Assembly: GCA_902781655.1 (NCBI GenBank)
Contig: CACZJZ010000005.1
Coordinates: 56,020-120,019 of the forward strand
Length of the DNA: 64,000 bases
Reading direction: 5' to 3'
From: an uncultured Lachnospiraceae bacterium
Lineage (GTDB): Bacteria > Bacillota > Clostridia > Lachnospirales > Lachnospiraceae
Shown here: positions 1 to 64,000 of the stretch, piece after piece
Position numbering within the stretch: the stretch's first letter is position 1
Layout of the letters: each line of letters starts with the position of its first letter
Notes under the pieces: generated by a model
Seen by the model: only the letters and a program-made list of their open reading frames with translations
Told to the model about the DNA's origin: nothing
The model's database searches: none
Position numbers and translations under genes: made by a program

Positions 1-599
1 ACACTGGCCACAATCAGAAAATAAAGCGGCGTCCGGCTATCCCCAAGTCCACGGAGAATGGCGGAAATGCAGTTATACAGCGCGACGGCGATGACTCCGA
101 CGCACATGATCTGCATATACCCCGTTGACATACCAATGATGTCATCCGGCGTTTTCAGCAGCGCGAGCACGGGCCTTGCAAAGAGGAACCCAAGCCCGCC
201 CATCAGCAGCGCCGAGGCTGCGATGATATAGCATGCGTTGCCGATGGTTTTGCGAACCTTGTCCTCCTCTCCCGCGCCAAAATACTGCGAGATAACAATG
301 CCGACGCCATTGCCGAGGCCGTTGCAGAGGGAAAAGAACATCCAGTTGAGCGAACCGGTGGCGCCGACCGCCGCCAGTGCATCCGCGCCGACAAACCGGC
401 CGACGATCATGGAATCCACCATGCTGTACAGCTGCTGGAACACATTGCCGATCAGCATCGGGATCATAAACGCCAGCATCAGCTGCACCGGATTCCCCTG
501 CGTCATATCCATCACGCCGCTGCCGCGGGAGCTGCTTCCTTTCGCCTCCGCATGGGATATCCTGCCACCTGTGTCCGGATTATTCTTGTGAAAATTCAT
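1..599 (-). CDS. MATE family multidrug efflux transporter, partial
   Basis: N-terminal 199 codons of a MATE-type Na+/H+-coupled multidrug exporter of the inner membrane; the rest lies beyond the left edge. After about 30 hydrophilic residues comes the signature DMTQGNP, then hydrophobic helices with MLIGNVFQQLYSMVD and SMIVGRFVGADALAAVG, which are typical of helix 1 and 2 of the NorM/DinF group. The next block (GNGVGIVISQYFGAGEED) is also family-typical. The ATG at 599 is the first in frame; the internal Met before DMTQGNP could be an alternative. It is the last gene of the minus-strand run on the left. Confidence 0.93.
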   Translation of the reverse strand, partial: MNFHKNNPDTGGRISHAEAKGSSSRGSGVMDMTQGNPVQLMLAFMIPMLIGNVFQQLYSMVDSMIVGRFVGADALAAVGATGSLNWMFFSLCNGLGNGVGIVISQYFGAGEEDKVRKTIGNACYIIAASALLMGGLGFLFARPVLALLKTPDDIIGMSTGYMQIMCVGVIAVALYNCISAILRGLGDSRTPLYFLIVAS

Positions 600-706
600 C
601 AAAATTTACTACTTCTTTCTATTTCTGTTTCATGCGAAACACAGGGAACCTGGCCGCGCTCGACTCCGGGCCTGTTACACTCCGATCCGATTGCTCCGCA
701 GTACTT

Positions 707-2461
707 TTACTTTACACGGAACGCAAGGAACTGGCCCGGCGTCAGAACCAGATCTGCCTCCCATTCCTCCTGCGGCTGAAGATCGAACGCGCCCTGCACC
801 TTGCGGAAGGAAAGAACGCCATCTCTGCCGTTTATCCACCCCGCGGGGGTAAGGAGCTCAATGTGTTCTGCCGGCTTCAAAGAATGTACTGTCACACGGA
901 CATCGTGGATCGGGTCCTTGACGTAGCGGTACAGAACAAAGGTTCCGTCTTCATACTGGAAAAGCGACAGATTTCTGCCCGTCACGAAGACGCCGTCCAC
1001 ATTCATGACTCGGCGGAGCGGGTCGAGCGCGCTCTCGGGGATACGGTCGAGATCCGACGGGTTCTCCGGAACCGAGAGGGTGAACAATCTGCCCGGTCCG
1101 TAAGGACTCTTCAGAAACAGACCGGTGTGATAATCGCCGCTTCCGCCATCCAGCAGTGCCCAGGAGGCATTATTGCCATGCTGCAGATCCGGGAACAGAA
1201 CCGGCTCCGCGCCGTCAATGTACCCTGCCGGATCGTCCGTCACCCAATAGCGGTCCACGGTGATTTTCCTGCCTGTGTAGCGAAGCTCGGACAGCTCTTC
1301 CCATGCCTTCGCCGGGACCTTCTGTACAAAGCCGCTCGTCACGACGACGTCCCCGCCGGTGAGAAGCTTGTCCTTGATTTTGCCGAGGATTTCCGGATCC
1401 TCGAGGGACGATTCCGTCAGAAGCACCTTGCCCTTGCCAAACGGGAACTGCGGTGTCGCCTCCACCGGAATACCCAGCATGCCGAGACGCATCTCGAGAT
1501 GATTTTCTCCGCTGGAATTGTACGGAATGTAGGCAGGAATGCCCACCGGTTTGCCAGCGCCGGAGAGAATCGCATCCAGCTTATGGAGCTGAATGCCGAG
1601 GGGCGCCACAAATTTGTTGTCGATCAGATCTTTCCACTGAAACAGCATGATCTCCCGGGCGCCGGACAGAGCCGTGAGGTAGGCCTGTTCAAGATAGCGG
1701 TCGGTGGACCAGCACTGATACGTGTCAAGCCAGCCTCCGCCGTTACGGCCAGGCGCCGCGTTTTCCATCCACCGCATGAGAGAGTAGCTGAGATACTCCG
1801 GCAGATGCTGGTCCTGATATGCCTGCATGCGCGTCTCCGTGCCTGTGTAAATGGCATCGAAAATATCCTTCTCCTCCTCCGGCCGATATCCCGTATAGGC
1901 GAACGATTCCCGCCAGTTGGGGAATTTGACGACCATCTTCACTTTGGGATTCACCGATTTTGCAGGACCGACAATGAGATTCTTCGATACGTCCACCATG
2001 AGATCCCGGCGGAATTCCTTCCATGTCCTGCTGCCCTTCCGGCGGATGCAATCCTCACAGGTGCAGTTGGTGAAGTAATAATCATCCAGAATGACCTCGT
2101 CGAAAATGGACGCCGTGAACTCGGACACCTTGCGGATTTTTTCGCGCATAGTCTCGTTGGAATAGCAGTAGGTGCCGAACAGGCGCTGTCGTTTTTCATC
2201 CCCATTTCCAGGAATGTCGTCCGTGACCGTCGTAAATCCGCCAGACACCTCGATGCCATGCTGCTCCAGCAGAGCCTTCCACAGCATCACCTGATCTCTG
2301 GAAACCCACGTATCGCCGCGGTACGTCTCCAGGTAGACTTTGTCGAGCCCGACATACTTTTCCAGAAAAGCAAGGTCGCTCTCGATCTGCTCCTTCGTCC
2401 CTCGCGCCGTGATCGCTGCAGGGATGTACGTAACCATCTTGAAATTATGATATTGCGCCAT
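707..2461 (-). CDS. Predicted TIM-barrel glycoside-hydrolase-like protein
   Basis: 584-residue cytoplasmic protein with no signal peptide. The N-terminal 330 residues look like a TIM barrel of the glycoside-hydrolase type: strand-like stretches such as FDEVILDDYYFTNC (an acidic cluster at a barrel strand end, followed by CxxC) and KMVVKFPNWRE are present. The C-terminal part is beta-rich and resembles the accessory domains of such enzymes. Substrate unknown. The start is the ATG at 2461, because GGAGGG lies 5 nt upstream (2466-2471); an in-frame TTG 12 nt further up overlaps that site and is less likely. It follows the efflux operon after a strong hairpin. A non-catalytic carbohydrate-binding role is also possible. 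Confidence 0.6.
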   Translation of the reverse strand: MAQYHNFKMVTYIPAAITARGTKEQIESDLAFLEKYVGLDKVYLETYRGDTWVSRDQVMLWKALLEQHGIEVSGGFTTVTDDIPGNGDEKRQRLFGTYCYSNETMREKIRKVSEFTASIFDEVILDDYYFTNCTCEDCIRRKGSRTWKEFRRDLMVDVSKNLIVGPAKSVNPKVKMVVKFPNWRESFAYTGYRPEEEKDIFDAIYTGTETRMQAYQDQHLPEYLSYSLMRWMENAAPGRNGGGWLDTYQCWSTDRYLEQAYLTALSGAREIMLFQWKDLIDNKFVAPLGIQLHKLDAILSGAGKPVGIPAYIPYNSSGENHLEMRLGMLGIPVEATPQFPFGKGKVLLTESSLEDPEILGKIKDKLLTGGDVVVTSGFVQKVPAKAWEELSELRYTGRKITVDRYWVTDDPAGYIDGAEPVLFPDLQHGNNASWALLDGGSGDYHTGLFLKSPYGPGRLFTLSVPENPSDLDRIPESALDPLRRVMNVDGVFVTGRNLSLFQYEDGTFVLYRYVKDPIHDVRVTVHSLKPAEHIELLTPAGWINGRDGVLSFRKVQGAFDLQPQEEWEADLVLTPGQFLAFRVK

Positions 2462-2490
2462 ATGTCCCTCCAATCATTTTTCCCCCGCCT

Positions 2491-2548
2491 TCACACCAAA
2501 GTCCCGGTTATCTCCATCATATCGGAGAAAGCCGGGACTTTGGTGTGA
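2491..2548 (-). repeat. Long perfect hairpin without a T-tract
   Basis: A 17-bp perfect inverted repeat (arms 2491-2507 and 2532-2548, core AAAGTCCCGG / CCGGGACTTT) with a second small stem (TCTCC/GGAGA) in its loop. It lies between the end of the efflux permease gene and the start of the glycosidase-like gene. No U-run follows on either strand, so it is not a standard intrinsic terminator. A second perfect stem (TTCTGTGGCA, arms 2588-2597 and 2605-2614) lies just before it. Confidence 0.75.
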
Positions 2549-2618
2549 GATTAACGTTATTTATAGTAAATTTCTCTTCTCAGCGCGTTCTGTGGCATTA
2601 CTGCTGCCACAGAAGCAA

Positions 2619-3917
2619 TTATTCATACCGGAGCGCCTCGATCGGATCCATCTTCGCCGCCTTATTCGCCGGATAATAGCCAAAGAAGATGCCGATGGCA
2701 AGCGACACACCGATGGCGAGTCCGATGGCGCCGACCGGCACCGCGATGGAATAGCCCATGACGCGGCATCCGACCATGCCGCCGATCAGACCGCCCACAA
2801 TACCGATGACGCCACCGATCACGCACATCACCGCCGCCTCGATGATAAACTGCTGTCGGATGGCGCTGCGCTTCGCCCCCATGGCCTTGCGCGTACCGAT
2901 CTCCCGGGTGCGTTCGGTGATCGTCACGGTCATGATGTTCATGACGCCGATGCCGCCGACCAGCAGAGCGATCGCGGCGATCAGGGAGATCGTGGTCGTC
3001 TGCTGCTGCATGTACTTCTTCGCCTCGTCGATCATTTCCTTGTTGCTGTATCCATCCACCACGACATCGGCATCCGCGCTGAACTGCCCCTGCATGTAGT
3101 TTTTCAGCTCGGTCGTGAAGGAAGCGATATCCGTGCCGTCCACCGCCTGCAGCGTGAAATAGTTGATAGCAGTGGGATCATACATGACATCGTCGGTGAG
3201 TGAGGACAGGACGAGCGCTTTGCAGGTTTTGTATGGAACAAACACCGGGGTGTACATTTCCTTCAGATCCTTGTTGGACATCTGCCGCATATAAGAGGCG
3301 TCGATGTTGAACGAATATACCCCCGCGATGGTATAGGACTGCACGGAGTCGTCATCGTCGCTAGTCCCCATGAGCTGAATTTCTTTTCCCACCGCGCCGT
3401 CGTAATTGCCCGCGAACAGATTGTCGACCAGCATCGTCGAAACAAGACAGGTGTTCGTGGCATTATTCAGAGCATCCGCGCTGAAAAAGCCCCCCGCTTT
3501 CAGCTTGACGTTCTGCACCGTGAAGTGTCCGTTGTTCACTCCCTCCATGGAAACATTGGCGAATTCCTGCTCCGCCCTGTCGGTGGAGATCACAGCCTTA
3601 TAGGAATTGCCATACAGGTCAAAATCAATGGCGGCTATCTGGTCACCATATTTGTCGCACATTTTCTGCAGCATCGGAATGGTGAAGCTGTAGCTGGGCG
3701 TATTCTCATCGTAGCTGTTCTGATACATATAGAGCTGGATATTGTTGACCCCGCCCGCCGCATATTGCTGCTCCATCTGTTTCGTCTGTCCCGCGCCGAT
3801 GGTCTCGATCGCCACCACCGCGCCGACGCCGATCATGATGCCAAGCATGGTCAGAAACGTCCTCATCTTGTTGGCTGTGAGACTGTGAAGCGCGAGCCGT
3901 ATATTTTCCAGAAACAT
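2619..3917 (-). CDS. MacB/FtsX-type ABC transporter permease
   Basis: 432-residue membrane subunit of a MacB-like efflux or lipid/peptide export ABC transporter. One N-terminal helix (about 15-40, LTMLGIMIGVGAVVAIETIG) leads into an extracytoplasmic MacB-type domain (about 45-290). Three C-terminal helices follow (about 300-425) with the family motif GIMNIM-like GVMNIMTVTITERTREIG and RKAMGAKRSAI. It is the third gene of the HlyD / ATPase / permease operon, 21 nt after the ATPase gene. Together the three form the usual tripartite MacA-MacB arrangement of Bacillota. The transported substrate cannot be read from the sequence. Confidence 0.93.
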   Translation of the reverse strand: MFLENIRLALHSLTANKMRTFLTMLGIMIGVGAVVAIETIGAGQTKQMEQQYAAGGVNNIQLYMYQNSYDENTPSYSFTIPMLQKMCDKYGDQIAAIDFDLYGNSYKAVISTDRAEQEFANVSMEGVNNGHFTVQNVKLKAGGFFSADALNNATNTCLVSTMLVDNLFAGNYDGAVGKEIQLMGTSDDDDSVQSYTIAGVYSFNIDASYMRQMSNKDLKEMYTPVFVPYKTCKALVLSSLTDDVMYDPTAINYFTLQAVDGTDIASFTTELKNYMQGQFSADADVVVDGYSNKEMIDEAKKYMQQQTTTISLIAAIALLVGGIGVMNIMTVTITERTREIGTRKAMGAKRSAIRQQFIIEAAVMCVIGGVIGIVGGLIGGMVGCRVMGYSIAVPVGAIGLAIGVSLAIGIFFGYYPANKAAKMDPIEALRYE

Positions 3918-3938
3918 CGTTTTCTCAGCGCCTCCCTG

Positions 3939-4934
3939 TCACCGGATGCCGTCTTCCGAATCATCCACCCCGTCTGTCTGATCTGCTGTCTTCCTCTGTT
4001 TCGGCGAATCCGCCGGTCGAATCTGATGATCCTGCGCTTCCTTTTCCTGCTCTGCTTTCTCCGCAGCCTTCGATTCCAGTGTGAATTCGTGCTCCCGATC
4101 CGCCTTGCTGCCTCTCCGCTCCCCGACGATCCGGCCGTCCACCAGCGTCAGGACGCGCTCCGCCTCCTCCGCGAGAGTAGTGGAGTGCGTGATCATGACA
4201 ATCGTACGTTTCTGTTCCTCATGAAGCTGATGAAAAAGATTCATGACCGTGCGGCTTGTCTGCGAATCCAGCGCACCGGTCGGCTCGTCTGCCAGAATGA
4301 TGGAAGGATCGTTCGCCATCGCCCGCGCAATCGCGACTCTCTGCTGCTGACCTCCGGAGAGCTCTGCCGGCGTGTGATCCATCCGATCCGCCATTCCGAC
4401 CATCTCCAGCAGCTGTGCGGCGCGCTCCATACGCTCCTCCACCGGAACTCCTGCGTAGAGCATCGGCATGGCGACATTCTCCAGTGCCGTCGTCCTGGCA
4501 ATCAGATTGTATGTCTGAAAAACGAATCCGATTTCGCGGTTGCGTATCTCCGCGAGTGCATCCTCCGACGCCTCGCTGACATCCTCCCCGCGCATCAGAT
4601 AGCTGCCCTCCGTCGGATGATCCAGCAGCCCGATCTGATTCATCAGTGTGCTCTTTCCGGACCCGGATTCTCCGACGATGCAGATAAAATCGCCGTCGTA
4701 AATATCCATGGTGATGCCGTGAAGAACCTCGAGCTCATTCTCTGTACCGATATTAAACCGCTTCACGATATGCTCAAGATGAATGACCGGCTCCCGGCTG
4801 TCCGCCCCGCTCTTTCTTCCGTCCCGGCTCTCTGCTGCGGCATCCTCTTCAAGAAGCTCCAGCACCTCATCCGCTTCCGTCTCCGCCGAAGAAGACTGTC
4901 CGGTTGTTTTGCGATGTTTTATCCACAGTCTCAT
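3939..4934 (-). CDS. MacB/LolD-type ABC transporter ATP-binding protein
   Basis: 331-residue ATPase subunit. Walker A GESGSGKST (88-96), Q-loop region FVFQTYNL, signature LSGGQQQRVAIARA, Walker B IILADEPTGALD and H-loop MITHS are all intact. The GALD sequence after Walker B is typical of the LolD/MacB group. An acidic, poorly conserved arm of about 48 residues precedes the core, and a charged tail of about 60 residues follows it; both are unusually long for the family. The start overlaps the end of the HlyD gene by 4 nt (ATGA), so the two are translationally coupled. Confidence 0.95.
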   Translation of the reverse strand: MRLWIKHRKTTGQSSSAETEADEVLELLEEDAAAESRDGRKSGADSREPVIHLEHIVKRFNIGTENELEVLHGITMDIYDGDFICIVGESGSGKSTLMNQIGLLDHPTEGSYLMRGEDVSEASEDALAEIRNREIGFVFQTYNLIARTTALENVAMPMLYAGVPVEERMERAAQLLEMVGMADRMDHTPAELSGGQQQRVAIARAMANDPSIILADEPTGALDSQTSRTVMNLFHQLHEEQKRTIVMITHSTTLAEEAERVLTLVDGRIVGERRGSKADREHEFTLESKAAEKAEQEKEAQDHQIRPADSPKQRKTADQTDGVDDSEDGIR

Positions 4935-6871
4935 TCAGCGACGCCTTCCATCAGTCCACCGGTCGTGGCATCCGAACCGCCCGCCGGGCTGCTGTTGTCG
5001 ATCAGAAGGTCTCCCTCCTTCAGATCGCCTCCGACAATGGCAGTGTACATATCCCCCTGCGCGCCTATCTCCACCGCGATCTGCTCCGTCTGCGTGAGAT
5101 CCGATCCGTCTCCCATCACGCGGGTGACAAAATATCCGCCATTCCCGTCGCTCAGAATGCAGGTCTTCGGCACCGCCAGGCAGTTTTTATTCTCCTTCAA
5201 TATAAAATTCAGCTTCGTATTCATGCCAATGCGGAGTCTCGGATTTGCGCCCAGATCCACATCCACCTCATAATAAGCCTTCTTGCTCTTGCCGGTCGTT
5301 CCCGTTGTAGACGAAGTGGACGATGTCGTGCCGGAAGACTGGGAAGGATCGGTACTGGTGCCCGTCGTCGCTGTCGTCGTCGATTTTGCCGTGGCCGGAT
5401 CCTTTGTCGGGACTGGCGCCGTATAGCAGACCGTTCCCTCAACCGGATCAGCGCCCGTCGCATCCGTCAGTGCCTGTACTTTCATGCCCTCCACGACATC
5501 GGCGATGCTGGACTCATCGATCTGCGCCACCACCTTCATGGCGCTGAGATCATCGATCGTCACCGCGGCAGTGCCGGTGTAGGTCTGTCCGGGGAGGACA
5601 TTCACCTCCGTGACCGTTCCGTCAATAGAGGCCGTCACTTCGCGGTTTTCCAGCGCCTTCTCTGCGTTGCTGATGGACTGCCTCGCGTCGAGCGTATTCA
5701 CCTGATTCGTTACCCGCTGGCTCGCGACCTTGTCCGCTGCCGCCTGTCCGGTCTCATACTGCGTCACTGCCTCGTCCGCGGCGGACTCAAGCTGCGTGTC
5801 CTGCGCGCGCTCCGCTGTCAGCGAGGACTCATAAGCAGTTTTGGCTTTGGTATAATCATCCGTCGCCTTTGTCAGCGCTTTCTCCGCATTGTTGTAGGCG
5901 GATTCTGCCCCCGTTGCCGCGGAAGCCGCAACCGCGGCGTCGTAAGCCGCCTGCGCGGCTGCCTGGGCAGCCTGATTTCTATCAGCCTGATTATCGTACG
6001 TCTCCGTTCCATTCTTATCGACCTGGAGTGACCCTGAACTGTTCACCAGCTCCGATTGCGCAGCCTTTTCAGCGGACGTATTTTGCGCGGCCTGCGCCGC
6101 AGCCTGCTTGCTCTGATAAGCCGCGAGAGCGTCATCCCTCGTCTTCTGCGCAGCGTTCATTTTCTGCTGGGCTTCCTGCATTCTCGCCTTGAGATCCGCC
6201 ACATTCTGTGCGTCCTCGTCCGGCTCCTGAATCGCGTTGTTGTAGTCCTCCTGTGCATTTTCATTCAACCGCGTCTGCTTGCGGTAAGAATTGCCTGTCG
6301 TGATCGCCGCCTCATTGTACTGCCTGGCCGCGGTATTTGCGTCAATGCTGTTCTGCTGCTCCTGCAGCGCGAGCTTCTGCTGGTTGAGTTCCAGCTCATT
6401 CTCCGTCTTGGTCATGTCAATCGTGAACAGCACATCCCCCGCCTTCACCTGATCGCCGACCTTGACATTGACCTGATCCACCACATAGCCGGTTGCATCC
6501 CCTCCGTCGGTAGAATGCGCATTCTGCACCTGCCTGTCATTGCTCGTGACCGTGCCCGTCGTGCTCAGCACCTGCTGCACATCCATCACCTGAGCAGTCG
6601 CTGTCATCGGCTGATACCCGGCGTCCTCCACCTGAGGATGAAGCCGGTCCCGGATCCACCTGCCCGGATAGACATTCAACGCGTAAGTAGCGCCGGTCAC
6701 CCCTGCTGCCGCAATCACAACCCCCAGCACAACCTTCAGCTTCCTGTGACCCTTTTTCTTCTGAATACCCTTCTTCGTGGAATATGACACCATCGTTCTT
6801 CCCATCTCCCCCGCTGTATGCACACCTCTCTGAAACAGAGAGCCACTCTTCTGCCATTTTACCATATCCAC
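4931..6871 (-). CDS. HlyD/MacA-type membrane fusion protein
   Basis: Adaptor of the tripartite efflux system. A signal-anchor helix (VVLGVVIAAAGVTGATYAL) is followed by a biotinyl-lipoyl-like half (VDQVNVKVGDQVKAGDVLFTID), a long Ala/Gln-rich coiled coil (about residues 165-400), the second lipoyl half (ASIDGTVTEVNVLPGQTY) and a beta-barrel. A Ser/Thr/Gly-rich insert (about 495-530) interrupts the barrel region. At 646 residues it is long for the family, mainly through the coiled coil and this insert. The start is uncertain: the GTG at 6871 gives the longest frame, but the ATG at 6793 (MVSYSTKKG) begins just before the basic anchor. First gene of the operon, read from the promoter at 6950-6978. 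Confidence 0.92.
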   Translation of the reverse strand: MDMVKWQKSGSLFQRGVHTAGEMGRTMVSYSTKKGIQKKKGHRKLKVVLGVVIAAAGVTGATYALNVYPGRWIRDRLHPQVEDAGYQPMTATAQVMDVQQVLSTTGTVTSNDRQVQNAHSTDGGDATGYVVDQVNVKVGDQVKAGDVLFTIDMTKTENELELNQQKLALQEQQNSIDANTAARQYNEAAITTGNSYRKQTRLNENAQEDYNNAIQEPDEDAQNVADLKARMQEAQQKMNAAQKTRDDALAAYQSKQAAAQAAQNTSAEKAAQSELVNSSGSLQVDKNGTETYDNQADRNQAAQAAAQAAYDAAVAASAATGAESAYNNAEKALTKATDDYTKAKTAYESSLTAERAQDTQLESAADEAVTQYETGQAAADKVASQRVTNQVNTLDARQSISNAEKALENREVTASIDGTVTEVNVLPGQTYTGTAAVTIDDLSAMKVVAQIDESSIADVVEGMKVQALTDATGADPVEGTVCYTAPVPTKDPATAKSTTTATTGTSTDPSQSSGTTSSTSSTTGTTGKSKKAYYEVDVDLGANPRLRIGMNTKLNFILKENKNCLAVPKTCILSDGNGGYFVTRVMGDGSDLTQTEQIAVEIGAQGDMYTAIVGGDLKEGDLLIDNSSPAGGSDATTGGLMEGVAE

Positions 6872-6922
6872 CCGCTTTTCCTCACCTGGTCAGAAAACAG
6901 ACAGAAAACAGGCAGATTTCCC

Positions 6923-6978
6923 AACTGTATTAGTTCGGTTAATACAGTTATCATACGCACCTTTCCCGCCTCCGTCAA
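6923..6978 (-). promoter_or_regulatory. Promoter and inverted-repeat operator of the efflux operon
   Basis: On the minus strand, TTGACG (6973-6978) and TATGAT (6950-6955) are separated by 17 bp: a near-consensus vegetative promoter. Starting directly after the -10 box is a perfect 10-bp inverted repeat, AACTGTATTA / TAATACAGTT (6923-6932 and 6940-6949, 7-nt spacer), covering the likely transcription start. This placement suits a repressor; the GTATTA...TAATAC half-sites resemble those of YtrA-type GntR regulators, which often control ABC exporters. No such regulator gene is present in the window. Confidence 0.75.
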
Positions 6979-6997
6979 TCGGTCCGCGCAAAATTTT

Positions 6998-7026
6998 GTC
7001 CCTGACAAGTTTGGCTTGTTTGGGAC
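6998..7026. repeat. Dispersed hairpin repeat, copy A
   Basis: A 29-nt imperfect palindrome, GTCCCTGACAAG ... CTTGTTTGGGAC, with a short TTTG loop, flanked by TTGT-type bases and ACAATTTT. It belongs to the same family as the elements near 18.8, 26.9 and 31.0 kb. It lies between two divergent genes, 19 bp upstream of the -35 box of the efflux operon, so it cannot be a terminator for either. Confidence 0.8.
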
Positions 7027-7175
7027 AATTTTTCGTCATCGTTCCGTTGTAATTCGGTGCAAATCATGACAGAATAAGTTGTCCTCGGACAAACATATAT
7101 TCGACAGGTAATCGCATATGCCGGATTCGGCAGATTTCACGCATATGTGGTTTTCCCAGATGGGAGATACAGACG

Positions 7176-7985
7176 ATGAAGCGATTTGTGAAGAGAATTT
7201 CAGAAAAGTGCCCGGTCTCACGCCGCACGGCGATCCAGCGACTGACCGCCATACTGACGGCGCTGCTGCTCGCTGCGGCGCCTGTCATGCCGGCGAATGC
7301 GGCGCACGCGCTGCCGGACGCTGATTTTACCAATTATCCGGATACCATCCTGTTCTACTCGCCCTCTGTCACTTCGGACGAGCTCTACAACAATGGTGTC
7401 AATTATCTGCTTGTGCCAGACAATGTCAGGCAGCGTCTGATTTCCGACGGCGTGCGGATTTACCTCATCGCCTATCAGGATGAGGTTCTGTCCTCCTCGC
7501 GGGTGTCCGATTACGGCGATTCCCGGATCGGCGTCGCCGCCCTCACCACACACCCGACATTCCGGAAATATGTTTATACCAGAACCGGTAAGCTCGCCTA
7601 TGTGGAGCGCGTATCAAACGGCATGATCGAAATCCAGACGAACGTGAGCACTGACACGGTCATCGACGCGCACCGTCTGGTTCACGAAATCGGCCACTAT
7701 GTCGATACAGCCGCCGGCGCCGCGACCGCCACGTATTTTGCCATCTCCAGCGGGGCGCAGTTCCAGAATTATTATAAGCAGTTCGGCAGCAGTGTGGTCG
7801 CCTATTCGTCGTACAGGGCGGTCCCCGCCCTCTACAATGCGGAGGAGTGCTGGGCTGACTGCTTCAAGCTCGCCTACACGGAGCCCGACACACTGAAAGC
7901 TATCTCGCCGGCCCTTTACCAGTTTGTGGTCAGTCAGGTGAATGCCCTGCCGGCAGCGGAGCCTTCCATGAAGAGCAGCAAGTGA
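7176..7985 (+). CDS. Secreted anthrax-lethal-factor-like zinc metalloprotease
   Basis: 269-residue exported protein: basic N-terminus, hydrophobic segment LTAILTALLLAAAPVMP and an ANA-type cleavage site near residue 42. The mature part carries the zincin motif HEIGHY (170-175) and a downstream EE pair in NAEECWADCF (223-229), which would supply the third zinc ligand. This spacing and the AYSSYRAVPA block resemble the anthrax toxin lethal factor-related (ATLF) peptidases. It lacks any toxin-translocation domain, so it is a single catalytic domain released outside the cell. GGGAG lies 9 nt before the ATG. Substrate unknown. Divergent from the efflux operon, convergent with the operon at 8.1-12.5 kb. 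Confidence 0.8.
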   Translation: MKRFVKRISEKCPVSRRTAIQRLTAILTALLLAAAPVMPANAAHALPDADFTNYPDTILFYSPSVTSDELYNNGVNYLLVPDNVRQRLISDGVRIYLIAYQDEVLSSSRVSDYGDSRIGVAALTTHPTFRKYVYTRTGKLAYVERVSNGMIEIQTNVSTDTVIDAHRLVHEIGHYVDTAAGAATATYFAISSGAQFQNYYKQFGSSVVAYSSYRAVPALYNAEECWADCFKLAYTEPDTLKAISPALYQFVVSQVNALPAAEPSMKSSK

Positions 7986-8107
7986 GAATCGCTGGCTGCG
8001 ACGCAATCGCTCCCGGAATCCGGGCGGAATCCAAATCCGGGGAATCGTTTTCCTGTAGAAGTCCCCGGGAAGGATCAGTCATTGCGCGCGGAAGATGACC
8101 CGGCGCG

Positions 8108-8347
8108 TCATTTTTCTGCGGTCAGATCATGCAAAATCTGTGCGGTCTCCACGTCATCACGGGTGACCCGCATATTGGTGATGTACTCCTTTCCCTCCGG
8201 AGTTGTCACCTTCACTTCCACGACAGCCCCCTCGCGGAAGCCGTGCTCTCCGACATCTTTGAGAAAAGGCGCCATCCGCGGATGCTGTCCCTGAAAAATA
8301 CGAAACCGTTCTCTGAGCTTCATCAGCTGAACAGGATTCACCGCCAT
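8108..8347 (-). CDS. Small conserved-type protein of unknown function
   Basis: 79 residues (MAVNPVQLMKLRER...), predicted cytoplasmic and mixed alpha/beta, with a compact beta segment (AVVEVKVTTPEGKEYITNM) and an acidic helical tail. A strong GGAG 6 nt upstream sets the ATG at 8347; longer in-frame readings overlap the upstream gene and lack such a site. It is the last gene of the malic-enzyme/LCP operon, 46 nt after the LCP gene. No family could be assigned. Confidence 0.8.
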   Translation of the reverse strand: MAVNPVQLMKLRERFRIFQGQHPRMAPFLKDVGEHGFREGAVVEVKVTTPEGKEYITNMRVTRDDVETAQILHDLTAEK

Positions 8348-8393
8348 CCCGATCTCCTTTCTGTTTTCATCCAGCTTTCTTCCCACCGCCTGC

Positions 8394-9908
8394 TCAGTGC
8401 CCGGTGTTCGCGCGGATCTGGTCGCTGATCGTCTGCACAGTATCCGAAACCTGATACCCGGATTCCCCGAATAGATATTCATGCAGCCACGTGACATTGT
8501 CCGCCAGTGTAACCGGAATGACACAGTCCTGCTTATCCACATAGGCGTCTGTGCGCAGGGACTCCGTCGGCACACCTGTACTGTCTCCGATAGAGTACTG
8601 TGTCGCGCCTGCCGCGAGCGAAGCGATCTCTGTCATCGAAAGGCTGGTCTGTACCTCTCCTTCCGAGAGAAGCTTCGTCGCGATCGACACCATCTGTGCC
8701 GCCGACGCCGTCTTCAACCTGGAGAAGGTCTGCGTAAGCACGGTTCTCTGCCGCTCGGTGCGGGTAAAATCCCCTCCCGCCGTATACCGGACGCGGCAGT
8801 ATGAAACCGCCTGCAGCCCCGTGAGCGTCTGTGTCCCCGCAGCCTGCACCGGATGATAGGTTTTGCCCAGCTCCTGCGCCATGGTGGACTGGTAATCGTT
8901 CATGTAATGAATCTCGTCCTCCTTGACATCGATGTCGATACCGCCGAGCGCATCGATGATATCTGCCACGCCGCCGAAGCCGATCGTCGCGTAATCCTCA
9001 ATATCCAGATCAAAATTCTGGTTCAGCATGGTGACGGCCTGTGTCGGACCGCCGTAGGCATAAGCTGCGTTTGCCTTTGTGTACCTGCCGTCCCCGATGT
9101 CAAGATATGTGTCACGGTAAACCGAGACGAGCTTTGCCTCCTTCGTCCCGTTGTTGATGGACAAGATGATCATGACATCGCTTCGGTTGTTTCCCTTGTC
9201 CAGGCTGTTCTCGATGGAATCGACACCGAACAGCGCGATATTGGTGTATCCCGTGAGCGTCGTGTCCTTCGACACCTGCTCAGCGATCTTTTCCTTCACC
9301 TGACTGAGCCGGATGGACCCATGCATGCGATAATATGCCGCACACAGCAGCAAAATTCCAGCGAGCAGGATGACAAGCAGCACCCGGAAGAAACGGACAA
9401 CCGGATTTTTCTTCTTCTTTCCCTCAGGTTTTTCCTGCTCAGGTTCCGTATCATACGTCACATCGACCTGCGACCCCAGTCTGCGTCGGCTTCGCAGGTC
9501 GTCCTCATCTTCCTCCCGTCGTCTGGCGGCGCGCGCCCTCTCCCGGCGAATCATGTCATCCTCCTGATCCAGCTGCTGCTTGCGGCGCTGCAGCGCTTTC
9601 CTCTCCCGCTCGAGCTCCTGACGCTCCTGGGCGAGCCGCTCCTGCTCTGCCGCGTCCTGGTCAGACGGCGCTGCCGCATTCTCTGGCTGACCGGCTGCGG
9701 AATCTGCCGCCCTTCCGATTGCCTCACCGATGGCCTGATTCGTCTGCGTCACCTCCTCCGCATAGGACGATCTCTTTCCCGCTGCCTCTTCCGCCATCTG
9801 ACGCAAGTCAGCCTGCACCGTCGCGGCGCGACGTCTCTCTTCCTCTTCCATCTGCGCCCGGAACGCAGTCTCATCCATTTCTTCCTTTTTTCTGTCCAAA
9901 TCGCTCAT
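8394..9908 (-). CDS. LytR-CpsA-Psr (LCP) family phosphotransferase
   Basis: 504-residue membrane-anchored enzyme of the LCP family, which attaches wall teichoic acid or capsule-type polymers from a lipid carrier to peptidoglycan. A long charged cytoplasmic arm (1-165, coiled-coil-like, rich in Glu/Arg/Gln) precedes one transmembrane helix (about 172-196). The extracellular LCP domain follows, with NIALFGVDS, NRSDVMIILSI, KLVSVYRDTYLDI and TRTERQRTVL, which contain the conserved Arg/Asp residues that bind the pyrophosphate. The cytoplasmic arm is much longer than in Bacillus TagT/TagU. Weak ribosome-binding site before the ATG at 9908. Confidence 0.93.
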   Translation of the reverse strand: MSDLDRKKEEMDETAFRAQMEEEERRRAATVQADLRQMAEEAAGKRSSYAEEVTQTNQAIGEAIGRAADSAAGQPENAAAPSDQDAAEQERLAQERQELERERKALQRRKQQLDQEDDMIRRERARAARRREEDEDDLRSRRRLGSQVDVTYDTEPEQEKPEGKKKKNPVVRFFRVLLVILLAGILLLCAAYYRMHGSIRLSQVKEKIAEQVSKDTTLTGYTNIALFGVDSIENSLDKGNNRSDVMIILSINNGTKEAKLVSVYRDTYLDIGDGRYTKANAAYAYGGPTQAVTMLNQNFDLDIEDYATIGFGGVADIIDALGGIDIDVKEDEIHYMNDYQSTMAQELGKTYHPVQAAGTQTLTGLQAVSYCRVRYTAGGDFTRTERQRTVLTQTFSRLKTASAAQMVSIATKLLSEGEVQTSLSMTEIASLAAGATQYSIGDSTGVPTESLRTDAYVDKQDCVIPVTLADNVTWLHEYLFGESGYQVSDTVQTISDQIRANTGH

Positions 9909-9930
9909 CCGTATTACCCACGCCGAGTCC

Positions 9931-10218
9931 TCAGAATTCTCCCCAGCTGCTGATCGGCCAGAAATCCCGTTCCTTCTCAGCCACCGGAATTTTCTCCGTC
10001 CTCTGTCCTGTCACCTCGATATAAGGATCGTTCTTCAGCTGACTCAGCATAACAAAGATTGCCATGTGTTCTCCCTGCACTTCCATCGTCACGCTGCCGT
10101 CCCCGTTATTCCTCACCCACCCGGTGAGATCGTAGCGGCGGGCAAGCTGAGTCGCTTTCCAGCGGAACCCGACCCCCTGGACACGTCCGTAAAATTGAAT
10201 GCGTCTGCGTACCTTCAT
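9931..10218 (-). CDS. acyP: Acylphosphatase
   Basis: 95-residue enzyme that hydrolyses acyl phosphates. The family signature GRVQGVGFRW (11-20) contains the catalytic Arg19, and GWVRNNGDGSV contains the catalytic Asn37. The length matches the 90-100 residues usual for the family, with a slightly extended tail (WPISSWGEF). The ATG at 10218 gives the family-like N-terminus; upstream in-frame sequence overlaps the Nudix gene. It follows the Nudix gene by 11 nt in the same operon. Confidence 0.95.
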   Translation of the reverse strand: MKVRRRIQFYGRVQGVGFRWKATQLARRYDLTGWVRNNGDGSVTMEVQGEHMAIFVMLSQLKNDPYIEVTGQRTEKIPVAEKERDFWPISSWGEF

Positions 10219-10229
10219 ACATGACCCGC

Positions 10230-10733
10230 TCAGATCATCTCCGCCTTCCTGAGGCTGTCCCCATGATAATGGAGACGGAGATGGAAAAAAGGCTGTCCCT
10301 GCGTCAGATAACGAAGAAAAATCCGGTCTCCCTCCCACAGGGAAAGCTTCATCACTTCCGGGATCGGCACCCAGGCCAGCACTCCCTCGTCACACACCTG
10401 CCGCAGGCTTCCGTCCGGCTCCGTCGGAATATCTCCCGTAAAACAGTCCGCCGTGTACAGATACATCACTTCACTCTCGCAGCAGTCATTCAGAAAATCA
10501 ATCACGCCGCGGTACTGAAGGTGCGTGAGGACCAGTCCGGTCTCCTCCCGTGCTTCCCGCCTGACGCACTCCTCCGGCGTCTCGCCCGGCTCGACATGCC
10601 CGCCGATCCCGATCCACTTTCCCTGATTCAGGTCCTGCTTCTTCTTTACGCGGTGCAGCATGAGCCAGCAGCCGTCCTTCTCGACATAACACAGAGTCGT
10701 GCGGACCAGACCCTCTTCCGTGTAGGTTTTCAT
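10230..10733 (-). CDS. Nudix hydrolase (8-oxo-dGTP-diphosphatase-like)
   Basis: 167-residue nucleotide pyrophosphatase. The Nudix box is complete: GHVEPGETPEECV then RREAREETGL, i.e. Gx5Ex7REUXEEXGU, which binds Mg2+. The N-terminus (TTLCYVEKDGCWLMLHRV) and WIGIGG are those of MutT/YvcI-type housecleaning enzymes. ATG at 10733 has GGAGG 7 nt upstream; a GTG one codon earlier is possible but too close. Member of the malic-enzyme operon. Confidence 0.93.
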   Translation of the reverse strand: MKTYTEEGLVRTTLCYVEKDGCWLMLHRVKKKQDLNQGKWIGIGGHVEPGETPEECVRREAREETGLVLTHLQYRGVIDFLNDCCESEVMYLYTADCFTGDIPTEPDGSLRQVCDEGVLAWVPIPEVMKLSLWEGDRIFLRYLTQGQPFFHLRLHYHGDSLRKAEMI

Positions 10734-10771
10734 CACAGCGCCTCCGTACCGCTTACGATATGGATCCTCGT

Positions 10772-11287
10772 TCAGAGCAGCTGTCCGACCAGCTGCTGGT
10801 ACACCTCCTGGTTTTTCTCCAGCCAGTGCTGCACCACCGTTTTCGCAATCTGTTCATCCGGAACGCTGAGACGGATATTGACGAGCTGCCTTCCCCGCTC
10901 TCTGGCAGACAGATCGACCTCCACATCGCCCGCCGCCATCCGATAATACCGCGCCCCGACATCCGCCTCATCCCGGATCGTCATGCCATTTTTCCGGAGA
11001 AAATCCGTGCATTCTTTTCGAATATCCGCGTTCAGGTCATGCTCGAAGAAGCGGAGCGTCTCCTGCCCCTCCCCGGTGATCCGGAGCATCGTGCGGTTGC
11101 CCATCGTCTCGGACGTGATAAGCCCCGACTCCAGAAGCTCCGAGATGGCCTGCTGGGAGGACAGATAGTTATTCGTCAGTCCCCTGTCCAGCAGGAAATC
11201 CGTGATCGTCGTCCTCGCCAGCGCGTCGCCGGTCCGGTCGAGCATGTACAGCGTAATCAATTTATAAACGGTTATCGGAGATGTCAT
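10772..11287 (-). CDS. DUF4364 family winged-helix protein
   Basis: 171 residues. The N-terminal half (ITVYKLITLYMLDRTG...LSSQQAISELLESGLI) is a PadR/winged-helix-like DNA-binding fold of the DUF4364 family, common in Clostridia; the C-terminal half is the family's beta-rich region (DVEVDLSARERGRQLVNIRLSVP). Its regulatory target is not known. It sits between the malic enzyme (23 nt upstream) and the Nudix gene (38 nt downstream). Confidence 0.85.
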   Translation of the reverse strand: MTSPITVYKLITLYMLDRTGDALARTTITDFLLDRGLTNNYLSSQQAISELLESGLITSETMGNRTMLRITGEGQETLRFFEHDLNADIRKECTDFLRKNGMTIRDEADVGARYYRMAAGDVEVDLSARERGRQLVNIRLSVPDEQIAKTVVQHWLEKNQEVYQQLVGQLL

Positions 11288-11310
11288 AAGCTCTTTTCAT
11301 GCTGACTGCG

Positions 11311-12477
11311 TCAGAACACAGTCTCTGTGATATGATCCTTCACCGCCGCGGATACGACATCCGCCACCCTCGGGTCAAAGGCATCCGGCAAAATATAGTC
11401 CTCACTCAGTTCCCCGTCGCTGACCAGCCCTGCCAGTGCCGCCGCTGCCGCCAGCTTCATCTCCTCCGTGATCTGTGCCGCATGTCCCTCCAGGGCGCCG
11501 CGGAAAATGCCCGGAAAGATCAGAACGTTATTCACCTGGTTTGGGAAATCGGAGCGGCCGGTTCCCACAACGCGGGCACCCGCTGCCTTTGCCTCGTCCG
11601 GCATAATCTCCGGAACAGGGTTCGCCATGGCGAAGAGAATGGCATCCCGGTTCATGCTGCGCACCATATCCTGCGTCACCACGCCGGGAGCGGAGACGCC
11701 GATGAAGATATCGGCGCCCTGCAGGGCATCCGCCAGCGTGCCGGAGATATCGTCCTCATTGGTCACCTCCAGCATTTCCTTTTTGATCCAGTTGAGCCGC
11801 TCGGAATGGCTCGAGACGATCCCTCTGGAGTCGCACAGCAGCAAATGGCGGAACCCGTAGCGCAGCAGCAGCTTTGCAATGGCGATGCCAGCTGCGCCGG
11901 AGCCGTTGACCACCACGCGGCAGTCCTCCTTTTTCTTGCCGACAATCCTGAGTGCATTGATGACGCCGGCCAGAACGATCACTGCCGTGCCATGCTGGTC
12001 GTCGTGAAAGACCGGAATGTGCATCGTCTCCTTCAGTCTTCTCTCGATCTCGAAGCATCTGGGAGCGCTGATATCCTCCAGATTGATTCCGCCGAACGTA
12101 GGCTCGAGCAGCTGGACAGCCTTGACGATTTCGTCCACATCCTGCGTCGCGAGACAGATCGGAAACGCATTGACGCCGCCGAATGCCTTGAACAGCGCAC
12201 ACTTCCCCTCCATCACCGGCATCGCGGCCTCCGGCCCGATATTCCCGAGACCGAGCACGGCCGAGCCGTCGGAGACGACCGCAATCGTATTTTGTTTGAG
12301 CGTGTAGGTATACGCCCTGGTTTTGTCCGCGTGGATCTCCTTGCAGGGCTCGGCGACCCCCGGCGTGTACGCGAGAGCCAGATCCTCCCGGGACTTCAGC
12401 TGACACTTCGGTTCCGTGCTGATTTTGCCCTTCCACTGGGCATGCAGTTCGAGCGCTTTCTGTGCATTTGTCGACAT
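11311..12477 (-). CDS. NAD(P)-dependent malic enzyme
   Basis: 388-residue cytoplasmic enzyme that decarboxylates malate to pyruvate. The N-terminal malic domain has the Tyr/Lys region (LAYTPGVAEPCKEIHAD) and GDGSAVLGLGN-like SDGSAVLGLGNIGPEAAMPV; metal-binding acidic residues lie in NLEDISAPRCFEIERRL and HDDQHGTAVIVLAG. The NAD(P)-binding domain has GSGAAGIAIAKLLL. The short bacterial form without a phosphotransacetylase domain. ATG at 12477 has GGGAGG 8 nt upstream. First gene of its operon, directly after the terminator of the GH3 gene. Confidence 0.95.
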   Translation of the reverse strand: MSTNAQKALELHAQWKGKISTEPKCQLKSREDLALAYTPGVAEPCKEIHADKTRAYTYTLKQNTIAVVSDGSAVLGLGNIGPEAAMPVMEGKCALFKAFGGVNAFPICLATQDVDEIVKAVQLLEPTFGGINLEDISAPRCFEIERRLKETMHIPVFHDDQHGTAVIVLAGVINALRIVGKKKEDCRVVVNGSGAAGIAIAKLLLRYGFRHLLLCDSRGIVSSHSERLNWIKKEMLEVTNEDDISGTLADALQGADIFIGVSAPGVVTQDMVRSMNRDAILFAMANPVPEIMPDEAKAAGARVVGTGRSDFPNQVNNVLIFPGIFRGALEGHAAQITEEMKLAAAAALAGLVSDGELSEDYILPDAFDPRVADVVSAAVKDHITETVF

Positions 12478-12490
12478 CGACTTATCCTCC

Positions 12491-12543
12491 CAAAAAATAG
12501 CCCGGGTGCCGGGCAGACTGCTTCGCATCTTCCGGCACCCAGG
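12491..12543 (-). terminator. Intrinsic terminator after the GH3 gene
   Basis: On the minus strand a GGGTGCCGG / CCGGCACCC stem (12532-12540 and 12504-12512) is followed by GGGCTATTTTTT. It separates the GH3 glucosidase gene from the malic enzyme operon. Confidence 0.88.
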
Positions 12544-12554
12544 CAATCAGTGTA

Positions 12555-14999
12555 TCACTTTTTGTTCAACTGCGCGATGATGCCCGCAAGCTGTTCTCTC
12601 GTGATGGCGCCTCTGCCAAAACTGACGAGCTGGCGGAGCGGCATATCCCGCATCATGCTCTCCACCATCTGGGCATTGATCGCGTCCGCCGCGGCGGATC
12701 CTTCCTCCGCGCCGGCGCCGGTGTCCTGATTGTTCTTCTGGAACTTCGCGAGCAGCGGCCCGATGACCCGCTTCGCATCCTCGTCCGCGAGCAGATCCCC
12801 GAACGTCGCATTGTCGTCCCACACTTTCGGAATCTTCGTGTCCGATGTGACGTGGAGTGTCAGCTCCTTCGTGATGTTGCGGGAACTGTCGCCAATGCCG
12901 ATGACGTAGTCGCCAGGCTCCACATACCAGTCGTGGATCTCCGTGTTCCAGTATGCGAAGGAAGTCTTGTCCAGCGTAAAGGTGACGGTTCTGGTCATGA
13001 AGCCATCTAACTCGACCTTGGCAAAACCCTTGAGCTCACGGACCGGACGGATCGTCTTCGGATTCTTCTCTCCCACATAGAGCTGCACGACCTGCTTGCC
13101 CTTTCTCGCGCCGGCGTTCTGTGCCTTCACCGAGATTGTCAGAACACCATGATCGATATTGACCTGCGGAATGGCCTGATCCGGATTCTTCTCCGCCGCA
13201 GTGGTATCGGCGATTATCTCGCCGTTCACCGCCGCGGTCATCCCGCCGAAACTGAATTTGGAGTAGCTGAGTCCGTACCCGAACGGATAGCGGACCGGCA
13301 TATTCTTCTTATCGTAATAGCGGTAGCCGACGAAGACGCCCTCCCGGTACTCCGTGCGGTCGTGGTCGCCCGGGAACCAGAGATAGGACGGGTTGTCCTC
13401 AAGACGCAGCGGGATAGATTCCGCGAGATGCCCGCTCGGATTTTTCACGCCGTACAGCAGATCAACCGTCGCCCTTCCGACGGCCTGCCCGCCGAGGTAC
13501 ATATCGAGAATGCCGCGGATATTCGCATCGTCAGCCCAGTCCATCTCCATCGGCGCACCGTGATGGAGCACCACGACACAGTTCTGACAGACGGAGGAAA
13601 CCGTTCTGATCAGAGACACCTGGTTCTCCGGCATCCGCATCGAAGTCCTGTCATACCCCTCAGACTCAAAGGATTCCGGAAGCCCGACAAAGAGTACCGC
13701 CACATCGCAGTCCATCGCCGCGGCGAGCGCTTCGCCGAGAAGCTCCTCGTCCGTCTCTTCCTTCGACGCGTCATAGCCGCGGGCGTAGGTCACATCCAGC
13801 CCGTCCGCTTTTGCAGCCTCAAGCGCGGATTCCACGCGAAAGCTGTTGATATGGGAGCTTCCGCCTCCCTGATAGCGCGGCTTCTCTGCAAACTCACCGA
13901 GAAAGGCCACCCTTGTTTCCCTGCGGAGCGGCAGAATCGGCCGGTTGAAGGCCGGATTTCCGCCGGCATTCCCGCCCGTAATGTCAAACAGCGGATCCGG
14001 CTCCTGCGTCTCCGCGCTCGCCTCCGGATCCTTCATCAGTTCATTTTTCAGCAGGACCGCACTCTCCGCCTCGACATCGCCGGACATGCGGTGCTGTGCC
14101 TCCATATCCCAGGGCGTCTCCGGCTTCTTCGTGCTCTCGTAGTGATCGACAAGACGGAGTACGCGGCGCACACTCTCGTCCACTTCCTTCTCATCGAGAC
14201 GGCCTTCCCGCACCGCCTTCACGATCGCGGCATCATTCTGCCCATTGCTTCCCGGCATTTCCAGATCGAGCCCGGCGTGCACGCCCTTCGCGCGGTCGCG
14301 GACGGCACCCCAGTCGCTGACGACAAGGCCCTCGAAGCCCCACTCGCCGCGCAGCACATCGTTCAGCAGCCAGCGGTTTTCCGAAACCTGCGTCCCGTTC
14401 AGCTTGTTGTAGGAGCACATCACCGTGTAGGGCTGCGACTCTTTGACAATGATCTCAAATGCGCGGAGATAAATCTCGCGCAGCGTCCGCTCATCCACCT
14501 GCGAATCGCAGGTCATCCGCCTGGTCTCCTGATCGTTCGCGGCAAAATGCTTGACAGAGGCACCGACGTTCTTTGCCTGCAGACCCCGCACCTCCGCCGC
14601 GGCCATTTTGCCGGCCAGATACGGATCCTCGGACTGATATTCAAAATTCCGTCCGCACAGCGGAGAACGCTTGATGTTCACTGCGGGTCCCAGATCGACG
14701 GCCAGCTTCTCGTGCTGCGCCGAGTCCGCGATCGCCTCCCCAACCTTCTCCATCATCTCCTTGTCGAAGGAGCAGGCGGTTGCACAGGCCGGCGGAAAGC
14801 AGACAGCCCTGATGCTGTCGTTCACGCCGAGATTGTCCTGTGTCTGGTCCTGCTTGCGCAGCCCGTGAGGGCCGTCGCTGACCATCACCGCCGGAATGCC
14901 AAGGCGTTCCACCGCCTTAGTGTGCCAGAAATCCGCGCCGGAGAGGAGACTTGCCTTCTCCTCCAGCGTCATTTCAGAAATCAGCTTCTCGATATCCAT
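12555..14999 (-). CDS. Glycoside hydrolase family 3 beta-glucosidase
   Basis: 814-residue cytoplasmic exo-beta-glycosidase (no signal peptide), probably acting on imported cellobiose-like or steroid/plant glucosides. The GH3 N-terminal barrel runs about 1-300, with DGPHGLR substrate-binding residues and VVSDWGAV, whose Asp229 is the expected nucleophile. KHFAANDQETRR is the family's conserved KHF motif. The alpha/beta sandwich (PSGHLAESIP, YREGVFVGYRYYD) and the C-terminal fibronectin-III-like domain (KPKTIRPVRELKGF-like) follow; an extra helical segment of about 60 residues ends the protein. ATG at 14999 has AGGAAGGG upstream. It follows glycogen phosphorylase. Confidence 0.95.
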   Translation of the reverse strand: MDIEKLISEMTLEEKASLLSGADFWHTKAVERLGIPAVMVSDGPHGLRKQDQTQDNLGVNDSIRAVCFPPACATACSFDKEMMEKVGEAIADSAQHEKLAVDLGPAVNIKRSPLCGRNFEYQSEDPYLAGKMAAAEVRGLQAKNVGASVKHFAANDQETRRMTCDSQVDERTLREIYLRAFEIIVKESQPYTVMCSYNKLNGTQVSENRWLLNDVLRGEWGFEGLVVSDWGAVRDRAKGVHAGLDLEMPGSNGQNDAAIVKAVREGRLDEKEVDESVRRVLRLVDHYESTKKPETPWDMEAQHRMSGDVEAESAVLLKNELMKDPEASAETQEPDPLFDITGGNAGGNPAFNRPILPLRRETRVAFLGEFAEKPRYQGGGSSHINSFRVESALEAAKADGLDVTYARGYDASKEETDEELLGEALAAAMDCDVAVLFVGLPESFESEGYDRTSMRMPENQVSLIRTVSSVCQNCVVVLHHGAPMEMDWADDANIRGILDMYLGGQAVGRATVDLLYGVKNPSGHLAESIPLRLEDNPSYLWFPGDHDRTEYREGVFVGYRYYDKKNMPVRYPFGYGLSYSKFSFGGMTAAVNGEIIADTTAAEKNPDQAIPQVNIDHGVLTISVKAQNAGARKGKQVVQLYVGEKNPKTIRPVRELKGFAKVELDGFMTRTVTFTLDKTSFAYWNTEIHDWYVEPGDYVIGIGDSSRNITKELTLHVTSDTKIPKVWDDNATFGDLLADEDAKRVIGPLLAKFQKNNQDTGAGAEEGSAAADAINAQMVESMMRDMPLRQLVSFGRGAITREQLAGIIAQLNKK

Positions 15000-15065
15000 G
15001 ATTTCCCTTCCTTTCCCCTTTCGCATCATCCTGCCGCTTCGATGCCAATCTGCCCTAATAGTACA

Positions 15066-15100
15066 CAAAAACTTCCGGAAACGCCACGCGCTTCCGGAAG
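15066..15100 (-). terminator. Intrinsic terminator after glycogen phosphorylase
   Basis: Minus-strand stem CTTCCGGAA / TTCCGGAAG (15092-15100 and 15072-15080) followed by TTTTTG, starting 18 nt after the phosphorylase stop codon. Confidence 0.88.
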
Positions 15101-15117
15101 TCTTTATAATCATTTCA

Positions 15118-17460
15118 TCATCCCTTCACCACCGGTGCCGGGCTGATGTCCAGATGCCAGATGTCCTTGTTGTACTGCTCGATCGTGCGGTCGCTGCTGA
15201 AATAGCCTGCCTTCGCGATATTGACAAGGCTCATCTGCTCCCAATGTCTTCGGTCCTCGAAATCCGCGAACATCTTGTCCTTGACCCGGATGTAATCCTC
15301 GAGGTCGATCAGAGCCATGAACCAGTCCTTGTTCAGAATGTCGTGATACAGACGCTCCAGATTTTCCTTATGGCCGACGGCCATCATCTGCGGTCCGACG
15401 AGGAAGTCGACGGCTTCCTTTATGACAGGACTCCTGTCGTAATAGTCCTTCGACACATAGTCATGATTCTTGTAATGAGCGATGACCGTATCCGCGTCGA
15501 TGCCGAACATGTAGATGTTCTCATCGCCCACCAGCTCATGAATTTCGACGTTTGCGCCGTCGGAGGTGCCGAGCGTCACCGCGCCGTTCAGCATAAACTT
15601 CATGTTGGACGTACCGGAGGCTTCCTTCGAAGCGAGCGAAATCTGCTCACTGACATCACAGGCCGGGATGAGCTTCTCCGCGTAGGAGACGTTGTAATTC
15701 GTCACCATGACCACATGCATGTACGGATTCACGTCCGGATCCTGATTGATAATCTCCTGCAGGCACTTGATCACGTGGATGATATCCTGCGCGATGATAT
15801 AGGCGGGAGCGGCCTTCGCGCCGAAGATGAAATTCAGCGGACGGACCGGCTTCTTGCCGCTCTTGATCTCCAGATACTTGTGGATGATATACAGCGCATT
15901 CATCTGCTGTCTCTTGTACTCATGCAGACGCTTGACCTGGATGTCGAAGATGCCGTTCTCCGCGAGCTGGACGCCCTCGTGCTCCGCTATGTACGCCGTG
16001 AGGCTGTTCTTGTGAACCTGCTTGATCTCATCGAGCCGATGGAGCACCTCGTCGTCCTCGCGGTACTCGAGCAGCTTCTCGAGATTCGTCGCATCCTTCT
16101 TATAGGAATCGCCGATCTTCTCAGAGAGAAAATCCGCGAGCTCATGATTGCAGGACAGCAGCCAGCGGCGGAAGGTGATGCCGTTCGTCTTGTTGTTGAA
16201 CTTCTCCGGATAAATCCTGTAGAAGTTGTGGAGTTCTGTCTGTTCCAGAATCTGCGTGTGAATCGCCGCGACACCGTTCACGGAGAAACCGTAGTGGATA
16301 TCGATGTGCGCCATATGCACGCGGTTATCCTTATCGATGATATAGACGGAAGCATCGTCGTATTTTGCGCGGACTCTGCGGTCAAGCTCCTTAATGTAGG
16401 GAACAAGCTGCGGAACGACCTTCTCCAGATATTCCATCGGCCAGGTCTCAAGCGCCTCGGCCAGAATCGTGTGGTTCGTGTAGGCGCAGGTTTTGCTGAC
16501 CACATCGATGGCCTCGTCCATCGTGAACGCCTTGTCCTCGACCAGAATGCGGATCAGCTCAGGGATCACCATCGTCGGGTGGGTGTCGTTGATCTGAATC
16601 ACCGCATGATCATAGAGATGGCGCAGGTCATACTGGCGCGCCTTCATCTCGCGCAGAATCAGCTGCGCCGCGTTGCTGACCATGAAATACTGCTGATAAA
16701 TGCGGAGAAGACGGCCCTTCTCCGTGGAGTCATCCGGGTACAGGAACAGAGTCAGATTCTTCTCGATCTCATCCTGATCGAAGGCGATCCCTTCCTTCAC
16801 CAGCGAGTCGTCGACCGTCTCCACATCGAACAGACGCAGCTTGTTGACGCCGTTGTCGTAACCGACCACATCGATGTCATAGAGCCGGCTCGTCACCTTG
16901 CGATTACCAAAATACACGTCGAACGAAACGTCGGTAGCGTCCTCCCACGAATCCTTCTGGATCCAGGGATCCTTCTCCGCGACCTGCAGATTGTCGCGAA
17001 ACACCTGCCGGAACAGGCCGTAATGGTAGTTGAGTCCGATGCCCTCGCCCGGAAGGCCGAGCGTCGCAATGGAGTCCATAAAGCACGCGGCAAGTCTGCC
17101 GAGACCGCCGTTGCCAAGGCTCGGTTCCGGCTCAACTTCTTCGACCGCGGCAAGGCTCTTGCCATTCTTCTCCAGAATTTCCTTCACCCGGTCGTAGATG
17201 CGCAAATTGATCAGATTATTCGAGAGCAGCTTTCCGATCAGGAACTCAGCGGAGATGTAGTACACCTTCTTCTCCCCGGTGTTCCGCTCGGTGACATTGA
17301 GCAGACGCTTGGTCAGCAACAGAAGCGAATAATAGATCTCCTCATTGCTGCATTCGGCAATCGACTTGCCGTAGCGCTCCGCGACAATGTCCGTGAACTG
17401 CTGCTCCAGGTTGAGCACCAGAACATCCCGCTTCATGTTGGTTGTATTTTGTCCCATCAT
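15118..17460 (-). CDS. glgP: Glycogen/alpha-glucan phosphorylase
   Basis: 780-residue pyridoxal-phosphate enzyme that releases glucose-1-phosphate from glycogen or maltodextrins. Conserved blocks: [56 protein letters not shown] and the pyridoxal-lysine region [16 protein letters not shown] (about residue 620; Ser replaces the usual second Gly of SGTGNMK). The protein is somewhat shorter than the 800-830 residues typical of the family. GGAGG 8 nt upstream supports the first ATG at 17460. It lies just downstream of a LacI-type regulator gene in the same direction. Confidence 0.96.
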
Positions 17461-17586
17461 CTATCTATCCTCCTGCTTTTGCCAGAGAGGCACTGCCTCC
17501 CGTTTGCATTTGCGATTACTTTTCCTTTTGCATCTGTACCCTGTTTCCGTTTGCGTCTTCCGTTATATGAATGATTGCATTGTCCG

Positions 17587-17601
17587 ATGGAACGCTTCCA
17601 T
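17587..17601. promoter_or_regulatory. Perfect palindrome upstream of glgP
   Basis: ATGGAA-CGC-TTCCAT, 6-bp perfect arms, lies in the 193-bp gap between lacI-type regulator and glgP. It shares GGAA...TTCC with the operator upstream of the regulator gene but has a narrower spacing (11 against 14 bp). A regulator site for glgP is plausible but not shown. Confidence 0.4.
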
Positions 17602-17653
17602 GCTTTCAAAGCTCTATGCCGCGGCGGACGATCCTCAAACTGCCTGACGCAGA

Positions 17654-18643
17654 TCAGTCTATGACATCGTCATACGTCATCCGGACAATCTTGTACGGCA
17701 TGACAATTTTCTTGCCGCTCTCCCCCGCCATCAGACGCTGCACCTCCCGGATGCTCTCCGCAGCGATCGCGTCAAAGCTCTGCTTGACCGTATACATCTG
17801 CTTTCCCGCATAGCCCATGAGCTTCAGGCCGTCGAAGCCGCAGACCGGACGGAAAATATCCATCCGGATGAGCTCCCGCATCGCGCCGAGCGCCATCATA
17901 TCCGAGGCACACACCACCGCGTCGTACTGCGCTCCATACCTGCGGGTGATCTCCTGCGCCCTGCGCTCGGAGAAATGCCCGTTCCGCACCATCAGCGACA
18001 GCTTCTTATCCCTGGCGAGCCGCTTCATGCCACCAAGCCGCGCCGCGGAGACATATCCATTGTCGTCACCCGACAGATACAGCACCCGGCTGCAGTGATT
18101 CTCCTCCAGCATCCGTCCCGCCACCTCGTACTGCGCTGTTTCATTGTCAATACTGATGTTGGACGTCCGCTGAGCAAGGAACGGCGCGTCGATCACGACG
18201 GTACAGAACTCCCCGCTTTCGATCAGCTCAATCAGCCGCGACTGCGTTTTATCCAGCGTGCAGACCACCAGCCCGCCGACATTCTGCGTCCGCAGATACT
18301 GAATTGACGCCTCCACCGACCGCTCCTCCATCGAATAGGAAAAAGCAATCGTCACATCCATACCGAGCTTTCTCGCGCAGTTGATCGCGCCGGACAGATA
18401 CTGCATACTGATCTCATCGTTCAGCCGGCTCGACGGCGCGGAATTAATCACCAGACAAATGCGCGCCGGCATCTTCGAGGACAGCGTAGCGGCCGCGGCA
18501 TTCGGGACAAACTGCAGCTTCCGCACCGCCTCCTCCACCCGGTTTCTCGTCTCCGGCGAGACATTCGGATAATGATTCAGCACCTTCGAAACCGTCGAAA
18601 TGGCGACTCCTGCCTCCCTGGCAACATCACGGATCGATGTCAT
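17654..18643 (-). CDS. LacI family transcriptional regulator
   Basis: 329-residue repressor. The helix-turn-helix (SIRDVAREAGVAISTVSKVLN, read in two parts) occupies residues 3-23, followed by the hinge helix (AAAATLSSKMP). The periplasmic-binding-protein-like effector domain fills the rest (SRVLYLSGDDNGYVSAARLGG, DAVVCASDMMALGAM, VCGFDGLKLMGYAG). ATG at 18643 has GGGAGG 7 nt upstream; the longer in-frame reading runs through its own promoter and operator and is rejected. Likely autoregulated and a controller of glgP and the GH3 gene downstream; the effector is probably a glucan-derived sugar (inference). Confidence 0.95.
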   Translation of the reverse strand: MTSIRDVAREAGVAISTVSKVLNHYPNVSPETRNRVEEAVRKLQFVPNAAAATLSSKMPARICLVINSAPSSRLNDEISMQYLSGAINCARKLGMDVTIAFSYSMEERSVEASIQYLRTQNVGGLVVCTLDKTQSRLIELIESGEFCTVVIDAPFLAQRTSNISIDNETAQYEVAGRMLEENHCSRVLYLSGDDNGYVSAARLGGMKRLARDKKLSLMVRNGHFSERRAQEITRRYGAQYDAVVCASDMMALGAMRELIRMDIFRPVCGFDGLKLMGYAGKQMYTVKQSFDAIAAESIREVQRLMAGESGKKIVMPYKIVRMTYDDVID

Positions 18644-18733
18644 GAAAATACCTCCCTGAGGAAAGCGGCATCTCCCTTCGGCCCTCCGGTCCGCACTACT
18701 TCCGGTACCGATACCAATGCTGTAAAATCTATA

Positions 18734-18783
18734 GGAAATCGTTTTCCAAAACGTATGGTACAGCACCGCCCTCCCTTTGTCAA
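18734..18783 (-). promoter_or_regulatory. Promoter and operator of the LacI-type regulator gene
   Basis: Minus strand: TTGACA (18778-18783), 17-bp spacer, TACCAT (18755-18760). Seven bases past the -10 box begins the near-perfect palindrome GGAAAAC/GATTTCC (18734-18747), centred on CG as in LacI-family operators. A repressor bound there would cover the transcription start, which fits autoregulation. Confidence 0.75.
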
Positions 18784-18794
18784 CCACTACTTTT

Positions 18795-18823
18795 GTCCCG
18801 AATAAGCTAAACTCGTCAGGGAC
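18795..18823. repeat. Dispersed hairpin repeat, copy B
   Basis: GTCCCGAATAAG, loop, CTCGTCAGGGAC; the complement matches the copies at 26.9 and 31.0 kb. It lies between divergent genes, 11 bp upstream of the -35 box of the lacI-type gene. Confidence 0.82.
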
Positions 18824-18984
18824 AATTCCACCCTCCGTTCCTTTTGACCGGCAGGCCGCAGGAGATGTATTCTAATAGGCAGTGTGGTGATGCTGCCGCA
18901 ATCTGCGAGAAAACATACTTCTGTTGTTCATGAGATGTAAGGCAGCGTGTTTCAGGATTCAGAAAGAAGGGAGGGAATCAGACG

Positions 18985-19950
18985 ATGCAGAGGAAGAATC
19001 AGAGCAGCTCGCTGCAGCGCCGCGCGTTCCGTCTCCTCCCTTTCCTTCTGGCAATGGCTCTGTTCCTGCTTCCCGGATGCGGCGAGAGGGACGATTCCAT
19101 GACCGCAGAGCCTGGCGCCGCGGCCGGCACCCGGGACAATACGCCGGTCTGTCTCATTCCGGACGCCTCCGACGGCAAAGTCGTTTCCGGAAACGGTGCC
19201 TCGATCGACCTCTCTGGGGCAGACAGCGGATACATCCGGGTAGATTATACCGGGTCTGCAGAGAAAATCCGGCTCCGGATCACCAGTCCGGATGATGTCG
19301 TTTATACCTATGTCCTGACGAGCGGCAGTCGGGACAGCAATATCTTCCCACTCACCGCCGGAAACGGCGCCTACAAGGCCGCGGTGTACACCAGCATTCA
19401 GGGCGATGTCTACGCCACCAGCTGTGCGGCGGACTTCAACGCCGCTATGGACGACGCCTTTCTTCCGTTTCTCTACCCAAACCAGTACATCTGGTTCACG
19501 CAAAATTCTGCCTGCGTAGAACTTGCATCCCGTCTGGCAAAGCAGGCCAACGATGATCTCGACGCCGTCTCGATCCTGTATAATTATGTGACAGCCAACG
19601 TCACTTACGATACGGAGAAAGCTGAGAACGTGGAATCCGGTTATATTCCCGATCCCGACGAGGTGCTCCGCACAAAACGCGGAATCTGCCTCGACTATGC
19701 CTCCCTCCTCTGCGCCATGCTCCGCTCCCAGCGCATCCCGGCGCAGCTTGAGGTCGGCTACGCCGGAACCGTGTACCACGCCTGGCTGTCTGTGTACATC
19801 GATAACATCGGCTGGATCAACGGCATGATCCGCTTTGACGGCAGGGACTGGACCATCATGGATCCCACCTTCGCCGCCAACTCCGCCGGGAAGAAGCTGA
19901 GGAAATTTCTGGGCGACAGTTCGAACTACGAGGCAAAATACACCTACTAA
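18985..19950 (+). CDS. Transglutaminase-like lipoprotein
   Basis: 321 residues. Signal peptide with lipobox LLPGC (Cys32), so anchored to the outer face of the membrane. A small beta domain (about 55-150, IRVDYTGSAEKIRLRITSP) precedes a transglutaminase-like cysteine protease domain with the full triad: Cys235 in RGICLDYASL, His265 in YHAWLSV, Asp293 in TIMDPTF. These domains cross-link or cleave peptides; here the target may be cell-wall or surface protein. GGGAGG lies 10 nt before the ATG. It is followed 37 nt later by the pilus-like genes and may belong to their operon. Confidence 0.92.
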   Translation: MQRKNQSSSLQRRAFRLLPFLLAMALFLLPGCGERDDSMTAEPGAAAGTRDNTPVCLIPDASDGKVVSGNGASIDLSGADSGYIRVDYTGSAEKIRLRITSPDDVVYTYVLTSGSRDSNIFPLTAGNGAYKAAVYTSIQGDVYATSCAADFNAAMDDAFLPFLYPNQYIWFTQNSACVELASRLAKQANDDLDAVSILYNYVTANVTYDTEKAENVESGYIPDPDEVLRTKRGICLDYASLLCAMLRSQRIPAQLEVGYAGTVYHAWLSVYIDNIGWINGMIRFDGRDWTIMDPTFAANSAGKKLRKFLGDSSNYEAKYTY

Positions 19951-19987
19951 GTGACAGGCAGCCGCAAAAACGGCATGGGGTACAAGA

Positions 19988-21064
19988 ATGAAACCAGACA
20001 GGAAACTGAAAAGCAGGGAAAATGAGCGCTGTCCTTCAAAGCTCACAGATGTGCAGCTTGCATCCTTTCTGCAGCCGATGGCGATGCTGCTGCAGGCCGG
20101 CATCGCGCCTCTTTCCGCCGTAGATCTGCTCCTGCGGGAGACCCGGGATGCGCGGAGCCGGAACATCCTGTCCATCATCCGCGGCGGTCTGTCAGACGGT
20201 CAGTCACTCCGCGCATCCCTGGGAAAAACCGGTGTCTTCCCTGACGCCGCCCTGCAGATGCTGGAAATCGGCGAACTCACCGGTGAGACCGATGTCGTGA
20301 TGGCAAGGCTCGGTGCCTACTATCGGCAGCGTAACACCCGCCGCCGCAGTCTCCGCAATGCGCTCCTGTACCCGGTCGCCATGATTCTGCTGCTCTTTCT
20401 CATTGTCGTGGCGCTGACCACGCAGATGGTACCCGTACTGCGCCGCGTCTACGCAGGCCTCGGCCAGGTATCCGGTGCGGTGGACACGCTGGTACAGGGA
20501 GGTCATCTGCTCACCGTGCTCTCCCTGTGTCTGTCTGCGGTGTTCGCAGCCGCGGCGGTGCTGATTCTTATCCTATTTCACAGTCAAAGCACCAGCCAGC
20601 ACTTTCTCCGGTTCTGCGCCGGATTTTCCCCTGTCCGCCGATGGATCCGCCAGTACGGTGCCGCCGGCGCGGCCGAAACTCTCGCGCTCTCCCTGCGCAG
20701 CGGCCTTGACACCTTCACGGCGCTCTCCCTCTCGGCGGATGCCGCGCCGGATCCGGAGACACGCCGCCTTCTGCTCGCCTGCCCGGACAAAATCAGACAG
20801 GGAGCCTCTCTTGCGGATGCGCTGGGCGAATCCGGACTATTCCAGGATTTTGACATTGCCCTCATGAAAGCCGGGGAACAGACTGGCAGCCTCGACGCTG
20901 TGCTGGAGCAGACAGCCGAGCGCGAAAGAGCAGACGCCGCGGCGCAGATGGAGAATGCTGTCTCCGTGGCGGAGCCGACGCTCGTCATCATCCTCTCCGC
21001 CGTCGTCGGCCTCGTGCTGCTGTCGATGATTCTTCCGCTGATGGGAATTCTGTCTGCCCTGTAA
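19988..21064 (+). CDS. Type II secretion / type IV pilus inner-membrane platform protein (GspF/PilC-like)
   Basis: 358-residue platform protein with two GspF domains: residues about 25-145 (FLQPMAMLLQAGIAPLSAVD...ALQMLEIGELTGETD) and about 225-345 (FDIALMKAGEQTGSLDAVLE). Three membrane helices at about 125-150, 165-195 and 330-355. MLEIGE and MKAGEQTG are the family's two signature loops. It would normally work with a GspE/PilB ATPase; none is in this window. Weak ribosome-binding site. Confidence 0.92.
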   Translation: MKPDRKLKSRENERCPSKLTDVQLASFLQPMAMLLQAGIAPLSAVDLLLRETRDARSRNILSIIRGGLSDGQSLRASLGKTGVFPDAALQMLEIGELTGETDVVMARLGAYYRQRNTRRRSLRNALLYPVAMILLLFLIVVALTTQMVPVLRRVYAGLGQVSGAVDTLVQGGHLLTVLSLCLSAVFAAAAVLILILFHSQSTSQHFLRFCAGFSPVRRWIRQYGAAGAAETLALSLRSGLDTFTALSLSADAAPDPETRRLLLACPDKIRQGASLADALGESGLFQDFDIALMKAGEQTGSLDAVLEQTAERERADAAAQMENAVSVAEPTLVIILSAVVGLVLLSMILPLMGILSAL

Positions 21065-21211
21065 TACGGTTATGGCGGACCTCATAGATCACTCTCACGC
21101 TGTTTTGTCCGCCGCATGGCGCTGCGTCCCGTGCCGGCGCGGCGGACCGAATACGTGACTGTCATGGTATTTTCGCCGCCGCGAATGCGGTGCCGGGATT
21201 GTGTGAATTTT

Positions 21212-21562
21212 ATGAAACGTATGAACAGGTTTTCATCCGGACCTTTTCAGCAAAATCAGCGCCGGCCGTCGCGCCTTCTTCTGGGCCTTCTCCTTCTGAG
21301 CCTGCTCCTGCCCGCCGCTGCAGCGGCTTTCCAGTCTGAGGAACGCGCAGATGCGCGGCGCGGGAAGCAGGCGCTCTATGTCGCGCTGGAGCGGGACATC
21401 AGCACCTGCTATGCGCTGGAGGGCTTCTATCCTCCGGACCTTGACTACCTGAAGGAACACTACAGCCTTACCTATGACAAAAACTCTTTTGTGGTGGAAT
21501 ATCAACCTGTGGCCGGAAATATCCGGCCGGACGTGACAATTCTGGAAGGAGGAACCCGGTGA
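21212..21562 (+). CDS. Pilin-like small membrane protein
   Basis: About 116 residues from the ATG at 21212: a basic N-terminus, one hydrophobic helix (LLLGLLLLSLLLPAAAAAF) and a 70-residue extracellular domain. The part GFYPPDLDYLKEHYSLTYD is close in style to the conserved region of pseudopilins that lies after the N-terminal helix, but the helix has no GFTLIE-type cleavage site. The start is uncertain; in-frame starts up to 21116 exist without a convincing Shine-Dalgarno. Its stop overlaps the next gene by 4 nt. Confidence 0.65.
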   Translation: MKRMNRFSSGPFQQNQRRPSRLLLGLLLLSLLLPAAAAAFQSEERADARRGKQALYVALERDISTCYALEGFYPPDLDYLKEHYSLTYDKNSFVVEYQPVAGNIRPDVTILEGGTR

Positions 21563-22188
21563 TGAAAAATCTCAGACGGCATCCCGTGGATTTGCTCTGT
21601 CTCCTTCTGCTTCTGCTCCTCTTCGCACTGAGCGCGCTGCTGATCGCTGTTCTCGGAAGCAGCGCATACCGCCGCATTCTGGACCGCGCGGACCGCACGC
21701 AGGATTCCCGTCTTGTCTGCGCCTACTTGACGCAGAAAACACGTCAGCTGAACCGCTCCGGCAGTCTCTCCATCGAAACCAGGGAGGGCGTTCCTGTGCT
21801 CTCCCTTTCTGAATATGTAAACGGAGTCAAGTACGACACGCTCCTCTACTGCATGGACGGAGAACTTCGCGAACTCCTGTATGCAGGGGACGGCGACGCC
21901 GTCTCTCTGAGCGCCGGAACCGGAATCATGCCGCTCACTTCCCTCTCCTTCACGATTCTGGGGCAAAGCGATGCAGACACACAGGATAGCTCCTCCGCGC
22001 AGAACGGTGCATCGGGCAGCAGCGGTGCCTCCACACAGCACTCTCACTCTGCATCCGGATCCGGCCAATACGGCATCCTGCTGGTCCAGGCTGTCACCCG
22101 ATATGGCGACACCGAGACCTTTGCGCTGTCGTACCTGCGCGGCACCAGCCGGGAAAACGCGGTTTCAGAAGAAGGAGGCACGCCATGA
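21559..22188 (+). CDS. DUF4860-like membrane protein of the pilus-like cluster
   Basis: 209 residues: N-terminal helix (LLCLLLLLLLFALSALLIAVL), then an extracellular domain (SRLVCAYLTQKTRQ, VLSLSEYVNGVKYDTLLYCMDG) with a Ser/Ala/Gly-rich linker (about 138-168). The pattern fits the DUF4860 family, which accompanies GspF genes in Clostridia; this is from memory. GGAGG precedes both the GTG at 21559 and the ATG at 21562. Overlaps by 4 nt at both ends with its neighbours. Confidence 0.72.
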   Translation: MMKNLRRHPVDLLCLLLLLLLFALSALLIAVLGSSAYRRILDRADRTQDSRLVCAYLTQKTRQLNRSGSLSIETREGVPVLSLSEYVNGVKYDTLLYCMDGELRELLYAGDGDAVSLSAGTGIMPLTSLSFTILGQSDADTQDSSSAQNGASGSSGASTQHSHSASGSGQYGILLVQAVTRYGDTETFALSYLRGTSRENAVSEEGGTP

Positions 22189-22670
22189 CATACAGACAGA
22201 ACCACGCGCCGCTCCTTCTCATTGAACTCATGATTTCGATCTTTCTCTTTGCGGCATCTGCGGTCGCGCTCGTCCAGATCTTTGCCGCTGCAGATAAAAT
22301 CAGCACACGGGCCAGAAACCGCTCCCAGGCAGCCACCATGCTCCAGACAGCGGCAGGTGCATATTTTGCGGCGGACGGCGATCCGGCGCAGACAGCCGCG
22401 CTGCTTGGCAAGGTCTGGGACAGTCCGGAAGCCGTCTCCGCTGGCGACCAGACCTCCGGGGAAACACTGACATTTTATTTTGACGAAGACTGGAACAGCA
22501 CCGGTTCCTCCGACAGCGCTGCCTTTCTTCTTGTGATCCGGTTTCAGCCGGACAAAGAAGAGCCGCAGCCCGGCAGCGCTGCCGTCACCATTTCTGATGC
22601 GGATGGGGACGAGCTCCTCACGCAGACCGTCACACAATATGAAGCAACCCGGACAGAGGTATCGCCATGA
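22185..22670 (+). CDS. Minor pseudopilin-like protein
   Basis: 161 residues. The N-terminus reads HAPLLLIELMISIFLFAASAV: the LIELMIS core of type IV pilins with the invariant Glu at +5, but Pro stands where the prepilin peptidase needs Gly at -1. The rest is a small extracellular domain (TLTFYFDEDWN, AFLLVIRFQPD). A good AAGGAGG lies before the ATG; overlaps of 4 nt with both neighbours show tight coupling. Confidence 0.78.
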   Translation: MTYRQNHAPLLLIELMISIFLFAASAVALVQIFAAADKISTRARNRSQAATMLQTAAGAYFAADGDPAQTAALLGKVWDSPEAVSAGDQTSGETLTFYFDEDWNSTGSSDSAAFLLVIRFQPDKEEPQPGSAAVTISDADGDELLTQTVTQYEATRTEVSP

Positions 22671-23170
22671 CACAGTTCCCATACAACACAGCAGGCCGCG
22701 ACGCCAAATCAAACAACGGCGTCCCCGACAGGATTCCCATCCTCCAGCCGAGGGCAGGACTTTCCTTCCTCCCGCTGCTGTTCGTGGTTCTCATTCTGGT
22801 CAGTTTTGCCGCGCTCGCCCTGTCCAGTGCGAAGAATGATGATGCGCTCTCCTCCCGATATGTGAACTCCGTCACGGAATACTACGATGCCAGGAACCAG
22901 GAACAGCTCTGGCTCGCGAACCTGGACGCCCAGATCGCGAAGGCAGTGCGGGATGGCTCTTTTCCCGATTCATTTGGGAAACAGGACAGTGCGGCGCCCA
23001 TCCGGAAAAGTTTTGAAATGAATGATCATCAGACGCTTCAGGTCTCTGTCATGCCGTCCGACTCCCTGGTGCGCGGCCACTATTATCAGATTCTCACTGA
23101 ACAGGTGGTAAGCACCGCGGACTATACCATGGACCAGTCACTTCCCGTCTATCAGCCGGAGTCAAAATAG
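22667..23170 (+). CDS. Membrane protein of the pilus-like cluster
   Basis: 167 residues: a 30-residue cytoplasmic arm, one helix (FLPLLFVVLILVSFAALALSS) and an extracellular domain with helical repeats (NSVTEYYDARNQEQLWLANLDAQI). Resembles a PilX/GspK-like minor component in layout only. AGAGG precedes the ATG, which overlaps the previous stop by 4 nt. Last gene of the cluster. Confidence 0.7.
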   Translation: MTQFPYNTAGRDAKSNNGVPDRIPILQPRAGLSFLPLLFVVLILVSFAALALSSAKNDDALSSRYVNSVTEYYDARNQEQLWLANLDAQIAKAVRDGSFPDSFGKQDSAAPIRKSFEMNDHQTLQVSVMPSDSLVRGHYYQILTEQVVSTADYTMDQSLPVYQPESK

Positions 23171-23250
23171 GGCTCTGGGATATGCATCAGAAAGACTGCC
23201 TCCGTGATGCCTGGCAGAAAACTGCAGCAAATCCGATGCGCACCGCCGGA

Positions 23251-24468
23251 CTAATCCGCCTCATCCTCCAGGCTTCTCATCCGATCCCGGTACGCTGTCA
23301 GTACCTGTGCCGTGCGATGCAGCTCTTCTGCCGTCGTCGCCGGCCCGATCGTGAAGCGCAGCGCGGATTTTGCCCGCGCCCTGTCCGCGCCGATCGCCGT
23401 GAGCACGTGAGAAGGTTGCACGGCACCTGTTGTACACGCCGAGCCCGCTGATGCCGCGATGCCCCCGAGGTCGAGCGCGATGAGCGCCGAGTCCGCGACG
23501 ATCCCGGGAATGGAAACATTGATATTGTTCGCGAGCCGCTCAGGCCCGATCGGAGGCCCATTCAAAATCAGATCCGGCATGCCCTGCCGAAGCTCCTCCA
23601 GGAAGGTCTGCTGCAGCGTGCGCTCCCGCCTTTCTTCTGCCTCCATGCGCCGGACTGCCACCTGCGCGGCCGCCGCAAAGCCCGCCGCTGCAGGAACATT
23701 CTCCGTTCCCGCTCTCCGTCCCCGCTCCTGCATGCCTCCGTGCAGAAATGCGCCGAACCGGACTCCCTGTCTGATATACAGGAAGCCGATGCCCCCCGGG
23801 CCGCCGATTTTGTGGGCGCTCACGCTCATCAGATCCATGCCGTCCCGGCTCACATCGATCGGAATTTTCCCATAGGCCTGCACCGCATCCGTGTGGAACA
23901 AAATCTGTCTCTGCGCCGCATCGCGGACGCGCCACGCAATCTCACGAATCGGTTCGATCGTGCCAATCTCGTTGTTGGCCATCATCACCGAGACAAGAGC
24001 GGTCTGTGGCGTGATCCTTCCGCAGATATCTTCCGGGTCGACGCGGCCTGCCTCATCCACGTCCGCAAGCACGGCCTCCGCCCGCCCACTGTCCTGCAGA
24101 TAGGAAAGCGTATGCAGAATCGCGTGGTGCTCAATCGGTGTGGTAATAATCTGCGGCCGCCTCTGTGCGGCCGCCCGGGGTCCATCTGATCCATCCTGTC
24201 CCGCTGCGCGGTCCGCCGCCGCGTTCAGCGCCCAGTTGTCGCCCTCCGTCCCGCCGGAGGTGAAAAAAATTTCCTCCGGAGAGGCGCCGATCGTCTCCGC
24301 AATGGTCTCCCGCGACTGCTCCAGAAGCTGCTTTGCCCTGGCTGCTGTGCGATAGACGGCGCTGGCATTGCCATACACATCCTCCATCGCCTGTTCCATC
24401 GCTGCCACAGCCTCCGCCGCCATCGGCTGTGTCGCAGCATAATCCAGATAAATTTCCTGATTCATCAT
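23251..24468 (-). CDS. Cysteine desulfurase (NifS/IscS family)
   Basis: 405-residue class V aminotransferase-fold enzyme that moves sulfur from cysteine to iron-sulfur cluster, tRNA or cofactor pathways. YLDYAATQPM, FTSGGTEGDNWALN, HHAIL (His near 115), HTDAVQAYGK, the pyridoxal lysine in SVSAHKIGGPGG (Lys220) and the active-site Cys345 in GSACTTGAV are all present. The GSAC loop without long insertion places it in the NifS-like group. Start codon ATG at 24468 with a weak ribosome-binding site. Convergent with the pilus-like cluster. Confidence 0.95.
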   Translation of the reverse strand: MMNQEIYLDYAATQPMAAEAVAAMEQAMEDVYGNASAVYRTAARAKQLLEQSRETIAETIGASPEEIFFTSGGTEGDNWALNAAADRAAGQDGSDGPRAAAQRRPQIITTPIEHHAILHTLSYLQDSGRAEAVLADVDEAGRVDPEDICGRITPQTALVSVMMANNEIGTIEPIREIAWRVRDAAQRQILFHTDAVQAYGKIPIDVSRDGMDLMSVSAHKIGGPGGIGFLYIRQGVRFGAFLHGGMQERGRRAGTENVPAAAGFAAAAQVAVRRMEAEERRERTLQQTFLEELRQGMPDLILNGPPIGPERLANNINVSIPGIVADSALIALDLGGIAASAGSACTTGAVQPSHVLTAIGADRARAKSALRFTIGPATTAEELHRTAQVLTAYRDRMRSLEDEAD

Positions 24469-24544
24469 AGTTCCAAGCCGCTCTCTCCACGGCAGCTGTT
24501 CCTGTTTATACCAATCCCCTGCCGAATCATTCGCACTGTCCGTC

Positions 24545-26026
24545 TCATCCGTTCATCCAGCGGAGTCCGCGCGGATAGTGATTCTTCAACGTGCCGCCGG
24601 CCGCCTTACACCAGCCGAGCGGGAAACCGTCCACCGCCACAGCGGTCCAGCCCCTGGCGGATTTTCCCTGCGCGAAATGATCCTCTTCCGGAATCATGGT
24701 CTCCCCCTTGAGATACTTCACGGCGCAGGCGGCATCCGCCTCTGCCGCCATGTCGAGGCAGTAAGCCGATCGGAAATCGCTCAGCCTGAGTGCAAGTGCC
24801 AGCGCATGGGAGGGTTCGAAGCGGTCCTTTCGGATCGTTCCCAGGTCAAGTCCGGGACGCAGCACCTTCAGTCCCTTCAGGCTCAGCCTGTCCGGAAGCA
24901 GGTAGAGTTCCTCCCCAAACCGGACCACCAGGTCGCTGCGGGCACGCAATACCTCTGCCACTTCCGCCGTGAGAGATGCGTCTGCAAAGTCCTCCAGCAG
25001 CTTCGTTGCGCCCCGATCCGCCGGAATGACCCTGTCCGAACAGATTTTGACTGCCCGCCCGCCTTCCTTCCGCAGCACGCAGGCAAAGTGTCCCTCTCCG
25101 CGCAGGCGGTGCGGCCACAGCCGGACGGCGCCGCGTATCTCCGGAAAGCGGCTGGCCTGCTCATCCCACTCCGGGTGTGCGGGTGCAAAATCCGCCGCCC
25201 AGGGTTCAGAGAGATCGATCGGACAGACATGAAACTCCGGATGTCTCTCAAGAAACGTGCCGATGCTGCCCTCGTTCTCCTCTGGCGCAAAGGTGCAGGT
25301 CGAATACACCAGCGTGCCGCCCTCGCAGAGCATACCGGCCGCCGCGTCGAGAATCGCCGCCTGCCGCTCCGCACAGAGACGAATATTCTCCATACTCCAG
25401 CCGGTGAGCGCCGCCTCTTCCTTCCGGAACATCCCCTCGCCGGAACACGGCGCATCGACCAGAATCCGGTCAAAGAACGCCGGGAAATGCTCCGCCAGCG
25501 CCGCCGGTTCCATGTTTGTGACCACCGCATGCCGAATTCCCATCCGCTCCACATTCTGGGAGAGAATCCTCGCGCGCTGCGGATGAATTTCATTTGAGAC
25601 AAGAAGCCCCTGCCCCTTCATCATCGCGGCAAGCTGCGTCGTCTTTCCGCCCGGAGCCGCGCACAGGTCAAGAATACGCTCCCCCGGCGCCGCGCCGGAG
25701 AGCGCCGCCGGTGCCATCGCCGACGGCTCCTGAATATAATAAAGACCGGCCTCATGATAAGGATGCTTTCCCGGCCGCATCGTTTCCGGGTAATACCGCC
25801 CCGCCGGGCACCACGGCACCGGCGTCAGAACCGCAAACTCCTTTTTCACAAGCCTCTCCAGCGCATCCGGCGGCAGCTTCTCCGTATTCACACGAAGCGC
25901 ATGGGCATACGGCCGCGCATAGGACGCGGCAAACTGCTCATATTCTGCGGCTCCGAGAAACCGCTCCATCCGGGCGGCAAACTCCTCAGGAAATGGAAAC
26001 GGCGACGATGCGCTGTGTTCAGTCAT
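24545..26026 (-). CDS. rsmF: RsmF-type rRNA cytosine-C5 methyltransferase (NOL1/NOP2/Sun family)
   Basis: 493 residues. The methyltransferase domain (about 30-310) has the SAM motif DLCAAPGGKTTQLA, DAPCSGEGMFRKE with Cys194 and STCTFAPEENEG with the catalytic Cys244. The C-terminal part (about 330-490) has the RsmF-specific domain and a PUA-like RNA-binding end (VDGFPLGWCKAAGGTLKNHYP). Modifies a cytosine in 16S rRNA in the known members. GGGAGG lies 9 nt before the ATG. Confidence 0.94.
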   Translation of the reverse strand: MTEHSASSPFPFPEEFAARMERFLGAAEYEQFAASYARPYAHALRVNTEKLPPDALERLVKKEFAVLTPVPWCPAGRYYPETMRPGKHPYHEAGLYYIQEPSAMAPAALSGAAPGERILDLCAAPGGKTTQLAAMMKGQGLLVSNEIHPQRARILSQNVERMGIRHAVVTNMEPAALAEHFPAFFDRILVDAPCSGEGMFRKEEAALTGWSMENIRLCAERQAAILDAAAGMLCEGGTLVYSTCTFAPEENEGSIGTFLERHPEFHVCPIDLSEPWAADFAPAHPEWDEQASRFPEIRGAVRLWPHRLRGEGHFACVLRKEGGRAVKICSDRVIPADRGATKLLEDFADASLTAEVAEVLRARSDLVVRFGEELYLLPDRLSLKGLKVLRPGLDLGTIRKDRFEPSHALALALRLSDFRSAYCLDMAAEADAACAVKYLKGETMIPEEDHFAQGKSARGWTAVAVDGFPLGWCKAAGGTLKNHYPRGLRWMNG

Positions 26027-26221
26027 GAAACCATCCTCCCGCCGGCACAGCGCCGGCTCCTATCCCACCATCTTATTCACGATTCTGCTTTCCGTCAAAC
26101 CAGAACAAAAAGCTGCCGCGGGAAGCAGACATCCCGCTCCATCCTCAGATGAAGCCGTGCCTTCTCCCGCGGCAGCTCCGCGCGATTTGAAAACCCAGCC
26201 GTTTGTCAGTCGGCCAGACAC

Positions 26222-26773
26222 TTACCCAGCAAGCCCCGATGCATGAAGCCCCTTCCGGATGGGCAGAGAGATAAACAGAGCAAGAAACGTCTTCACCAGA
26301 TCCAGCGGGAAAAAGCTGACAAAACAATATACCACTGCGGCGCCGTAGCCCATGCCTCCGACCAGATGAATCGTGATTGCCCCGAGAATCTCGCAGATTG
26401 CGGCGCCCGCGGCGCCGCTCACAGCCAGCAGCAGAATCCGAAGCCCCTTATTCGCCGCCTTCCAGTTTACAAACAAACCACAGCAGGCAGCCTGCACGAT
26501 GAATCCGAAAATGAACCCCCCGCTGACACCCACCAATACACCGGGTCCGGCCGTCGCGCCGGCAAACACCGGAACCCCCACCGTCCCAAGCAGCACATAA
26601 ATCACCACGGCGAGCGCGCCAAGCTTCCAACCCAGCACATACCCGCACAGCGCCACCGCAAACACCTGAAGCGTGAACGGAACACCTGTCGGCCCGGGAA
26701 TCTGCAGAACAGACAGAACAGAAAGAACCGCGGCCATCAGCCCTACAACAACAATCTTCCTCGTTTTATTCAT
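26222..26773 (-). CDS. bioY: BioY biotin transporter S component
   Basis: 183-residue membrane protein, substrate-binding subunit of the ECF-type biotin importer. Five or six helices with the family blocks VLSVLQIPGPTGVPFTLQ, GYVLGWKLGALAV, YVLLGTVGVPVFAG and GGFIFGFI. It works with the shared EcfAA'T module, which is not in the window. AAGGAG precedes the ATG. Controlled by a BirA operator, implying repression when biotin is plentiful. Confidence 0.95.
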   Translation of the reverse strand: MNKTRKIVVVGLMAAVLSVLSVLQIPGPTGVPFTLQVFAVALCGYVLGWKLGALAVVIYVLLGTVGVPVFAGATAGPGVLVGVSGGFIFGFIVQAACCGLFVNWKAANKGLRILLLAVSGAAGAAICEILGAITIHLVGGMGYGAAVVYCFVSFFPLDLVKTFLALFISLPIRKGLHASGLAG

Positions 26774-26800
26774 CGATGACAGCTCCTTATTTTTCTCATA

Positions 26801-26846
26801 TTGTCAACCGATGCAGAATTATAAGTTGACATTATAGAATTGTCAA
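26801..26846 (-). promoter_or_regulatory. bioY promoter with BirA operator
   Basis: Minus strand: perfect TTGACA (26841-26846), 17 bp, perfect TATAAT (26818-26823). The bipartite sequence ATGTCAACT-N14-GGTTGACAA (26824-26832 and 26801-26809) matches the BirA operator pattern (TTGTnAACC, 14-16 nt, GGTTnACAA) and covers the -10 box, so bound BirA would block RNA polymerase. Confidence 0.9.
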
Positions 26847-26861
26847 GGAGCCCCGGAAATT

Positions 26862-26890
26862 GTCCCGAACAAGCTAAACTCGTTAGGGAC
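26862..26890. repeat. Dispersed hairpin repeat, copy C
   Basis: GTCCCGAACAAG, loop, CTCGTTAGGGAC, flanked by AATT on both sides. It begins 9 nt after the MoxR stop codon and ends 15 bp upstream of the bioY -35 box. Here it could also act as a weak terminator (hairpin then AATTT on the minus strand). Confidence 0.85.
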
Positions 26891-26898
26891 AATTCCCT

Positions 26899-28473
26899 TC
26901 ACAGAGCCATAATTTCCGTCTGCAGTTCTTTTCTCCGGTCCCCGAGGAGCAGCAGCCTGTGGTAATGGAAGTATGCGTCGCACCCGCACTCATTCACAAA
27001 CTTGAGGCTGTAGAATCCGCCCGTCAGTTCCGTCAGGAAGAGGACCATCTCCTGCCCTTCCCCAAAGGTGTGTGCGAGATAATCGAGCGCGTTGGTAAGG
27101 TGCTCCCGCGTTCCGGCCGACGCTTTCGTCCGCTGCGCCTCTCTGTCCGCGAACCATTCCCGGATTGCGTCAAAATCTTTTCTTCCCTGGACCCCGAGAT
27201 CATGCAGCAATGTCTGCTCCGCGGCGATGGCGAGCCGCTCCGTGTGTTCGTTCTCCCGCGGCAGGAGTCCTGCTGCCGCCATGTGCTCAAGGCGGCGCGT
27301 CCGTTCCTCCATCACCAGCTTCAGCGCTGCAGCTGCATCGGCTTTTGCCGCCTGATGCGCGGTCTCCTGCTCATTCTTGCCGGTTTCCGCTCCGTGCTGC
27401 TCTTCTCCCCTTGTCTGCGTTGCCTCCGTCCTGACTTTCCTGAGGTCCTCGAAAAGCTTCTGCTGCACCGAGCGGTCCTCCGCGTACTGCCTGAATTCTC
27501 CATTCAGCGTGTCGGTCAGCAGCGACAATACCGAAAGCTTCTCATCAAAGGGAGCCTGCGCCAGCTCAGCCCGTTTTTCCTCCGCCGCCCGGTCCTCCCG
27601 GAGCGAGCCGTCCAGAATCCGCGGGATCTGATAGACCGTGCGGTACTTGTTCCAAAGCGCGTAATAAGTGGCAAAGCCCTCCGCGATCTCCGGATCCTGC
27701 AGATACTGGAGAGCAAGCTCCTGCGTCACCGGCTTTCCGATCTTCTCGTACACCCTTATGATGCGGGAGAGATCCTCCCAGCCTCTCGCCGTGACAAAAT
27801 ACCGGTCCTCCGCCTCGTTCCGGATGCGGTAGAAATGATCCTTCCGGATGTCCAGATAGCCCGGAATCGATCCATGCACGCCCTGCCTGCGGGCATATTC
27901 CTTCCACACGCCGTAATCCACGTCGATATCGATCCGCTTCACGCGGTCAAGAGTCACGATATCAAAATCCCGCACGGACTTGTTGTACTGCGGCGGATTC
28001 CCGGCTGTTACAATGAGAAATCCGTCCGGCACACGGTGCGTCCCGAATGTCTTGTACTGCAGAAACTGCAGCATCGTCGGCGCGAGCGTCTCCGAGACGC
28101 AGTTGATCTCGTCGAGAAACAATATCCCCTCCTGAATGCCGCTCCGCTCGATCTGATCGTAAACCGAGGCGATGATCTCGCTCATGGTGTACTCCGTGAC
28201 CTGGTATTCCTTCCCGCCATAATTCCGCCGGCTGATATATGGCAGTCCGATCGCGCTCTGTCTCGTGTGATGCGTGATCGTGTAGGAGACCAGATTGATA
28301 TGTGCCTCCTGCGCTACCTGCTCCATGATGGCCGTCTTGCCGATGCCGGGCGGCCCCATCAGAAGAATCGGTCTCTGCCGCTCCGTAGGAATGGCATACT
28401 CGCCGGTTTCGTCGCGGGTGAGATATGCCTCGATCGTATTCAAAATCTCCTGTTTTGCCTGCCCGATATTCAT
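26899..28473 (-). CDS. MoxR-type AAA+ ATPase
   Basis: 524 residues. AAA+ module at about 1-290: Walker A GPPGIGKT (40-47), Walker B GILFLDEIN (116-124), sensor region FLIVTAGNPPQYNKS, arginine-finger region FDIVTLDRVKRIDID. The C-terminal 230 residues are helical and charged (DEKLSVLSLLTDTLNGEFR, long Glu/Ala/Arg stretches) with no recognised domain. MoxR ATPases act as chaperones that remodel partners together with VWA proteins, and the gene directly upstream encodes one. Third gene of the LRR/VWA/MoxR unit. Confidence 0.9.
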   Translation of the reverse strand: MNIGQAKQEILNTIEAYLTRDETGEYAIPTERQRPILLMGPPGIGKTAIMEQVAQEAHINLVSYTITHHTRQSAIGLPYISRRNYGGKEYQVTEYTMSEIIASVYDQIERSGIQEGILFLDEINCVSETLAPTMLQFLQYKTFGTHRVPDGFLIVTAGNPPQYNKSVRDFDIVTLDRVKRIDIDVDYGVWKEYARRQGVHGSIPGYLDIRKDHFYRIRNEAEDRYFVTARGWEDLSRIIRVYEKIGKPVTQELALQYLQDPEIAEGFATYYALWNKYRTVYQIPRILDGSLREDRAAEEKRAELAQAPFDEKLSVLSLLTDTLNGEFRQYAEDRSVQQKLFEDLRKVRTEATQTRGEEQHGAETGKNEQETAHQAAKADAAAALKLVMEERTRRLEHMAAAGLLPRENEHTERLAIAAEQTLLHDLGVQGRKDFDAIREWFADREAQRTKASAGTREHLTNALDYLAHTFGEGQEMVLFLTELTGGFYSLKFVNECGCDAYFHYHRLLLLGDRRKELQTEIMAL

Positions 28474-28533
28474 GTCATCTGTCCTTTACCGCTGCGCCGC
28501 CCTGCCCTGCGTAAACGCAGCAAAACTCATCCC

Positions 28534-30006
28534 TCACAGAAATATTTTGACTGCCCAGTCCGGCACCTTGTCCGCCGAGCTGTCCGAACCCGGCAGGAAG
28601 ACAAAGGCCGTCTCGTATGGCGTCGGATGCTGCGGGTAGATGCCGTAACCATCCGTGAAATAGAGCAGCCCTCTGAGATTGCGCAGCGCGCCCTTTCTGC
28701 GCAGTTCCTCCACATATTGAAAGACCGGCCGGTAATCGGTGCCGAACCCTCCGCTCACCGTGAATCCTTCCGCATACCGCCGGATCTGCGCCATGTCAGT
28801 GATGACCTCGTCCCGCTGCACCCGGTCGTCGCACTCCAGGATGTGCAGATGAACCCGGTGAAAAAAGTTTTCCCCCGCAGCCAGCACACCCGCGATTTCG
28901 TCAAGAAAGAGCCGGACCAGCCGCGCCTGTGTGGAGCCGGAGGTGTCGATTGCGATCACCAGCTCGTCGATCCGCCTCGACTCCCGGAATTCATTCTCCT
29001 CGATGAGCGGCATGTTGCCGTACATCTCCATGCCAAAATAATACATTCCGTAGTCGAAGGAATCCGGATCGACCTGCGCCTCCTCGCGGAGCACCGTGTA
29101 TTTTTTCAGATACTCCGTGAGGGAAGTCCTGCGCCGCAGCGAGAACGACAGCACGCGGTCAAAATTTCCGGTTTCCGCCGAGGCGAGCCGGTTTGCCGTC
29201 ACCTCCGCCTCTACCTGCCGCGCGGTCTTCTCCCACTGTTCTTCCCGCCCGCTGCCCCGCTGCACCGCAATATCCGGCTGTTTCAGCGCCGGCTTATCTG
29301 CTTCCGTCTTTTGCTGCTGAGGCCGCTCCCAGAACTGGTGATCGTCAACCTCAAACTCCGCCCGCAGCTTTTCAAATAGCTCCGCCTTTTCTTCCGTTTG
29401 AAACGGCCTGTGCCGCGTGATATCCTCCGTCTCCTCTCCTGCGGCGCCTGCCGTCTTTCCGGTCGCTGCCCCGTATTCCTCCAGAACATGCCTCGCACGG
29501 GTCCATGCCTCATCCGCCTCTTCCTTCGTCATCAGAAAATGCGCATCAAAATAATGATAGATCTTCTCCGCGGTCAGAACGCCAAGCTCCCCATGGAGCT
29601 TCTCATATGTCTGCTGCCTCAGATCGGACGAACTCCGCCGCAGACACGGATAGTCCAGCGAGTCCACCACCGACTCGGCCGCGATATCGGACGCGAGATC
29701 CCACAGCGCCGTCTCCTCATGCTCCGGAGACGCCGCGCCAAACATATGGCGGAACAGACAATGCATCAGCATGTGAAGATAGGCCCTGTTGATGCGAAGC
29801 GGCTGCTCGAGATAGGTCTGTGTGAGAAAGGTCGGATTGAAGCGGATCGCCGCCGCATCCGTACCAACCGTGTGAGTCGATAAATCCATCTGATAGGACA
29901 GACTTCCGAGCGCCGGTCCGAGAAACCGCATTTCCAGCAAAATCTCCGTCCGGGAGGCCTCGAGGACTTTTCGCCCGAGTTCATTCAGTTTCTCCCGCTG
30001 CTCCAT
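28534..30006 (-). CDS. VWA-like protein with degenerate metallopeptidase domain (DUF2201-like)
   Basis: 490 residues. The N-terminal domain resembles the metallopeptidase-like region of DUF2201 proteins, but the expected HExxH reads HMLMH (78-82), so the catalytic Glu is absent. A charged middle region follows, then a VWA-like domain with a MIDAS: DTSGS in ELVIAIDTSGSTQ, a Thr in GFGTDY, and TDG in LLYFTDGYG. Such proteins pair with MoxR ATPases. GGAGG 9 nt upstream supports the ATG at 30006; a longer frame starts with eight arginines and has no good ribosome-binding site. 60 nt upstream of the MoxR gene. Confidence 0.87.
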   Translation of the reverse strand: MEQREKLNELGRKVLEASRTEILLEMRFLGPALGSLSYQMDLSTHTVGTDAAAIRFNPTFLTQTYLEQPLRINRAYLHMLMHCLFRHMFGAASPEHEETALWDLASDIAAESVVDSLDYPCLRRSSSDLRQQTYEKLHGELGVLTAEKIYHYFDAHFLMTKEEADEAWTRARHVLEEYGAATGKTAGAAGEETEDITRHRPFQTEEKAELFEKLRAEFEVDDHQFWERPQQQKTEADKPALKQPDIAVQRGSGREEQWEKTARQVEAEVTANRLASAETGNFDRVLSFSLRRRTSLTEYLKKYTVLREEAQVDPDSFDYGMYYFGMEMYGNMPLIEENEFRESRRIDELVIAIDTSGSTQARLVRLFLDEIAGVLAAGENFFHRVHLHILECDDRVQRDEVITDMAQIRRYAEGFTVSGGFGTDYRPVFQYVEELRRKGALRNLRGLLYFTDGYGIYPQHPTPYETAFVFLPGSDSSADKVPDWAVKIFL

Positions 30007-30048
30007 CGGCCGCGCCCTCCTGCGCCTCCTGCGGCGCCTCATTTCCGC

Positions 30049-30990
30049 TCACAGCACAAACTCCATCCCCCCGGCATTCCGTTCCCTTCGCCCGGCGCCT
30101 CCTGCCTCCAGCAGCGCCGCGCAAAGCGCCGGATCCTTCCTCTCCGAGGCGACGCGCAGCGCATCCTCCACATACGCCGGACAGTCCGTCCGGACGAGTC
30201 CCTCACGCTTAAGAAACCCTGCGAGCTCCGCGGCGGTCAATTCGGCGAGCACCGGCTCCCCCGGCGCGGGCGCAGCAGGGTCCGGCTCCGCGGCGACCGC
30301 CGCCGCACGCAGATCCATCGCATGCTCCTCCGTGCGCGTGAGCACCTTCCCTCCGGCCAGCCACAGCAATACATCCCGCGTGCGCTCCTGCAGGAACAAT
30401 TCGTATTTTGCCCTCGCAGCCGGAGACAGTCCTTCCGGATACAACAGCCGTCCTAACGCCACCTTCGCGCCGGTGATGACATTGTCCACCGCTGCGCCCT
30501 CGAACAGCGAGTCATACTCCCGCAGCCGGATCTCCCGCCGCTTCACCGTCTCCCGATATCCCATCCCCGATCCGCGAATGTCAAAATTGATCTGCCGCGC
30601 CATCGTATTCTCTTCCGCGATACTGACAAAACTGGGAAACACCAGCAGCAGCTCACGGCCACTTCCTCCTGCCTGCCCCGCCTCCCGGATATGAATCCGG
30701 AAAATCATCTCCGCGTCAGAATCCCCGAGCAGATCCCGTATGATGGAAAAAGAACCGTGCCAGACCGTAACGTCAATGAGCCGGAGCGACGTGCACTCCC
30801 GGATCGCGCCGCCGTCATAATCCATGACCGAATCCGACAGCCGCAGCGTCTCCAGATTCCGGCACCGGTAAAAAGCGAAACTCCCGATCCGCCGCACCCG
30901 GTCCGACAGCGTGATCTCCGCCAGATCATCCCTGCCGTCAAACCCATGCGCCGCCACCGACTCCTGATCCACAACCACACATTGTTTCAT
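30049..30990 (-). CDS. BspA-type leucine-rich-repeat protein
   Basis: 313 residues, no signal peptide, so cytoplasmic. Residues about 1-75 carry LRR_5-like repeats (LAEITLSDRVRRIGSFAFYRCRNLE... then LETLRLSDSV and IRECTSLRLIDV), a protein-recognition fold. The remaining 230 residues are mixed and unassigned (FDIRGSGMGYRETVKRREI; an Ala/Pro-rich linker; LTAAELAGFLKREGLV near the end). GAGGTGG lies just before the ATG. First gene of the LRR/VWA/MoxR unit, likely the target-recognition or adaptor component (inference). Confidence 0.8.
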   Translation of the reverse strand: MKQCVVVDQESVAAHGFDGRDDLAEITLSDRVRRIGSFAFYRCRNLETLRLSDSVMDYDGGAIRECTSLRLIDVTVWHGSFSIIRDLLGDSDAEMIFRIHIREAGQAGGSGRELLLVFPSFVSIAEENTMARQINFDIRGSGMGYRETVKRREIRLREYDSLFEGAAVDNVITGAKVALGRLLYPEGLSPAARAKYELFLQERTRDVLLWLAGGKVLTRTEEHAMDLRAAAVAAEPDPAAPAPGEPVLAELTAAELAGFLKREGLVRTDCPAYVEDALRVASERKDPALCAALLEAGGAGRRERNAGGMEFVL

Positions 30991-31001
30991 GCCACCTCTT
31001 T

Positions 31002-31066
31002 GTCCCTAACGAGTTTAGCTTGTTCGGGACAAAAATTGTCCCGAACAAGCTAAACTCGTTAGGGAC
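31002..31066. repeat. Dispersed hairpin repeat, copies D1 and D2, head to head
   Basis: Two copies in opposite orientation (31002-31030 and 31038-31066) separated by 7 nt, so the whole block is itself a perfect large inverted repeat. Each unit has arms GTCCCTAACGAG and CTTGTTCGGGAC with a short TTTAG loop. It starts 12 nt upstream of the LRR gene start and 14 nt after the ABC exporter stop; a terminator for the exporter operon is possible. Confidence 0.9.
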
Positions 31067-31079
31067 AATTTTCCACGCC

Positions 31080-32912
31080 TCACACCATATCCGCAGCCAT
31101 GTCCTCGTACTGTCTGGAGTACAGGTTCCAGTAATATCCCTTCTTTGCCATCAGTTCCCGGTGTGTGCCGCGCTCGATGATTTTGCCCTCATGCACAACC
31201 AGGATCACGTCCGCATCGACGACGGTCGACAGGCGATGGGCGATCATGAAGGAGGTGCGGCCCTGGATCACCGTTTTGATCGCGTCCTGTATCTTCTTCT
31301 CCGTCACGGTGTCGATCGACGCCGTTGCCTCGTCCAGAACGAGAATGCGCGGATCTGACAGAATCGCGCGGGCAAAGGAGAGAAGCTGTTTCTCTCCGGT
31401 TGAGAGCATGTCCCCGCCCTCGCCGACTTCCGCATCGAGTCCGCCCATTTTGCGGACGACATCCTCCGCCGAAACAAGCCGCAGCGCGCGGCCGATCTCC
31501 TCATCGGAAGCATCCGGCTTGCCGTAGCGGAGGTTGTCACGCACTGTGCCGGAAAACAGGTGCGGCGTCTGCAGCACGTATCCGATGTTGGAATGCAGCC
31601 ACAGCTGCGAGCGCTCCCGCGCGTCCCGCCCGTCGATCAGCACCTGCCCCGCGGTGGGTTCGAAGAAGCGGCAGACCAGATTCACCAGCGTGGACTTGCC
31701 GGCGCCCGTCTCTCCCACGATGGCGACGTTCGTCCCCTGCGGCACCTTCAGATTGAAGTGGGAGAGCACATATTCATCGCCGTCCGGGTACCGGAACGAG
31801 ACATCCCGGAACTCCACGTCGCCGTACAAGGGCTCCCAGTTCTCCTTCTTTGGCTGGAACGTGTCACCGTATTTTGCAATCACCTCCGGCGTGTCCGCGA
31901 CATCCGACTCCGTGTGCAGCAGCCGCGTCAGACGCTCGATATTTACCTGAATCGCAATGAGCGCCGAGATCGTGTTGATGATGTTCTGGATCGGGTCCAT
32001 CATGCCGACCGCATAGGACATGAAGACCGACAGCGTGCCGATCTGCAGCAGTCCCTCCTCCGTCAGCCTGCCGCCCTTCCACAGCACGATGGCAAGCGCA
32101 AACATGCTCATCATCGTCACCAGGGACGTGAACAGCGCGGAGTAATGCGTTGCGTGCACCGAGGTCGCCCGCATATCCTCCGTATCCCTGTCAAAATCCG
32201 TGTTGATCCGGTTTTCAATCCCCAGCGTCTTGATCTGTCTTGCGCCGGTGATGCCCTCGTTGAAATTACCCGTGATCGTCGAGTTGATCTCGCGGATGCG
32301 GCGGTTCAGCACCACCAGATGCTTCTGAAAATAAGTGATGATGACCACGGCAATCGGCACGAGCAGAAGAATGTAGAGAGCGAGCCTTGCGTTGAGCAGC
32401 AGCATCATGACCAGAATGCTGACAAGATACGAGCCGTTCCAGACAAGGTCCATCATCCGCCAGGCGCAAAGTTCACCGATTTTGCCGGAATCGCTCATCA
32501 CCCGCGCGTGAATGTAGCCTACGTTGTTCTGGTTGAAGTAAGAGAAGGACAGCGTCTGCAAATGGTTAAAGGACGCATTCCTGAGGTCCCTGTCCACCCC
32601 CATCTCGACCTTGCCGCACCAATACGTCGTGACAAAATTGTCGGCGACCTGCGCGGTCAGTACCAGCGCGTACAGCAGGATGAAGGCTCCCAGCGTGTCG
32701 AGCGTCTTCCCCGCCACAAAGTGGTTCAGCGCATAGCGGTTGAACAGCGGGTAGACGGAATCGATGAGACTGCTCCCGATGCCGAGGAGAATCATCAGCA
32801 TCATCCTCGTCCTGTACGGCCGTATATATGGAAGAATCTTCGGGATGCCGAAGAACGGCAGCTTCACCCCGAGATCACTGTCTTTATTTGTATGCGTTGT
32901 ATTCTCTGCCAT
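31080..32912 (-). CDS. ABC exporter half-transporter, consensus-site subunit
   Basis: 610 residues: six-helix membrane domain (about 40-320) then a nucleotide-binding domain. Walker A GETGAGKST, Walker B ILVLDEATASID (catalytic Glu present), H-loop MIAHRLST. The signature is LSTGEKQLL rather than LSGGQ. Together with the neighbouring subunit, whose Walker B ends in Asp, this looks like an asymmetric heterodimeric multidrug or lipid exporter of the BmrCD/TM287-288 type. ATG at 32912 with GGGAAGGG upstream; the longer TTG start overlaps that site. Confidence 0.93.
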   Translation of the reverse strand: MAENTTHTNKDSDLGVKLPFFGIPKILPYIRPYRTRMMLMILLGIGSSLIDSVYPLFNRYALNHFVAGKTLDTLGAFILLYALVLTAQVADNFVTTYWCGKVEMGVDRDLRNASFNHLQTLSFSYFNQNNVGYIHARVMSDSGKIGELCAWRMMDLVWNGSYLVSILVMMLLLNARLALYILLLVPIAVVIITYFQKHLVVLNRRIREINSTITGNFNEGITGARQIKTLGIENRINTDFDRDTEDMRATSVHATHYSALFTSLVTMMSMFALAIVLWKGGRLTEEGLLQIGTLSVFMSYAVGMMDPIQNIINTISALIAIQVNIERLTRLLHTESDVADTPEVIAKYGDTFQPKKENWEPLYGDVEFRDVSFRYPDGDEYVLSHFNLKVPQGTNVAIVGETGAGKSTLVNLVCRFFEPTAGQVLIDGRDARERSQLWLHSNIGYVLQTPHLFSGTVRDNLRYGKPDASDEEIGRALRLVSAEDVVRKMGGLDAEVGEGGDMLSTGEKQLLSFARAILSDPRILVLDEATASIDTVTEKKIQDAIKTVIQGRTSFMIAHRLSTVVDADVILVVHEGKIIERGTHRELMAKKGYYWNLYSRQYEDMAADMV

Positions 32913-32998
32913 AACCCTTCCCCATTGCAAAATCTGACATCACTTCCAGCCTGCAACATGGCTTCTGGCTCGTCGCCTTCGCAAAAACCAGCGCCGCG

Positions 32999-34924
32999 TC
33001 ACGCCGTTGCGCCGGACCGCTGGAGATCATAGATTTTCCGATAAATTCCGTTCTTCTCCAGAAGCGCCTCGTTCGTTCCCTGCTCAGCGACGCTTCCCTT
33101 GTCGAGCACAATGATCTGATCCGCCTGCATCAGCGTCGTAATGCGGTGTGCGATCAGAATGACCGTCGACCCGCCCGTGTACCCGGCGAGCGCATGTCGG
33201 ATCTTCGCGTCCGTCTCCGCATCCACGGCGGAAAGAGAGTCGTCGAAAATCATGATCGGCGGCTTCCGGATCAGCATCTGCGCAATCGCGGTGCGCTGCT
33301 TCTGTCCGCCCGACAGCGTGACGCCGCGCTCCCCCACCGCGGTCTCATACCGCTCCGTGAAATGCTCCACAGTCTCGTCAAGACTGGCCACGCGCGCCGC
33401 CGCCCGGATATCCGTTTCCTGCGCGCCGTTTTCCGCGATCGCGATGTTCTCCCCAAGCGTCCTGGAGAAAAGATACGGCTCCTGCAGTACCATGCCGATG
33501 CTGCCGCGGAGCGTCTCCAGATCGATGTCTGCGATATTCTTGCCCCCGATCGTGATCTGTCCGCAGCCCTCCGGCAGCTCATACAGCCGGTCGAGCAGGT
33601 ACATCAGCGTCGACTTGCCGGACCCGGTGCCTCCCAGAATGCCGATCGTCGTTCCCTTCTTCACGGTAAAAGATACATCCCGCAGCACCTCCGGCGCGTC
33701 CGGATTCTGCGGATTCTGATAATGGAAGGAGACATGGTCAAAACAAATGTCGCCGGAGATCAGGGTATCCTCCGCCCTGTTCTCCCCTGCGATGTCACCA
33801 TCCTCCTGGTAGAACGCGTACCGCTCTGTCGGAGAATTCATAATGTAGCGGATTCGGTCGATCGAGATGCCCGCCTTGGACATCTCCGAGATCACGCGGC
33901 CAAGGCCGCGGACCGGCCAGGTCAGCATGGAATTGTAGGTAAAGAACGCGATGAATTCGCCGGCGGACAGCTTTCCGTCGACGCAGAGCACGGCGCCGAA
34001 TACCATCACCACCAGAATCTGAAGCCCCGTGATGAGATCGCCGGAGACCCAGAAGGCGGACAGCAGCCGCATCAGACGGACCCACATCTTTGTATACTCA
34101 TCGTTCTTCTGCTCAAAGCGCTCCCGCTCGTATGCCTCCCTGCCGAACGCGCGCACCACACGCACGCCGGTCAGATTCTCCTGCGCGATGGCGGACAGCT
34201 TACCCTCCTCCACATCGGCGCGCTCAAAGGCACTGCCAATCCGGTTGTGGAAGAACAAGGAGTACAGGACAATGATCGGAATGAATACAAACGCCGCCAG
34301 CGTGAGCTGACGGTTGATACCCGCCATAAACGACAGCGCAAAGACAATCAGAATGATGATCCGCAGAAGCTGCGTGAGCTGCTCCGAGACAAACCGACGC
34401 ACCGTGTCGACATCGGACGTGCAGCGCTGAATGATATCTCCCGTGTGATTCTCGTTGTACCATGCGAATGGCAGATGGATAATATGATCAAAGAGCCGGT
34501 TCCGCATCCGCTGCACCAGCTTCTCCGAACCCATGGAATCAAACAGATTGGTGAAATACCGGCACACCGCAGCGAGCACCGCGATGGCCGCCACCGCGAG
34601 CGCCACAACGCCGAGGTGCGCGTGCAGATACGCCGTGCCGCCAAGCCACCGGTCCACCAGCAGATTCAGCGCTGCCGGCAGGTCCGACGTCTTATCCCCG
34701 ATGATCGAATCCACCATGTAGCCGATGATCTTCGGTGCAGTCATATCCAGAAATGACACACACATGGAAAAGAACACGCACAAAATAAAATAATGCAGCG
34801 CACCGCGCAGAAAATAGAACACCAGGCCGGATTTTGACGGAAAGCGCTCCGAAGGCTTCTGCGGACGGACCCCCCTGCGGTCGTCGATCTGCCTCTTGGT
34901 TTCATCGATGATCTTCGTTTTCAT
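32999..34924 (-). CDS. ABC exporter half-transporter, degenerate-site subunit
   Basis: 641 residues: six helices (about 30-330) with the usual long cytoplasmic loops, then the ATPase domain. Walker A GGTGSGKST, signature LSGGQKQR, Walker B MIFDDSLSAVD, where Asp replaces the catalytic Glu. That loss is typical for one partner of heterodimeric exporters. GGGGTG precedes the ATG. It is 86 nt upstream of its partner gene and 46 nt downstream of folT with no clear terminator between, so it may be read from the folT promoter. Confidence 0.93.
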   Translation of the reverse strand: MKTKIIDETKRQIDDRRGVRPQKPSERFPSKSGLVFYFLRGALHYFILCVFFSMCVSFLDMTAPKIIGYMVDSIIGDKTSDLPAALNLLVDRWLGGTAYLHAHLGVVALAVAAIAVLAAVCRYFTNLFDSMGSEKLVQRMRNRLFDHIIHLPFAWYNENHTGDIIQRCTSDVDTVRRFVSEQLTQLLRIIILIVFALSFMAGINRQLTLAAFVFIPIIVLYSLFFHNRIGSAFERADVEEGKLSAIAQENLTGVRVVRAFGREAYERERFEQKNDEYTKMWVRLMRLLSAFWVSGDLITGLQILVVMVFGAVLCVDGKLSAGEFIAFFTYNSMLTWPVRGLGRVISEMSKAGISIDRIRYIMNSPTERYAFYQEDGDIAGENRAEDTLISGDICFDHVSFHYQNPQNPDAPEVLRDVSFTVKKGTTIGILGGTGSGKSTLMYLLDRLYELPEGCGQITIGGKNIADIDLETLRGSIGMVLQEPYLFSRTLGENIAIAENGAQETDIRAAARVASLDETVEHFTERYETAVGERGVTLSGGQKQRTAIAQMLIRKPPIMIFDDSLSAVDAETDAKIRHALAGYTGGSTVILIAHRITTLMQADQIIVLDKGSVAEQGTNEALLEKNGIYRKIYDLQRSGATA

Positions 34925-34970
34925 AATTCACCCCATGCCGCGCTTTTTGCGGCAGCTATCTCAGCCAAAA

Positions 34971-35645
34971 TCAGCTCTGCCCCCTGCGAAGTTCCGGCTG
35001 AATCGTCCGGCTGACCGCCTGCAGCACAAGCCAGAGAAGAATCGTGTCAAGCGGCAGCTGAATCAGATTGGAAATGATGCGCGGTGGCAGCAGAGCGAGA
35101 AATCCCTTCCCATACAGCATGTTCAGCCAGACTGTATTGAGTCCGACGTTCACGAACGCCTTGACCAGCGCCTCTGCGGCCAGCAGACGCCAGAAACTCA
35201 GCTTCCTCCGGTAAAGAAAAAATCCGAAAATCGCCGCTCCGGCCATGGCGCTCAGCGTGAACCCCGGAAAAAACGCCCCATCGGGATTCAGCATATATTT
35301 GACGATATCCATGACCCCACCGAAGATCATGCCCGCCGCCGGACCGAACAGATAATCTATCATTACATTCGGAATCTCGCCGACACCGATCCGCATCGTC
35401 GGTCCCAGCCGGATTGTCCCGACATAAGACAAAATAATGGACAGCGCGCCCATCATGCCGCAGAAGATGACATTGCGGAGCCTTTTAAATTCCCGGAGAG
35501 ACGAACACCAGCAGCTTCCTGCCCCCGCCGCGTCATGACCTTCAGACACCGTGCGATGTCCTTCCGCTGCCGCGCCCAGCCCTGCCGTAGTCCAGGACTT
35601 CCTCTCTTCCGTCTTCTCGCAGTTAAATTGAAATCTTTCTTTCAT
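34971..35645 (-). CDS. folT: Folate ECF transporter S component
   Basis: 224-residue membrane protein that binds folates for the shared ECF energy module. Helical blocks NVIFCGMMGALSIILSYVG, GEIPNVMIDYLFGPAAGMIFGGVMDIVKYML and AGAAIFGFFLYRRKL match the FolT group. A 55-residue hydrophilic N-terminal extension is unusual. AGGAGG 10 nt upstream fixes the ATG at 35645; the longer frame runs through the riboswitch. Controlled by the tetrahydrofolate riboswitch upstream. Confidence 0.93.
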   Translation of the reverse strand: MKERFQFNCEKTEERKSWTTAGLGAAAEGHRTVSEGHDAAGAGSCWCSSLREFKRLRNVIFCGMMGALSIILSYVGTIRLGPTMRIGVGEIPNVMIDYLFGPAAGMIFGGVMDIVKYMLNPDGAFFPGFTLSAMAGAAIFGFFLYRRKLSFWRLLAAEALVKAFVNVGLNTVWLNMLYGKGFLALLPPRIISNLIQLPLDTILLWLVLQAVSRTIQPELRRGQS

Positions 35646-35651
35646 CGAAAA

Positions 35652-35687
35652 ACACCTCCTCTGCAAGCCGTACCGCACAGGAGGTAT
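35652..35687 (-). promoter_or_regulatory. Shine-Dalgarno-sequestering hairpin of the folT leader
   Basis: On the minus strand ATACCTCCT (35679-35687) can pair with AGGAGGTGT (35652-35660), which contains the folT ribosome-binding site. The stem lies directly after the riboswitch aptamer and would be its expression platform, acting on translation. Confidence 0.75.
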
Positions 35688-35705
35688 CTCATCGCACACC
35701 GTGCA

Positions 35706-35810
35706 GCAGCGGGATGCGGACCTGGCACCGCAAGCGGCTTCTCCGCCGCTTTTCGTCCGGCTGACAACTCCCTGTTCAGCCGGCACTTCACGCACCCTGT
35801 CCTACTCTGC
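35706..35810 (-). promoter_or_regulatory. Tetrahydrofolate (THF-I) riboswitch
   Basis: About 105 nt on the minus strand upstream of folT. It begins GCAGAGTAGGACAGGGTGCG, continues with TGAAGTGCCGG, and ends TTGCGGTGCCAGGTCCGCAT then CCCGCTGC. The GAGTAG, GTGAAGTG-like and GCGGTG...GCATCC blocks in this order are those of the THF riboswitch, and CAGCCGG / CCGGCTG and GCGGC / GCCGC stems fit its helices. THF binding would lower folT expression. Confidence 0.92.
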
Positions 35811-35869
35811 TTTGATTGTTTCCACCGACGGTTCCACCAGGAACCCATAAAAAGTATAGGGCCTGTCCC

Positions 35870-35899
35870 TTGCCCTGACAAGGTCCACGGTACTAAAAT
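35870..35899 (+). promoter_or_regulatory. Promoter of the J-domain gene, possibly giving a leaderless mRNA
   Basis: TTGCCC (35870-35875), 18 bp, TAAAAT (35894-35899). The ATG at 35906 lies 7 nt after the -10 box, i.e. at the expected transcription start, and there is no Shine-Dalgarno sequence before it. Confidence 0.5.
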
Positions 35900-35905
35900 A
35901 CGCGC

Positions 35906-36907
35906 ATGACTACTGCATCTGCCTATCGTCTGCTCGGTGCCTCCCCGGAGGATTCCGACAGTACACTGAAAAGAAAATATCGCCGCTGCATCCGGGAGAA
36001 TCACCCCGACGCGGACCCGGAGCATGAAGAGGACGCCCGCCGCAGGGCGCAGCGGATCAACGAAGCCTATGCCCTGCTTTCCAGAGAGCGGAAAAAAGCG
36101 GGAGGCTCCCCTGCTTCCCGCAGAAAAACATCCAGCCCGCGCACCAGTTCAACTTCCGCCGCGCCGCGAAATCCTGCAGCCTTCTGTGCCCGTACAGTCT
36201 ACCCGCGCTGGAACGATTACATGGATTTTGCCGGCGCGCCGACCCGCGAGACAGTAACCGGCCGGTTCTGCTGGGATCCCTCTCTGGAGACCTTTGCGAT
36301 GTTTGCGATGAGCGTCCACCGTCAGTGCCTCGAGCTGCTGGGACAGGATTACCTCGGGCGCAGTCCCGCCTACGGCCAGGCTGCAGAGCAGAACGACACG
36401 ATACGGCTGCGCCTGTTCCATCTGCTCATGCAGGAATATATCCAACCATGGTACTGCCTCCAGAAACTGGCGGACGAGCTGCCGGATGTGGATGCCGATC
36501 CCGCCCTGCCGGACTGCTACCACCTCCCGGCGGAGCTTGCCGTCCGTGGGAGCCAGCTGATCCACCGCGCGCTGGACACAGTGGGCACGGGAGACGAGCT
36601 CCTTCCATCTGTCCAGGGCGAGCGGATCCATATTCTGACCGCGGGAGGAATCGACCTCGGACACATCGCCTTTGCAGATGATCCGCTCTACTACATCGCG
36701 CTGCCCCTGCTCGCGAACGGCGGCGCCTCCTGCCGCGTCACGATTCGCCGCAAGACCATCCGCCGCGACGTCCTCCCGTACCGTGCCGACCTGCGGCTCG
36801 ACCTGTGCTTCTATCATCCGGATATGAAAGCGGCGAATCAGCCCGCCATGCGGAACCTCGAGATTGCCTCACTCCTCCGACAGACCGAGCAGGCGGGAAC
36901 AAAATAA
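35906..36907 (+). CDS. J-domain protein with unknown C-terminal domain
   Basis: 333 residues. J domain at 1-70 with the HPD motif (33-35 in ENHPDADPEH), which stimulates DnaK ATPase. A Ser/Pro-rich linker (70-100) leads to a 230-residue C-terminal domain without zinc fingers or Gly/Phe-rich part (RWNDYMDFAGAPTRETVTG, FHLLMQEYIQPWYCLQKLAD), so a type III J protein. The client-binding role of that domain is unknown. No ribosome-binding site is visible. Confidence 0.85.
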   Translation: MTTASAYRLLGASPEDSDSTLKRKYRRCIRENHPDADPEHEEDARRRAQRINEAYALLSRERKKAGGSPASRRKTSSPRTSSTSAAPRNPAAFCARTVYPRWNDYMDFAGAPTRETVTGRFCWDPSLETFAMFAMSVHRQCLELLGQDYLGRSPAYGQAAEQNDTIRLRLFHLLMQEYIQPWYCLQKLADELPDVDADPALPDCYHLPAELAVRGSQLIHRALDTVGTGDELLPSVQGERIHILTAGGIDLGHIAFADDPLYYIALPLLANGGASCRVTIRRKTIRRDVLPYRADLRLDLCFYHPDMKAANQPAMRNLEIASLLRQTEQAGTK

Positions 36908-36962
36908 GCCGCCGCCAGAACCCGCCTCCAAAAAACAGGTCCAAAAAAACAGGAATTTCCGA

Positions 36963-36991
36963 TTGCCACCAGCGGGTACGTCTGATAGAAT
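36963..36991 (+). promoter_or_regulatory. tRNA-Ala promoter
   Basis: TTGCCA (36963-36968), 17 bp, TAGAAT (36986-36991), 11 nt upstream of the mature tRNA. Confidence 0.65.
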
Positions 36992-37002
36992 AAAAAAGTC
37001 GC

Positions 37003-37075
37003 GGGGCATTAGCGCAGTTGGGAGCGCGTCTCCATGGCATGGAGGAGGTCGTGGGTTCGAATCCCATATGCTCCA
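37003..37075 (+). tRNA. tRNA-Ala (anticodon GGC)
   Basis: 73 nt that fold as a cloverleaf: acceptor GGGGCAT / ATGCTCC, D stem GCGC / GCGC, anticodon stem TCTCC / GGAGG with loop ATGGCAT (anticodon GGC at 37034-37036), T arm GTGGG-TTCGAAT-CCCAT, discriminator A. The 3' CCA is not encoded. Confidence 0.97.
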
Positions 37076-37209
37076 TTTAATCAGGCATATCCGAACTCTT
37101 TGTTTTTCGTCAAACACTGTTTCGGATATGTGTTCCAAATAAAGGAAGCTTGATAGCGGTCAGGCTTCCTTTTCTTTGATTTCTGGACACTTTTTATTCT
37201 CCAACTGTT

Positions 37210-37570
37210 AAAGATGGGATTATCATGTTCCGCCGCCTGCGAGATGACCGATGTCATTGCCTCCTTGATGCTCAGGGATGCCTGCAGCGTGACAAAATTC
37301 GTTGTCATTCTGGAACCGATCAGCTCTTCATCATAGGACGCCAGAGCCTGAAACTGCGTCCGCGACTGCGGATCCATGAGTTCAAGCCATGCCTGTTTTT
37401 TCGATGACTTGCTGTTCTTGAGGACATCGCCGGCTGTCATCAGCCGGTACAGTACCTGCCCTCTCCTTCGCGTCCAGATCCGGCAGCGCGGAGGCAGTAT
37501 CATTCTCGTGAAAATCTTCCAGCTCATCGCGGATCACCTTCGATGATTTGCGACTCCGGATGATATCAAG
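37210..37570 (-). pseudogene. Remnant of magnesium transporter MgtE
   Basis: Two frames on the minus strand hold pieces of the MgtE cytoplasmic N-domain. Frame one (about 37570-37450) reads RSRKSSKVIRDELEDFHEND and TASALPDLDAKER. A shift leads to a second frame (about 37450-37215) with YRLMTAG and then SYDEELIGSRMTTNFVTLQ, the CBS-domain entry typical of MgtE, ending in QAAEHDNPIF. The central part of the N-domain, most CBS sequence and all membrane helices are missing. It begins 4 nt after the acetyltransferase stop codon and ends near tRNA-Ala. Confidence 0.72.
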
Positions 37571-37573
37571 GAT

Positions 37574-38863
37574 TCAGAAATAATCTCCGATCCATCCGCA
37601 CTGCTTCGGAATGACGCACTCCGGAAGCTTTCCCCCGCTCTTAAGTACCGGAAACTCGGTGTTTCCAAAGAGCAGATAACTTCCAAGTTCTCCGGGAGAG
37701 AGAACTGCATCCGCCGTCTCTTCCCTTTCACTCTTTCGGATCTGTACAGCCTGTCCTCCCTTATATTCCACTTCAAAACAGCCGCTGTTCTCTGCGATCT
37801 GCTCGTCGCGCACAATAAAACGCAAGGTCCCGCTTCCTTGATAACGGGCGCAGTTCAAGGCTTCTCTCACGTTTACGACCCGGATCATCCCGTCATAGCA
37901 GTCTCTCCGGGAACAGTTCCCAAATCGGATTTCCGGCAGCCAGCGGTCGATCGGAAGATCCCCCGGGACTCTCATTTTCACTCTCTCATAATCAGCGGCA
38001 AGGCCTGACAGCACATGAAGCAGGCGCATGCATGCATCCCGGTCCTCCGGAACAAATCTCCACACTTGGATGAACCTCTCCCCCGGCGCAAGATCCGTGT
38101 CCCGTTTTCCTGCATCCGCCGGAGAAAATGACATATATCCGTCCGCTCTCCCGTCTGCGCCATAGGTCACATAGAGATATTCCTGCATTCCGTTCTTCTC
38201 ACGGTACGGGTCTGCCTCCCGGGCAAAGCGGTATTCATAGTCCGACCGCACCGTCGAGCCATTGTAGCGGCGGATCCACTCTGCGTCGATGCTCTTAATA
38301 TCCTGAAGAACCGCATCCCGGTTTGATTCATCGACGAGAACGTTTTTCCCTTCCGGGAACGGAAGGGCGCAGAGCGGTTCGAGCCGCAGGATATAGTCGG
38401 ATTTCACGACCCCCTGTTCATAGCCGAACTTACGGTAAAAGGAAGTGGAAAAAGGATACAGGTAAGAAAGAACGCATCCTTTCCCATACTGATCGTTCAA
38501 AAGCACGTTAAAAATCGAGCGGATCGCTCCTTGTTTTCTCGCCTGCGGAAGCGAAGAAACGCCACCGATCCCGGCCATTTTCACAAGATGGTTCCCAAAT
38601 TTCATCTGATATTCCGTCGCAAAAACAGCCGCCGTCATCACGCCGTCATCCGTAAACGCGCCGTAGCGGTTCAAAATTTGCTCGTCCTCCCGGCTGTGCG
38701 GGTTTTCACGCCGCTCCCCGGCAAAAGCGAGCGCCCGCTCCCGATAGTCCGGAATATTCTTTACCTTCTCATAGGCTTCGCTTTTCATCGGCAGCGCAAA
38801 AGCCGCCGCAAACAATTCCTCGGTCCTTAGAACCTCATCCTCATGAATCTGTCTGGCTCGCAT
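37574..38863 (-). CDS. Eis-like GNAT acetyltransferase
   Basis: 429 residues in the three-part Eis layout: N-terminal GNAT domain (about 1-140; VKMAGIGGVSSLPQARKQGA is the acetyl-CoA-binding segment), a second degenerate GNAT domain (to about 300) and an SCP2-like C-terminal domain (to 429; VVNVREALNCARY). Such enzymes acetylate amines, including aminoglycosides in some species; the substrate here is unknown. GGGAG 7 nt upstream sets the ATG at 38863. It follows nagA by 1 nt. Confidence 0.88.
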   Translation of the reverse strand: MRARQIHEDEVLRTEELFAAAFALPMKSEAYEKVKNIPDYRERALAFAGERRENPHSREDEQILNRYGAFTDDGVMTAAVFATEYQMKFGNHLVKMAGIGGVSSLPQARKQGAIRSIFNVLLNDQYGKGCVLSYLYPFSTSFYRKFGYEQGVVKSDYILRLEPLCALPFPEGKNVLVDESNRDAVLQDIKSIDAEWIRRYNGSTVRSDYEYRFAREADPYREKNGMQEYLYVTYGADGRADGYMSFSPADAGKRDTDLAPGERFIQVWRFVPEDRDACMRLLHVLSGLAADYERVKMRVPGDLPIDRWLPEIRFGNCSRRDCYDGMIRVVNVREALNCARYQGSGTLRFIVRDEQIAENSGCFEVEYKGGQAVQIRKSEREETADAVLSPGELGSYLLFGNTEFPVLKSGGKLPECVIPKQCGWIGDYF

Positions 38864-38864
38864 G

Positions 38865-40004
38865 TCATTTCTCCCGCTCGCTGAAAACGCGCACGATGGT
38901 CCCGTCTTTCTTTGAAAGAACCATGTTCGCACATTTTTCTTTCTCTATGGTGCCGTAGTCCTGCAGAATTCCAACAGCCTTTGCAGGATTATAGGTTGCC
39001 GCACGAATCGCGTCCTCTTTCGGAATTCCGAAACGAATCGCATTCCGGCAGCACTCCCACAGACTCGTCGTACTTCCGGCAAGCGTCCCGTCCGCAAGGT
39101 ACGCTGCGCCATCATGCTTGAAAATCGGCTGGCCTCCGAGCTCATACTGCCCGTCCTCCATGCCCGCCGCACGGGTGCTGTCGCTGATAAGAATCATGTG
39201 CTCCGCTCCGAACAGACGAAACGCCGTCCGCACCGATGCCGGATGGATGTGCACCCCGTCGCTGATAATTTCCGCAAAAACATCGCCGTGCTCCCAGCCG
39301 GCCACGATCGGGCCCGGTTTCCTGTGGTGGATGCCAGGCATCGCATTGTAAAGATGCGTGAGATTCCCTGCTCCTGCGTCAAACGCCTTCTTTGCAGTAT
39401 CGTAATCCGTCATGGTGTGGCCGATTGAGAAGCGGATGCGGCCGGACAGCTTCCGGATGCAGTCGATGGCCCCCTCTGTCTCCGGAGCAATCGTCACGAT
39501 GCGCACGAAGCCATGCGTCTCATCTTCCAGCTTTTCTAGAAAATCCGCATCCGGCAAATGCACGAATTCCGGGTTCTGCGCTCCGACACGGTCGGGCGAG
39601 ATGAACGGTCCTTCCATATGGACACCGACAAGTCTTGCCTCATCGTCCGCCGTCTGGCCCTTGGCATAGTCGTAAGCCGTTTTTACAATCGAATGGACGC
39701 TCTCCTCGGAGAGCGTCATGGTCGCGGGGCAGATCTGCGTAACGCCCTGACTCCGCTCCCACTTCGCCATCGCCTGAATCGCTTCCCATGACGCATCACA
39801 GAGGTCATAGGACATGCAGCCGTGGAAATGCTCGTCTGTCATGCCCGGAATAAGATCCAGTCCCTCTGCATCCAGAACTTCCTCGCCAGAATCCGGCTCT
39901 ATTTCTTCTCTGCTCACGGTAAGAATCCTGCCGCGGTAGAACCGGACAGAGCCGCGGTGAAAATGAAAATCCTCACTGTAAATATCTGCATTCCGAATAA
40001 TCAT
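38865..40004 (-). CDS. nagA: N-acetylglucosamine-6-phosphate deacetylase
   Basis: 379-residue amidohydrolase that deacetylates GlcNAc-6-P. The metal ligand Glu lies in VGVHMEGPFISP, with GHTMTDYD and THLYNAMPGIHHRKPG contributing the catalytic His residues; DSTRAAGMEDGQYELGG holds the catalytic Asp. DEHFHGCMSYD replaces the usual HxH with HFHG. GAGG 7 nt upstream gives the ATG at 40004, which overlaps the stop of the nagB remnant by 4 nt. Confidence 0.95.
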   Translation of the reverse strand: MIIRNADIYSEDFHFHRGSVRFYRGRILTVSREEIEPDSGEEVLDAEGLDLIPGMTDEHFHGCMSYDLCDASWEAIQAMAKWERSQGVTQICPATMTLSEESVHSIVKTAYDYAKGQTADDEARLVGVHMEGPFISPDRVGAQNPEFVHLPDADFLEKLEDETHGFVRIVTIAPETEGAIDCIRKLSGRIRFSIGHTMTDYDTAKKAFDAGAGNLTHLYNAMPGIHHRKPGPIVAGWEHGDVFAEIISDGVHIHPASVRTAFRLFGAEHMILISDSTRAAGMEDGQYELGGQPIFKHDGAAYLADGTLAGSTTSLWECCRNAIRFGIPKEDAIRAATYNPAKAVGILQDYGTIEKEKCANMVLSKKDGTIVRVFSEREK

Positions 40005-40135
40005 ATCGATACCTCATCCGGAGAACCCGTTGCCAGCCCCAGGATACAGGATGGATCCGACAGAATTCTTGCCGCCATGATCCGGGCCGCCATACGACTC
40101 ATCTCTTCATAATCTTTTCCCTTTAGAATTCTCAT
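40001..40135 (-). pseudogene. Truncated glucosamine-6-phosphate deaminase (nagB)
   Basis: A 44-codon frame starts like NagB (MRILKGKDYEEMS, then ARILSDPSCILGLATGS, the first strand and phosphate loop) and then stops after six unrelated residues. About 200 residues of NagB are missing, so it cannot be active. AGGAG lies 11 nt before its ATG and its TGA overlaps the nagA start (ATGA), so translation of the stub may still couple to nagA. Confidence 0.85.
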
Positions 40136-40245
40136 AATGTAAAAAACTCCTAAATTGCGCGAGATAAATCTGCAAATACAGATATACCAATTGCGTCCAT
40201 CTGCCTTCGGCCTGTTTTCGGCCTGTGTCTTTCTCTCACTGTTCC

Positions 40246-40273
40246 ATCATACGTTATCCGCGGCGGTAGTCAA
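40246..40273 (-). promoter_or_regulatory. Promoter of the nag genes
   Basis: Minus strand: TTGACT (40268-40273), 16 bp, TATGAT (40246-40251), about 110 nt upstream of the nagB stub. Further down, TTGGTATA (near 40184-40191) resembles a half-site of a NagR/DasR-type GntR operator; only one half is clear. Confidence 0.6.
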
Positions 40274-40343
40274 AGATGCATGTATCATTCTTTGTATATT
40301 TTCCACAATTTATTCATCGCGTTCGCAGAATCATGAATGCGTT

Positions 40344-40378
40344 GGAAAAAGCCCTGTTCAAAAGACGGACAGGGCTTG
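40344..40378 (-). terminator. Intrinsic terminator
   Basis: Minus-strand stem AAGCCCTGT / ACAGGGCTT followed by TTTCC. It lies 40 nt downstream of the sugar isomerase remnant and was probably the terminator of the original operon. Confidence 0.85.
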
Positions 40379-40419
40379 TGTTTTGAAAGGTTATCCCCCG
40401 GCAGTTCCCTTATCAGAGG

Positions 40420-40706
40420 TTATTCGCCTTTGGATGCTAAGAAGTCTTCGAGCTGGGAATTTGCGGCGTCGAGCACATCGTTGACGCCGAGTTGTCCTTA
40501 CGCCCTGCGCAGATACCGGCGCGGCCGCTTTCGTGCGTCTGCTCTTCCCCTTCGATCCCGCGCTCGATGGTGATATCTCCCTCGTACCCGATTTCCTTCA
40601 GCCGTTTTATAAACAGCGGAAAGTTCACTTTGCCTTTGCCGATCGGCACCTCCGCGCCGAGCTCACGGCCTCCCGTCGGATAGAATACTTCATCGCTGTA
40701 TTCCCT
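40420..40706 (-). pseudogene. Remnant of a sugar phosphate isomerase/epimerase
   Basis: Minus-strand fragment reading SDEVFYPTGGRELGAEVPIG, then GKVNFPLFIKRLKEIGYEGD and ITIERGIEGEEQT. This is the last strand-helix unit of the TIM-barrel sugar phosphate isomerase/epimerase family (xylose isomerase-like fold). The frame then degenerates; a different frame ends in LGVNDVLDAANSQLEDFLAS and a TAA at 40420-40422, which may be the tail of another gene. No start codon or N-terminal part is present. Confidence 0.65.
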
Positions 40707-40802
40707 CTTTCACATTCAAGTTCTTATCTTCTCCGCATGTTCATCATCTTTTAATAATTCTTTCTCATTCCATTCATTGCAAAGAGAGAGAACGTGTTTA
40801 CA

Positions 40803-40928
40803 ATGATAAACAGATTTTCAGAAAACAAACTCGGAAGCAAGCTCAGAAAACAAGCTCAGAAAGCAGGCTCCAGGACAGTCGCCCGGGAAGAGCATAGCTT
40901 CCAGGAAGGACAGGACTTCCGCAGATGA
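40803..40928 (+). CDS. Possible 41-residue leader ORF
   Basis: Frame MINRFSENKLGSKLRK... of 41 basic residues, ending in ATGA that overlaps the start of the zinc-ribbon gene. Only a weak purine run (GAGAGAG) lies upstream. It could be a coupling leader or chance. Confidence 0.3.
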   Translation: MINRFSENKLGSKLRKQAQKAGSRTVAREEHSFQEGQDFRR

Positions 40929-41350
40929 ATCAATTTCGAGAAAAAATGGCAGACTGGATGCGCGGCCGGAACGGCATGGATCACTTTTCCGTGTTTCTGT
41001 CGTGGGCAGCCATGATCTGTCTCTTTCTTTCATGGATTCCGCACCTTGCCATTATGAGCACCGTGGCGCTGGTGCTCCTGATCTACAGCTATTTCCGGGT
41101 GTTTTCCCGCAACATTGCGAAAAGGAGCGAAGAGAACAGACGCTATCTGCTCTGCATGGGTAAGGTGCGCGGCTGGTGGTGGTCCATCCGGAACTGGTTT
41201 CGCCGTCTCCCGGGACGGGTAAGGCAGGCACCGGAATACCATATTTACAAATGCCCTCAATGCAGTCAGAAGATCCGTATCCCACGCGGAAAGGGCAAAA
41301 TCATCGTCCGCTGTCCGAAGTGTGGTAATGAATTTCAGAAACGAAGCTGA
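40925..41350 (+). CDS. Membrane protein with C-terminal zinc ribbon
   Basis: 141 residues: two close membrane helices (about 22-37 and 43-58), a basic linker, and a C-terminal zinc ribbon with CPQC and CPKC (Cys110, 113, 130, 133). It is followed 13 nt later by a J-domain gene, and the two are likely cotranscribed. The pairing suggests a membrane-linked chaperone function (inference). Confidence 0.82.
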   Translation: MNQFREKMADWMRGRNGMDHFSVFLSWAAMICLFLSWIPHLAIMSTVALVLLIYSYFRVFSRNIAKRSEENRRYLLCMGKVRGWWWSIRNWFRRLPGRVRQAPEYHIYKCPQCSQKIRIPRGKGKIIVRCPKCGNEFQKRS

Positions 41351-41363
41351 ATAGATAATTGCT

Positions 41364-42158
41364 ATGACAGATCCCTATCAGGTTCTGGGTGTTTCGCGGA
41401 ATGCCTCCGATGAGGAAATCAAGAAGGCCTATCGGCAGCTGAGCCGCAAGTATCATCCGGACGCAAACATTAACAATCCGAATAAAGCACAGGCAGAAGA
41501 AAAGTTCAAGGAGGTCCAGGCCGCCTACAGCCAGATTCAGTATGAAAAGGAGCATCCTTATGCCTCCTCTGATTTTGGCACCTCTCGCGGTCCTGGCAGT
41601 TCCTACGGTTCATACGGCTCCGGCAGTTCCGGCAGTGGATATGGCCAGGGCTATGAGGACTGGGACTCCTTCTGGGGCAGCTTCTGGGATGGCATGGGCG
41701 GCAGCGGCTACGACAGCAGTTACCGTCGTCAGAGCCGCGGCACGGAGAACGAAGAGGATCTCCGCTTTCAGGCTGCAGCCAGCTATATCAATGCCCACCG
41801 CTTTGCCGAGGCCATCAATGTATTGAACAGTATCAGCAACAAAACGCCGCAGTGGTATTACTACAGCGCCGTCGCCTGTTACGGCGCCGGGCACCGCGAC
41901 CAGGGACTGGAATATGCGAGGCGCGCCCGCTCCATGGACCCGGCCAACCTGGAATATCAAAATCTGGTCGATCAGATGGAAAACGGACATGCCCGGAACA
42001 TATGGGGAGGCGGCTACAGCCCGTTTGGCGGCCGCGAGGCAGGCACCGGCGGTGGCTGTCTGATGAGCGTCGTGAGAGTAGCCGTCTTCCTCTTCATTCT
42101 GCAGATGCTGCTCACTTTGCTCGGAGGAGGATTCCCGTTCTTCTTTTTCCTGTTCTGA
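41364..42158 (+). CDS. Membrane-anchored J-domain protein
   Basis: 264 residues. J domain at 1-65 with HPD (31-33), a Gly/Ser/Tyr-rich low-complexity region (about 72-135), a TPR-like helical repeat region (about 140-205; [19 protein letters not shown]), and a C-terminal hydrophobic segment ending in FFFFLF. The tail anchor would place the J domain at the inner face of the membrane, where it could recruit DnaK. Confidence 0.88.
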
Positions 42159-42198
42159 AAGGATGAAGCCGGAAAGGCGAATGAAAGGTTGATACAAC

Positions 42199-42711
42199 AT
42201 GAGCACCAGAATTATTTATACAAGCCGCACCGGCAACACAAAGATGCTGGCGCAGAGAATTTTTGAAGCGGTGGAGGATGATGATAAGAACATCTGTCCC
42301 ATCGAAGAATGGCAGCATGACACTGAGGCGGACACCTATTTTGTCGGCTTCTGGAACAACCGCGGCACCTGCGGTCTCGAGATCTGCGATCTGCTGGACG
42401 AACTCGACGGCAGGCGTGTCGCGCTCTTCGGCACCTGCGGGATGCCGGACAATCACGACTATTACCGGACAGTAGAGGATGCCGTAAAGGTCTGGCTGCC
42501 CGATCATGTGGACTATCTCGGCTGCTTCCTCTGCCAGGGCAAAATGCCCATGTCCACGCGGCGCAAATTTGAAGAAATGCGAAATGAGAACAACGCCAGG
42601 GAAATCGATGCGTGCATCCGAAATTTTGACGCCGCCCTTCTTCACCCGGATGAAGACGACCTCCATCGCGCGGCAGAATTTGCCAGAAACGCAGGGAAGA
42701 GACAGGGCTGA
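42199..42711 (+). CDS. Flavodoxin family protein
   Basis: 170-residue FMN-binding electron carrier. SRTGNTKMLAQ is the phosphate-binding loop (TGNT); YFVGFWNNRGTCG and LFGTCGMPDNHDYY are the flavin-edge loops. An extra C-terminal helical tail of about 40 residues. Similar to the short flavodoxins with FGTCG found in Clostridia; redox partner unknown. Confidence 0.9.
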   Translation: MSTRIIYTSRTGNTKMLAQRIFEAVEDDDKNICPIEEWQHDTEADTYFVGFWNNRGTCGLEICDLLDELDGRRVALFGTCGMPDNHDYYRTVEDAVKVWLPDHVDYLGCFLCQGKMPMSTRRKFEEMRNENNAREIDACIRNFDAALLHPDEDDLHRAAEFARNAGKRQG

Positions 42712-42738
42712 TGGACTATTTCAACATGAAACCATCGC

Positions 42739-42797
42739 AAAAGGACCGTCTTCAGCCTTCGCGCATCAATCCGCAAAGGCCGCAGACAGTCCTTTTT
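42739..42797. terminator. Bidirectional terminator between convergent genes
   Basis: AAAAGGACcGTCT (from 42739) pairs with AGACaGTCCTTTTT (to 42797); T-runs on both strands serve the flavodoxin and SEC-C genes. Confidence 0.75.
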
Positions 42798-42845
42798 CAT
42801 CGCCAGGTTATCTAAGCTGCCATGGTGCCGTCTCCGGCCCAGCCA

Positions 42846-43352
<507 letters not shown>

Positions 43353-43493
43353 GGTTCTATTCTCCTTTGATTCATCGGATCATCCTGTGCGGCGCCGCGC
43401 CGCGCTGGTGACAGCACCGCCGGAACGTCATGATTATACAACAACTCCTGTCAAAATACGACCACCCCGCCAAAACCTCCAGCTGCCGGATAT

Positions 43494-43534
43494 AAGAAGA
43501 AAGCCGATGCATATCTGCATCGGCTTTCTTCTTT
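43494..43534 (+). terminator. Intrinsic terminator-like hairpin
   Basis: GCCGATGCA / TGCATCGGC stem (43503-43511 and 43516-43524), extended by AAGAAGAAA / TTTCTTCTT and followed by TTTTT on the plus strand. No plus-strand gene ends just before it; it may end an unrecognised transcript or lie in the leader of the SEC-C gene. Confidence 0.7.
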
Positions 43535-43631
43535 TTAGGGGGGTTATGTATCGAATCATCGGCGTGGGGGTACACGCCTTAAGGTAATGGCTTGTTCAGG
43601 AACTCCATCGTTCCCTCGTGAGGAGTTCCGA

Positions 43632-43721
43632 TCAATAGTGGAGATTGTACATGGAATACTTTGCCATGAAATCAACGTAATCCCTGACGCACTCCTTGAA
43701 GAAATTCTTTACTTCTCTCAT
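43632..43721 (-). CDS. 29-residue small protein
   Basis: MREVKNFFKECVRDYVDFMA... ends in YSMYNLHY: an amphipathic, aromatic-rich helix. AAAGGAG lies 8 nt before the ATG. A hairpin (GGAACTCC / GGAGTTCC, 43599-43629) follows the stop codon, another (CTGTTCCGG / CCGGAACAG, 43760-43797) lies in the leader, and a TATTAT -10 box is at 43823-43828. These signals together suggest a real, independently transcribed small gene. Function unknown. Confidence 0.65.
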   Translation of the reverse strand: MREVKNFFKECVRDYVDFMAKYSMYNLHY

Positions 43722-43797
43722 AATGCGTTCTCCTTTCCTCGTCCCGTCTGTCTGGGACCCTGTTCCGGAGTTCTTTGTTTCTCTCTCCCCGGAACAG

Positions 43798-43827
43798 TTT
43801 ACATATTACCAGCCTGTCCCCTATAAT
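43798..43827 (+). promoter_or_regulatory. Promoter upstream of the AraC-type gene
   Basis: TTTACA (43798-43803), 18 bp, TATAAT (43822-43827), giving a leader of about 180 nt. The -10 box overlaps a TATTAT on the minus strand that could serve the 29-residue gene. Confidence 0.5.
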
Positions 43828-44015
43828 ACTTGCCAGATGCAAACATTTATCAGCCATATTTTGCATATGTTTATGGATACAGCGGATATTTCTGCGGTTT
43901 TCAATGTACATGCACAATTCTGGCAGGGAAGCAATCAGCCAAATTCTGACATTTCTGCAGGAATGTTCTATATTTATTTCCGCTGGCTGGTCCTGCCATA
44001 TATGAAGGAGTTTTT

Positions 44016-44912
44016 ATGCAGCCGCTCTACGAATCCGTCCCAGATGACCTGGAGATCTATGACCGCCCGTCGCGGCACTTTGCACCGCACGTCCATATGC
44101 TGACCGAGTTCGTTTTGTGCCTGTCCGACACGCTTGAACTCGGCGTAGACACCCAGTACTACCACATGGAACAGGGAGACCTCGCGGTCATCTTTCCCGG
44201 CAAAATCCATCATTCCCAGTATTTTGGCGCTTCCGACTCAGCAGTCTGCCTTCATCTTCTCGCCTCCACCTCTCTCACGCCGTTCTTCGAGACGCAGCTT
44301 CGCACAAAGCAGCCGCAGAATCCGATCATCAAAAAAGACGATGTCGATCCCGACATCGTCTATGCTCTGGAACGTCTGTATACAGATTATGCCATTCTTC
44401 TCCCGGACCATGCCGGAGGCGTGACCGGCAGAAAGCCCGTCTTCGCAAATCAGCCGTCTGATTCCCTCCCTGCGCCGAATAAAGAAGCGGAACCGGAATC
44501 AGAATATGATGCGCCTGTCAAAGCTGCCTTTCTGCAGCTTATCCTTGCGCGCTGTCTGCCGAAGCTGACTCTCGTCCTCCGCTCCGGCCGCGAGAATACC
44601 GACCTCGTCTACCGGATGGTGAACTACATCGCCTCGCACTTCAAAGAGCCCCTCACCCTGACCAGCATGGCGGAGGCTCTCTATCTCAGTCCCTATGTGT
44701 TGTCCCGGGAGTTTTCCGGGACCTTTCACAGCAGCTTCAATGGCTATCTTAATGAGATCCGCCTGAATTACGCGGTGAACCTGCTCCTCTACACCGATCG
44801 CTCCGTCACTGATATCTGGCTGGAGTCCGGCTTTGAATCCCAGCGCACCTTCAACCGCGTATTCCGGGAGAAATACCACATGTCACCGCGGGAGTACCGG
44901 AAGTCCCTATGA
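44016..44912 (+). CDS. AraC family transcriptional regulator
   Basis: 298 residues. N-terminal cupin-like sensor (YHMEQGDLAVIFPGKIHHSQ) and a C-terminal pair of helix-turn-helix motifs in the last 100 residues (LTLTSMAEALYLSPYVLSRE; RSVTDIWLESGFESQRTFNR; YHMSPREYRKSL). A charged insert of about 40 residues lies between the domains. AAGGAG 5 nt before the ATG. It converges with the GH31 gene, whose expression it may control; the 3' ends overlap by 6 nt. Confidence 0.94.
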   Translation: MQPLYESVPDDLEIYDRPSRHFAPHVHMLTEFVLCLSDTLELGVDTQYYHMEQGDLAVIFPGKIHHSQYFGASDSAVCLHLLASTSLTPFFETQLRTKQPQNPIIKKDDVDPDIVYALERLYTDYAILLPDHAGGVTGRKPVFANQPSDSLPAPNKEAEPESEYDAPVKAAFLQLILARCLPKLTLVLRSGRENTDLVYRMVNYIASHFKEPLTLTSMAEALYLSPYVLSREFSGTFHSSFNGYLNEIRLNYAVNLLLYTDRSVTDIWLESGFESQRTFNRVFREKYHMSPREYRKSL

Positions 44913-46943
44913 CACCTTCTTCCGGAACACCGGCATCGCGTCGAGCGGCGCGTCCACATGGACCGTCTGCCCGCCCTCATAGATTTTGCCGTCTCGCGTG
45001 TCCTCCCACTTGCCAGCCGGCAGATAGACATCGCGCTCGAACTGGTTCAAATGGAAGATCGGCGCCACAAGGTACTCGCTGCCCCACATGTACTGATCCT
45101 GCAGCTCCCAGCACGCCTTGTCCTCCGGGAACTCATAGAACATCGCGCGGATGAGCGGTGAGCCATTCTCGGATGCCTCGCGGAACAGATCGCGGATGTA
45201 GTCATGCATCCCGATGCGGATGTCATAGTACTTCTTCATGATCCGGAAGTTCTCCTCGCCGTAGCTCCACAGCTCGTTCGGCTGGCCGGTGTGAAGATAG
45301 CCGCCGCCCCAGTCGCGGGTGTCGAGCGGCGGGATGTTGTACGGACCGCGGTCGCCGTGCATGCGCATAATCGGGCTGAACACCGCAAATTCATACCAGC
45401 GGATCAGCAGTTGCTGCCAGTCTGGATCGTTCACATCGTCCGTCATGAAGCCGCCGATATCCGTGTTCCACCACGGAATTCCAGCGAGTCCGATGTTAAT
45501 GCCTGCCTGCACCTGATCGTACAACGCCTCGAATGTACTCGGCACGTCGCCGCTCCACAGAACATTGCCGTACTTCTGGCTTCCAGCCCAACCGCTGCGC
45601 AGCAGATTCACCACCTGCCCGTCCCGCAGGTCTTTCATCTTGTCATAGAAAATGCGGCTGTACATCTGCGGATACAGGTTACTGCAGGTGAGTGCCGGCC
45701 CCTGGCTGTAGCGATAGTTTTCAAAATCATAGACGCCGTAGTCCGGCTCGGAGTTGTCGAGCCAGAACGCGTCGATTCCCAGATCATAGTAATTCTTTTT
45801 GCAGACGTTCCAGACGTATTCTCTCGTCTTCGGATTGAACGGATCGATCTCGACGCAGTCTCCCTGATAGTCATACGTCTGCGCAGCGCCGCGCTCCGTG
45901 CGGATCAGCAGTCCCTGCTCCATCATCGGCGCAAAATTCTCGCTCTTCCGGTCGACGCTCGGCCACACGGAAACCACGACCTTTATCCCCATCGAGTGGA
46001 GCTCGTCGACCATCGCCTTCGGATCCGGCCAGTACGTCTTGTCGAATTTCCAGTCTCCCTGCACCGTCCAATGGAAGAAATCGATGACGATCTGATCGAT
46101 TTTGATGCCTTCCTTCTGATACTGACGGGCAACGGACAGCACCTCTTCCTGCGTGCGGTAACGCAGCTTGCACTGCCACAGTCCCATCCTGTCCTCGGGG
46201 AACATCGGCGCGCGGCCGACCACATCCGTGTACTGCTTCAGAATCTGCTTCGGCGTGTCGGCGACCGTGATCCAGTAATCCATCTGCTTTGTCGACCGCG
46301 CGATCCACTCAGTGTAGACTTTGCCGAACGTGACCTGTCCGACCGCCGGATTGTTCCACAGCATGCCGTAGCCCTCGCTTGAGACAAGGAACGGCACCGT
46401 CACCTGCGAATTGCGCTGGGCAAGCTCCAGCTCCTCTCCCTTGAGATCAAGATATGGCTGCTGATACTGCCCCATACCGAAGATCTTTTCGCCGGGAATT
46501 GCCTCAAATCTGACCTTCAGGCTTGATTCGTCCCCGCCGATGATCCCCTTCCACTCGCGGCTCGTAATCTTGAGGCAGCGGCTTTCCTTCGAAACCGTCC
46601 CCTCATAGAAGCGGAAATACTCCTGCAGAAGCTGCTTTCCATCCCGGTAGAATGTGATCACACCGGCAAAATTCACGACCGCCCTGATTCTTCCGTTCTC
46701 AATGGATGCTATTGGTCTCTTGTCGATTGTGCCGTCCCCCACCCAGTGGTCGGCCTCCCCGATCGATACCGCCGTCTTCTCCGCCGGAACTTTCTCTGTC
46801 AGCGCCCAGTCCGGCTTCTGAATCTCCGGAAGCATTGTGGAACGCACACGCAGGGAATCCTTCCCCCAGGCCTCGATGCGCAGCGTCTCGCCGTTCAGGC
46901 AGCCCACAAGCGCGCCATGATCCTCACAAAACTGCATTGGCAT
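44907..46943 (-). CDS. Glycoside hydrolase family 31 (YicI-like alpha-xylosidase or alpha-glucosidase)
   Basis: 678 residues, cytoplasmic. N-terminal beta sandwich (about 1-220), GH31 barrel (about 240-560) with WQCKLRYRTQEEVL and FHWTVQGDWKFDKTYWPDP, nucleophile Asp in AFWLDNSEPDYG (near 393) and acid/base Asp in LWSGDVPSTF (near 463), then C-terminal beta domains. The FHWT and DNSEPD blocks are closest to YicI-type alpha-xylosidases, but alpha-glucosidase activity cannot be excluded. GGGAGGAG supports the ATG at 46943. Confidence 0.93.
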   Translation of the reverse strand: MPMQFCEDHGALVGCLNGETLRIEAWGKDSLRVRSTMLPEIQKPDWALTEKVPAEKTAVSIGEADHWVGDGTIDKRPIASIENGRIRAVVNFAGVITFYRDGKQLLQEYFRFYEGTVSKESRCLKITSREWKGIIGGDESSLKVRFEAIPGEKIFGMGQYQQPYLDLKGEELELAQRNSQVTVPFLVSSEGYGMLWNNPAVGQVTFGKVYTEWIARSTKQMDYWITVADTPKQILKQYTDVVGRAPMFPEDRMGLWQCKLRYRTQEEVLSVARQYQKEGIKIDQIVIDFFHWTVQGDWKFDKTYWPDPKAMVDELHSMGIKVVVSVWPSVDRKSENFAPMMEQGLLIRTERGAAQTYDYQGDCVEIDPFNPKTREYVWNVCKKNYYDLGIDAFWLDNSEPDYGVYDFENYRYSQGPALTCSNLYPQMYSRIFYDKMKDLRDGQVVNLLRSGWAGSQKYGNVLWSGDVPSTFEALYDQVQAGINIGLAGIPWWNTDIGGFMTDDVNDPDWQQLLIRWYEFAVFSPIMRMHGDRGPYNIPPLDTRDWGGGYLHTGQPNELWSYGEENFRIMKKYYDIRIGMHDYIRDLFREASENGSPLIRAMFYEFPEDKACWELQDQYMWGSEYLVAPIFHLNQFERDVYLPAGKWEDTRDGKIYEGGQTVHVDAPLDAMPVFRKKVS

Positions 46944-47102
46944 ACTACTCTCCTCCCTGCTGCCAGAGTACAAACAAGGCAGCACATAATTTCTTGTACT
47001 ATATTACAAAAACCAGTGAATTTTCTTGAAGCAATTTTGCATTGTCTGACACAATTTTGATGGTACTATGGAACAGTGAAAAACATTCAGAAAGGAAACA
47101 GT

Positions 47103-48023
47103 ATGTCATCCGATTACGCCATGATACGGGAAGCCATCCCGCACGGGAACCTGCGGTTTCACATGATGCTGCATGAATTCGCCTCAGACCCGGCGAGACG
47201 TGAGCGCGTCAGCCTGCACTGGCATGAGGAATACGAACTCCTCTGCGTCACAGAGGGCGGCGGAGAGATGCACTGCAATGGCAGAAGCTTCCCTGTGCGC
47301 ACCGGCGACATCCTCTTCATCAACTCCGGCTTCGTCCATTCTCTCTCCTCGGAACCCGGCATCCCGCTGGTTTTCTACGCCATCGATTTTGGCCGGGAAC
47401 TCATCTCCAGCTACGGCTCGGATGCCATTCAGCAGGAATACATCAACAGGCAGTGCACCGGCGAGCTCGTGTTCCGCGACCACATCCGCCCGCAGGAGGC
47501 GCTATGGAGCGCGATTCATCCGCCAATGGAAGAAATCCGCCGCTCCTGCCAGCCCGACCCGGGCACCGCCATGAATCCAGCCTCTGGAAAGGAGTTGCTG
47601 ATCAAGGCGGATCTGCTCCGGATCTGGTACTATCTGTGCGCCAATCCCGCCACCAACATCGAAGCATCCGACCAGCGGAATGACCGGGCGATGGAACTGA
47701 CCAAGAAAATTCTCCGCTATATCCGTGAGTCCTGTGCCGGCCCTCTCTCGCTCTCGGACCTTGCCAGGGAATTCAGCATGAGCGAGGGCCAGTTCTGCCG
47801 CTTTTTCAAATCACAGATCAACATGACCGCAGTGGAATACATCAACTACTGCCGCATCGGAGAGGCCTGCGAGCTGCTCCGCTCCGGCAGGGCACTCTCC
47901 ATCAGTGACGCCGCCCTCTCCGCCGGATACAGCAACATCAGCTATTTCAACCGCATGTTCCGCCGCTACATGCACTGCACCCCGGGCGAATTTCAGCGGT
48001 CCTGCCGCTCGACGTCCTCCTGA
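47103..48023 (+). CDS. AraC family transcriptional regulator
   Basis: 306 residues. N-terminal cupin with the metal/ligand-type residues in LHWHEEYELLCVTEGGGEMH and GDILFINSGFVHS; C-terminal double helix-turn-helix (LSLSDLAREFSMSEGQFCRF; LSISDAALSAGYSNISYFNR; HCTPGEFQRS). Divergent from the GH31 gene, so a likely regulator of it in response to its sugar. AAAGGA precedes the ATG at 47103; a GTG 27 nt upstream is the alternative. Its 3' end overlaps the SPFH gene by 31 nt. Confidence 0.94.
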   Translation: MSSDYAMIREAIPHGNLRFHMMLHEFASDPARRERVSLHWHEEYELLCVTEGGGEMHCNGRSFPVRTGDILFINSGFVHSLSSEPGIPLVFYAIDFGRELISSYGSDAIQQEYINRQCTGELVFRDHIRPQEALWSAIHPPMEEIRRSCQPDPGTAMNPASGKELLIKADLLRIWYYLCANPATNIEASDQRNDRAMELTKKILRYIRESCAGPLSLSDLAREFSMSEGQFCRFFKSQINMTAVEYINYCRIGEACELLRSGRALSISDAALSAGYSNISYFNRMFRRYMHCTPGEFQRSCRSTSS

Positions 48024-49030
48024 ATCTTCCTTGTCGCAGCCGCGGCGTCCACCGCTCCCTTGCTCGAATCCGGGCCGAGGCACGGATCCGGCGCGGCCGG
48101 TTTCTTCTGCTCCGCCGACTTGTCTACCGGTGTCGCATCCCCGATACCCAGAGATTCCGCCGCGACTCCCAGCGTCGCCACAAGATCGGCAATATCGGTC
48201 GGCATAAAGATCTTGGTAGCTCTGCCATCGGAGACATCCTTTAATGCCTCAAGTCCCTTGAGCCGCAGCACCGAATCGGAGACGTTCGCATTCTTCAGTG
48301 CCTCGAGTCCCTCAGCCTCCGCCTGATAGACCATCTTGATGGAGCGGGACTTACCTTCCGCCAGCGCGATCTGGGCATCTCTTTCCGCCTCTGCAGCCAG
48401 AATTTTGGCCTTCTTGTCGCCCTCTGCGCGGGAGACGACCGCCTCCTGATGAGCCTGTGCCTCGAGAACAGTCTGTCTGCGCTCGCGCTCCGCCCGCATC
48501 TGCTTGGTCATAACCTCCTCGATCTCCTTCGGGGGCTGAATGTTCTTGATCTCCACGCGCGTGACCTTGATTCCCCAGGGATCCGTCGCCTCGTCGAGAA
48601 TCGCCTGCATTTTACCATTGATCGCCTCGCGGGAGGTCAGCGTCTGATCCAGCTCCATATCTCCGATGATATTCCGGAGCGTGGTCGCGGAGAGATTCTG
48701 CAGACCGACGATCGGATTCTCCACGCCGTACGTGTACATCTGCGCATCGAACACCCGCATGAACACCACGGAATCAATCTGCATCGTGACATTGTCCTTG
48801 GTGATGACCGGCTGCGGCGGGAAGTCGAGCACCTGCTCCTTGAGCGAGGTGATCCGGACCACCTTCTCGATGAACGGAACCTTCACATGAAGCCCGGCAT
48901 TCCATACCGTCTTGAATTTTCCCAGATGCTCCACCACCGCGACATTACTCTGCCCGATGATCCTCACATTACTGAAGAACAAAATCAGCGCGATCACGAC
49001 CAATATGATTAATATTGCAAGTCCCATCAT
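47993..49030 (-). CDS. SPFH/Band 7 membrane protein (QmcA/stomatin-like)
   Basis: 345 residues: N-terminal membrane anchor (LAILIILVVIALILFFSNV), SPFH domain (about 25-190; NVAVVEHLGKFKTVWNAGLH), coiled coil (190-265, Glu/Ala-rich) and a flexible tail. Forms large oligomeric membrane microdomains, often next to an NfeD protein; none is seen here. GGGGGA precedes the ATG pair. Confidence 0.94.
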   Translation of the reverse strand: MMGLAILIILVVIALILFFSNVRIIGQSNVAVVEHLGKFKTVWNAGLHVKVPFIEKVVRITSLKEQVLDFPPQPVITKDNVTMQIDSVVFMRVFDAQMYTYGVENPIVGLQNLSATTLRNIIGDMELDQTLTSREAINGKMQAILDEATDPWGIKVTRVEIKNIQPPKEIEEVMTKQMRAERERRQTVLEAQAHQEAVVSRAEGDKKAKILAAEAERDAQIALAEGKSRSIKMVYQAEAEGLEALKNANVSDSVLRLKGLEALKDVSDGRATKIFMPTDIADLVATLGVAAESLGIGDATPVDKSAEQKKPAAPDPCLGPDSSKGAVDAAAATRKIQEDVERQDR

Positions 49031-49271
49031 TCCATCCCCCTTTTACTTTCTGATACCTTGCCTGGTTTCCCATTGCTCCACTTCCCGGATTCTGTTTCTC
49101 ACATGTCCCGCCCTGTGGTCTGCCATGAAGATGTCTGTTCTATACGATATCCGTCATGAAGATGCCCGCTATGACAATACCCATCCTGACCCGGAACAAT
49201 TTCATTTTGCCATATCCGGCAGATAATTACCACACAGACTCTTCAAACTGCCTGATTGTTACGATCTCATG

Positions 49272-49481
49272 TTAGTCCTCTCCGGTCCACTGAGTGACAT
49301 AATCGGGATCTCCCTCCTGCAATTCGCTCTCCTCCAGCAAAATCCGCACTGCCTCCCGCGTCTGCTCCAACCTCTGAATCCGCACCTTCTCAGCCGCGGC
49401 CAGATGCACCCACGTGAGGCCATCAATCAGAAGTACAAAGAGTATTCCGACCAGCACAATCCACTTCCACCATCCTCTCAT
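49272..49481 (-). CDS. Small single-pass membrane protein
   Basis: 69 residues: one helix (WWKWIVLVGILFVLLIDGLTW) and an acidic, helical extracytoplasmic or cytoplasmic tail (VRIQRLEQTREAVRILLEES). GGAGG 10 nt before the ATG at 49481. Downstream of a larger membrane protein gene (47 nt gap). A perfect 14-bp palindrome, CACTGGCGCCAGTG (49515-49528), lies in that gap. Function unknown. Confidence 0.7.
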   Translation of the reverse strand: MRGWWKWIVLVGILFVLLIDGLTWVHLAAAEKVRIQRLEQTREAVRILLEESELQEGDPDYVTQWTGED

Positions 49482-49528
49482 CTGCCTTGTTCCTCCCGTA
49501 TCGGATATTGGTGCCACTGGCGCCAGTG

Positions 49529-50290
49529 TCAATTTGAGAGCGGCGTATCAGCGCCACTTCCAAGCTTCACCCCTCGTTTGGCGAGCAGCTCCTCCATCTG
49601 CGATGTCATCTCCTGCATCCAGCTCTCCTCCCCGAATTGCTGCTGCACCCTCCGGAATCGTACAATTGCCCTCCGCAGCTCTCGCATTTCCAGCCTCTCA
49701 ACCACCTCTTCCCTCTCCGCGCATTCTCCATCCCACATTTTCTCATTCTTCCCGTTCCCGACACCATCAGTGAACAGCCATTCACAGACCTCCGTATACC
49801 GCGCTGCCGCCTTCAGTACTCCCTGATACGGTGCAAAATCCTTGTCTCTGCTGTCGGCAATGTCATACCGCTCGCCCAGAATGGCGATCCCGACAAAATC
49901 CCCCTCTGCAAGACAACTGTCAAGCTTCCGGGTGATGACATCTGCCTGCAGGCTGCTGTATCCCACGCGGCAGGCAGTGCGAAACCGGTCGAGATGGACG
50001 GAGGCAAGAACCAGCGCCGTCACACCTGCTGCGCACATAATCAGGCGAAGCAGCTTCCCGGCTGATATCCCTGCCGGCATCACCCCCGTCATCTGCCTCC
50101 GGACCTGCTGCTTCTTTTTTCTCTCCCCGGCGCGACAGCTCTGACGGGGAAGCGGATTCGGATTTTCCCCAAGCAATTCCTCCGGAAAAACATCAGGCAC
50201 TGCCTCTGCTGCCTCCGGTCTTCTCCGCCGCTCCTCAGGCACCATATCTCTTGCAAAATCCCTGACCCTCCGCACCCAGTCCCGCTGCAT
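49529..50290 (-). CDS. Membrane protein of unknown function
   Basis: 253 residues: basic cytoplasmic arm (1-75), one helix (LRLIMCAAGVTALVLASVHL), then a helical domain of about 150 residues with TPR-like spacing (YSSLQADVITRKLDSCLAEG, AILGERYDIADSRD). AAGGAG 8 nt before the ATG at 50290. Probably cotranscribed with the small membrane gene after it. No family recognised. Confidence 0.75.
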   Translation of the reverse strand: MQRDWVRRVRDFARDMVPEERRRRPEAAEAVPDVFPEELLGENPNPLPRQSCRAGERKKKQQVRRQMTGVMPAGISAGKLLRLIMCAAGVTALVLASVHLDRFRTACRVGYSSLQADVITRKLDSCLAEGDFVGIAILGERYDIADSRDKDFAPYQGVLKAAARYTEVCEWLFTDGVGNGKNEKMWDGECAEREEVVERLEMRELRRAIVRFRRVQQQFGEESWMQEMTSQMEELLAKRGVKLGSGADTPLSN

Positions 50291-50384
50291 CCTGCCATCT
50301 CCTTCCCCTGACCACCCGCCGCCTGGCGGGTAAACATCGTATTCAAGTCGCGACTCTCCAAAATACAAATTTTCAAATCAGATA

Positions 50385-50450
50385 CAAAAAAGCCCTGCAT
50401 CGGTACTGGTCTGCGTTAAAAAGAAAACAGACCTCGTCCGATTCAGGGCT
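50385..50450 (-). terminator. Intrinsic terminator
   Basis: Minus-strand AGCCCTGAATCGG arm pairs with CCGATGCAGGGCT, with an inner GGTCTG / CAGACC stem, followed by TTTTTT. It ends transcription of the adhesin gene, about 150 nt past its stop codon. Confidence 0.85.
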
Positions 50451-50596
50451 CCTGATTGTATTCTGTTCTTTGTTATCCCGTTCCTGTCCGGGGACTGGCT
50501 GCCTCATCCAGCTTCCCGGGGATGACTGTATCGTAGCAGAAAAACAGACGTCTGCCTATTGGAGAAAATGACGATTCGGATGCATTCGCAGAAAGC

Positions 50597-53500
50597 TTAC
50601 TCCTCATCACTCCTTTTCTTTCTGTACCCCGCAGCTGCCGCAAGAAGGGCAGCCGACAGCATCGCCAGAACAAGCCATCCCGTCATATGAGAATCATCCC
50701 CGGTCTGAACGCTTGCGTCGTTCGTGGCACTGCCATTCTTGCCGCGCTTTACCCCAAGGACACCATAATCAGCCGGATTCTCCGTAGCATGCTCCGTTTC
50801 CGATGTCGTTTCCACTGTCTGATCGGCCGGCTGCGTATTCTCCTGCGTTTTCTGATCCGGTGTTACCTTTGGATCTTCCGCCGGTCCCGAAGAATTTGAT
50901 CCGGTGTTTTCTGTATTGTCAGAGTTTCCTGCGTCCGGCTTGCTCTCTTTTTCCACGGAATACGAATTGCTGATTGTCACTGTAGAAACCTGTGAATCCG
51001 CGACCGCGACCGGAGCGCCATTGTCCCCGCCAACTGTGAGGGAATATCCCTGCACCTGCGCTGTGTCCGTACTCTCCGTTACCGTGTATGTCCCCAGCGG
51101 GATATTTTCGACTGTGATCCTTCCGTTCGTAAAATCGCCATACCGTACGGTTTTCTCATACTCCTCCGTGCCGCCCGCATTGCGAATCACAAACTGCGCA
51201 TCTGCCGGCGTCTCAGCGCCGCTGGATGTCTTGATGATCTCAAGACTGCCGGTTGGCTTTTTATATTTGTTAGTAAAAACAGCTTCTGCCTTTCCTTCAC
51301 TAGCAATTGTGCCGGTTCCTCCCGAGGATGTGGTGTCATATTCCTTATCCTCTGCCTCTTCCACCGTATAGGCAATTCCAGCCGGTAATCCTACTGCCGT
51401 GCGGGACTGTCCACTCGTCAGCGTGAATGATGCAACGCCCTTGTTGAAGGTCATGTCCCCGTATGTACCGTCAAGATTCTCGCAGCCAGTCAGTGTCACG
51501 GTAAATGCAAATTGCTTTTGGGTGTCGCTGTTCCCTACCACTGTCTTGCTGACAGAAAGACCTCCTCTCGGGAACGTCAGAGTTTTTTCCGTCTGCACCG
51601 ATCCGGTCTTGATCACTGCGCCAACCATGTTCTGGAAGACCTTGACATTGGAGTCAGTCACGTCTGTAACAGGCTGAAACATCCGAAGTTGCCCGTCCAT
51701 ATACTTGATGTTATCGGACGACACCGTCACTGTGACATCCCCCGCAGGCTTTTCCGCCGCGGTAAGCGAGAAGGTTTCCCCAGCCTTCACCTCCGCCGCG
51801 CTGGATGTAACACCGCTCCGGTCCACTGAAATCCTGTATGTCCCGTGATAATTATCCGGCGCAGTGATGTAGAGAGAATCGCTGTGCCACAGACCGTCCG
51901 CGGAATTATAGGTAAATGTCGTGCCGCCTTCGAGCCTAATGTCCGAATCTTTCGGAGCCTCTCTGAGAATCTTGGCGGCAGGAGCAGCAACCAGCAGGAC
52001 GTTTGACAGCGGTACTGTGTCCTTTTCGCTTTCAAGATTATTGAATTTCAGATGTTGTTTCGTCAGAAGATTCCATATTGCCTGTGAGGTCGCGGTATAT
52101 GCCTGAGACTCCGTCACATAGTAACTCCCGGAAAACATTTCGGTATATACGGAGAGCGGAGAGGATCCTCCGGCGTTTCCATAATCCATGCTGTAAGCCG
52201 CCCTCCAGAAAGGAAGCGCAGTCAACTGACTATAGGTAAGGCCGGATGCAGTTGTGCCGGAGGAGAGGTATCGGCCCGCTTCCTTAAGAAACTGATTCAG
52301 CCTATTGAGGTTTTCCGTATTTTGATTCGTATAATCCGCATAGGAAAACTGTGCATTTCCAATGCTGTCCGGGAAGTCCGTTCTCAGATATTCCGGGGGA
52401 ACCAGAAGCTGATTGAACTCCTCCTCACTGATCTGCTGTGCATTATCAACGATCTGGTACAAAGCCAGCCCGTTATTATTGTATCCGGCATAGATCAGTG
52501 CCTCCAGCTGGCTTATACAGGCGTCTGCATCTGCCACGCCATTCTTAGTAAGATAGGTTTTCAGATCCGCGGATACATAGTTCGGAGCAGTATATGTAGG
52601 AGTATCATGCGGCCAGTGCAGCGTATTATTCATGCAGAAAAGAATCAGGCTTCCGCCCTCTCCATCCTGGACCGAATGAATGTCTGTGTTGCTGTCGTAT
52701 CCGATCTTTATCCCCGTTTTGGTATCCGCCCCTCCACTCTCCCCTGCTCTCAGCACAGCAGCATAGATAGAGAACGCACTGCTGCTGAACTGCAGGGTTC
52801 CGCTCTCCTGATCAACCGCTTCTGTCGCCTCCTGCTCCGCGGCGGCAGAATCATCCTCCAGATGATAAAGCGCTGCTGTATCCCCGTCCTCGATGGTAAG
52901 TCCGCTGTACGTTACGGAAATATCCGTGAGCGGCTCGATCTCATGCTGATCTCCCAGATAGAAGTCAAAATCATACGCCACGATGTCGTCTGCCGTGATC
53001 GCGCTGTCATTTTCCGCCGTCTGAATTGCATGAAGAATGACCGCAGAATCCACCTTCGTCACCGCACATTGAATTCCCGCAGGGAAAGCTCCCTCCGGTG
53101 CGTCGATTGAGACGACAACGCCATCTCCTGTATCAATCTCATCCGTAAAGGCAGGATAGGAAAGCTCCTCTGCCGCGGCAGGGTCCCCCGTCATGTCTGT
53201 CGCTGCCATCTCCGCTGTTTCTGCAGCCGTGTTCCCATCCGTGCTTCCTTCGGCGCCGGAAACGGTCTGTTCTGCTCCTGCCGCGTCTATGACTGATTTT
53301 GAACCCTCACCGGAAGCATCCTCTCCTGTGGACGGAGCTGTTCCCTCCGCAGCGGAACCGCTCCCGCCGATGATCTGGTTCACCGTTCCACCGGATGACT
53401 GTCCCTCGGATGCAGCATTTCCTGTGTCGCCATTGGTTCCGCTGCCCGTGGAGGAAGATTCAGACGCTATTGCCGTCCCATTGCTGTCCGGAGCAGAAAT

Positions 53501-53725
53501 TCCTGCAATGGCGTTTTCTGTTCCGGAATCTGCTGCAACAATATTGGCCTCCGCAGGAGTTCCTGCTCCCGGTTCCTGCCCGGCACTGACAGCAGAGACC
53601 GTATTTGCTTCCGCAGTCACCGGCTCGCCCTCAGCCAGTGCAGAGGCGCCGGTTCCGGCAAGCAGAGCGCCGATCATCACTGCGGAAAGCAGATAGGAGG
53701 TGCCACGTTTATTATGCTCCTTCAT
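50597..53725 (-). CDS. Thioester-domain surface adhesin with sortase anchor
   Basis: 1042 residues. Signal peptide (1-32); a Ser/Thr/Ala/Gly-rich stalk (33-190); a beta region (190-330); a thioester domain with the Cys in LFCMNNTLHW (near 362) and the Gln in TSQAIWN (near 549), which in known members form an internal thioester that binds host surfaces covalently; a pilin-type isopeptide domain (about 735-860, GGLSVSKTVVG to NKYKK); a SpaA/Cna-B-like domain (860-950, GSLEIIKT...YTVTEST); a polar wall-spanning stretch; and an anchor SVQTGD, hydrophobic helix, RKKRSDEE. The VQTGD motif is an LPXTG variant. No sortase gene nearby. GAGAGGG precedes the ATG. Confidence 0.9.
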   Translation of the reverse strand: MKEHNKRGTSYLLSAVMIGALLAGTGASALAEGEPVTAEANTVSAVSAGQEPGAGTPAEANIVAADSGTENAIAGISAPDSNGTAIASESSSTGSGTNGDTGNAASEGQSSGGTVNQIIGGSGSAAEGTAPSTGEDASGEGSKSVIDAAGAEQTVSGAEGSTDGNTAAETAEMAATDMTGDPAAAEELSYPAFTDEIDTGDGVVVSIDAPEGAFPAGIQCAVTKVDSAVILHAIQTAENDSAITADDIVAYDFDFYLGDQHEIEPLTDISVTYSGLTIEDGDTAALYHLEDDSAAAEQEATEAVDQESGTLQFSSSAFSIYAAVLRAGESGGADTKTGIKIGYDSNTDIHSVQDGEGGSLILFCMNNTLHWPHDTPTYTAPNYVSADLKTYLTKNGVADADACISQLEALIYAGYNNNGLALYQIVDNAQQISEEEFNQLLVPPEYLRTDFPDSIGNAQFSYADYTNQNTENLNRLNQFLKEAGRYLSSGTTASGLTYSQLTALPFWRAAYSMDYGNAGGSSPLSVYTEMFSGSYYVTESQAYTATSQAIWNLLTKQHLKFNNLESEKDTVPLSNVLLVAAPAAKILREAPKDSDIRLEGGTTFTYNSADGLWHSDSLYITAPDNYHGTYRISVDRSGVTSSAAEVKAGETFSLTAAEKPAGDVTVTVSSDNIKYMDGQLRMFQPVTDVTDSNVKVFQNMVGAVIKTGSVQTEKTLTFPRGGLSVSKTVVGNSDTQKQFAFTVTLTGCENLDGTYGDMTFNKGVASFTLTSGQSRTAVGLPAGIAYTVEEAEDKEYDTTSSGGTGTIASEGKAEAVFTNKYKKPTGSLEIIKTSSGAETPADAQFVIRNAGGTEEYEKTVRYGDFTNGRITVENIPLGTYTVTESTDTAQVQGYSLTVGGDNGAPVAVADSQVSTVTISNSYSVEKESKPDAGNSDNTENTGSNSSGPAEDPKVTPDQKTQENTQPADQTVETTSETEHATENPADYGVLGVKRGKNGSATNDASVQTGDDSHMTGWLVLAMLSAALLAAAAGYRKKRSDEE

Positions 53726-53877
53726 TCATTCCCTCTCTGCTGCGTCCAGACGGCCATCCTCTGTAGAAATGACAGGGACGACCCGCTCGCGGTCCGCGCC
53801 GCCAGACGCAGCGATGGCGGCACAGATTTTGATTTTCGATTATTGAACAAAACCAGCGTATAAACAGAAATATGGTC

Positions 53878-53951
53878 AAAAAAAAGAGACCCCCTATCAG
53901 GTCCCCTCCCAAGACATCCGCATTATGCCAGAGAAAACGGTAAAGCGTCAA
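53878..53951 (-). promoter_or_regulatory. Promoter and early terminator (attenuator) of the adhesin gene
   Basis: Minus strand: TTGACG (53946-53951), 18 bp, CATAAT (53922-53927). About 10-37 nt after the expected start, GGGACC / GGTCTC form a hairpin followed by eight Ts (53878-53908). As no minus-strand gene lies upstream, the hairpin is best read as an attenuator in the adhesin leader. The 150 nt between it and the gene show no other promoter of comparable quality. Confidence 0.6.
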
Positions 53952-54036
53952 ATAATAGTTTTTTCATGATCATATGTTAAAATTATCCGGTAAATATATT
54001 TTTTACATATACATACATATTTATTGCATTTCGCTG

Positions 54037-54065
54037 TTGATTTATTATGTATATTAAGATAATCT
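54037..54065 (+). promoter_or_regulatory. Promoter of the RloA-like gene
   Basis: TTGATT (54037-54042), 17 bp, TAATCT (54060-54065), in a strongly AT-rich intergenic stretch (53952-54143). Confidence 0.6.
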
Positions 54066-54143
54066 TTGCTTAAATGAGAGGTACTGAAAGGGATTTCTCA
54101 CCTGCATTTCGATTTTCAATTCAGCAAATAAGAGGTATAGATC

Positions 54144-55439
54144 ATGCTGATTCAATTCAACTTTAAGAATTACAAATCTTTCCGTGATGAGGTATCATTA
54201 GATTTAACAGCCACCCGCGTGGCTGGCCATCCAGATCATGTTGTGGAACTTGGTGGAGATAAACTGCTGCTCATCGCTGCCATATTTGGCGCAAATGCAA
54301 GCGGAAAGTCCTGCATCTATTCCGCCTTTAATTTCATGTCTTACTATGTAGCCAATTCTTTTTCTTTCGGAGGGGACAGCAATACTTCAAAGGGGCAGTC
54401 CTCTATGCTCAGAGTAACTCCATATATGTTTGATTCCGTCAGCAGAATGGAACCTACCTCGTTTGAAGTTTTCTTTATTGACAGCACGGATACCAAAGAA
54501 AGGACTTACCAGTACGGATTTTCAATTCTGGGAACAGAGATTATGGAGGAATGGCTGTATTCAAAAGCTAAGACAGCCAGAAATCATTATCGAACGATCT
54601 TTTGCCGCAAAAAAGATGAACCACTTCAAACAGACGGGCTTACAGACAAAGAACGAGAGATTCTGATTTCAACTCTTGAGCCTGAAACATTACTGGTTTC
54701 TCTCGGGGCTAAACTTAAAATTTCCAGGTTAAAACGGATTCGAGACTGGTTTTTGTCCAATGAGATCGTAGATTTTGGCGATCCTGATGAAAATCTGTTC
54801 CGCTCTCATATGCTCCCCAGAAACTTCACTGACAGTAAGGAAGTACAAGATAACGTAATTCATTATTTTTCTACATTCGACGATTCCATCTCAGGTTTTC
54901 ACATTGAGGAAGTTCAAAATGCGGATAGCGTAAACGAAAACGATAAGACCTATAAGATAGATTCCTTACATCATATGGATGATTCTGACAAGGAAGCCAC
55001 CATACCATTACAAGATGAATCAAGCGGAACATTGAAAATGTTTGCACTTTATCCCAGCCTGAAAGAGGTTTTGGATCATGGCAGCGTAATGTTTGTGGAT
55101 GAACTGAATGCGAAGCTCCATCCACTGCTCGTTAGGAACATCATACTTACCTTCACGAATCCGGAAATCAATGTCAACCACGCGCAACTAATCTTCACAA
55201 CCCATGACATCTGGCAATTTTCCGGAGATCTTCTGAGAAGAGATGAGATCTGGATTACAGAAAAGCAGAAGGGAAGATCCTCACTGTACTCTGTTGTCGA
55301 TTTTATAGGTGAGGATGGTGCCAAGGTCAGAAAATCAGAGGCGCTTAGTAAAAACTACCTTCTTGGGGAATATGGAGGTATTCCGGCGCTTCATCCGTTT
55401 GACATGTTGAAAGGGACCGACTCCAGTGGCAGGAAATAA
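54144..55439 (+). CDS. RloA/AbiLi-type AAA ATPase
   Basis: 431 residues of the OLD/RloA-type ATPase group. FNFKNYKSFRDEVSLDL is the typical N-terminal strand; Walker A GANASGKS (49-56); ABC-like signature region DESSGTLKMFALYP; Walker B VMFVDELNAKLHP; H-loop IFTTHDIWQF. Members pair with RloB-type proteins (AbiLi/AbiLii) in phage abortive infection or restriction-linked islands. GAGG 8 nt before the ATG. Base composition is clearly AT-richer than the surrounding genes, a sign of transfer. Confidence 0.9.
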   Translation: MLIQFNFKNYKSFRDEVSLDLTATRVAGHPDHVVELGGDKLLLIAAIFGANASGKSCIYSAFNFMSYYVANSFSFGGDSNTSKGQSSMLRVTPYMFDSVSRMEPTSFEVFFIDSTDTKERTYQYGFSILGTEIMEEWLYSKAKTARNHYRTIFCRKKDEPLQTDGLTDKEREILISTLEPETLLVSLGAKLKISRLKRIRDWFLSNEIVDFGDPDENLFRSHMLPRNFTDSKEVQDNVIHYFSTFDDSISGFHIEEVQNADSVNENDKTYKIDSLHHMDDSDKEATIPLQDESSGTLKMFALYPSLKEVLDHGSVMFVDELNAKLHPLLVRNIILTFTNPEINVNHAQLIFTTHDIWQFSGDLLRRDEIWITEKQKGRSSLYSVVDFIGEDGAKVRKSEALSKNYLLGEYGGIPALHPFDMLKGTDSSGRK

Positions 55440-55441
55440 TA

Positions 55442-55891
55442 CAAAAAATACACCTTGTAGAACGTACCATTGCGCTCGCTCATAATCAGGTACAATACTG
55501 TCTTCCGTGGATTGTCTTTGACCGGGACGAAGTTCCTGCATTCGATGACCTGATTGATCTTGCTGAAAAAAACGGCATCCAGGTAGGATGGTCCAACCCT
55601 TGTATTGAGATTTGGTTTTCTGCCTATTTTGGGCAAATGCCCAGCAGCCTGACATCGCAGGAATGCTGGAAACAATTTGCGGTTCTATTCAAACGGCGCA
55701 CTGGACATGATTACAGTAAGGATGACAGCAAAATATATGAATTTTTGAAAAAATATGGCGACGAGCAGAAGGCCATACAGCTTGCCAATATAAAGCTCCG
55801 AGGCTGTCATGGACGAAAGCCTTCCTGCGCATCACCGGCTTGCACCGTACATCAACTGGTAAAAGAAATTCTGGATAAGACCCAGAAATAA
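55442..55891 (+). pseudogene. N-terminally truncated RloB-like gene
   Basis: Directly after the ATPase stop codon a plus-strand frame reads RloB-type sequence without a start codon: LPWIVFDRDEVPAFDDLIDL, GIQVGWSNPCIEIWFSAYFG, then HDYSKDDSKIYEFLKKYGDE and a normal end. The DRDE acidic site is present, but the first roughly 80-100 residues of the family (with the catalytic Glu of the Toprim-like fold) are missing. The first ATG in frame is at 55637, after the DRDE block. A deletion seems to have joined the end of rloA to the middle of rloB. Confidence 0.82.
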
Positions 55892-55898
55892 TAGTCGG

Positions 55899-56915
55899 CT
55901 ATAGCCACTTTGCTCCGTTCAAACAGATTCTCGTAAGCTCCTCCTTCACGTCATCATCCGCGAACGAGGTCTCGATCGCATTCCGGAGCAGGGCATCCCG
56001 CTCCTCTCCGGTCAGGGAAAACGCGCGGTCCACTTCTCTCCACTCGTGCGTCAGCGTGATCCCGCTGACCGTCCGATTGTCCGTGTTCAGTGTGACAGGA
56101 ACGCCGGCCCGGAGATATTCCCGGACAGGGCAGGCGGAGATGCCGGGAATCGCTCTCGTCTGCAGATTGCTGGTCGGGCATTGCTCGACGCCGATGCGCT
56201 GCTTCGCCAGAAGCTGTTCCAGGTCATGATCCCCCCGCATGGCAGTTCCGTGACCGATCCGGCGCGCTCCCATAGCGACGGCCTCCCGGATGTTGTCGCG
56301 GCTCCCTGTCTCGCCGGAGTGAATTGTAATCGGAAGCCCGAGGCGGACTGCTTCCGCAAAAAGATCCCGGAACATTGCGTTGGGATACGCCGCTTCCGCG
56401 CCGGCGAGGTCCACGCCCACGACGCCGCAGCCAAGCTGCTCCCGCGCCGCGCGGAACGCTGCAGAATTTTCCTCTGCCGTCATGTGGCGCATCGCACAGA
56501 CAATCACGCCCGCGCGGAAGTATCGTCCCTCCGCCGCCAGTTTTGCCTGTGCCCTGGCAAGACCCTCGCACACCGCCCGAATGGCCCGTTCCGCCGTCAG
56601 TCTTTTCTCCCTGCAGCACATCGGGGCAAACCTTGTCTCCAGATAGACAATCCTCTCCTCCGCGCAGTCCATGGCAAGCTGAAAGGCTGCCCTGCGCAGG
56701 CTGTCCTCCGTCTGCAGAAGGGCGAGCGGAAGCGCGAATGTCTTCAGGTACTCCTCCAGGGAGGTGCAGTGCTCCGGCACCTGCATCCTCTCTCGCAGCT
56801 CCGGCAGAGTGACCTCCTCTCCGCGTTCGCGCAGCAATTCCTGGGCGAGCGTCAGATTGATCGAGCCGTCAAGATGACAATGTAAATCCAGCTTGGGCAT
56901 TTCTAAATAATCCAT
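55899..56915 (-). CDS. add: Adenosine deaminase
   Basis: 338 residues; converts adenosine and deoxyadenosine to the inosine forms. Zinc ligands His12 and His14 in LDLHCHLDGS; catalytic residues in IHSGETG and RIGHGTAM; LNTDNRTVSG supplies the last Asp pair. Full-length and complete. GAGG 7 nt before the ATG. Last gene of the yjjI-nucleoside operon, 26 nt after cdd. Confidence 0.96.
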   Translation of the reverse strand: MDYLEMPKLDLHCHLDGSINLTLAQELLRERGEEVTLPELRERMQVPEHCTSLEEYLKTFALPLALLQTEDSLRRAAFQLAMDCAEERIVYLETRFAPMCCREKRLTAERAIRAVCEGLARAQAKLAAEGRYFRAGVIVCAMRHMTAEENSAAFRAAREQLGCGVVGVDLAGAEAAYPNAMFRDLFAEAVRLGLPITIHSGETGSRDNIREAVAMGARRIGHGTAMRGDHDLEQLLAKQRIGVEQCPTSNLQTRAIPGISACPVREYLRAGVPVTLNTDNRTVSGITLTHEWREVDRAFSLTGEERDALLRNAIETSFADDDVKEELTRICLNGAKWL

Positions 56916-56941
56916 GACGTTACCTCATCCTGTCATGCCAA

Positions 56942-57355
56942 TCACTCCAGCGACTTCGGTCCGAATCCCAGCGGAAGCAGATCCTTCAGCAGGTAAGTCT
57001 GATACTGATCCTCCGAGACCGCGAGAATGATCTCGAACGTCTCCGGATCGCAGAACTCCATCATCACCTGCCTGCAAACGCCGCATGGCGCGCAGAGTTC
57101 CTTCGGCGCCTCACCGGCCTTGCCGCCCGCGATCGCGATGCGGCGGAATTCACGTTCTCCGTCATACACGGCCTTGAAGAACGCGGTACGCTCCGCGCAG
57201 CTCGCCGGTGTGTGCGCCGCGTTCTCGATATTGCAGCCTCCATAGACCTTCCCATCCGCGGCCTCGAGCGCTGCTCCGACGGCGAATCCGGAGTAGGGCG
57301 TATAGGCTCTCTCCCTCGATTTGAGTGCGATTCTGATCAATTCTTGTGTGCTCAT
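56942..57355 (-). CDS. cdd: Cytidine deaminase
   Basis: 137 residues, the usual size of the homotetrameric form. Zinc ligands Cys53, Cys91 and Cys94 (SCAERTAF, APCGVCRQ), catalytic Glu55; N-terminus ALKSRERAYTPYSGFAVGAAL matches the family. Deaminates cytidine and deoxycytidine. GGAG 9 nt upstream supports the ATG at 57355. An in-frame ATG at 57424 also has AGGAG before it and would add 23 residues. Confidence 0.95.
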   Translation of the reverse strand: MSTQELIRIALKSRERAYTPYSGFAVGAALEAADGKVYGGCNIENAAHTPASCAERTAFFKAVYDGEREFRRIAIAGGKAGEAPKELCAPCGVCRQVMMEFCDPETFEIILAVSEDQYQTYLLKDLLPLGFGPKSLE

Positions 57356-57376
57356 GTCAACCATCTCCATATGCAA

Positions 57377-57419
57377 AATACCCTTCCCATCCACAGTCGC
57401 CCGTGCCGGGAAAGGTATT
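57377..57419 (-). promoter_or_regulatory. Hairpin before cdd
   Basis: Minus strand AATACCTTTCCC / GGGAAGGGTATT, a 12-bp stem followed by TTTGC, in the 173-nt gap between nupQ and cdd. It could attenuate transcription, protect the 3' end of the transporter message, or hide the upstream start codon at 57424. Confidence 0.5.
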
Positions 57420-57528
57420 GTCATTTTTCTCCTGTCAAACCTGGTTGGCCGCCGTCCGCCATTGCAGATTCGAAAAGGATCTGCCATGCGACGAGGCCTG
57501 TCAGGATAACGATATCCACAGCCGCCCG

Positions 57529-58464
57529 TCAATGCGACTTCGTGAACGGCCTCCCGTTCGCCGCCGGCGCGTTGGCGCGTCCGACAAAGATCAGCAGTGC
57601 GAGGATCGTCACGATGTACGGGATCATCGAAATCAGATTCGGCGAGATCACGTTGCCCTGGCTCACCAGTGTCTTGATGCCGGTGCAGAAACCGAACAGC
57701 AGACAGGCGAGCATCGCGCCGCCGGGTGAGAACTTGCCGAAGATGACCGCCGCGATCGCAATGAAGCCCTGGCCGACAATGATGCTGGGACGGAACTGGT
57801 TTACCGTTGCAAGCGTCACGAAGGCCCCGCCGCAGCCGGCGAGGAAGCCGGACAGAATGACGCAGACGTAACGGACCCGGTACACATCGACGCCGAGCGA
57901 TTCGCAAGCCTCCGGGTGCTCGCCGCAGGCGCGGAGGTGATAGCCGAATTTTGTTCTGTAGAAAACGAACCAGCACAGCGCCGCCACGGCGAATACAAGA
58001 TACGCCATCACATAGTTGTTCAGCACATTTGCACCGAACGAGCCGCTGGGGAAGACACCCTCGAACAGCTTCGGAAGCTTGCTCGACGGATCCATCGGCG
58101 GTGTGTCGGAGGAATTGTCGAACATTGCCTTAGCCAGAAAGACCGACAGACCTGTGCCGAGGAAGTTGATCGCGGTGCCTGCGATCGTCTGATCCGCCTG
58201 GAACTGTATGCAGACAATGGCATGGATCACAGCGAGCGCCGCACCGGCAAGACCGCCGCACAGAAATGCCAGCCAACCGTTTCCGCTGAGCAGACCGACC
58301 ACCGCGCCGGTAAAGGCGCCGATCGTCATCATACCCTCAATGCCGATGTTGACCACGCCGGAGCGCTCCGAGAAGCAGGAGCCGAGCGCCGCCAGAAGCA
58401 GCGGAGGCGTTGCAATCAGCGTAGCGTTGATCAAAAGACCCAGATTCGTGATAAAAGATCCCAT
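57529..58464 (-). CDS. Nucleoside ABC transporter permease (NupQ/BmpD-like)
   Basis: 311-residue membrane subunit of the branched type (RbsC/LivH fold) with 8-10 helices. AALGSCFSERSGVVNIGIEGMM is the conserved start of the nucleoside-permease group, and GENPEACESLGV-like CGEHPEACESLGVDVYRVRY is the EAA-type coupling loop. Pairs with the permease just upstream. GGAGG 6 nt before the ATG. Confidence 0.93.
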   Translation of the reverse strand: MGSFITNLGLLINATLIATPPLLLAALGSCFSERSGVVNIGIEGMMTIGAFTGAVVGLLSGNGWLAFLCGGLAGAALAVIHAIVCIQFQADQTIAGTAINFLGTGLSVFLAKAMFDNSSDTPPMDPSSKLPKLFEGVFPSGSFGANVLNNYVMAYLVFAVAALCWFVFYRTKFGYHLRACGEHPEACESLGVDVYRVRYVCVILSGFLAGCGGAFVTLATVNQFRPSIIVGQGFIAIAAVIFGKFSPGGAMLACLLFGFCTGIKTLVSQGNVISPNLISMIPYIVTILALLIFVGRANAPAANGRPFTKSH

Positions 58465-58485
58465 CGCTTTCCTCCCCTGCCGTGG

Positions 58486-59568
58486 TTATGCGGCAGCCCT
58501 CTTCTTCGACGCCAGTCCCAGGAACAGCCGCTTGAAGACCTGAGAGATGCCGATGACGATGATGACGCAGCCCATGATGATGTCAACGATCTCCGCCGGT
58601 GCCTTGACCATAGTCAGCTTGGAGCCGCCGTACTTCATGGCGCCGTAGAAGATGCCGGAGATGATGCAGCCGATCGGGCTGGACGCGCCAATCAGCGCGA
58701 CCGTGATGCCCTCGAAGCCGAAGCCTTCCTGCGTCGCGTACTGCGCCAGCCTTCCGCCCATGCCGAGAATCTGCACCGCGCCGCCGAGTCCCGCCATCGC
58801 GCCGGAGATGCCGAGCGCCTGCAGCACAGAGCGGTCCGCGTTGATGCCGGCGGCCTTCGCCGCGCTGCGGTTGAAGCCGACCGCCTTGAGCCGGTAGCCG
58901 AGCGTCGTGCGCTCAATGATCACCCAGAGAAGAATGGCAAGTCCAATGGCGAGCACAATGCCCCAGTTAAACGCCGTGCAGCCGGTCGCCGTGCGCACGC
59001 TCTGCGGAAACAGAATGCTGGCCGAGGGGAGAATATCCTTGCTCGCCTCGCCGCCGCCCTCCTTGTGAATCACCTTGAGATTCACGACATAATTGGACAG
59101 ATAGAAAGCCAGCCAGTTGAACATGATGAAGGAGATAACCTCATGAATGCCCCGCTTCACCTTCATCAGACCGACGATGTAGGACCACAGGAACCCGGCT
59201 GCCGCCGCGCCCAGCAGACAGATCGGAATGTGGATCGCCGCAGGCACATCCAGCATGATGCCAAGCACGGTCGCTGTGAGTGCACCGACCACGTACTGTC
59301 CCTCAGCGCCGATATTGAAGATCCCCGTCCGGAACGAGAAGGCGACGGAGAGTCCGGTCAAAATAATCGGCTCCGCGTAAGTCAGGGTGTAGAACCAGTA
59401 TTTTGGCTTCCCGAAAATACTCGACGCAAGCTTGCCGTAGGCCACGGCAGGACTGATGTGCGCGATCTCAAGGAATACCGCGCCGATCAGGAAGCCGATG
59501 ACGATCGCGATGACAGTGTAGAGGAAATTTCCCTCCAGAATTCTCCGGCCGATTGATTTCTTCTTCAT
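58486..59568 (-). CDS. Nucleoside ABC transporter permease (NupP/BmpC-like)
   Basis: 360-residue second permease. FRTGIFNIGAEGQYVVGAL and LKAVGFNRSAAKAAGINADR are the family's conserved helix and coupling-loop motifs; a conserved WGGI-type motif is not visible. GGAGG 9 nt before the ATG, which overlaps the end of the ATPase gene by 4 nt. Confidence 0.94.
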   Translation of the reverse strand: MKKKSIGRRILEGNFLYTVIAIVIGFLIGAVFLEIAHISPAVAYGKLASSIFGKPKYWFYTLTYAEPIILTGLSVAFSFRTGIFNIGAEGQYVVGALTATVLGIMLDVPAAIHIPICLLGAAAAGFLWSYIVGLMKVKRGIHEVISFIMFNWLAFYLSNYVVNLKVIHKEGGGEASKDILPSASILFPQSVRTATGCTAFNWGIVLAIGLAILLWVIIERTTLGYRLKAVGFNRSAAKAAGINADRSVLQALGISGAMAGLGGAVQILGMGGRLAQYATQEGFGFEGITVALIGASSPIGCIISGIFYGAMKYGGSKLTMVKAPAEIVDIIMGCVIIVIGISQVFKRLFLGLASKKRAAA

Positions 59569-61106
59569 TGCTTCGCACCTCCTGCCATCATGAAGCCGAG
59601 TTCCTTCTCATCCGCATCCCTGCCGGCGATCTCGCCCTGAATCTTTCCGTCGAAGATAACGTCGATCCGGTCGGAGAGATCGATGATCTCGTCCAGCTCA
59701 AAGGAAACCAGCAGCACCGCTCTTCCCTTGTTGCGCTGTTCCACCAGGTATTTGTGCACGAATTCAATGGCGCCGACATCCAGTCCTCGCGTCGGGTTGA
59801 ATGCGATCAGAAGCTCCTTGTCGTTCGTGACCTCCCGGGCGATGATCACCTTCTGCTGGTTGCCGCCGGACAGCGTCCCCGCCGGGTGCGCCTCCGTATG
59901 CCGGGGGCGAATATCGAACCGCTCCTCCAGCTCCGTCGCGTGGCGCCGAATCACGCCCCTCTGAAGAATATCATGTTTTGCGTACGGCTCCTCGTTGTAA
60001 TGCTGCAGGATGAGGTTATCCTCCACGGCGAAGTCGAGGATAAGTCCGTTCTTCTGGCGGTCCGCCGGGATGCAGGAGATGCCGGCGTCGAAGAGTTCCT
60101 TCGGCGTCCTGTTGAACACATCCTTCCCCTCCATCGTGATCGTGCCGGACTCTGCTTTCTTTAAACCTGTCAGGATCTCTACAAGCTCAGTCTGCCCGTT
60201 TCCGTCGACGCCGGCGAGACCGACAATCTCTCCCGCTCTCACATGAAGATCGAGGCCCTTCAAAATCTCCGCGCCGCGGTAGTCCTTCGCGCGCAGGTCC
60301 TTTACCTCCAGCACTTCTTTCCCGGGTTCCTTGTCCGGCTTGTCCACGGTAAAGCTGACATTACGGCCGACCATCATGGAGGCGAGCTGACTCTCCGAGA
60401 CATCGGAGACCTTCACGGTGTCGATATATTTGCCCTGCCGGATGATGGTGCAATAATCCGAGCAGGCCTTGATTTCCTTCAGCTTGTGCGTGATGAGGAT
60501 GACGCTCTTGCCGTCGCCGGTCAGATTCCGGATGATCTCCATGAGTTCATCGATCTCCTGCGGCGTCAGAGAAGCGGTCGGCTCATCGAGAATCAGCGTC
60601 TTCGCGCCGCGGTAGAGCACCTTCAGAATCTCCACGCGCTGCTGCATTCCGACCGAGATATCCTGAATTTTGGCGTCCGGGTCGACCTTCATGCCGTAGC
60701 GCTCCGACAGCTCAATGACCCGCTTCCTGGCCGTCTTCTCATCGACGACGATGCCGCGCGTCGGCTCCACGCCAAGAATGATGTTGTCCGTGACCGTGAA
60801 CGGCTGAATCAGCATGAAGTGCTGGTGCACCATGCCGACCCCGAGCTCGATGGCGTGCCGCGGTCCGTTCAGGTGGACCTCCTGCCCGTCGATAAAAATC
60901 TGTCCGCTCGTTGGCTTGTACAGACCGTAGAGCACATTCATCAGTGTGCTCTTGCCGGCGCCGTTCTCTCCCAGAATGGCGTGAACCTCGCCCTTGTGGA
61001 CCGTGAGATTGATGTGATCGTTCGCCGTGAAATCGCCAAACTTCTTGACGATATCCTTCATCTGGATGACCACGGTGTTCTCATCGATGTGACTCGTATG
61101 ATCCAA
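59565..61106 (-). CDS. Nucleoside ABC transporter ATP-binding protein (NupO-like)
   Basis: 513 residues with two ABC domains. First (about 10-250): Walker A GENGAGKST, signature VGMQQRVEI, Walker B LILDEPTASL. Second (about 265-510): degenerate GVDGNGQTE in place of Walker A and signature LSGGNQQKVI, as usual in sugar and nucleoside importers. The start is the TTG at 61106, supported by GGGAGG 8 nt upstream; the next in-frame ATG is 15 codons on. Lies 34 nt after yjjW. The expected substrate-binding lipoprotein (BmpA/NupN) is not in the window. Confidence 0.94.
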   Translation of the reverse strand: MDHTSHIDENTVVIQMKDIVKKFGDFTANDHINLTVHKGEVHAILGENGAGKSTLMNVLYGLYKPTSGQIFIDGQEVHLNGPRHAIELGVGMVHQHFMLIQPFTVTDNIILGVEPTRGIVVDEKTARKRVIELSERYGMKVDPDAKIQDISVGMQQRVEILKVLYRGAKTLILDEPTASLTPQEIDELMEIIRNLTGDGKSVILITHKLKEIKACSDYCTIIRQGKYIDTVKVSDVSESQLASMMVGRNVSFTVDKPDKEPGKEVLEVKDLRAKDYRGAEILKGLDLHVRAGEIVGLAGVDGNGQTELVEILTGLKKAESGTITMEGKDVFNRTPKELFDAGISCIPADRQKNGLILDFAVEDNLILQHYNEEPYAKHDILQRGVIRRHATELEERFDIRPRHTEAHPAGTLSGGNQQKVIIAREVTNDKELLIAFNPTRGLDVGAIEFVHKYLVEQRNKGRAVLLVSFELDEIIDLSDRIDVIFDGKIQGEIAGRDADEKELGFMMAGGAKQ

Positions 61107-61140
61107 CGTTGTTTCCTCCCTGCCTCATAATGATGCATCT

Positions 61141-61998
61141 TCAGATCAAAACTATGTCCTGATATCCCATGTCGGCGAGCAGGTCCCGGAGCTGCCCGAG
61201 ATATGCCTGGGACGGCACCTCGTAGTGGGAATACTGCTCCCGCACGCCCATCGGCCGGTACGCGATCAGCTTGATCCGGAACGGATGCTCCGCATAGACC
61301 TCCCGGAGAAATTCGCCCGACGCACGCACGCTCCGCGCCGTGTCATAGAGATCGGGCACGATCACAAACCGGACCTCCTCCAGCTTGCCGCGATGGCCGA
61401 GCCACAGCGCGTTTCGCAGCACGTTCGCGTTGTCCGCGCCGGTGACTCTGTGGTAATCCTCCGGATCGAACGCCTTGATGTCCAGCATGACGCCGTCGCA
61501 GACCTCGCATAGCGCAGGGAAATTCTCGAACAGAATCATGCCATTGCTGTCGATGAGGGTGCCGAGTCCGTCCTGCTTTGCAAGGCGGAAGAGCGCCGTG
61601 AGAAACTCCGGGTGCAGCGTGCACTCACCGCCCGACACGCTGATGCCGCGGATGCAGGGAATTTGCTTCCGCACCTTCTCCATCACTTCCTCCGGCGTCA
61701 TCCACTGCACGCGCGGTGAAGCGTCGTGCGGACACACATGAATGCAGGTGTCGCACTGACAGCACAGATCCGGGTTCCAGACCACAGTCCGTGCTCCCTC
61801 ACGCTCCGCAAAGGACAGCGCGTGCGCCGGACATTTCTCCACGCAGAGTCCGCAATTCACGCAGACTCTCCGTGTCTCCGGGTTGTGGCAGTACCTGCAG
61901 TCGATGTTGCACCCCTGCAGGAAAATGGCTGTCCGGCAGCCCGGTCCATCCACGCTGCTGAACGGAATAATTTTATTGACAAGTGCCTTTGGTTCCAA
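61141..61998 (-). CDS. yjjW: YjjW family glycyl-radical enzyme activase
   Basis: 285-residue radical-SAM enzyme. The cluster motif CNIDCRYC (Cys30, 34, 37) is followed by two ferredoxin-type 4Fe-4S motifs (Cys46-49-52-56 and Cys79/80-82-85-89), the layout of glycyl-radical activases. SVSGGECTLHPEF, DSNGMILF and DIKAFDPEDYHRVTG are further SAM and substrate blocks. It would abstract a hydrogen from Gly483 of YjjI. Start is TTG at 61998 with GGAAGGG upstream. Lies 94 nt after yjjI. Confidence 0.95.
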   Translation of the reverse strand: MEPKALVNKIIPFSSVDGPGCRTAIFLQGCNIDCRYCHNPETRRVCVNCGLCVEKCPAHALSFAEREGARTVVWNPDLCCQCDTCIHVCPHDASPRVQWMTPEEVMEKVRKQIPCIRGISVSGGECTLHPEFLTALFRLAKQDGLGTLIDSNGMILFENFPALCEVCDGVMLDIKAFDPEDYHRVTGADNANVLRNALWLGHRGKLEEVRFVIVPDLYDTARSVRASGEFLREVYAEHPFRIKLIAYRPMGVREQYSHYEVPSQAYLGQLRDLLADMGYQDIVLI

Positions 61999-62092
61999 AT
62001 GAATCTTCCCTTCCGTGCCCGTTCCCGGACCGTCCGTGTGTCAGATTCCTTTCCCGGACCATTTCTGTAATCCTGCGGACAGCTGGCGTCTG

Positions 62093-63664
62093 TCAGCGCA
62101 CCTTCCGCTCCAGAATATGCCCGTTCTTCGCCGCGCCGAGTCCGAGAGCTGTCGTGTCGTGAATGACCGCTGTCCCCTTGTTCAGCTTCTCCAGTTCCGA
62201 GCGCTTCACCAGATAGCCGGTGACGCGGATGACATCGGAATTGCTCGAATAGAACGACAGATACCGCAGATTCATCCGGAACGCGCCCTTGATGATGTCG
62301 AGCACATATTCCGGGTTTCTGTGGACCGTGATGTCAACCGGGAAGATATCGCCGGTGCCGGACGGGAAGTAATGGTGGAAATTCGACAGCACACGAAGCT
62401 GATCGATCAGTTCCTCCGGCTCCTCTCCGATCGGGATGCGGGTGCCTGGCGTCACGTTTACATCGCTCGCGATGCCAACCTGCGCATGGAGCAGGAAATG
62501 ACCGTCCGTCGCCTCACAGTACGGATTCGTGTGATGCTGGTTGAAGTCGTCGATGATGTTCATGATCTCCACGCCGAGCTTTGTTGCCTCCTCGTCGTGG
62601 CCGAAGCGCAGCGCGGAACCGTCCGGGCGTCTCCTGCCCTCCTTCTCAAGAAGGATGTCGACAGCCTCCGCCAGACCGACCAGACCGAACATCGCCGAGA
62701 AATTTTTCCGGTCAATCAGGCCCTCGCGGACGAGAAAATTCTGCTCGAAGAACCCGCTCTCCTCCACCTCGAACCGGATACGGGCATCCATATAGCGGGC
62801 CATGATATCACAGACATAGGGCAGCTGGTTCTTTTCAAAATCCTCGATGCCCGACGCGCGCTTTGCGATATTGCCGAGAATCAGACGGCACAGTGTGTAG
62901 GATCCGCCGCCCAGCTTCAGACCGTTGTAGCAGCTGGCGATGACATACCGTTCGCCGAGTTCCTTCACGAACATATTGTGATTGGCAAAGCTCGGCTTTG
63001 CGCAGTGAAGCGCGCAGTCGATGGCCTTCATCATGTATTCGTCGGTGGTGACGCCCTCCTGATATTTGAGCGAGAGGTTCGGAACTGCATCCTCCAGCTC
63101 ACTCTCTGCCTCAAAGATATAGAGTGCGGCTTTTGTCGGCCTCGGTCCGATGTCCGCGTGGGAGAAGGAGTCGAGAATCGTGCGGTCGCACTGCTTCAGA
63201 AACAGCCTGATCAGTTTCTTCGCCGTCGCCTCGTCCACGGTATCGATATAAGGCTCCAGCAGATCGTCCAGCTGGCCGAGGTACACCGGATAATTGGTGA
63301 CGCTCGGAACATGCTTGTACAGGATGAGAAGATTATTCAGCGCCTCATACAGATCCCTCGGCGGGTCGAGCCGGAGATATTCGCTGCCCTGCTTTAGAAA
63401 CTTCTCATAGTCGGGGCAGATATAGCGGGGGCGCATCGGTGCGTGTCCCTCGGACAGATCGCAGATGCACTGCCGGTCGATCGGCTGATTCAGAAGCTCG
63501 TCAAGTCCCTCCGGCAGATCCAGCACCTCCAGCAGGGAATCCGCCTTCTGCGCCATCACGGCGACTTTCTGCTCGTGCGTCAGCTCAGGGGATTCGATGG
63601 TTTCAAGAATTTCCTGTCTGGTTTTCTCCACGCGCTCCATCGAAATCGGTCTCATTTCTTTCAT
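62093..63664 (-). CDS. yjjI: YjjI family glycyl-radical enzyme
   Basis: 523 residues, the size of YjjI (DUF3029) and shorter than pyruvate formate-lyase. The C-terminal radical motif RVTGY gives radical Gly483; the thiyl Cys is probably Cys245 in VIASCYNGLKLGGG. Other family blocks: RDLYEALNNLLILYKHVPSV, FANHNMFVKELGERY, SGTGDIFPVDITVHRN. The radical is destroyed by oxygen, so the enzyme works in anaerobic conditions. Substrate unknown. AAGGAG 7 nt before the ATG. First gene of the operon yjjI-yjjW-nupO-nupP-nupQ-cdd-add. Confidence 0.95.
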   Translation of the reverse strand: MKEMRPISMERVEKTRQEILETIESPELTHEQKVAVMAQKADSLLEVLDLPEGLDELLNQPIDRQCICDLSEGHAPMRPRYICPDYEKFLKQGSEYLRLDPPRDLYEALNNLLILYKHVPSVTNYPVYLGQLDDLLEPYIDTVDEATAKKLIRLFLKQCDRTILDSFSHADIGPRPTKAALYIFEAESELEDAVPNLSLKYQEGVTTDEYMMKAIDCALHCAKPSFANHNMFVKELGERYVIASCYNGLKLGGGSYTLCRLILGNIAKRASGIEDFEKNQLPYVCDIMARYMDARIRFEVEESGFFEQNFLVREGLIDRKNFSAMFGLVGLAEAVDILLEKEGRRRPDGSALRFGHDEEATKLGVEIMNIIDDFNQHHTNPYCEATDGHFLLHAQVGIASDVNVTPGTRIPIGEEPEELIDQLRVLSNFHHYFPSGTGDIFPVDITVHRNPEYVLDIIKGAFRMNLRYLSFYSSNSDVIRVTGYLVKRSELEKLNKGTAVIHDTTALGLGAAKNGHILERKVR

Positions 63665-63726
63665 TTTGCTTTCTCCTTACTGTGAAAACAACGGATTTAT
63701 AGATACAGCGCTGTTTTTATCCCTGC

Positions 63727-63825
63727 CCCTGGTCCAGGGAGCGGAGTAATCCGGACGGAAGTGCGGAGAATGGCCGCCTCTGCCCGGGTGAAAATAAGCG
63801 CAAAAAGTCAATATGAATTATAGCA
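63727..63825 (-). promoter_or_regulatory. Promoter and palindrome upstream of yjjI
   Basis: Minus strand TGCTATAAT (63817-63825) is an extended -10 element (TGnTATAAT); the -35 position holds no good match. About 80 nt downstream, in the leader, lies a perfect palindrome CCCTGG-T-CCAGGG (63727-63739), a possible operator. The rest of the 150-nt leader shows no known riboswitch. Confidence 0.5.
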
Positions 63826-63829
63826 TAAA

Positions 63830-63863
63830 AAGAACCCTGCGGAAGTCTTTCCGCAGGGTTCTT
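63830..63863 (-). terminator. Intrinsic terminator of a gene beyond the right edge
   Basis: AAGAACCCTGCGGAA / TTCCGCAGGGTTCTT (15-bp stem, 4-nt loop) followed by TTTTT on the minus strand. It insulates the yjjI operon from upstream transcription. Confidence 0.9.
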
Positions 63864-63928
63864 CTATGGGTTCCCTTTAGGCACTATTGCTTTTCAATCG
63901 GCCGGGAGTTTGACACCCAAAAGTCCGG

Positions 63929-63955
63929 AAAGCCTTGAAAAGGCTTTATTTTTTC
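63929..63955 (+). terminator. Intrinsic terminator-like hairpin
   Basis: AAAGCCTT-GAA-AAGGCTTT followed by ATTTTTT on the plus strand. No gene feeding it was recognised in 63664-63928. The remaining bases to 64000 are AT-rich and hold nothing that could be assigned. Confidence 0.65.
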
Positions 63956-64000
63956 GTCAAATTAAATTTTGTGTATATGGTAATACGGTAATATATGTGG

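Follow-up and report, generated by a model that had tools for sequence, protein, structure and literature searches.

A YjjI-type glycyl radical enzyme and its activase in a probable nucleoside import and deamination operon of an uncultured Lachnospiraceae bacterium

Known systems and the layout of the operon

The closest described counterparts of the enzymes considered here are YjjI and YjjW of Escherichia coli, where yjjI is divergent from deoCABD and the pair, in the records examined, has neither a Nup-type importer nor cdd or add next to it. Both genes are tabulated as FNR-activated (PMC2634741), and a 2011 co-expression study of E. coli and Salmonella predicted yjjI to act in nitrogen assimilation (PMC3228777), in each case according to the excerpt available from the paper. 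Our literature search, which for part of the papers covered titles and the beginnings of abstracts, found no reaction assigned to YjjI, an oxygen-sensitive radical enzyme; we likewise found no solved YjjI structure. The literature search also found no paper joining yjjI, yjjW and deoC and, from 2018 on, none joining a glycyl radical enzyme, nucleosides and genome neighborhood; a term search of the accessible portion of PMC11528403 gave no match to Yjj.

The DNA analyzed here (the window, 64,000 nucleotides from an uncultured Lachnospiraceae bacterium) carries the same enzyme pair as E. coli (41% identity over 97% of the query), but inside an importer operon. Seven genes lie head to tail on the minus strand between positions 55899 and 63664, as an initial annotation of the window had described: yjjI (62093–63664; 523 aa), yjjW (61141–61998; 285 aa), a nupO-like gene for an ABC ATPase (59565–61106; 513 aa), nupP-like and nupQ-like permease genes (58486–59568, 360 aa; 57529–58464, 311 aa), the cytidine deaminase gene cdd (56942–57376, with an uncertain start codon) and the adenosine deaminase gene add (55899–56915; 338 aa). 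By these coordinates nupO and nupP overlap by 4 nt, and the gaps are 94 nt (yjjI–yjjW), 34 nt (yjjW–nupO), 21 nt (nupP–nupQ), about 152 nt (nupQ–cdd, varying with the cdd start chosen) and 26 nt (cdd–add).

Profile matches place each product in its family. YjjI scores 672.3 bits against TIGR04040 (cut-off 498.3; residues 17–523) and 718 bits against PF11230 (cut-off 23). YjjW scores 353 bits against TIGR04041 (cut-off 250) and matches the Radical_SAM and Fer4 families, the latter as a ferredoxin-like insert; its motif CxxxCxxC is present in 78 of 78 YjjW proteins longer than 230 aa, and its gene adjoins yjjI, as expected of a dedicated radical SAM activase. The deaminases reach 128.7 bits for Cdd (TIGR01354, cut-off 113.65) and 250.6 bits for Add (TIGR01430, cut-off 216.55). 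Two ABC_tran stretches in NupO and a BPD_transp_2 domain (PF02653) in both NupP and NupQ reproduce the two-domain ATPase and two permeases of the known BMP/NupOPQ importers, and a gene for the BMP binding protein (Bmp lipoprotein) is present in the clusters of relatives. The window's cluster differs from those known importers in including a radical enzyme and its activase. From the importer family and the cdd, add and deo neighbors, we infer that the transported substrates are nucleosides.

Neighborhoods of yjjI and of its importer

The initial annotation had read the window and E. coli as two lineages sharing one association of yjjI with nucleoside genes, and had suggested tabulating the neighbors of yjjI more widely. 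We did so for 83 loci, drawn from the window's own phylum together with six plasmid-collection records and eight named records; three of the latter are apparently identical to contigs in genomes of the genus set described below, which stands outside the counts, and one genome with a match (G747) was left out of the locus set. Nucleoside genes occur within 9 kb of yjjI at 37 of the 83 loci; among 42 control stretches, 2 have them. The controls comprise 35 offset positions and the surroundings of 7 nrdD genes, all within yjjI-carrying genomes, with no one-to-one matching. After dereplication at 97%, they are near 34 of 75 loci, and a complete nupOPQ set is near 30 of 75 as against none of the 42 controls. 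Enzyme counts are lower bounds, since our home-made gene caller (coding-like ORFs plus a homology bonus) missed cdd in the window's own row. Some added references were wrong-strand readings and may have swayed the choice of ORF in a few places: the L206 reference adjoins trpD on the other strand, and the deoC of L202 is also on the other strand. The added reference names pdpL206, gt3L207, pnpL203, pnpL205 and deoCown are outside the counts.

The association thus extends beyond the two lineages first named, but it is not general. It is concentrated in the window's family, where 22 of 27 yjjI loci are linked to nucleoside genes; the other five are L168, L177, L178, L184 and L186, of which three have short flanks, the sequence stopping no more than 0.5 kb from yjjI or yjjW in L178 and L186 and no more than 4.2 kb away in L177. 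In other families of the phylum, a nucleoside gene lies within 9 kb at 8 of 42 loci and none does at the remaining 34. The plasmid-collection records show a link in one of six (E. coli) and none within 9 kb in five, and among four Gammaproteobacteria records only E. coli has deo genes nearby. Because most loci outside the family lack a nucleoside gene within 9 kb, the YjjI reaction cannot strictly require this operon.

Such loci speak for the most serious alternative, that YjjI has an unrelated substrate and is part of a general anaerobic cassette merely drawn into nucleoside operons. No nucleoside gene lies within 9 kb at 46 of the 83 loci, 11 of which belong to the 16 loci overall with a flank shorter than 5 kb on a side. 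The yjjI–yjjW pair also has other settings, such as beside a glycerate kinase gene in L104, and the excerpted FNR listing and nitrogen assimilation prediction for the enteric genes would suit this reading. Against it stands the recurrence of the association in well-separated YjjI clades, with differing gene orders and divergent importers. On the YjjI tree, the nucleoside-link label takes 11 changes, at least 8 of them forced (the YjjI and importer trees are quick builds with long-branch warnings). Among the gene orders seen are bmp-yjjI-yjjW-nupOPQ, yjjI-yjjW-bmp-nupOPQ, yjjI-yjjW-X-bmp-nupOPQ, and bmp-nupOPQ followed at some remove by yjjI-yjjW. The linked importers are divergent on their own tree. 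The linked label there needs just 2 changes because the 19 unlinked members all come from one genus, and this tree therefore gives no count of independent recruitments. Within a genus, yjjI also co-occurs with one importer subfamily: NupO at 81% identity or above is found in exactly the 6 yjjI-carrying members of 41 genomes (25 of the 41 being below 90% completeness or above 5% contamination). We consider the drawn-in cassette rather unlikely.

These recurring pairings in relatives suggest that YjjI probably acts on imported nucleosides or their sugars, and in the window's lineage some role of YjjI in nucleoside use seems likely on comparative grounds. Gene neighborhood alone cannot name the substrate. 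What the importer subfamily tracking yjjI in one genus and the links in separate YjjI clades offer is a substrate search narrowed to nucleosides and pentoses.

The enzymes on the sugar side differ from locus to locus. DeoC and phosphopentomutase are encoded at some, and deoC lies near 8 of the 75 dereplicated loci. L182 has transketolase halves, a nucleoside hydrolase (also carried by L188 and L189) and a ribulose-phosphate epimerase, and L080 has an IF-2B-type isomerase and a class II aldolase. L187 and L188 carry amidohydrolases of unassigned specificity beside yjjW or the importer, so the base is also a possible substrate of YjjI. In the window, the initial annotation had found no phosphorylase or deoC, and had seen in this room for an alternative route. 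The absence is true of the operon. It is not true of the source genome, where deoC and nucleoside phosphorylases for both purines and pyrimidines are encoded outside the operon. In relatives, the yjjI cluster itself can include deoC, deoB, PNP or a deoA-type phosphorylase. The argument from missing genes to an alternative route is thus not supported.

The YjjI active site and its possible chemistry

Across 79 full-length YjjI proteins (four of the 83 loci, L063, L090, L108 and L186, are short or split and are omitted from the alignment and trees), there is a single invariant cysteine. This is Cys245 (codon 62930–62932, minus strand), the candidate thiyl residue, which lies in the loop S244-C245-Y246-N247, each residue of which is invariant in 79/79, and aligns with the loop cysteines of pyruvate formate-lyase (PFL) and the class III ribonucleotide reductase NrdD. 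The candidate glycyl radical residue, Gly483 (codon 62216–62218, minus strand), is likewise invariant in 79/79 and sits in RVTGY, an instance of the RVxGY glycyl loop; the pattern RI/VTGY or RVSGY finds 76 of the 79 proteins and misses three.

In the model we propose, a Nup-type ABC importer would take up nucleosides, and Cdd and Add would deaminate cytidine forms to uridine forms and adenosine forms to inosine forms. YjjW, with SAM, would set a radical on Gly483 to be handed to Cys245, whose thiyl radical would take hydrogen from the sugar of an imported nucleoside, or from a freed pentose or pentose phosphate. A redox-neutral elimination (dehydration) or a C–C cleavage would follow; the presence of just one invariant cysteine would be compatible with redox-neutral chemistry. 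This step would run alongside the ordinary phosphorylase/DeoC route and would not replace it. We put the model as a whole, an anaerobic nucleoside utilization operon with a radical step of YjjI on a nucleoside or pentose, at about an even chance. The sugar part as the actual substrate is a tentative choice, and any named product would be more tentative still. If the model holds, radical chemistry would join nucleic-acid salvage in anaerobes.

The SCYN loop is unlike the motifs of PFL, the glycyl radical eliminases and NrdD. The barrel, loop cysteine and C-terminal glycine loop of PFL and the eliminases (PF02901) align with YjjI (hhalign, 396 columns, E = 3.5e-14 for PFL). The eliminase signature is Cys-x-Glu, with Glu two residues past the loop cysteine. 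YjjI has Asn247 at that position in 79/79, and an eliminase-type GCVE motif was seen in L208 and L211. The aligned barrel would also suit a PFL-like C–C lyase acting on a keto-sugar or keto-acid derived from pentose, with Cys245 in the place of the second of PFL's two adjacent loop cysteines (CCVS); the first, however, is replaced by Ser244 without exception in the 79 proteins, and such a lyase seems improbable.

By profile NrdD is somewhat closer to YjjI than PFL is (436 columns, E = 5.6e-17), and the YjjI glycyl motif RI/VTGY is that of the NrdD proteins we fetched. The two differ in length (523 aa in YjjI, 671–739 aa in the NrdD open frames) and in the loop, SCYN instead of GCRT. The window's YjjI scores 19.7 bits against PF13597 (NrdD), below the cut-off of 26.2, while 47 of 58 other YjjI members match this family, with E down to 2.8e-14. 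NrdD requires a second redox cysteine, and no second invariant cysteine is present in YjjI. One version of the proposed chemistry would place YjjI close to the NrdD branch, as a catabolic derivative: it would abstract the 3'-hydrogen of an imported ribonucleoside, the 2'-hydroxyl would leave unreduced (the reducing cysteine being absent), and radical dehydration would drive off the base with no phosphate involved. This is a long shot; if true, it would be a radical, phosphorylase-independent opening of nucleosides, perhaps of those that phosphorylases refuse. Very improbable is a relative of the class III reductase working at the nucleoside level, which would make 2'-deoxyribonucleosides from ribonucleosides to be split by phosphorylase, DeoB and DeoC with acetaldehyde as electron sink, since the better NrdD alignment, the common glycyl motif and the few nearby deoC genes are met by the lone invariant cysteine, the SCYN loop, the lack of deoC near most loci and the nucleoside hydrolase of L182, L188 and L189.

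Transcription signals and a possible upstream bmp gene

A scan of the window placed no minus-strand terminator-like site in the operon's intergenic gaps, which agrees with the reading of the operon as lacking a clear internal terminator. One such site directly follows add (55869–55887, minus strand), a weak call given 8 terminator-like sites in the window as against 7.4 in shuffles, i.e., no enrichment. Promoter-like sites number 7, with 3.0 (sd 2.1) expected. None falls in the 34-nt gap between yjjW and nupO, where a promoter break in transcript data had been named by the initial annotation as evidence that would count against its reading of YjjI. Two on the minus strand (57532–57503 and 56936–56907) overlap the nupQ–cdd and cdd–add junctions, so internal promoters are possible.

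Only 336 nt upstream of yjjI, at window base 64000, the contig stops, and whether yjjI is the first gene is therefore unreadable from the window. The initial annotation had taken it as first and hence central to the pathway. This is doubtful, as at 17 loci yjjI is immediately preceded by a bmp gene in the same orientation. In the source genome, a 98% identical bmp is present on another contig, C37, 207 nt from the tip. Nineteen nucleotides past its stop codon begins a 94-nt block, containing a hairpin, that is exactly window positions 63903–63810; beyond it, the last 94 nt of C37 differ from the window, and the outermost 97 nt of the window differ from C37. A shared block followed by diverging ends places the 94 nt on two assembled paths, which leaves bmp as a possible upstream neighbor of yjjI in this genome.

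The hairpin upstream of yjjI (63829–63863, minus strand) is terminator-like with a T tail on reading the sequence and was not listed by the consensus terminator scan. The region 63660–64000 folds with z = -4.73, and the hairpin recurs in L002 and after bmp on C37. It is possible that yjjI is transcribed separately, starting after this hairpin. Rfam matches near yjjI, sought as known RNA leaders, were all below gathering scores. An FNR-type box was looked for upstream of yjjI and none was found there; allowing up to 2 mismatches, the window as a whole gives 25 matches where 26.5 are expected. A gene for a Crp-like regulator stands no more than three genes away from yjjI at 9 of the 83 loci; the 42 controls contain none at any position.

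Operon layout and the sequence upstream of yjjI

The seven genes named in the initial annotation are all present in the order claimed: yjjI, yjjW, nupO, nupP, nupQ, cdd and add follow one another on the minus strand (window 55899-63664), with short intergenic gaps throughout. YjjI (a glycyl radical enzyme), YjjW (its radical SAM activase), Cdd and Add were identified by curated models, each above its cut-off, and Pfam recognized a two-domain ABC ATPase and two BPD_transp_2 permeases. In the 34-nt gap between yjjW and nupO, where the annotation had considered a promoter break, the promoter scan found no promoter-like match. Such matches overlap the nupQ–cdd and cdd–add junctions, and the region holds seven versus 3.0 expected. 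Convergent with add is an AAA_21-type ATPase gene (54144-55439, plus strand), and an 84-aa ORF that matches nothing in Pfam comes after it; a large cell-surface protein is encoded at 50597-53725 (minus strand), and its translation opens with a signal-like segment and has a hydrophobic anchor region at the C-terminus.

The suggestion that yjjI is central because it comes first is doubtful, as 17 loci have a gene for a BMP-type binding protein (bmp) immediately upstream of yjjI. The contig stops at window base 64000, 336 nt ahead of the yjjI start. In L002, a locus whose YjjI is 99% identical to the window's, yjjI comes after a same-strand BMP/PnrA-type gene, and the bmp copy of the window's own genome (98% identical) lies near the tip of another contig, C37. 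A 94-nt block containing a strong hairpin starts 19 nt past the bmp stop on C37 (L230 9442-9535) and is identical to window 63903-63810 upstream of yjjI. Both contigs break at this block, and beyond it the last 94 nt of C37 and the outermost 97 nt of the window each lack a match on the other contig. The order of the relatives and the shared block make a bmp–yjjI order likely here, but the outer DNA differs and the assembly itself does not join the two genes. Because the hairpin inside the block carries a T tail (63829-63863, minus strand), as it does in L002, yjjI may begin a separate transcript.

Association of yjjI with nucleoside genes

We sampled 83 yjjI loci. The window's family contributed 27 (its own genome, L101 and 25 further loci), the remaining families in its phylum 42, named genome records eight and a plasmid collection six. 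Called by blast score thresholds, bmp, nupOPQ, cdd, add, deoABC and PNP were counted as nucleoside genes when they lay up to 9 kb from yjjI. At least one was found in 37 of the 83 loci (22/27, 8/42, 6/8 and 1/6, respectively), and complete nupOPQ sets in 20/27, 7/42, 4/8 and 0/6. Among 42 control stretches, all in yjjI-carrying genomes, two had one nucleoside gene and none had a complete nupOPQ. Dereplicating 79 full-length YjjI proteins at 97% identity left 75 rows, 34 with any nucleoside gene, 30 with complete nupOPQ and 22 with one or more enzyme genes (PNP 13, cdd 11, add 8, deoC 8, deoB 6, deoA 3). Fisher tests gave 2e-6 and 1e-7 on rows related by descent, so the tree carries more weight than these values. 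Overall, the functional association proposed initially is genuine: it is common in the family of the window and thin elsewhere.

On the tree of 79 YjjI proteins, the nucleoside-link label requires 11 changes, with at least eight forced by well-supported branches and gain indistinguishable from loss; gene order varies among linked groups. In a NupO tree (31 yjjI-linked and 19 unlinked proteins), linked members fall into divergent groups, several on long branches: L188/L189; L080; L183; L069/L070/L072; L185/L187/L190; L103/L179/L180/L181; and the window's group of 17. The label requires only two changes there because all 19 unlinked members come from one genus, so this tree shows divergence and not the number of recruitments. 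Within the window's genus, yjjI occurs in 6 of 41 genomes, and exactly these six have a NupO of at least 81% identity; of the others, 19 have one of 49%–56% identity and 16 have none at the threshold used. In this genus, the yjjI cluster thus acts as a single unit that includes an importer of its own.

In one genome (G817), a single contig bears a pair of yjjI-yjjW copies (L180 and L183). Each copy has a separate bmp-nupOPQ importer, and the accessory genes differ (PNP and deoC versus cdd and a sulfatase); at 6.9 Mb this genome is large, and its listed contamination is 8%. At L190 (7358-10482, minus strand), nupO directly follows yjjI with no yjjW between, and the activase gene may be located elsewhere. 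The context differs at L104, where yjjI-yjjW precede a CdaR-like sugar-diacid regulator and a glycerate kinase. The yjjI frames of L063, L090 and L056/L058 look split or cut, possibly through assembly errors.

The YjjI reaction

S244, C245, Y246, N247 and G483 (window YjjI numbering, 523 aa) are present in all 79 full-length proteins. C245, the sole invariant cysteine (C68 is found in 69 and C383 in 57), aligns in hhalign with the loop cysteine of NrdD and with that of PFL, the fit to NrdD being a little closer (E 5.6e-17 over 436 columns, versus 3.5e-14 over 396). The glycyl motif, RI/VTGY, has NrdD's form, and the SCYN loop differs from the loops of the relatives compared: GCRT in NrdD, CCVS in the PFL type and GCVE in the eliminase type. 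Eliminase chemistry needs the glutamate of Cys-x-Glu, and NrdD chemistry a second cysteine. That only one cysteine is invariant suggests a redox-neutral reaction. A sequence search found no solved YjjI structure.

The initial annotation's argument for an alternative route from missing deoC and phosphorylase genes is mistaken: elsewhere in the genome are DeoC (TIGR00126, 231 bits; cut-off 117), PunA-type and DeoD-type purine nucleoside phosphorylases, and a pyrimidine-nucleoside phosphorylase judged from a 229-residue part. In L231 and L233, from the same genus, a DeoD-like protein, bmp, yjjI, yjjW, nupOPQ, cdd and deoC occur together, with deoB added in L233. YjjI would therefore operate alongside the classical route.

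At other loci the neighbors vary: L182 has a nucleoside hydrolase together with two transketolase halves and a ribulose-phosphate epimerase, L188 and L189 have a protein that clusters with this hydrolase two genes away from yjjI, and L080 combines an IF-2B-type isomerase and a class II aldolase; the common thread of such accessory enzymes is pentose release and use. Among 60 neighboring proteins scanned with Pfam, the base-side enzymes were deaminases and two amidohydrolases of unknown specificity (one in L187; the other the c130 cluster, scanned in L073 and present in L188 as well). Judged from this gene content, the substrate would lie on the sugar side of the nucleoside; given the amidohydrolases nearby, YjjI could still conceivably act on the base. 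Its reaction is now narrowed to a testable question.

Literature searches, mostly at listing level, returned no paper linking YjjI to nucleosides, and the main text of a 2024 glycyl radical superfamily study has no word starting with Yjj (PMC11528403). Passages of a 2011 co-expression study predict a role in nitrogen assimilation and note an NrdD-like domain prediction (PMC3228777). yjjW and yjjI are tabulated as FNR-activated (PMC2634741), and Yersinia intermedia yjjI is reported up 4.3-fold without oxygen (PMC3792023). Nine of the 83 loci (L075, L103, L104, L178, L181, L183, L184, L188 and L189) have Crp/FNR-like regulator genes no more than three genes away from yjjI, and the 42 control stretches have none anywhere.
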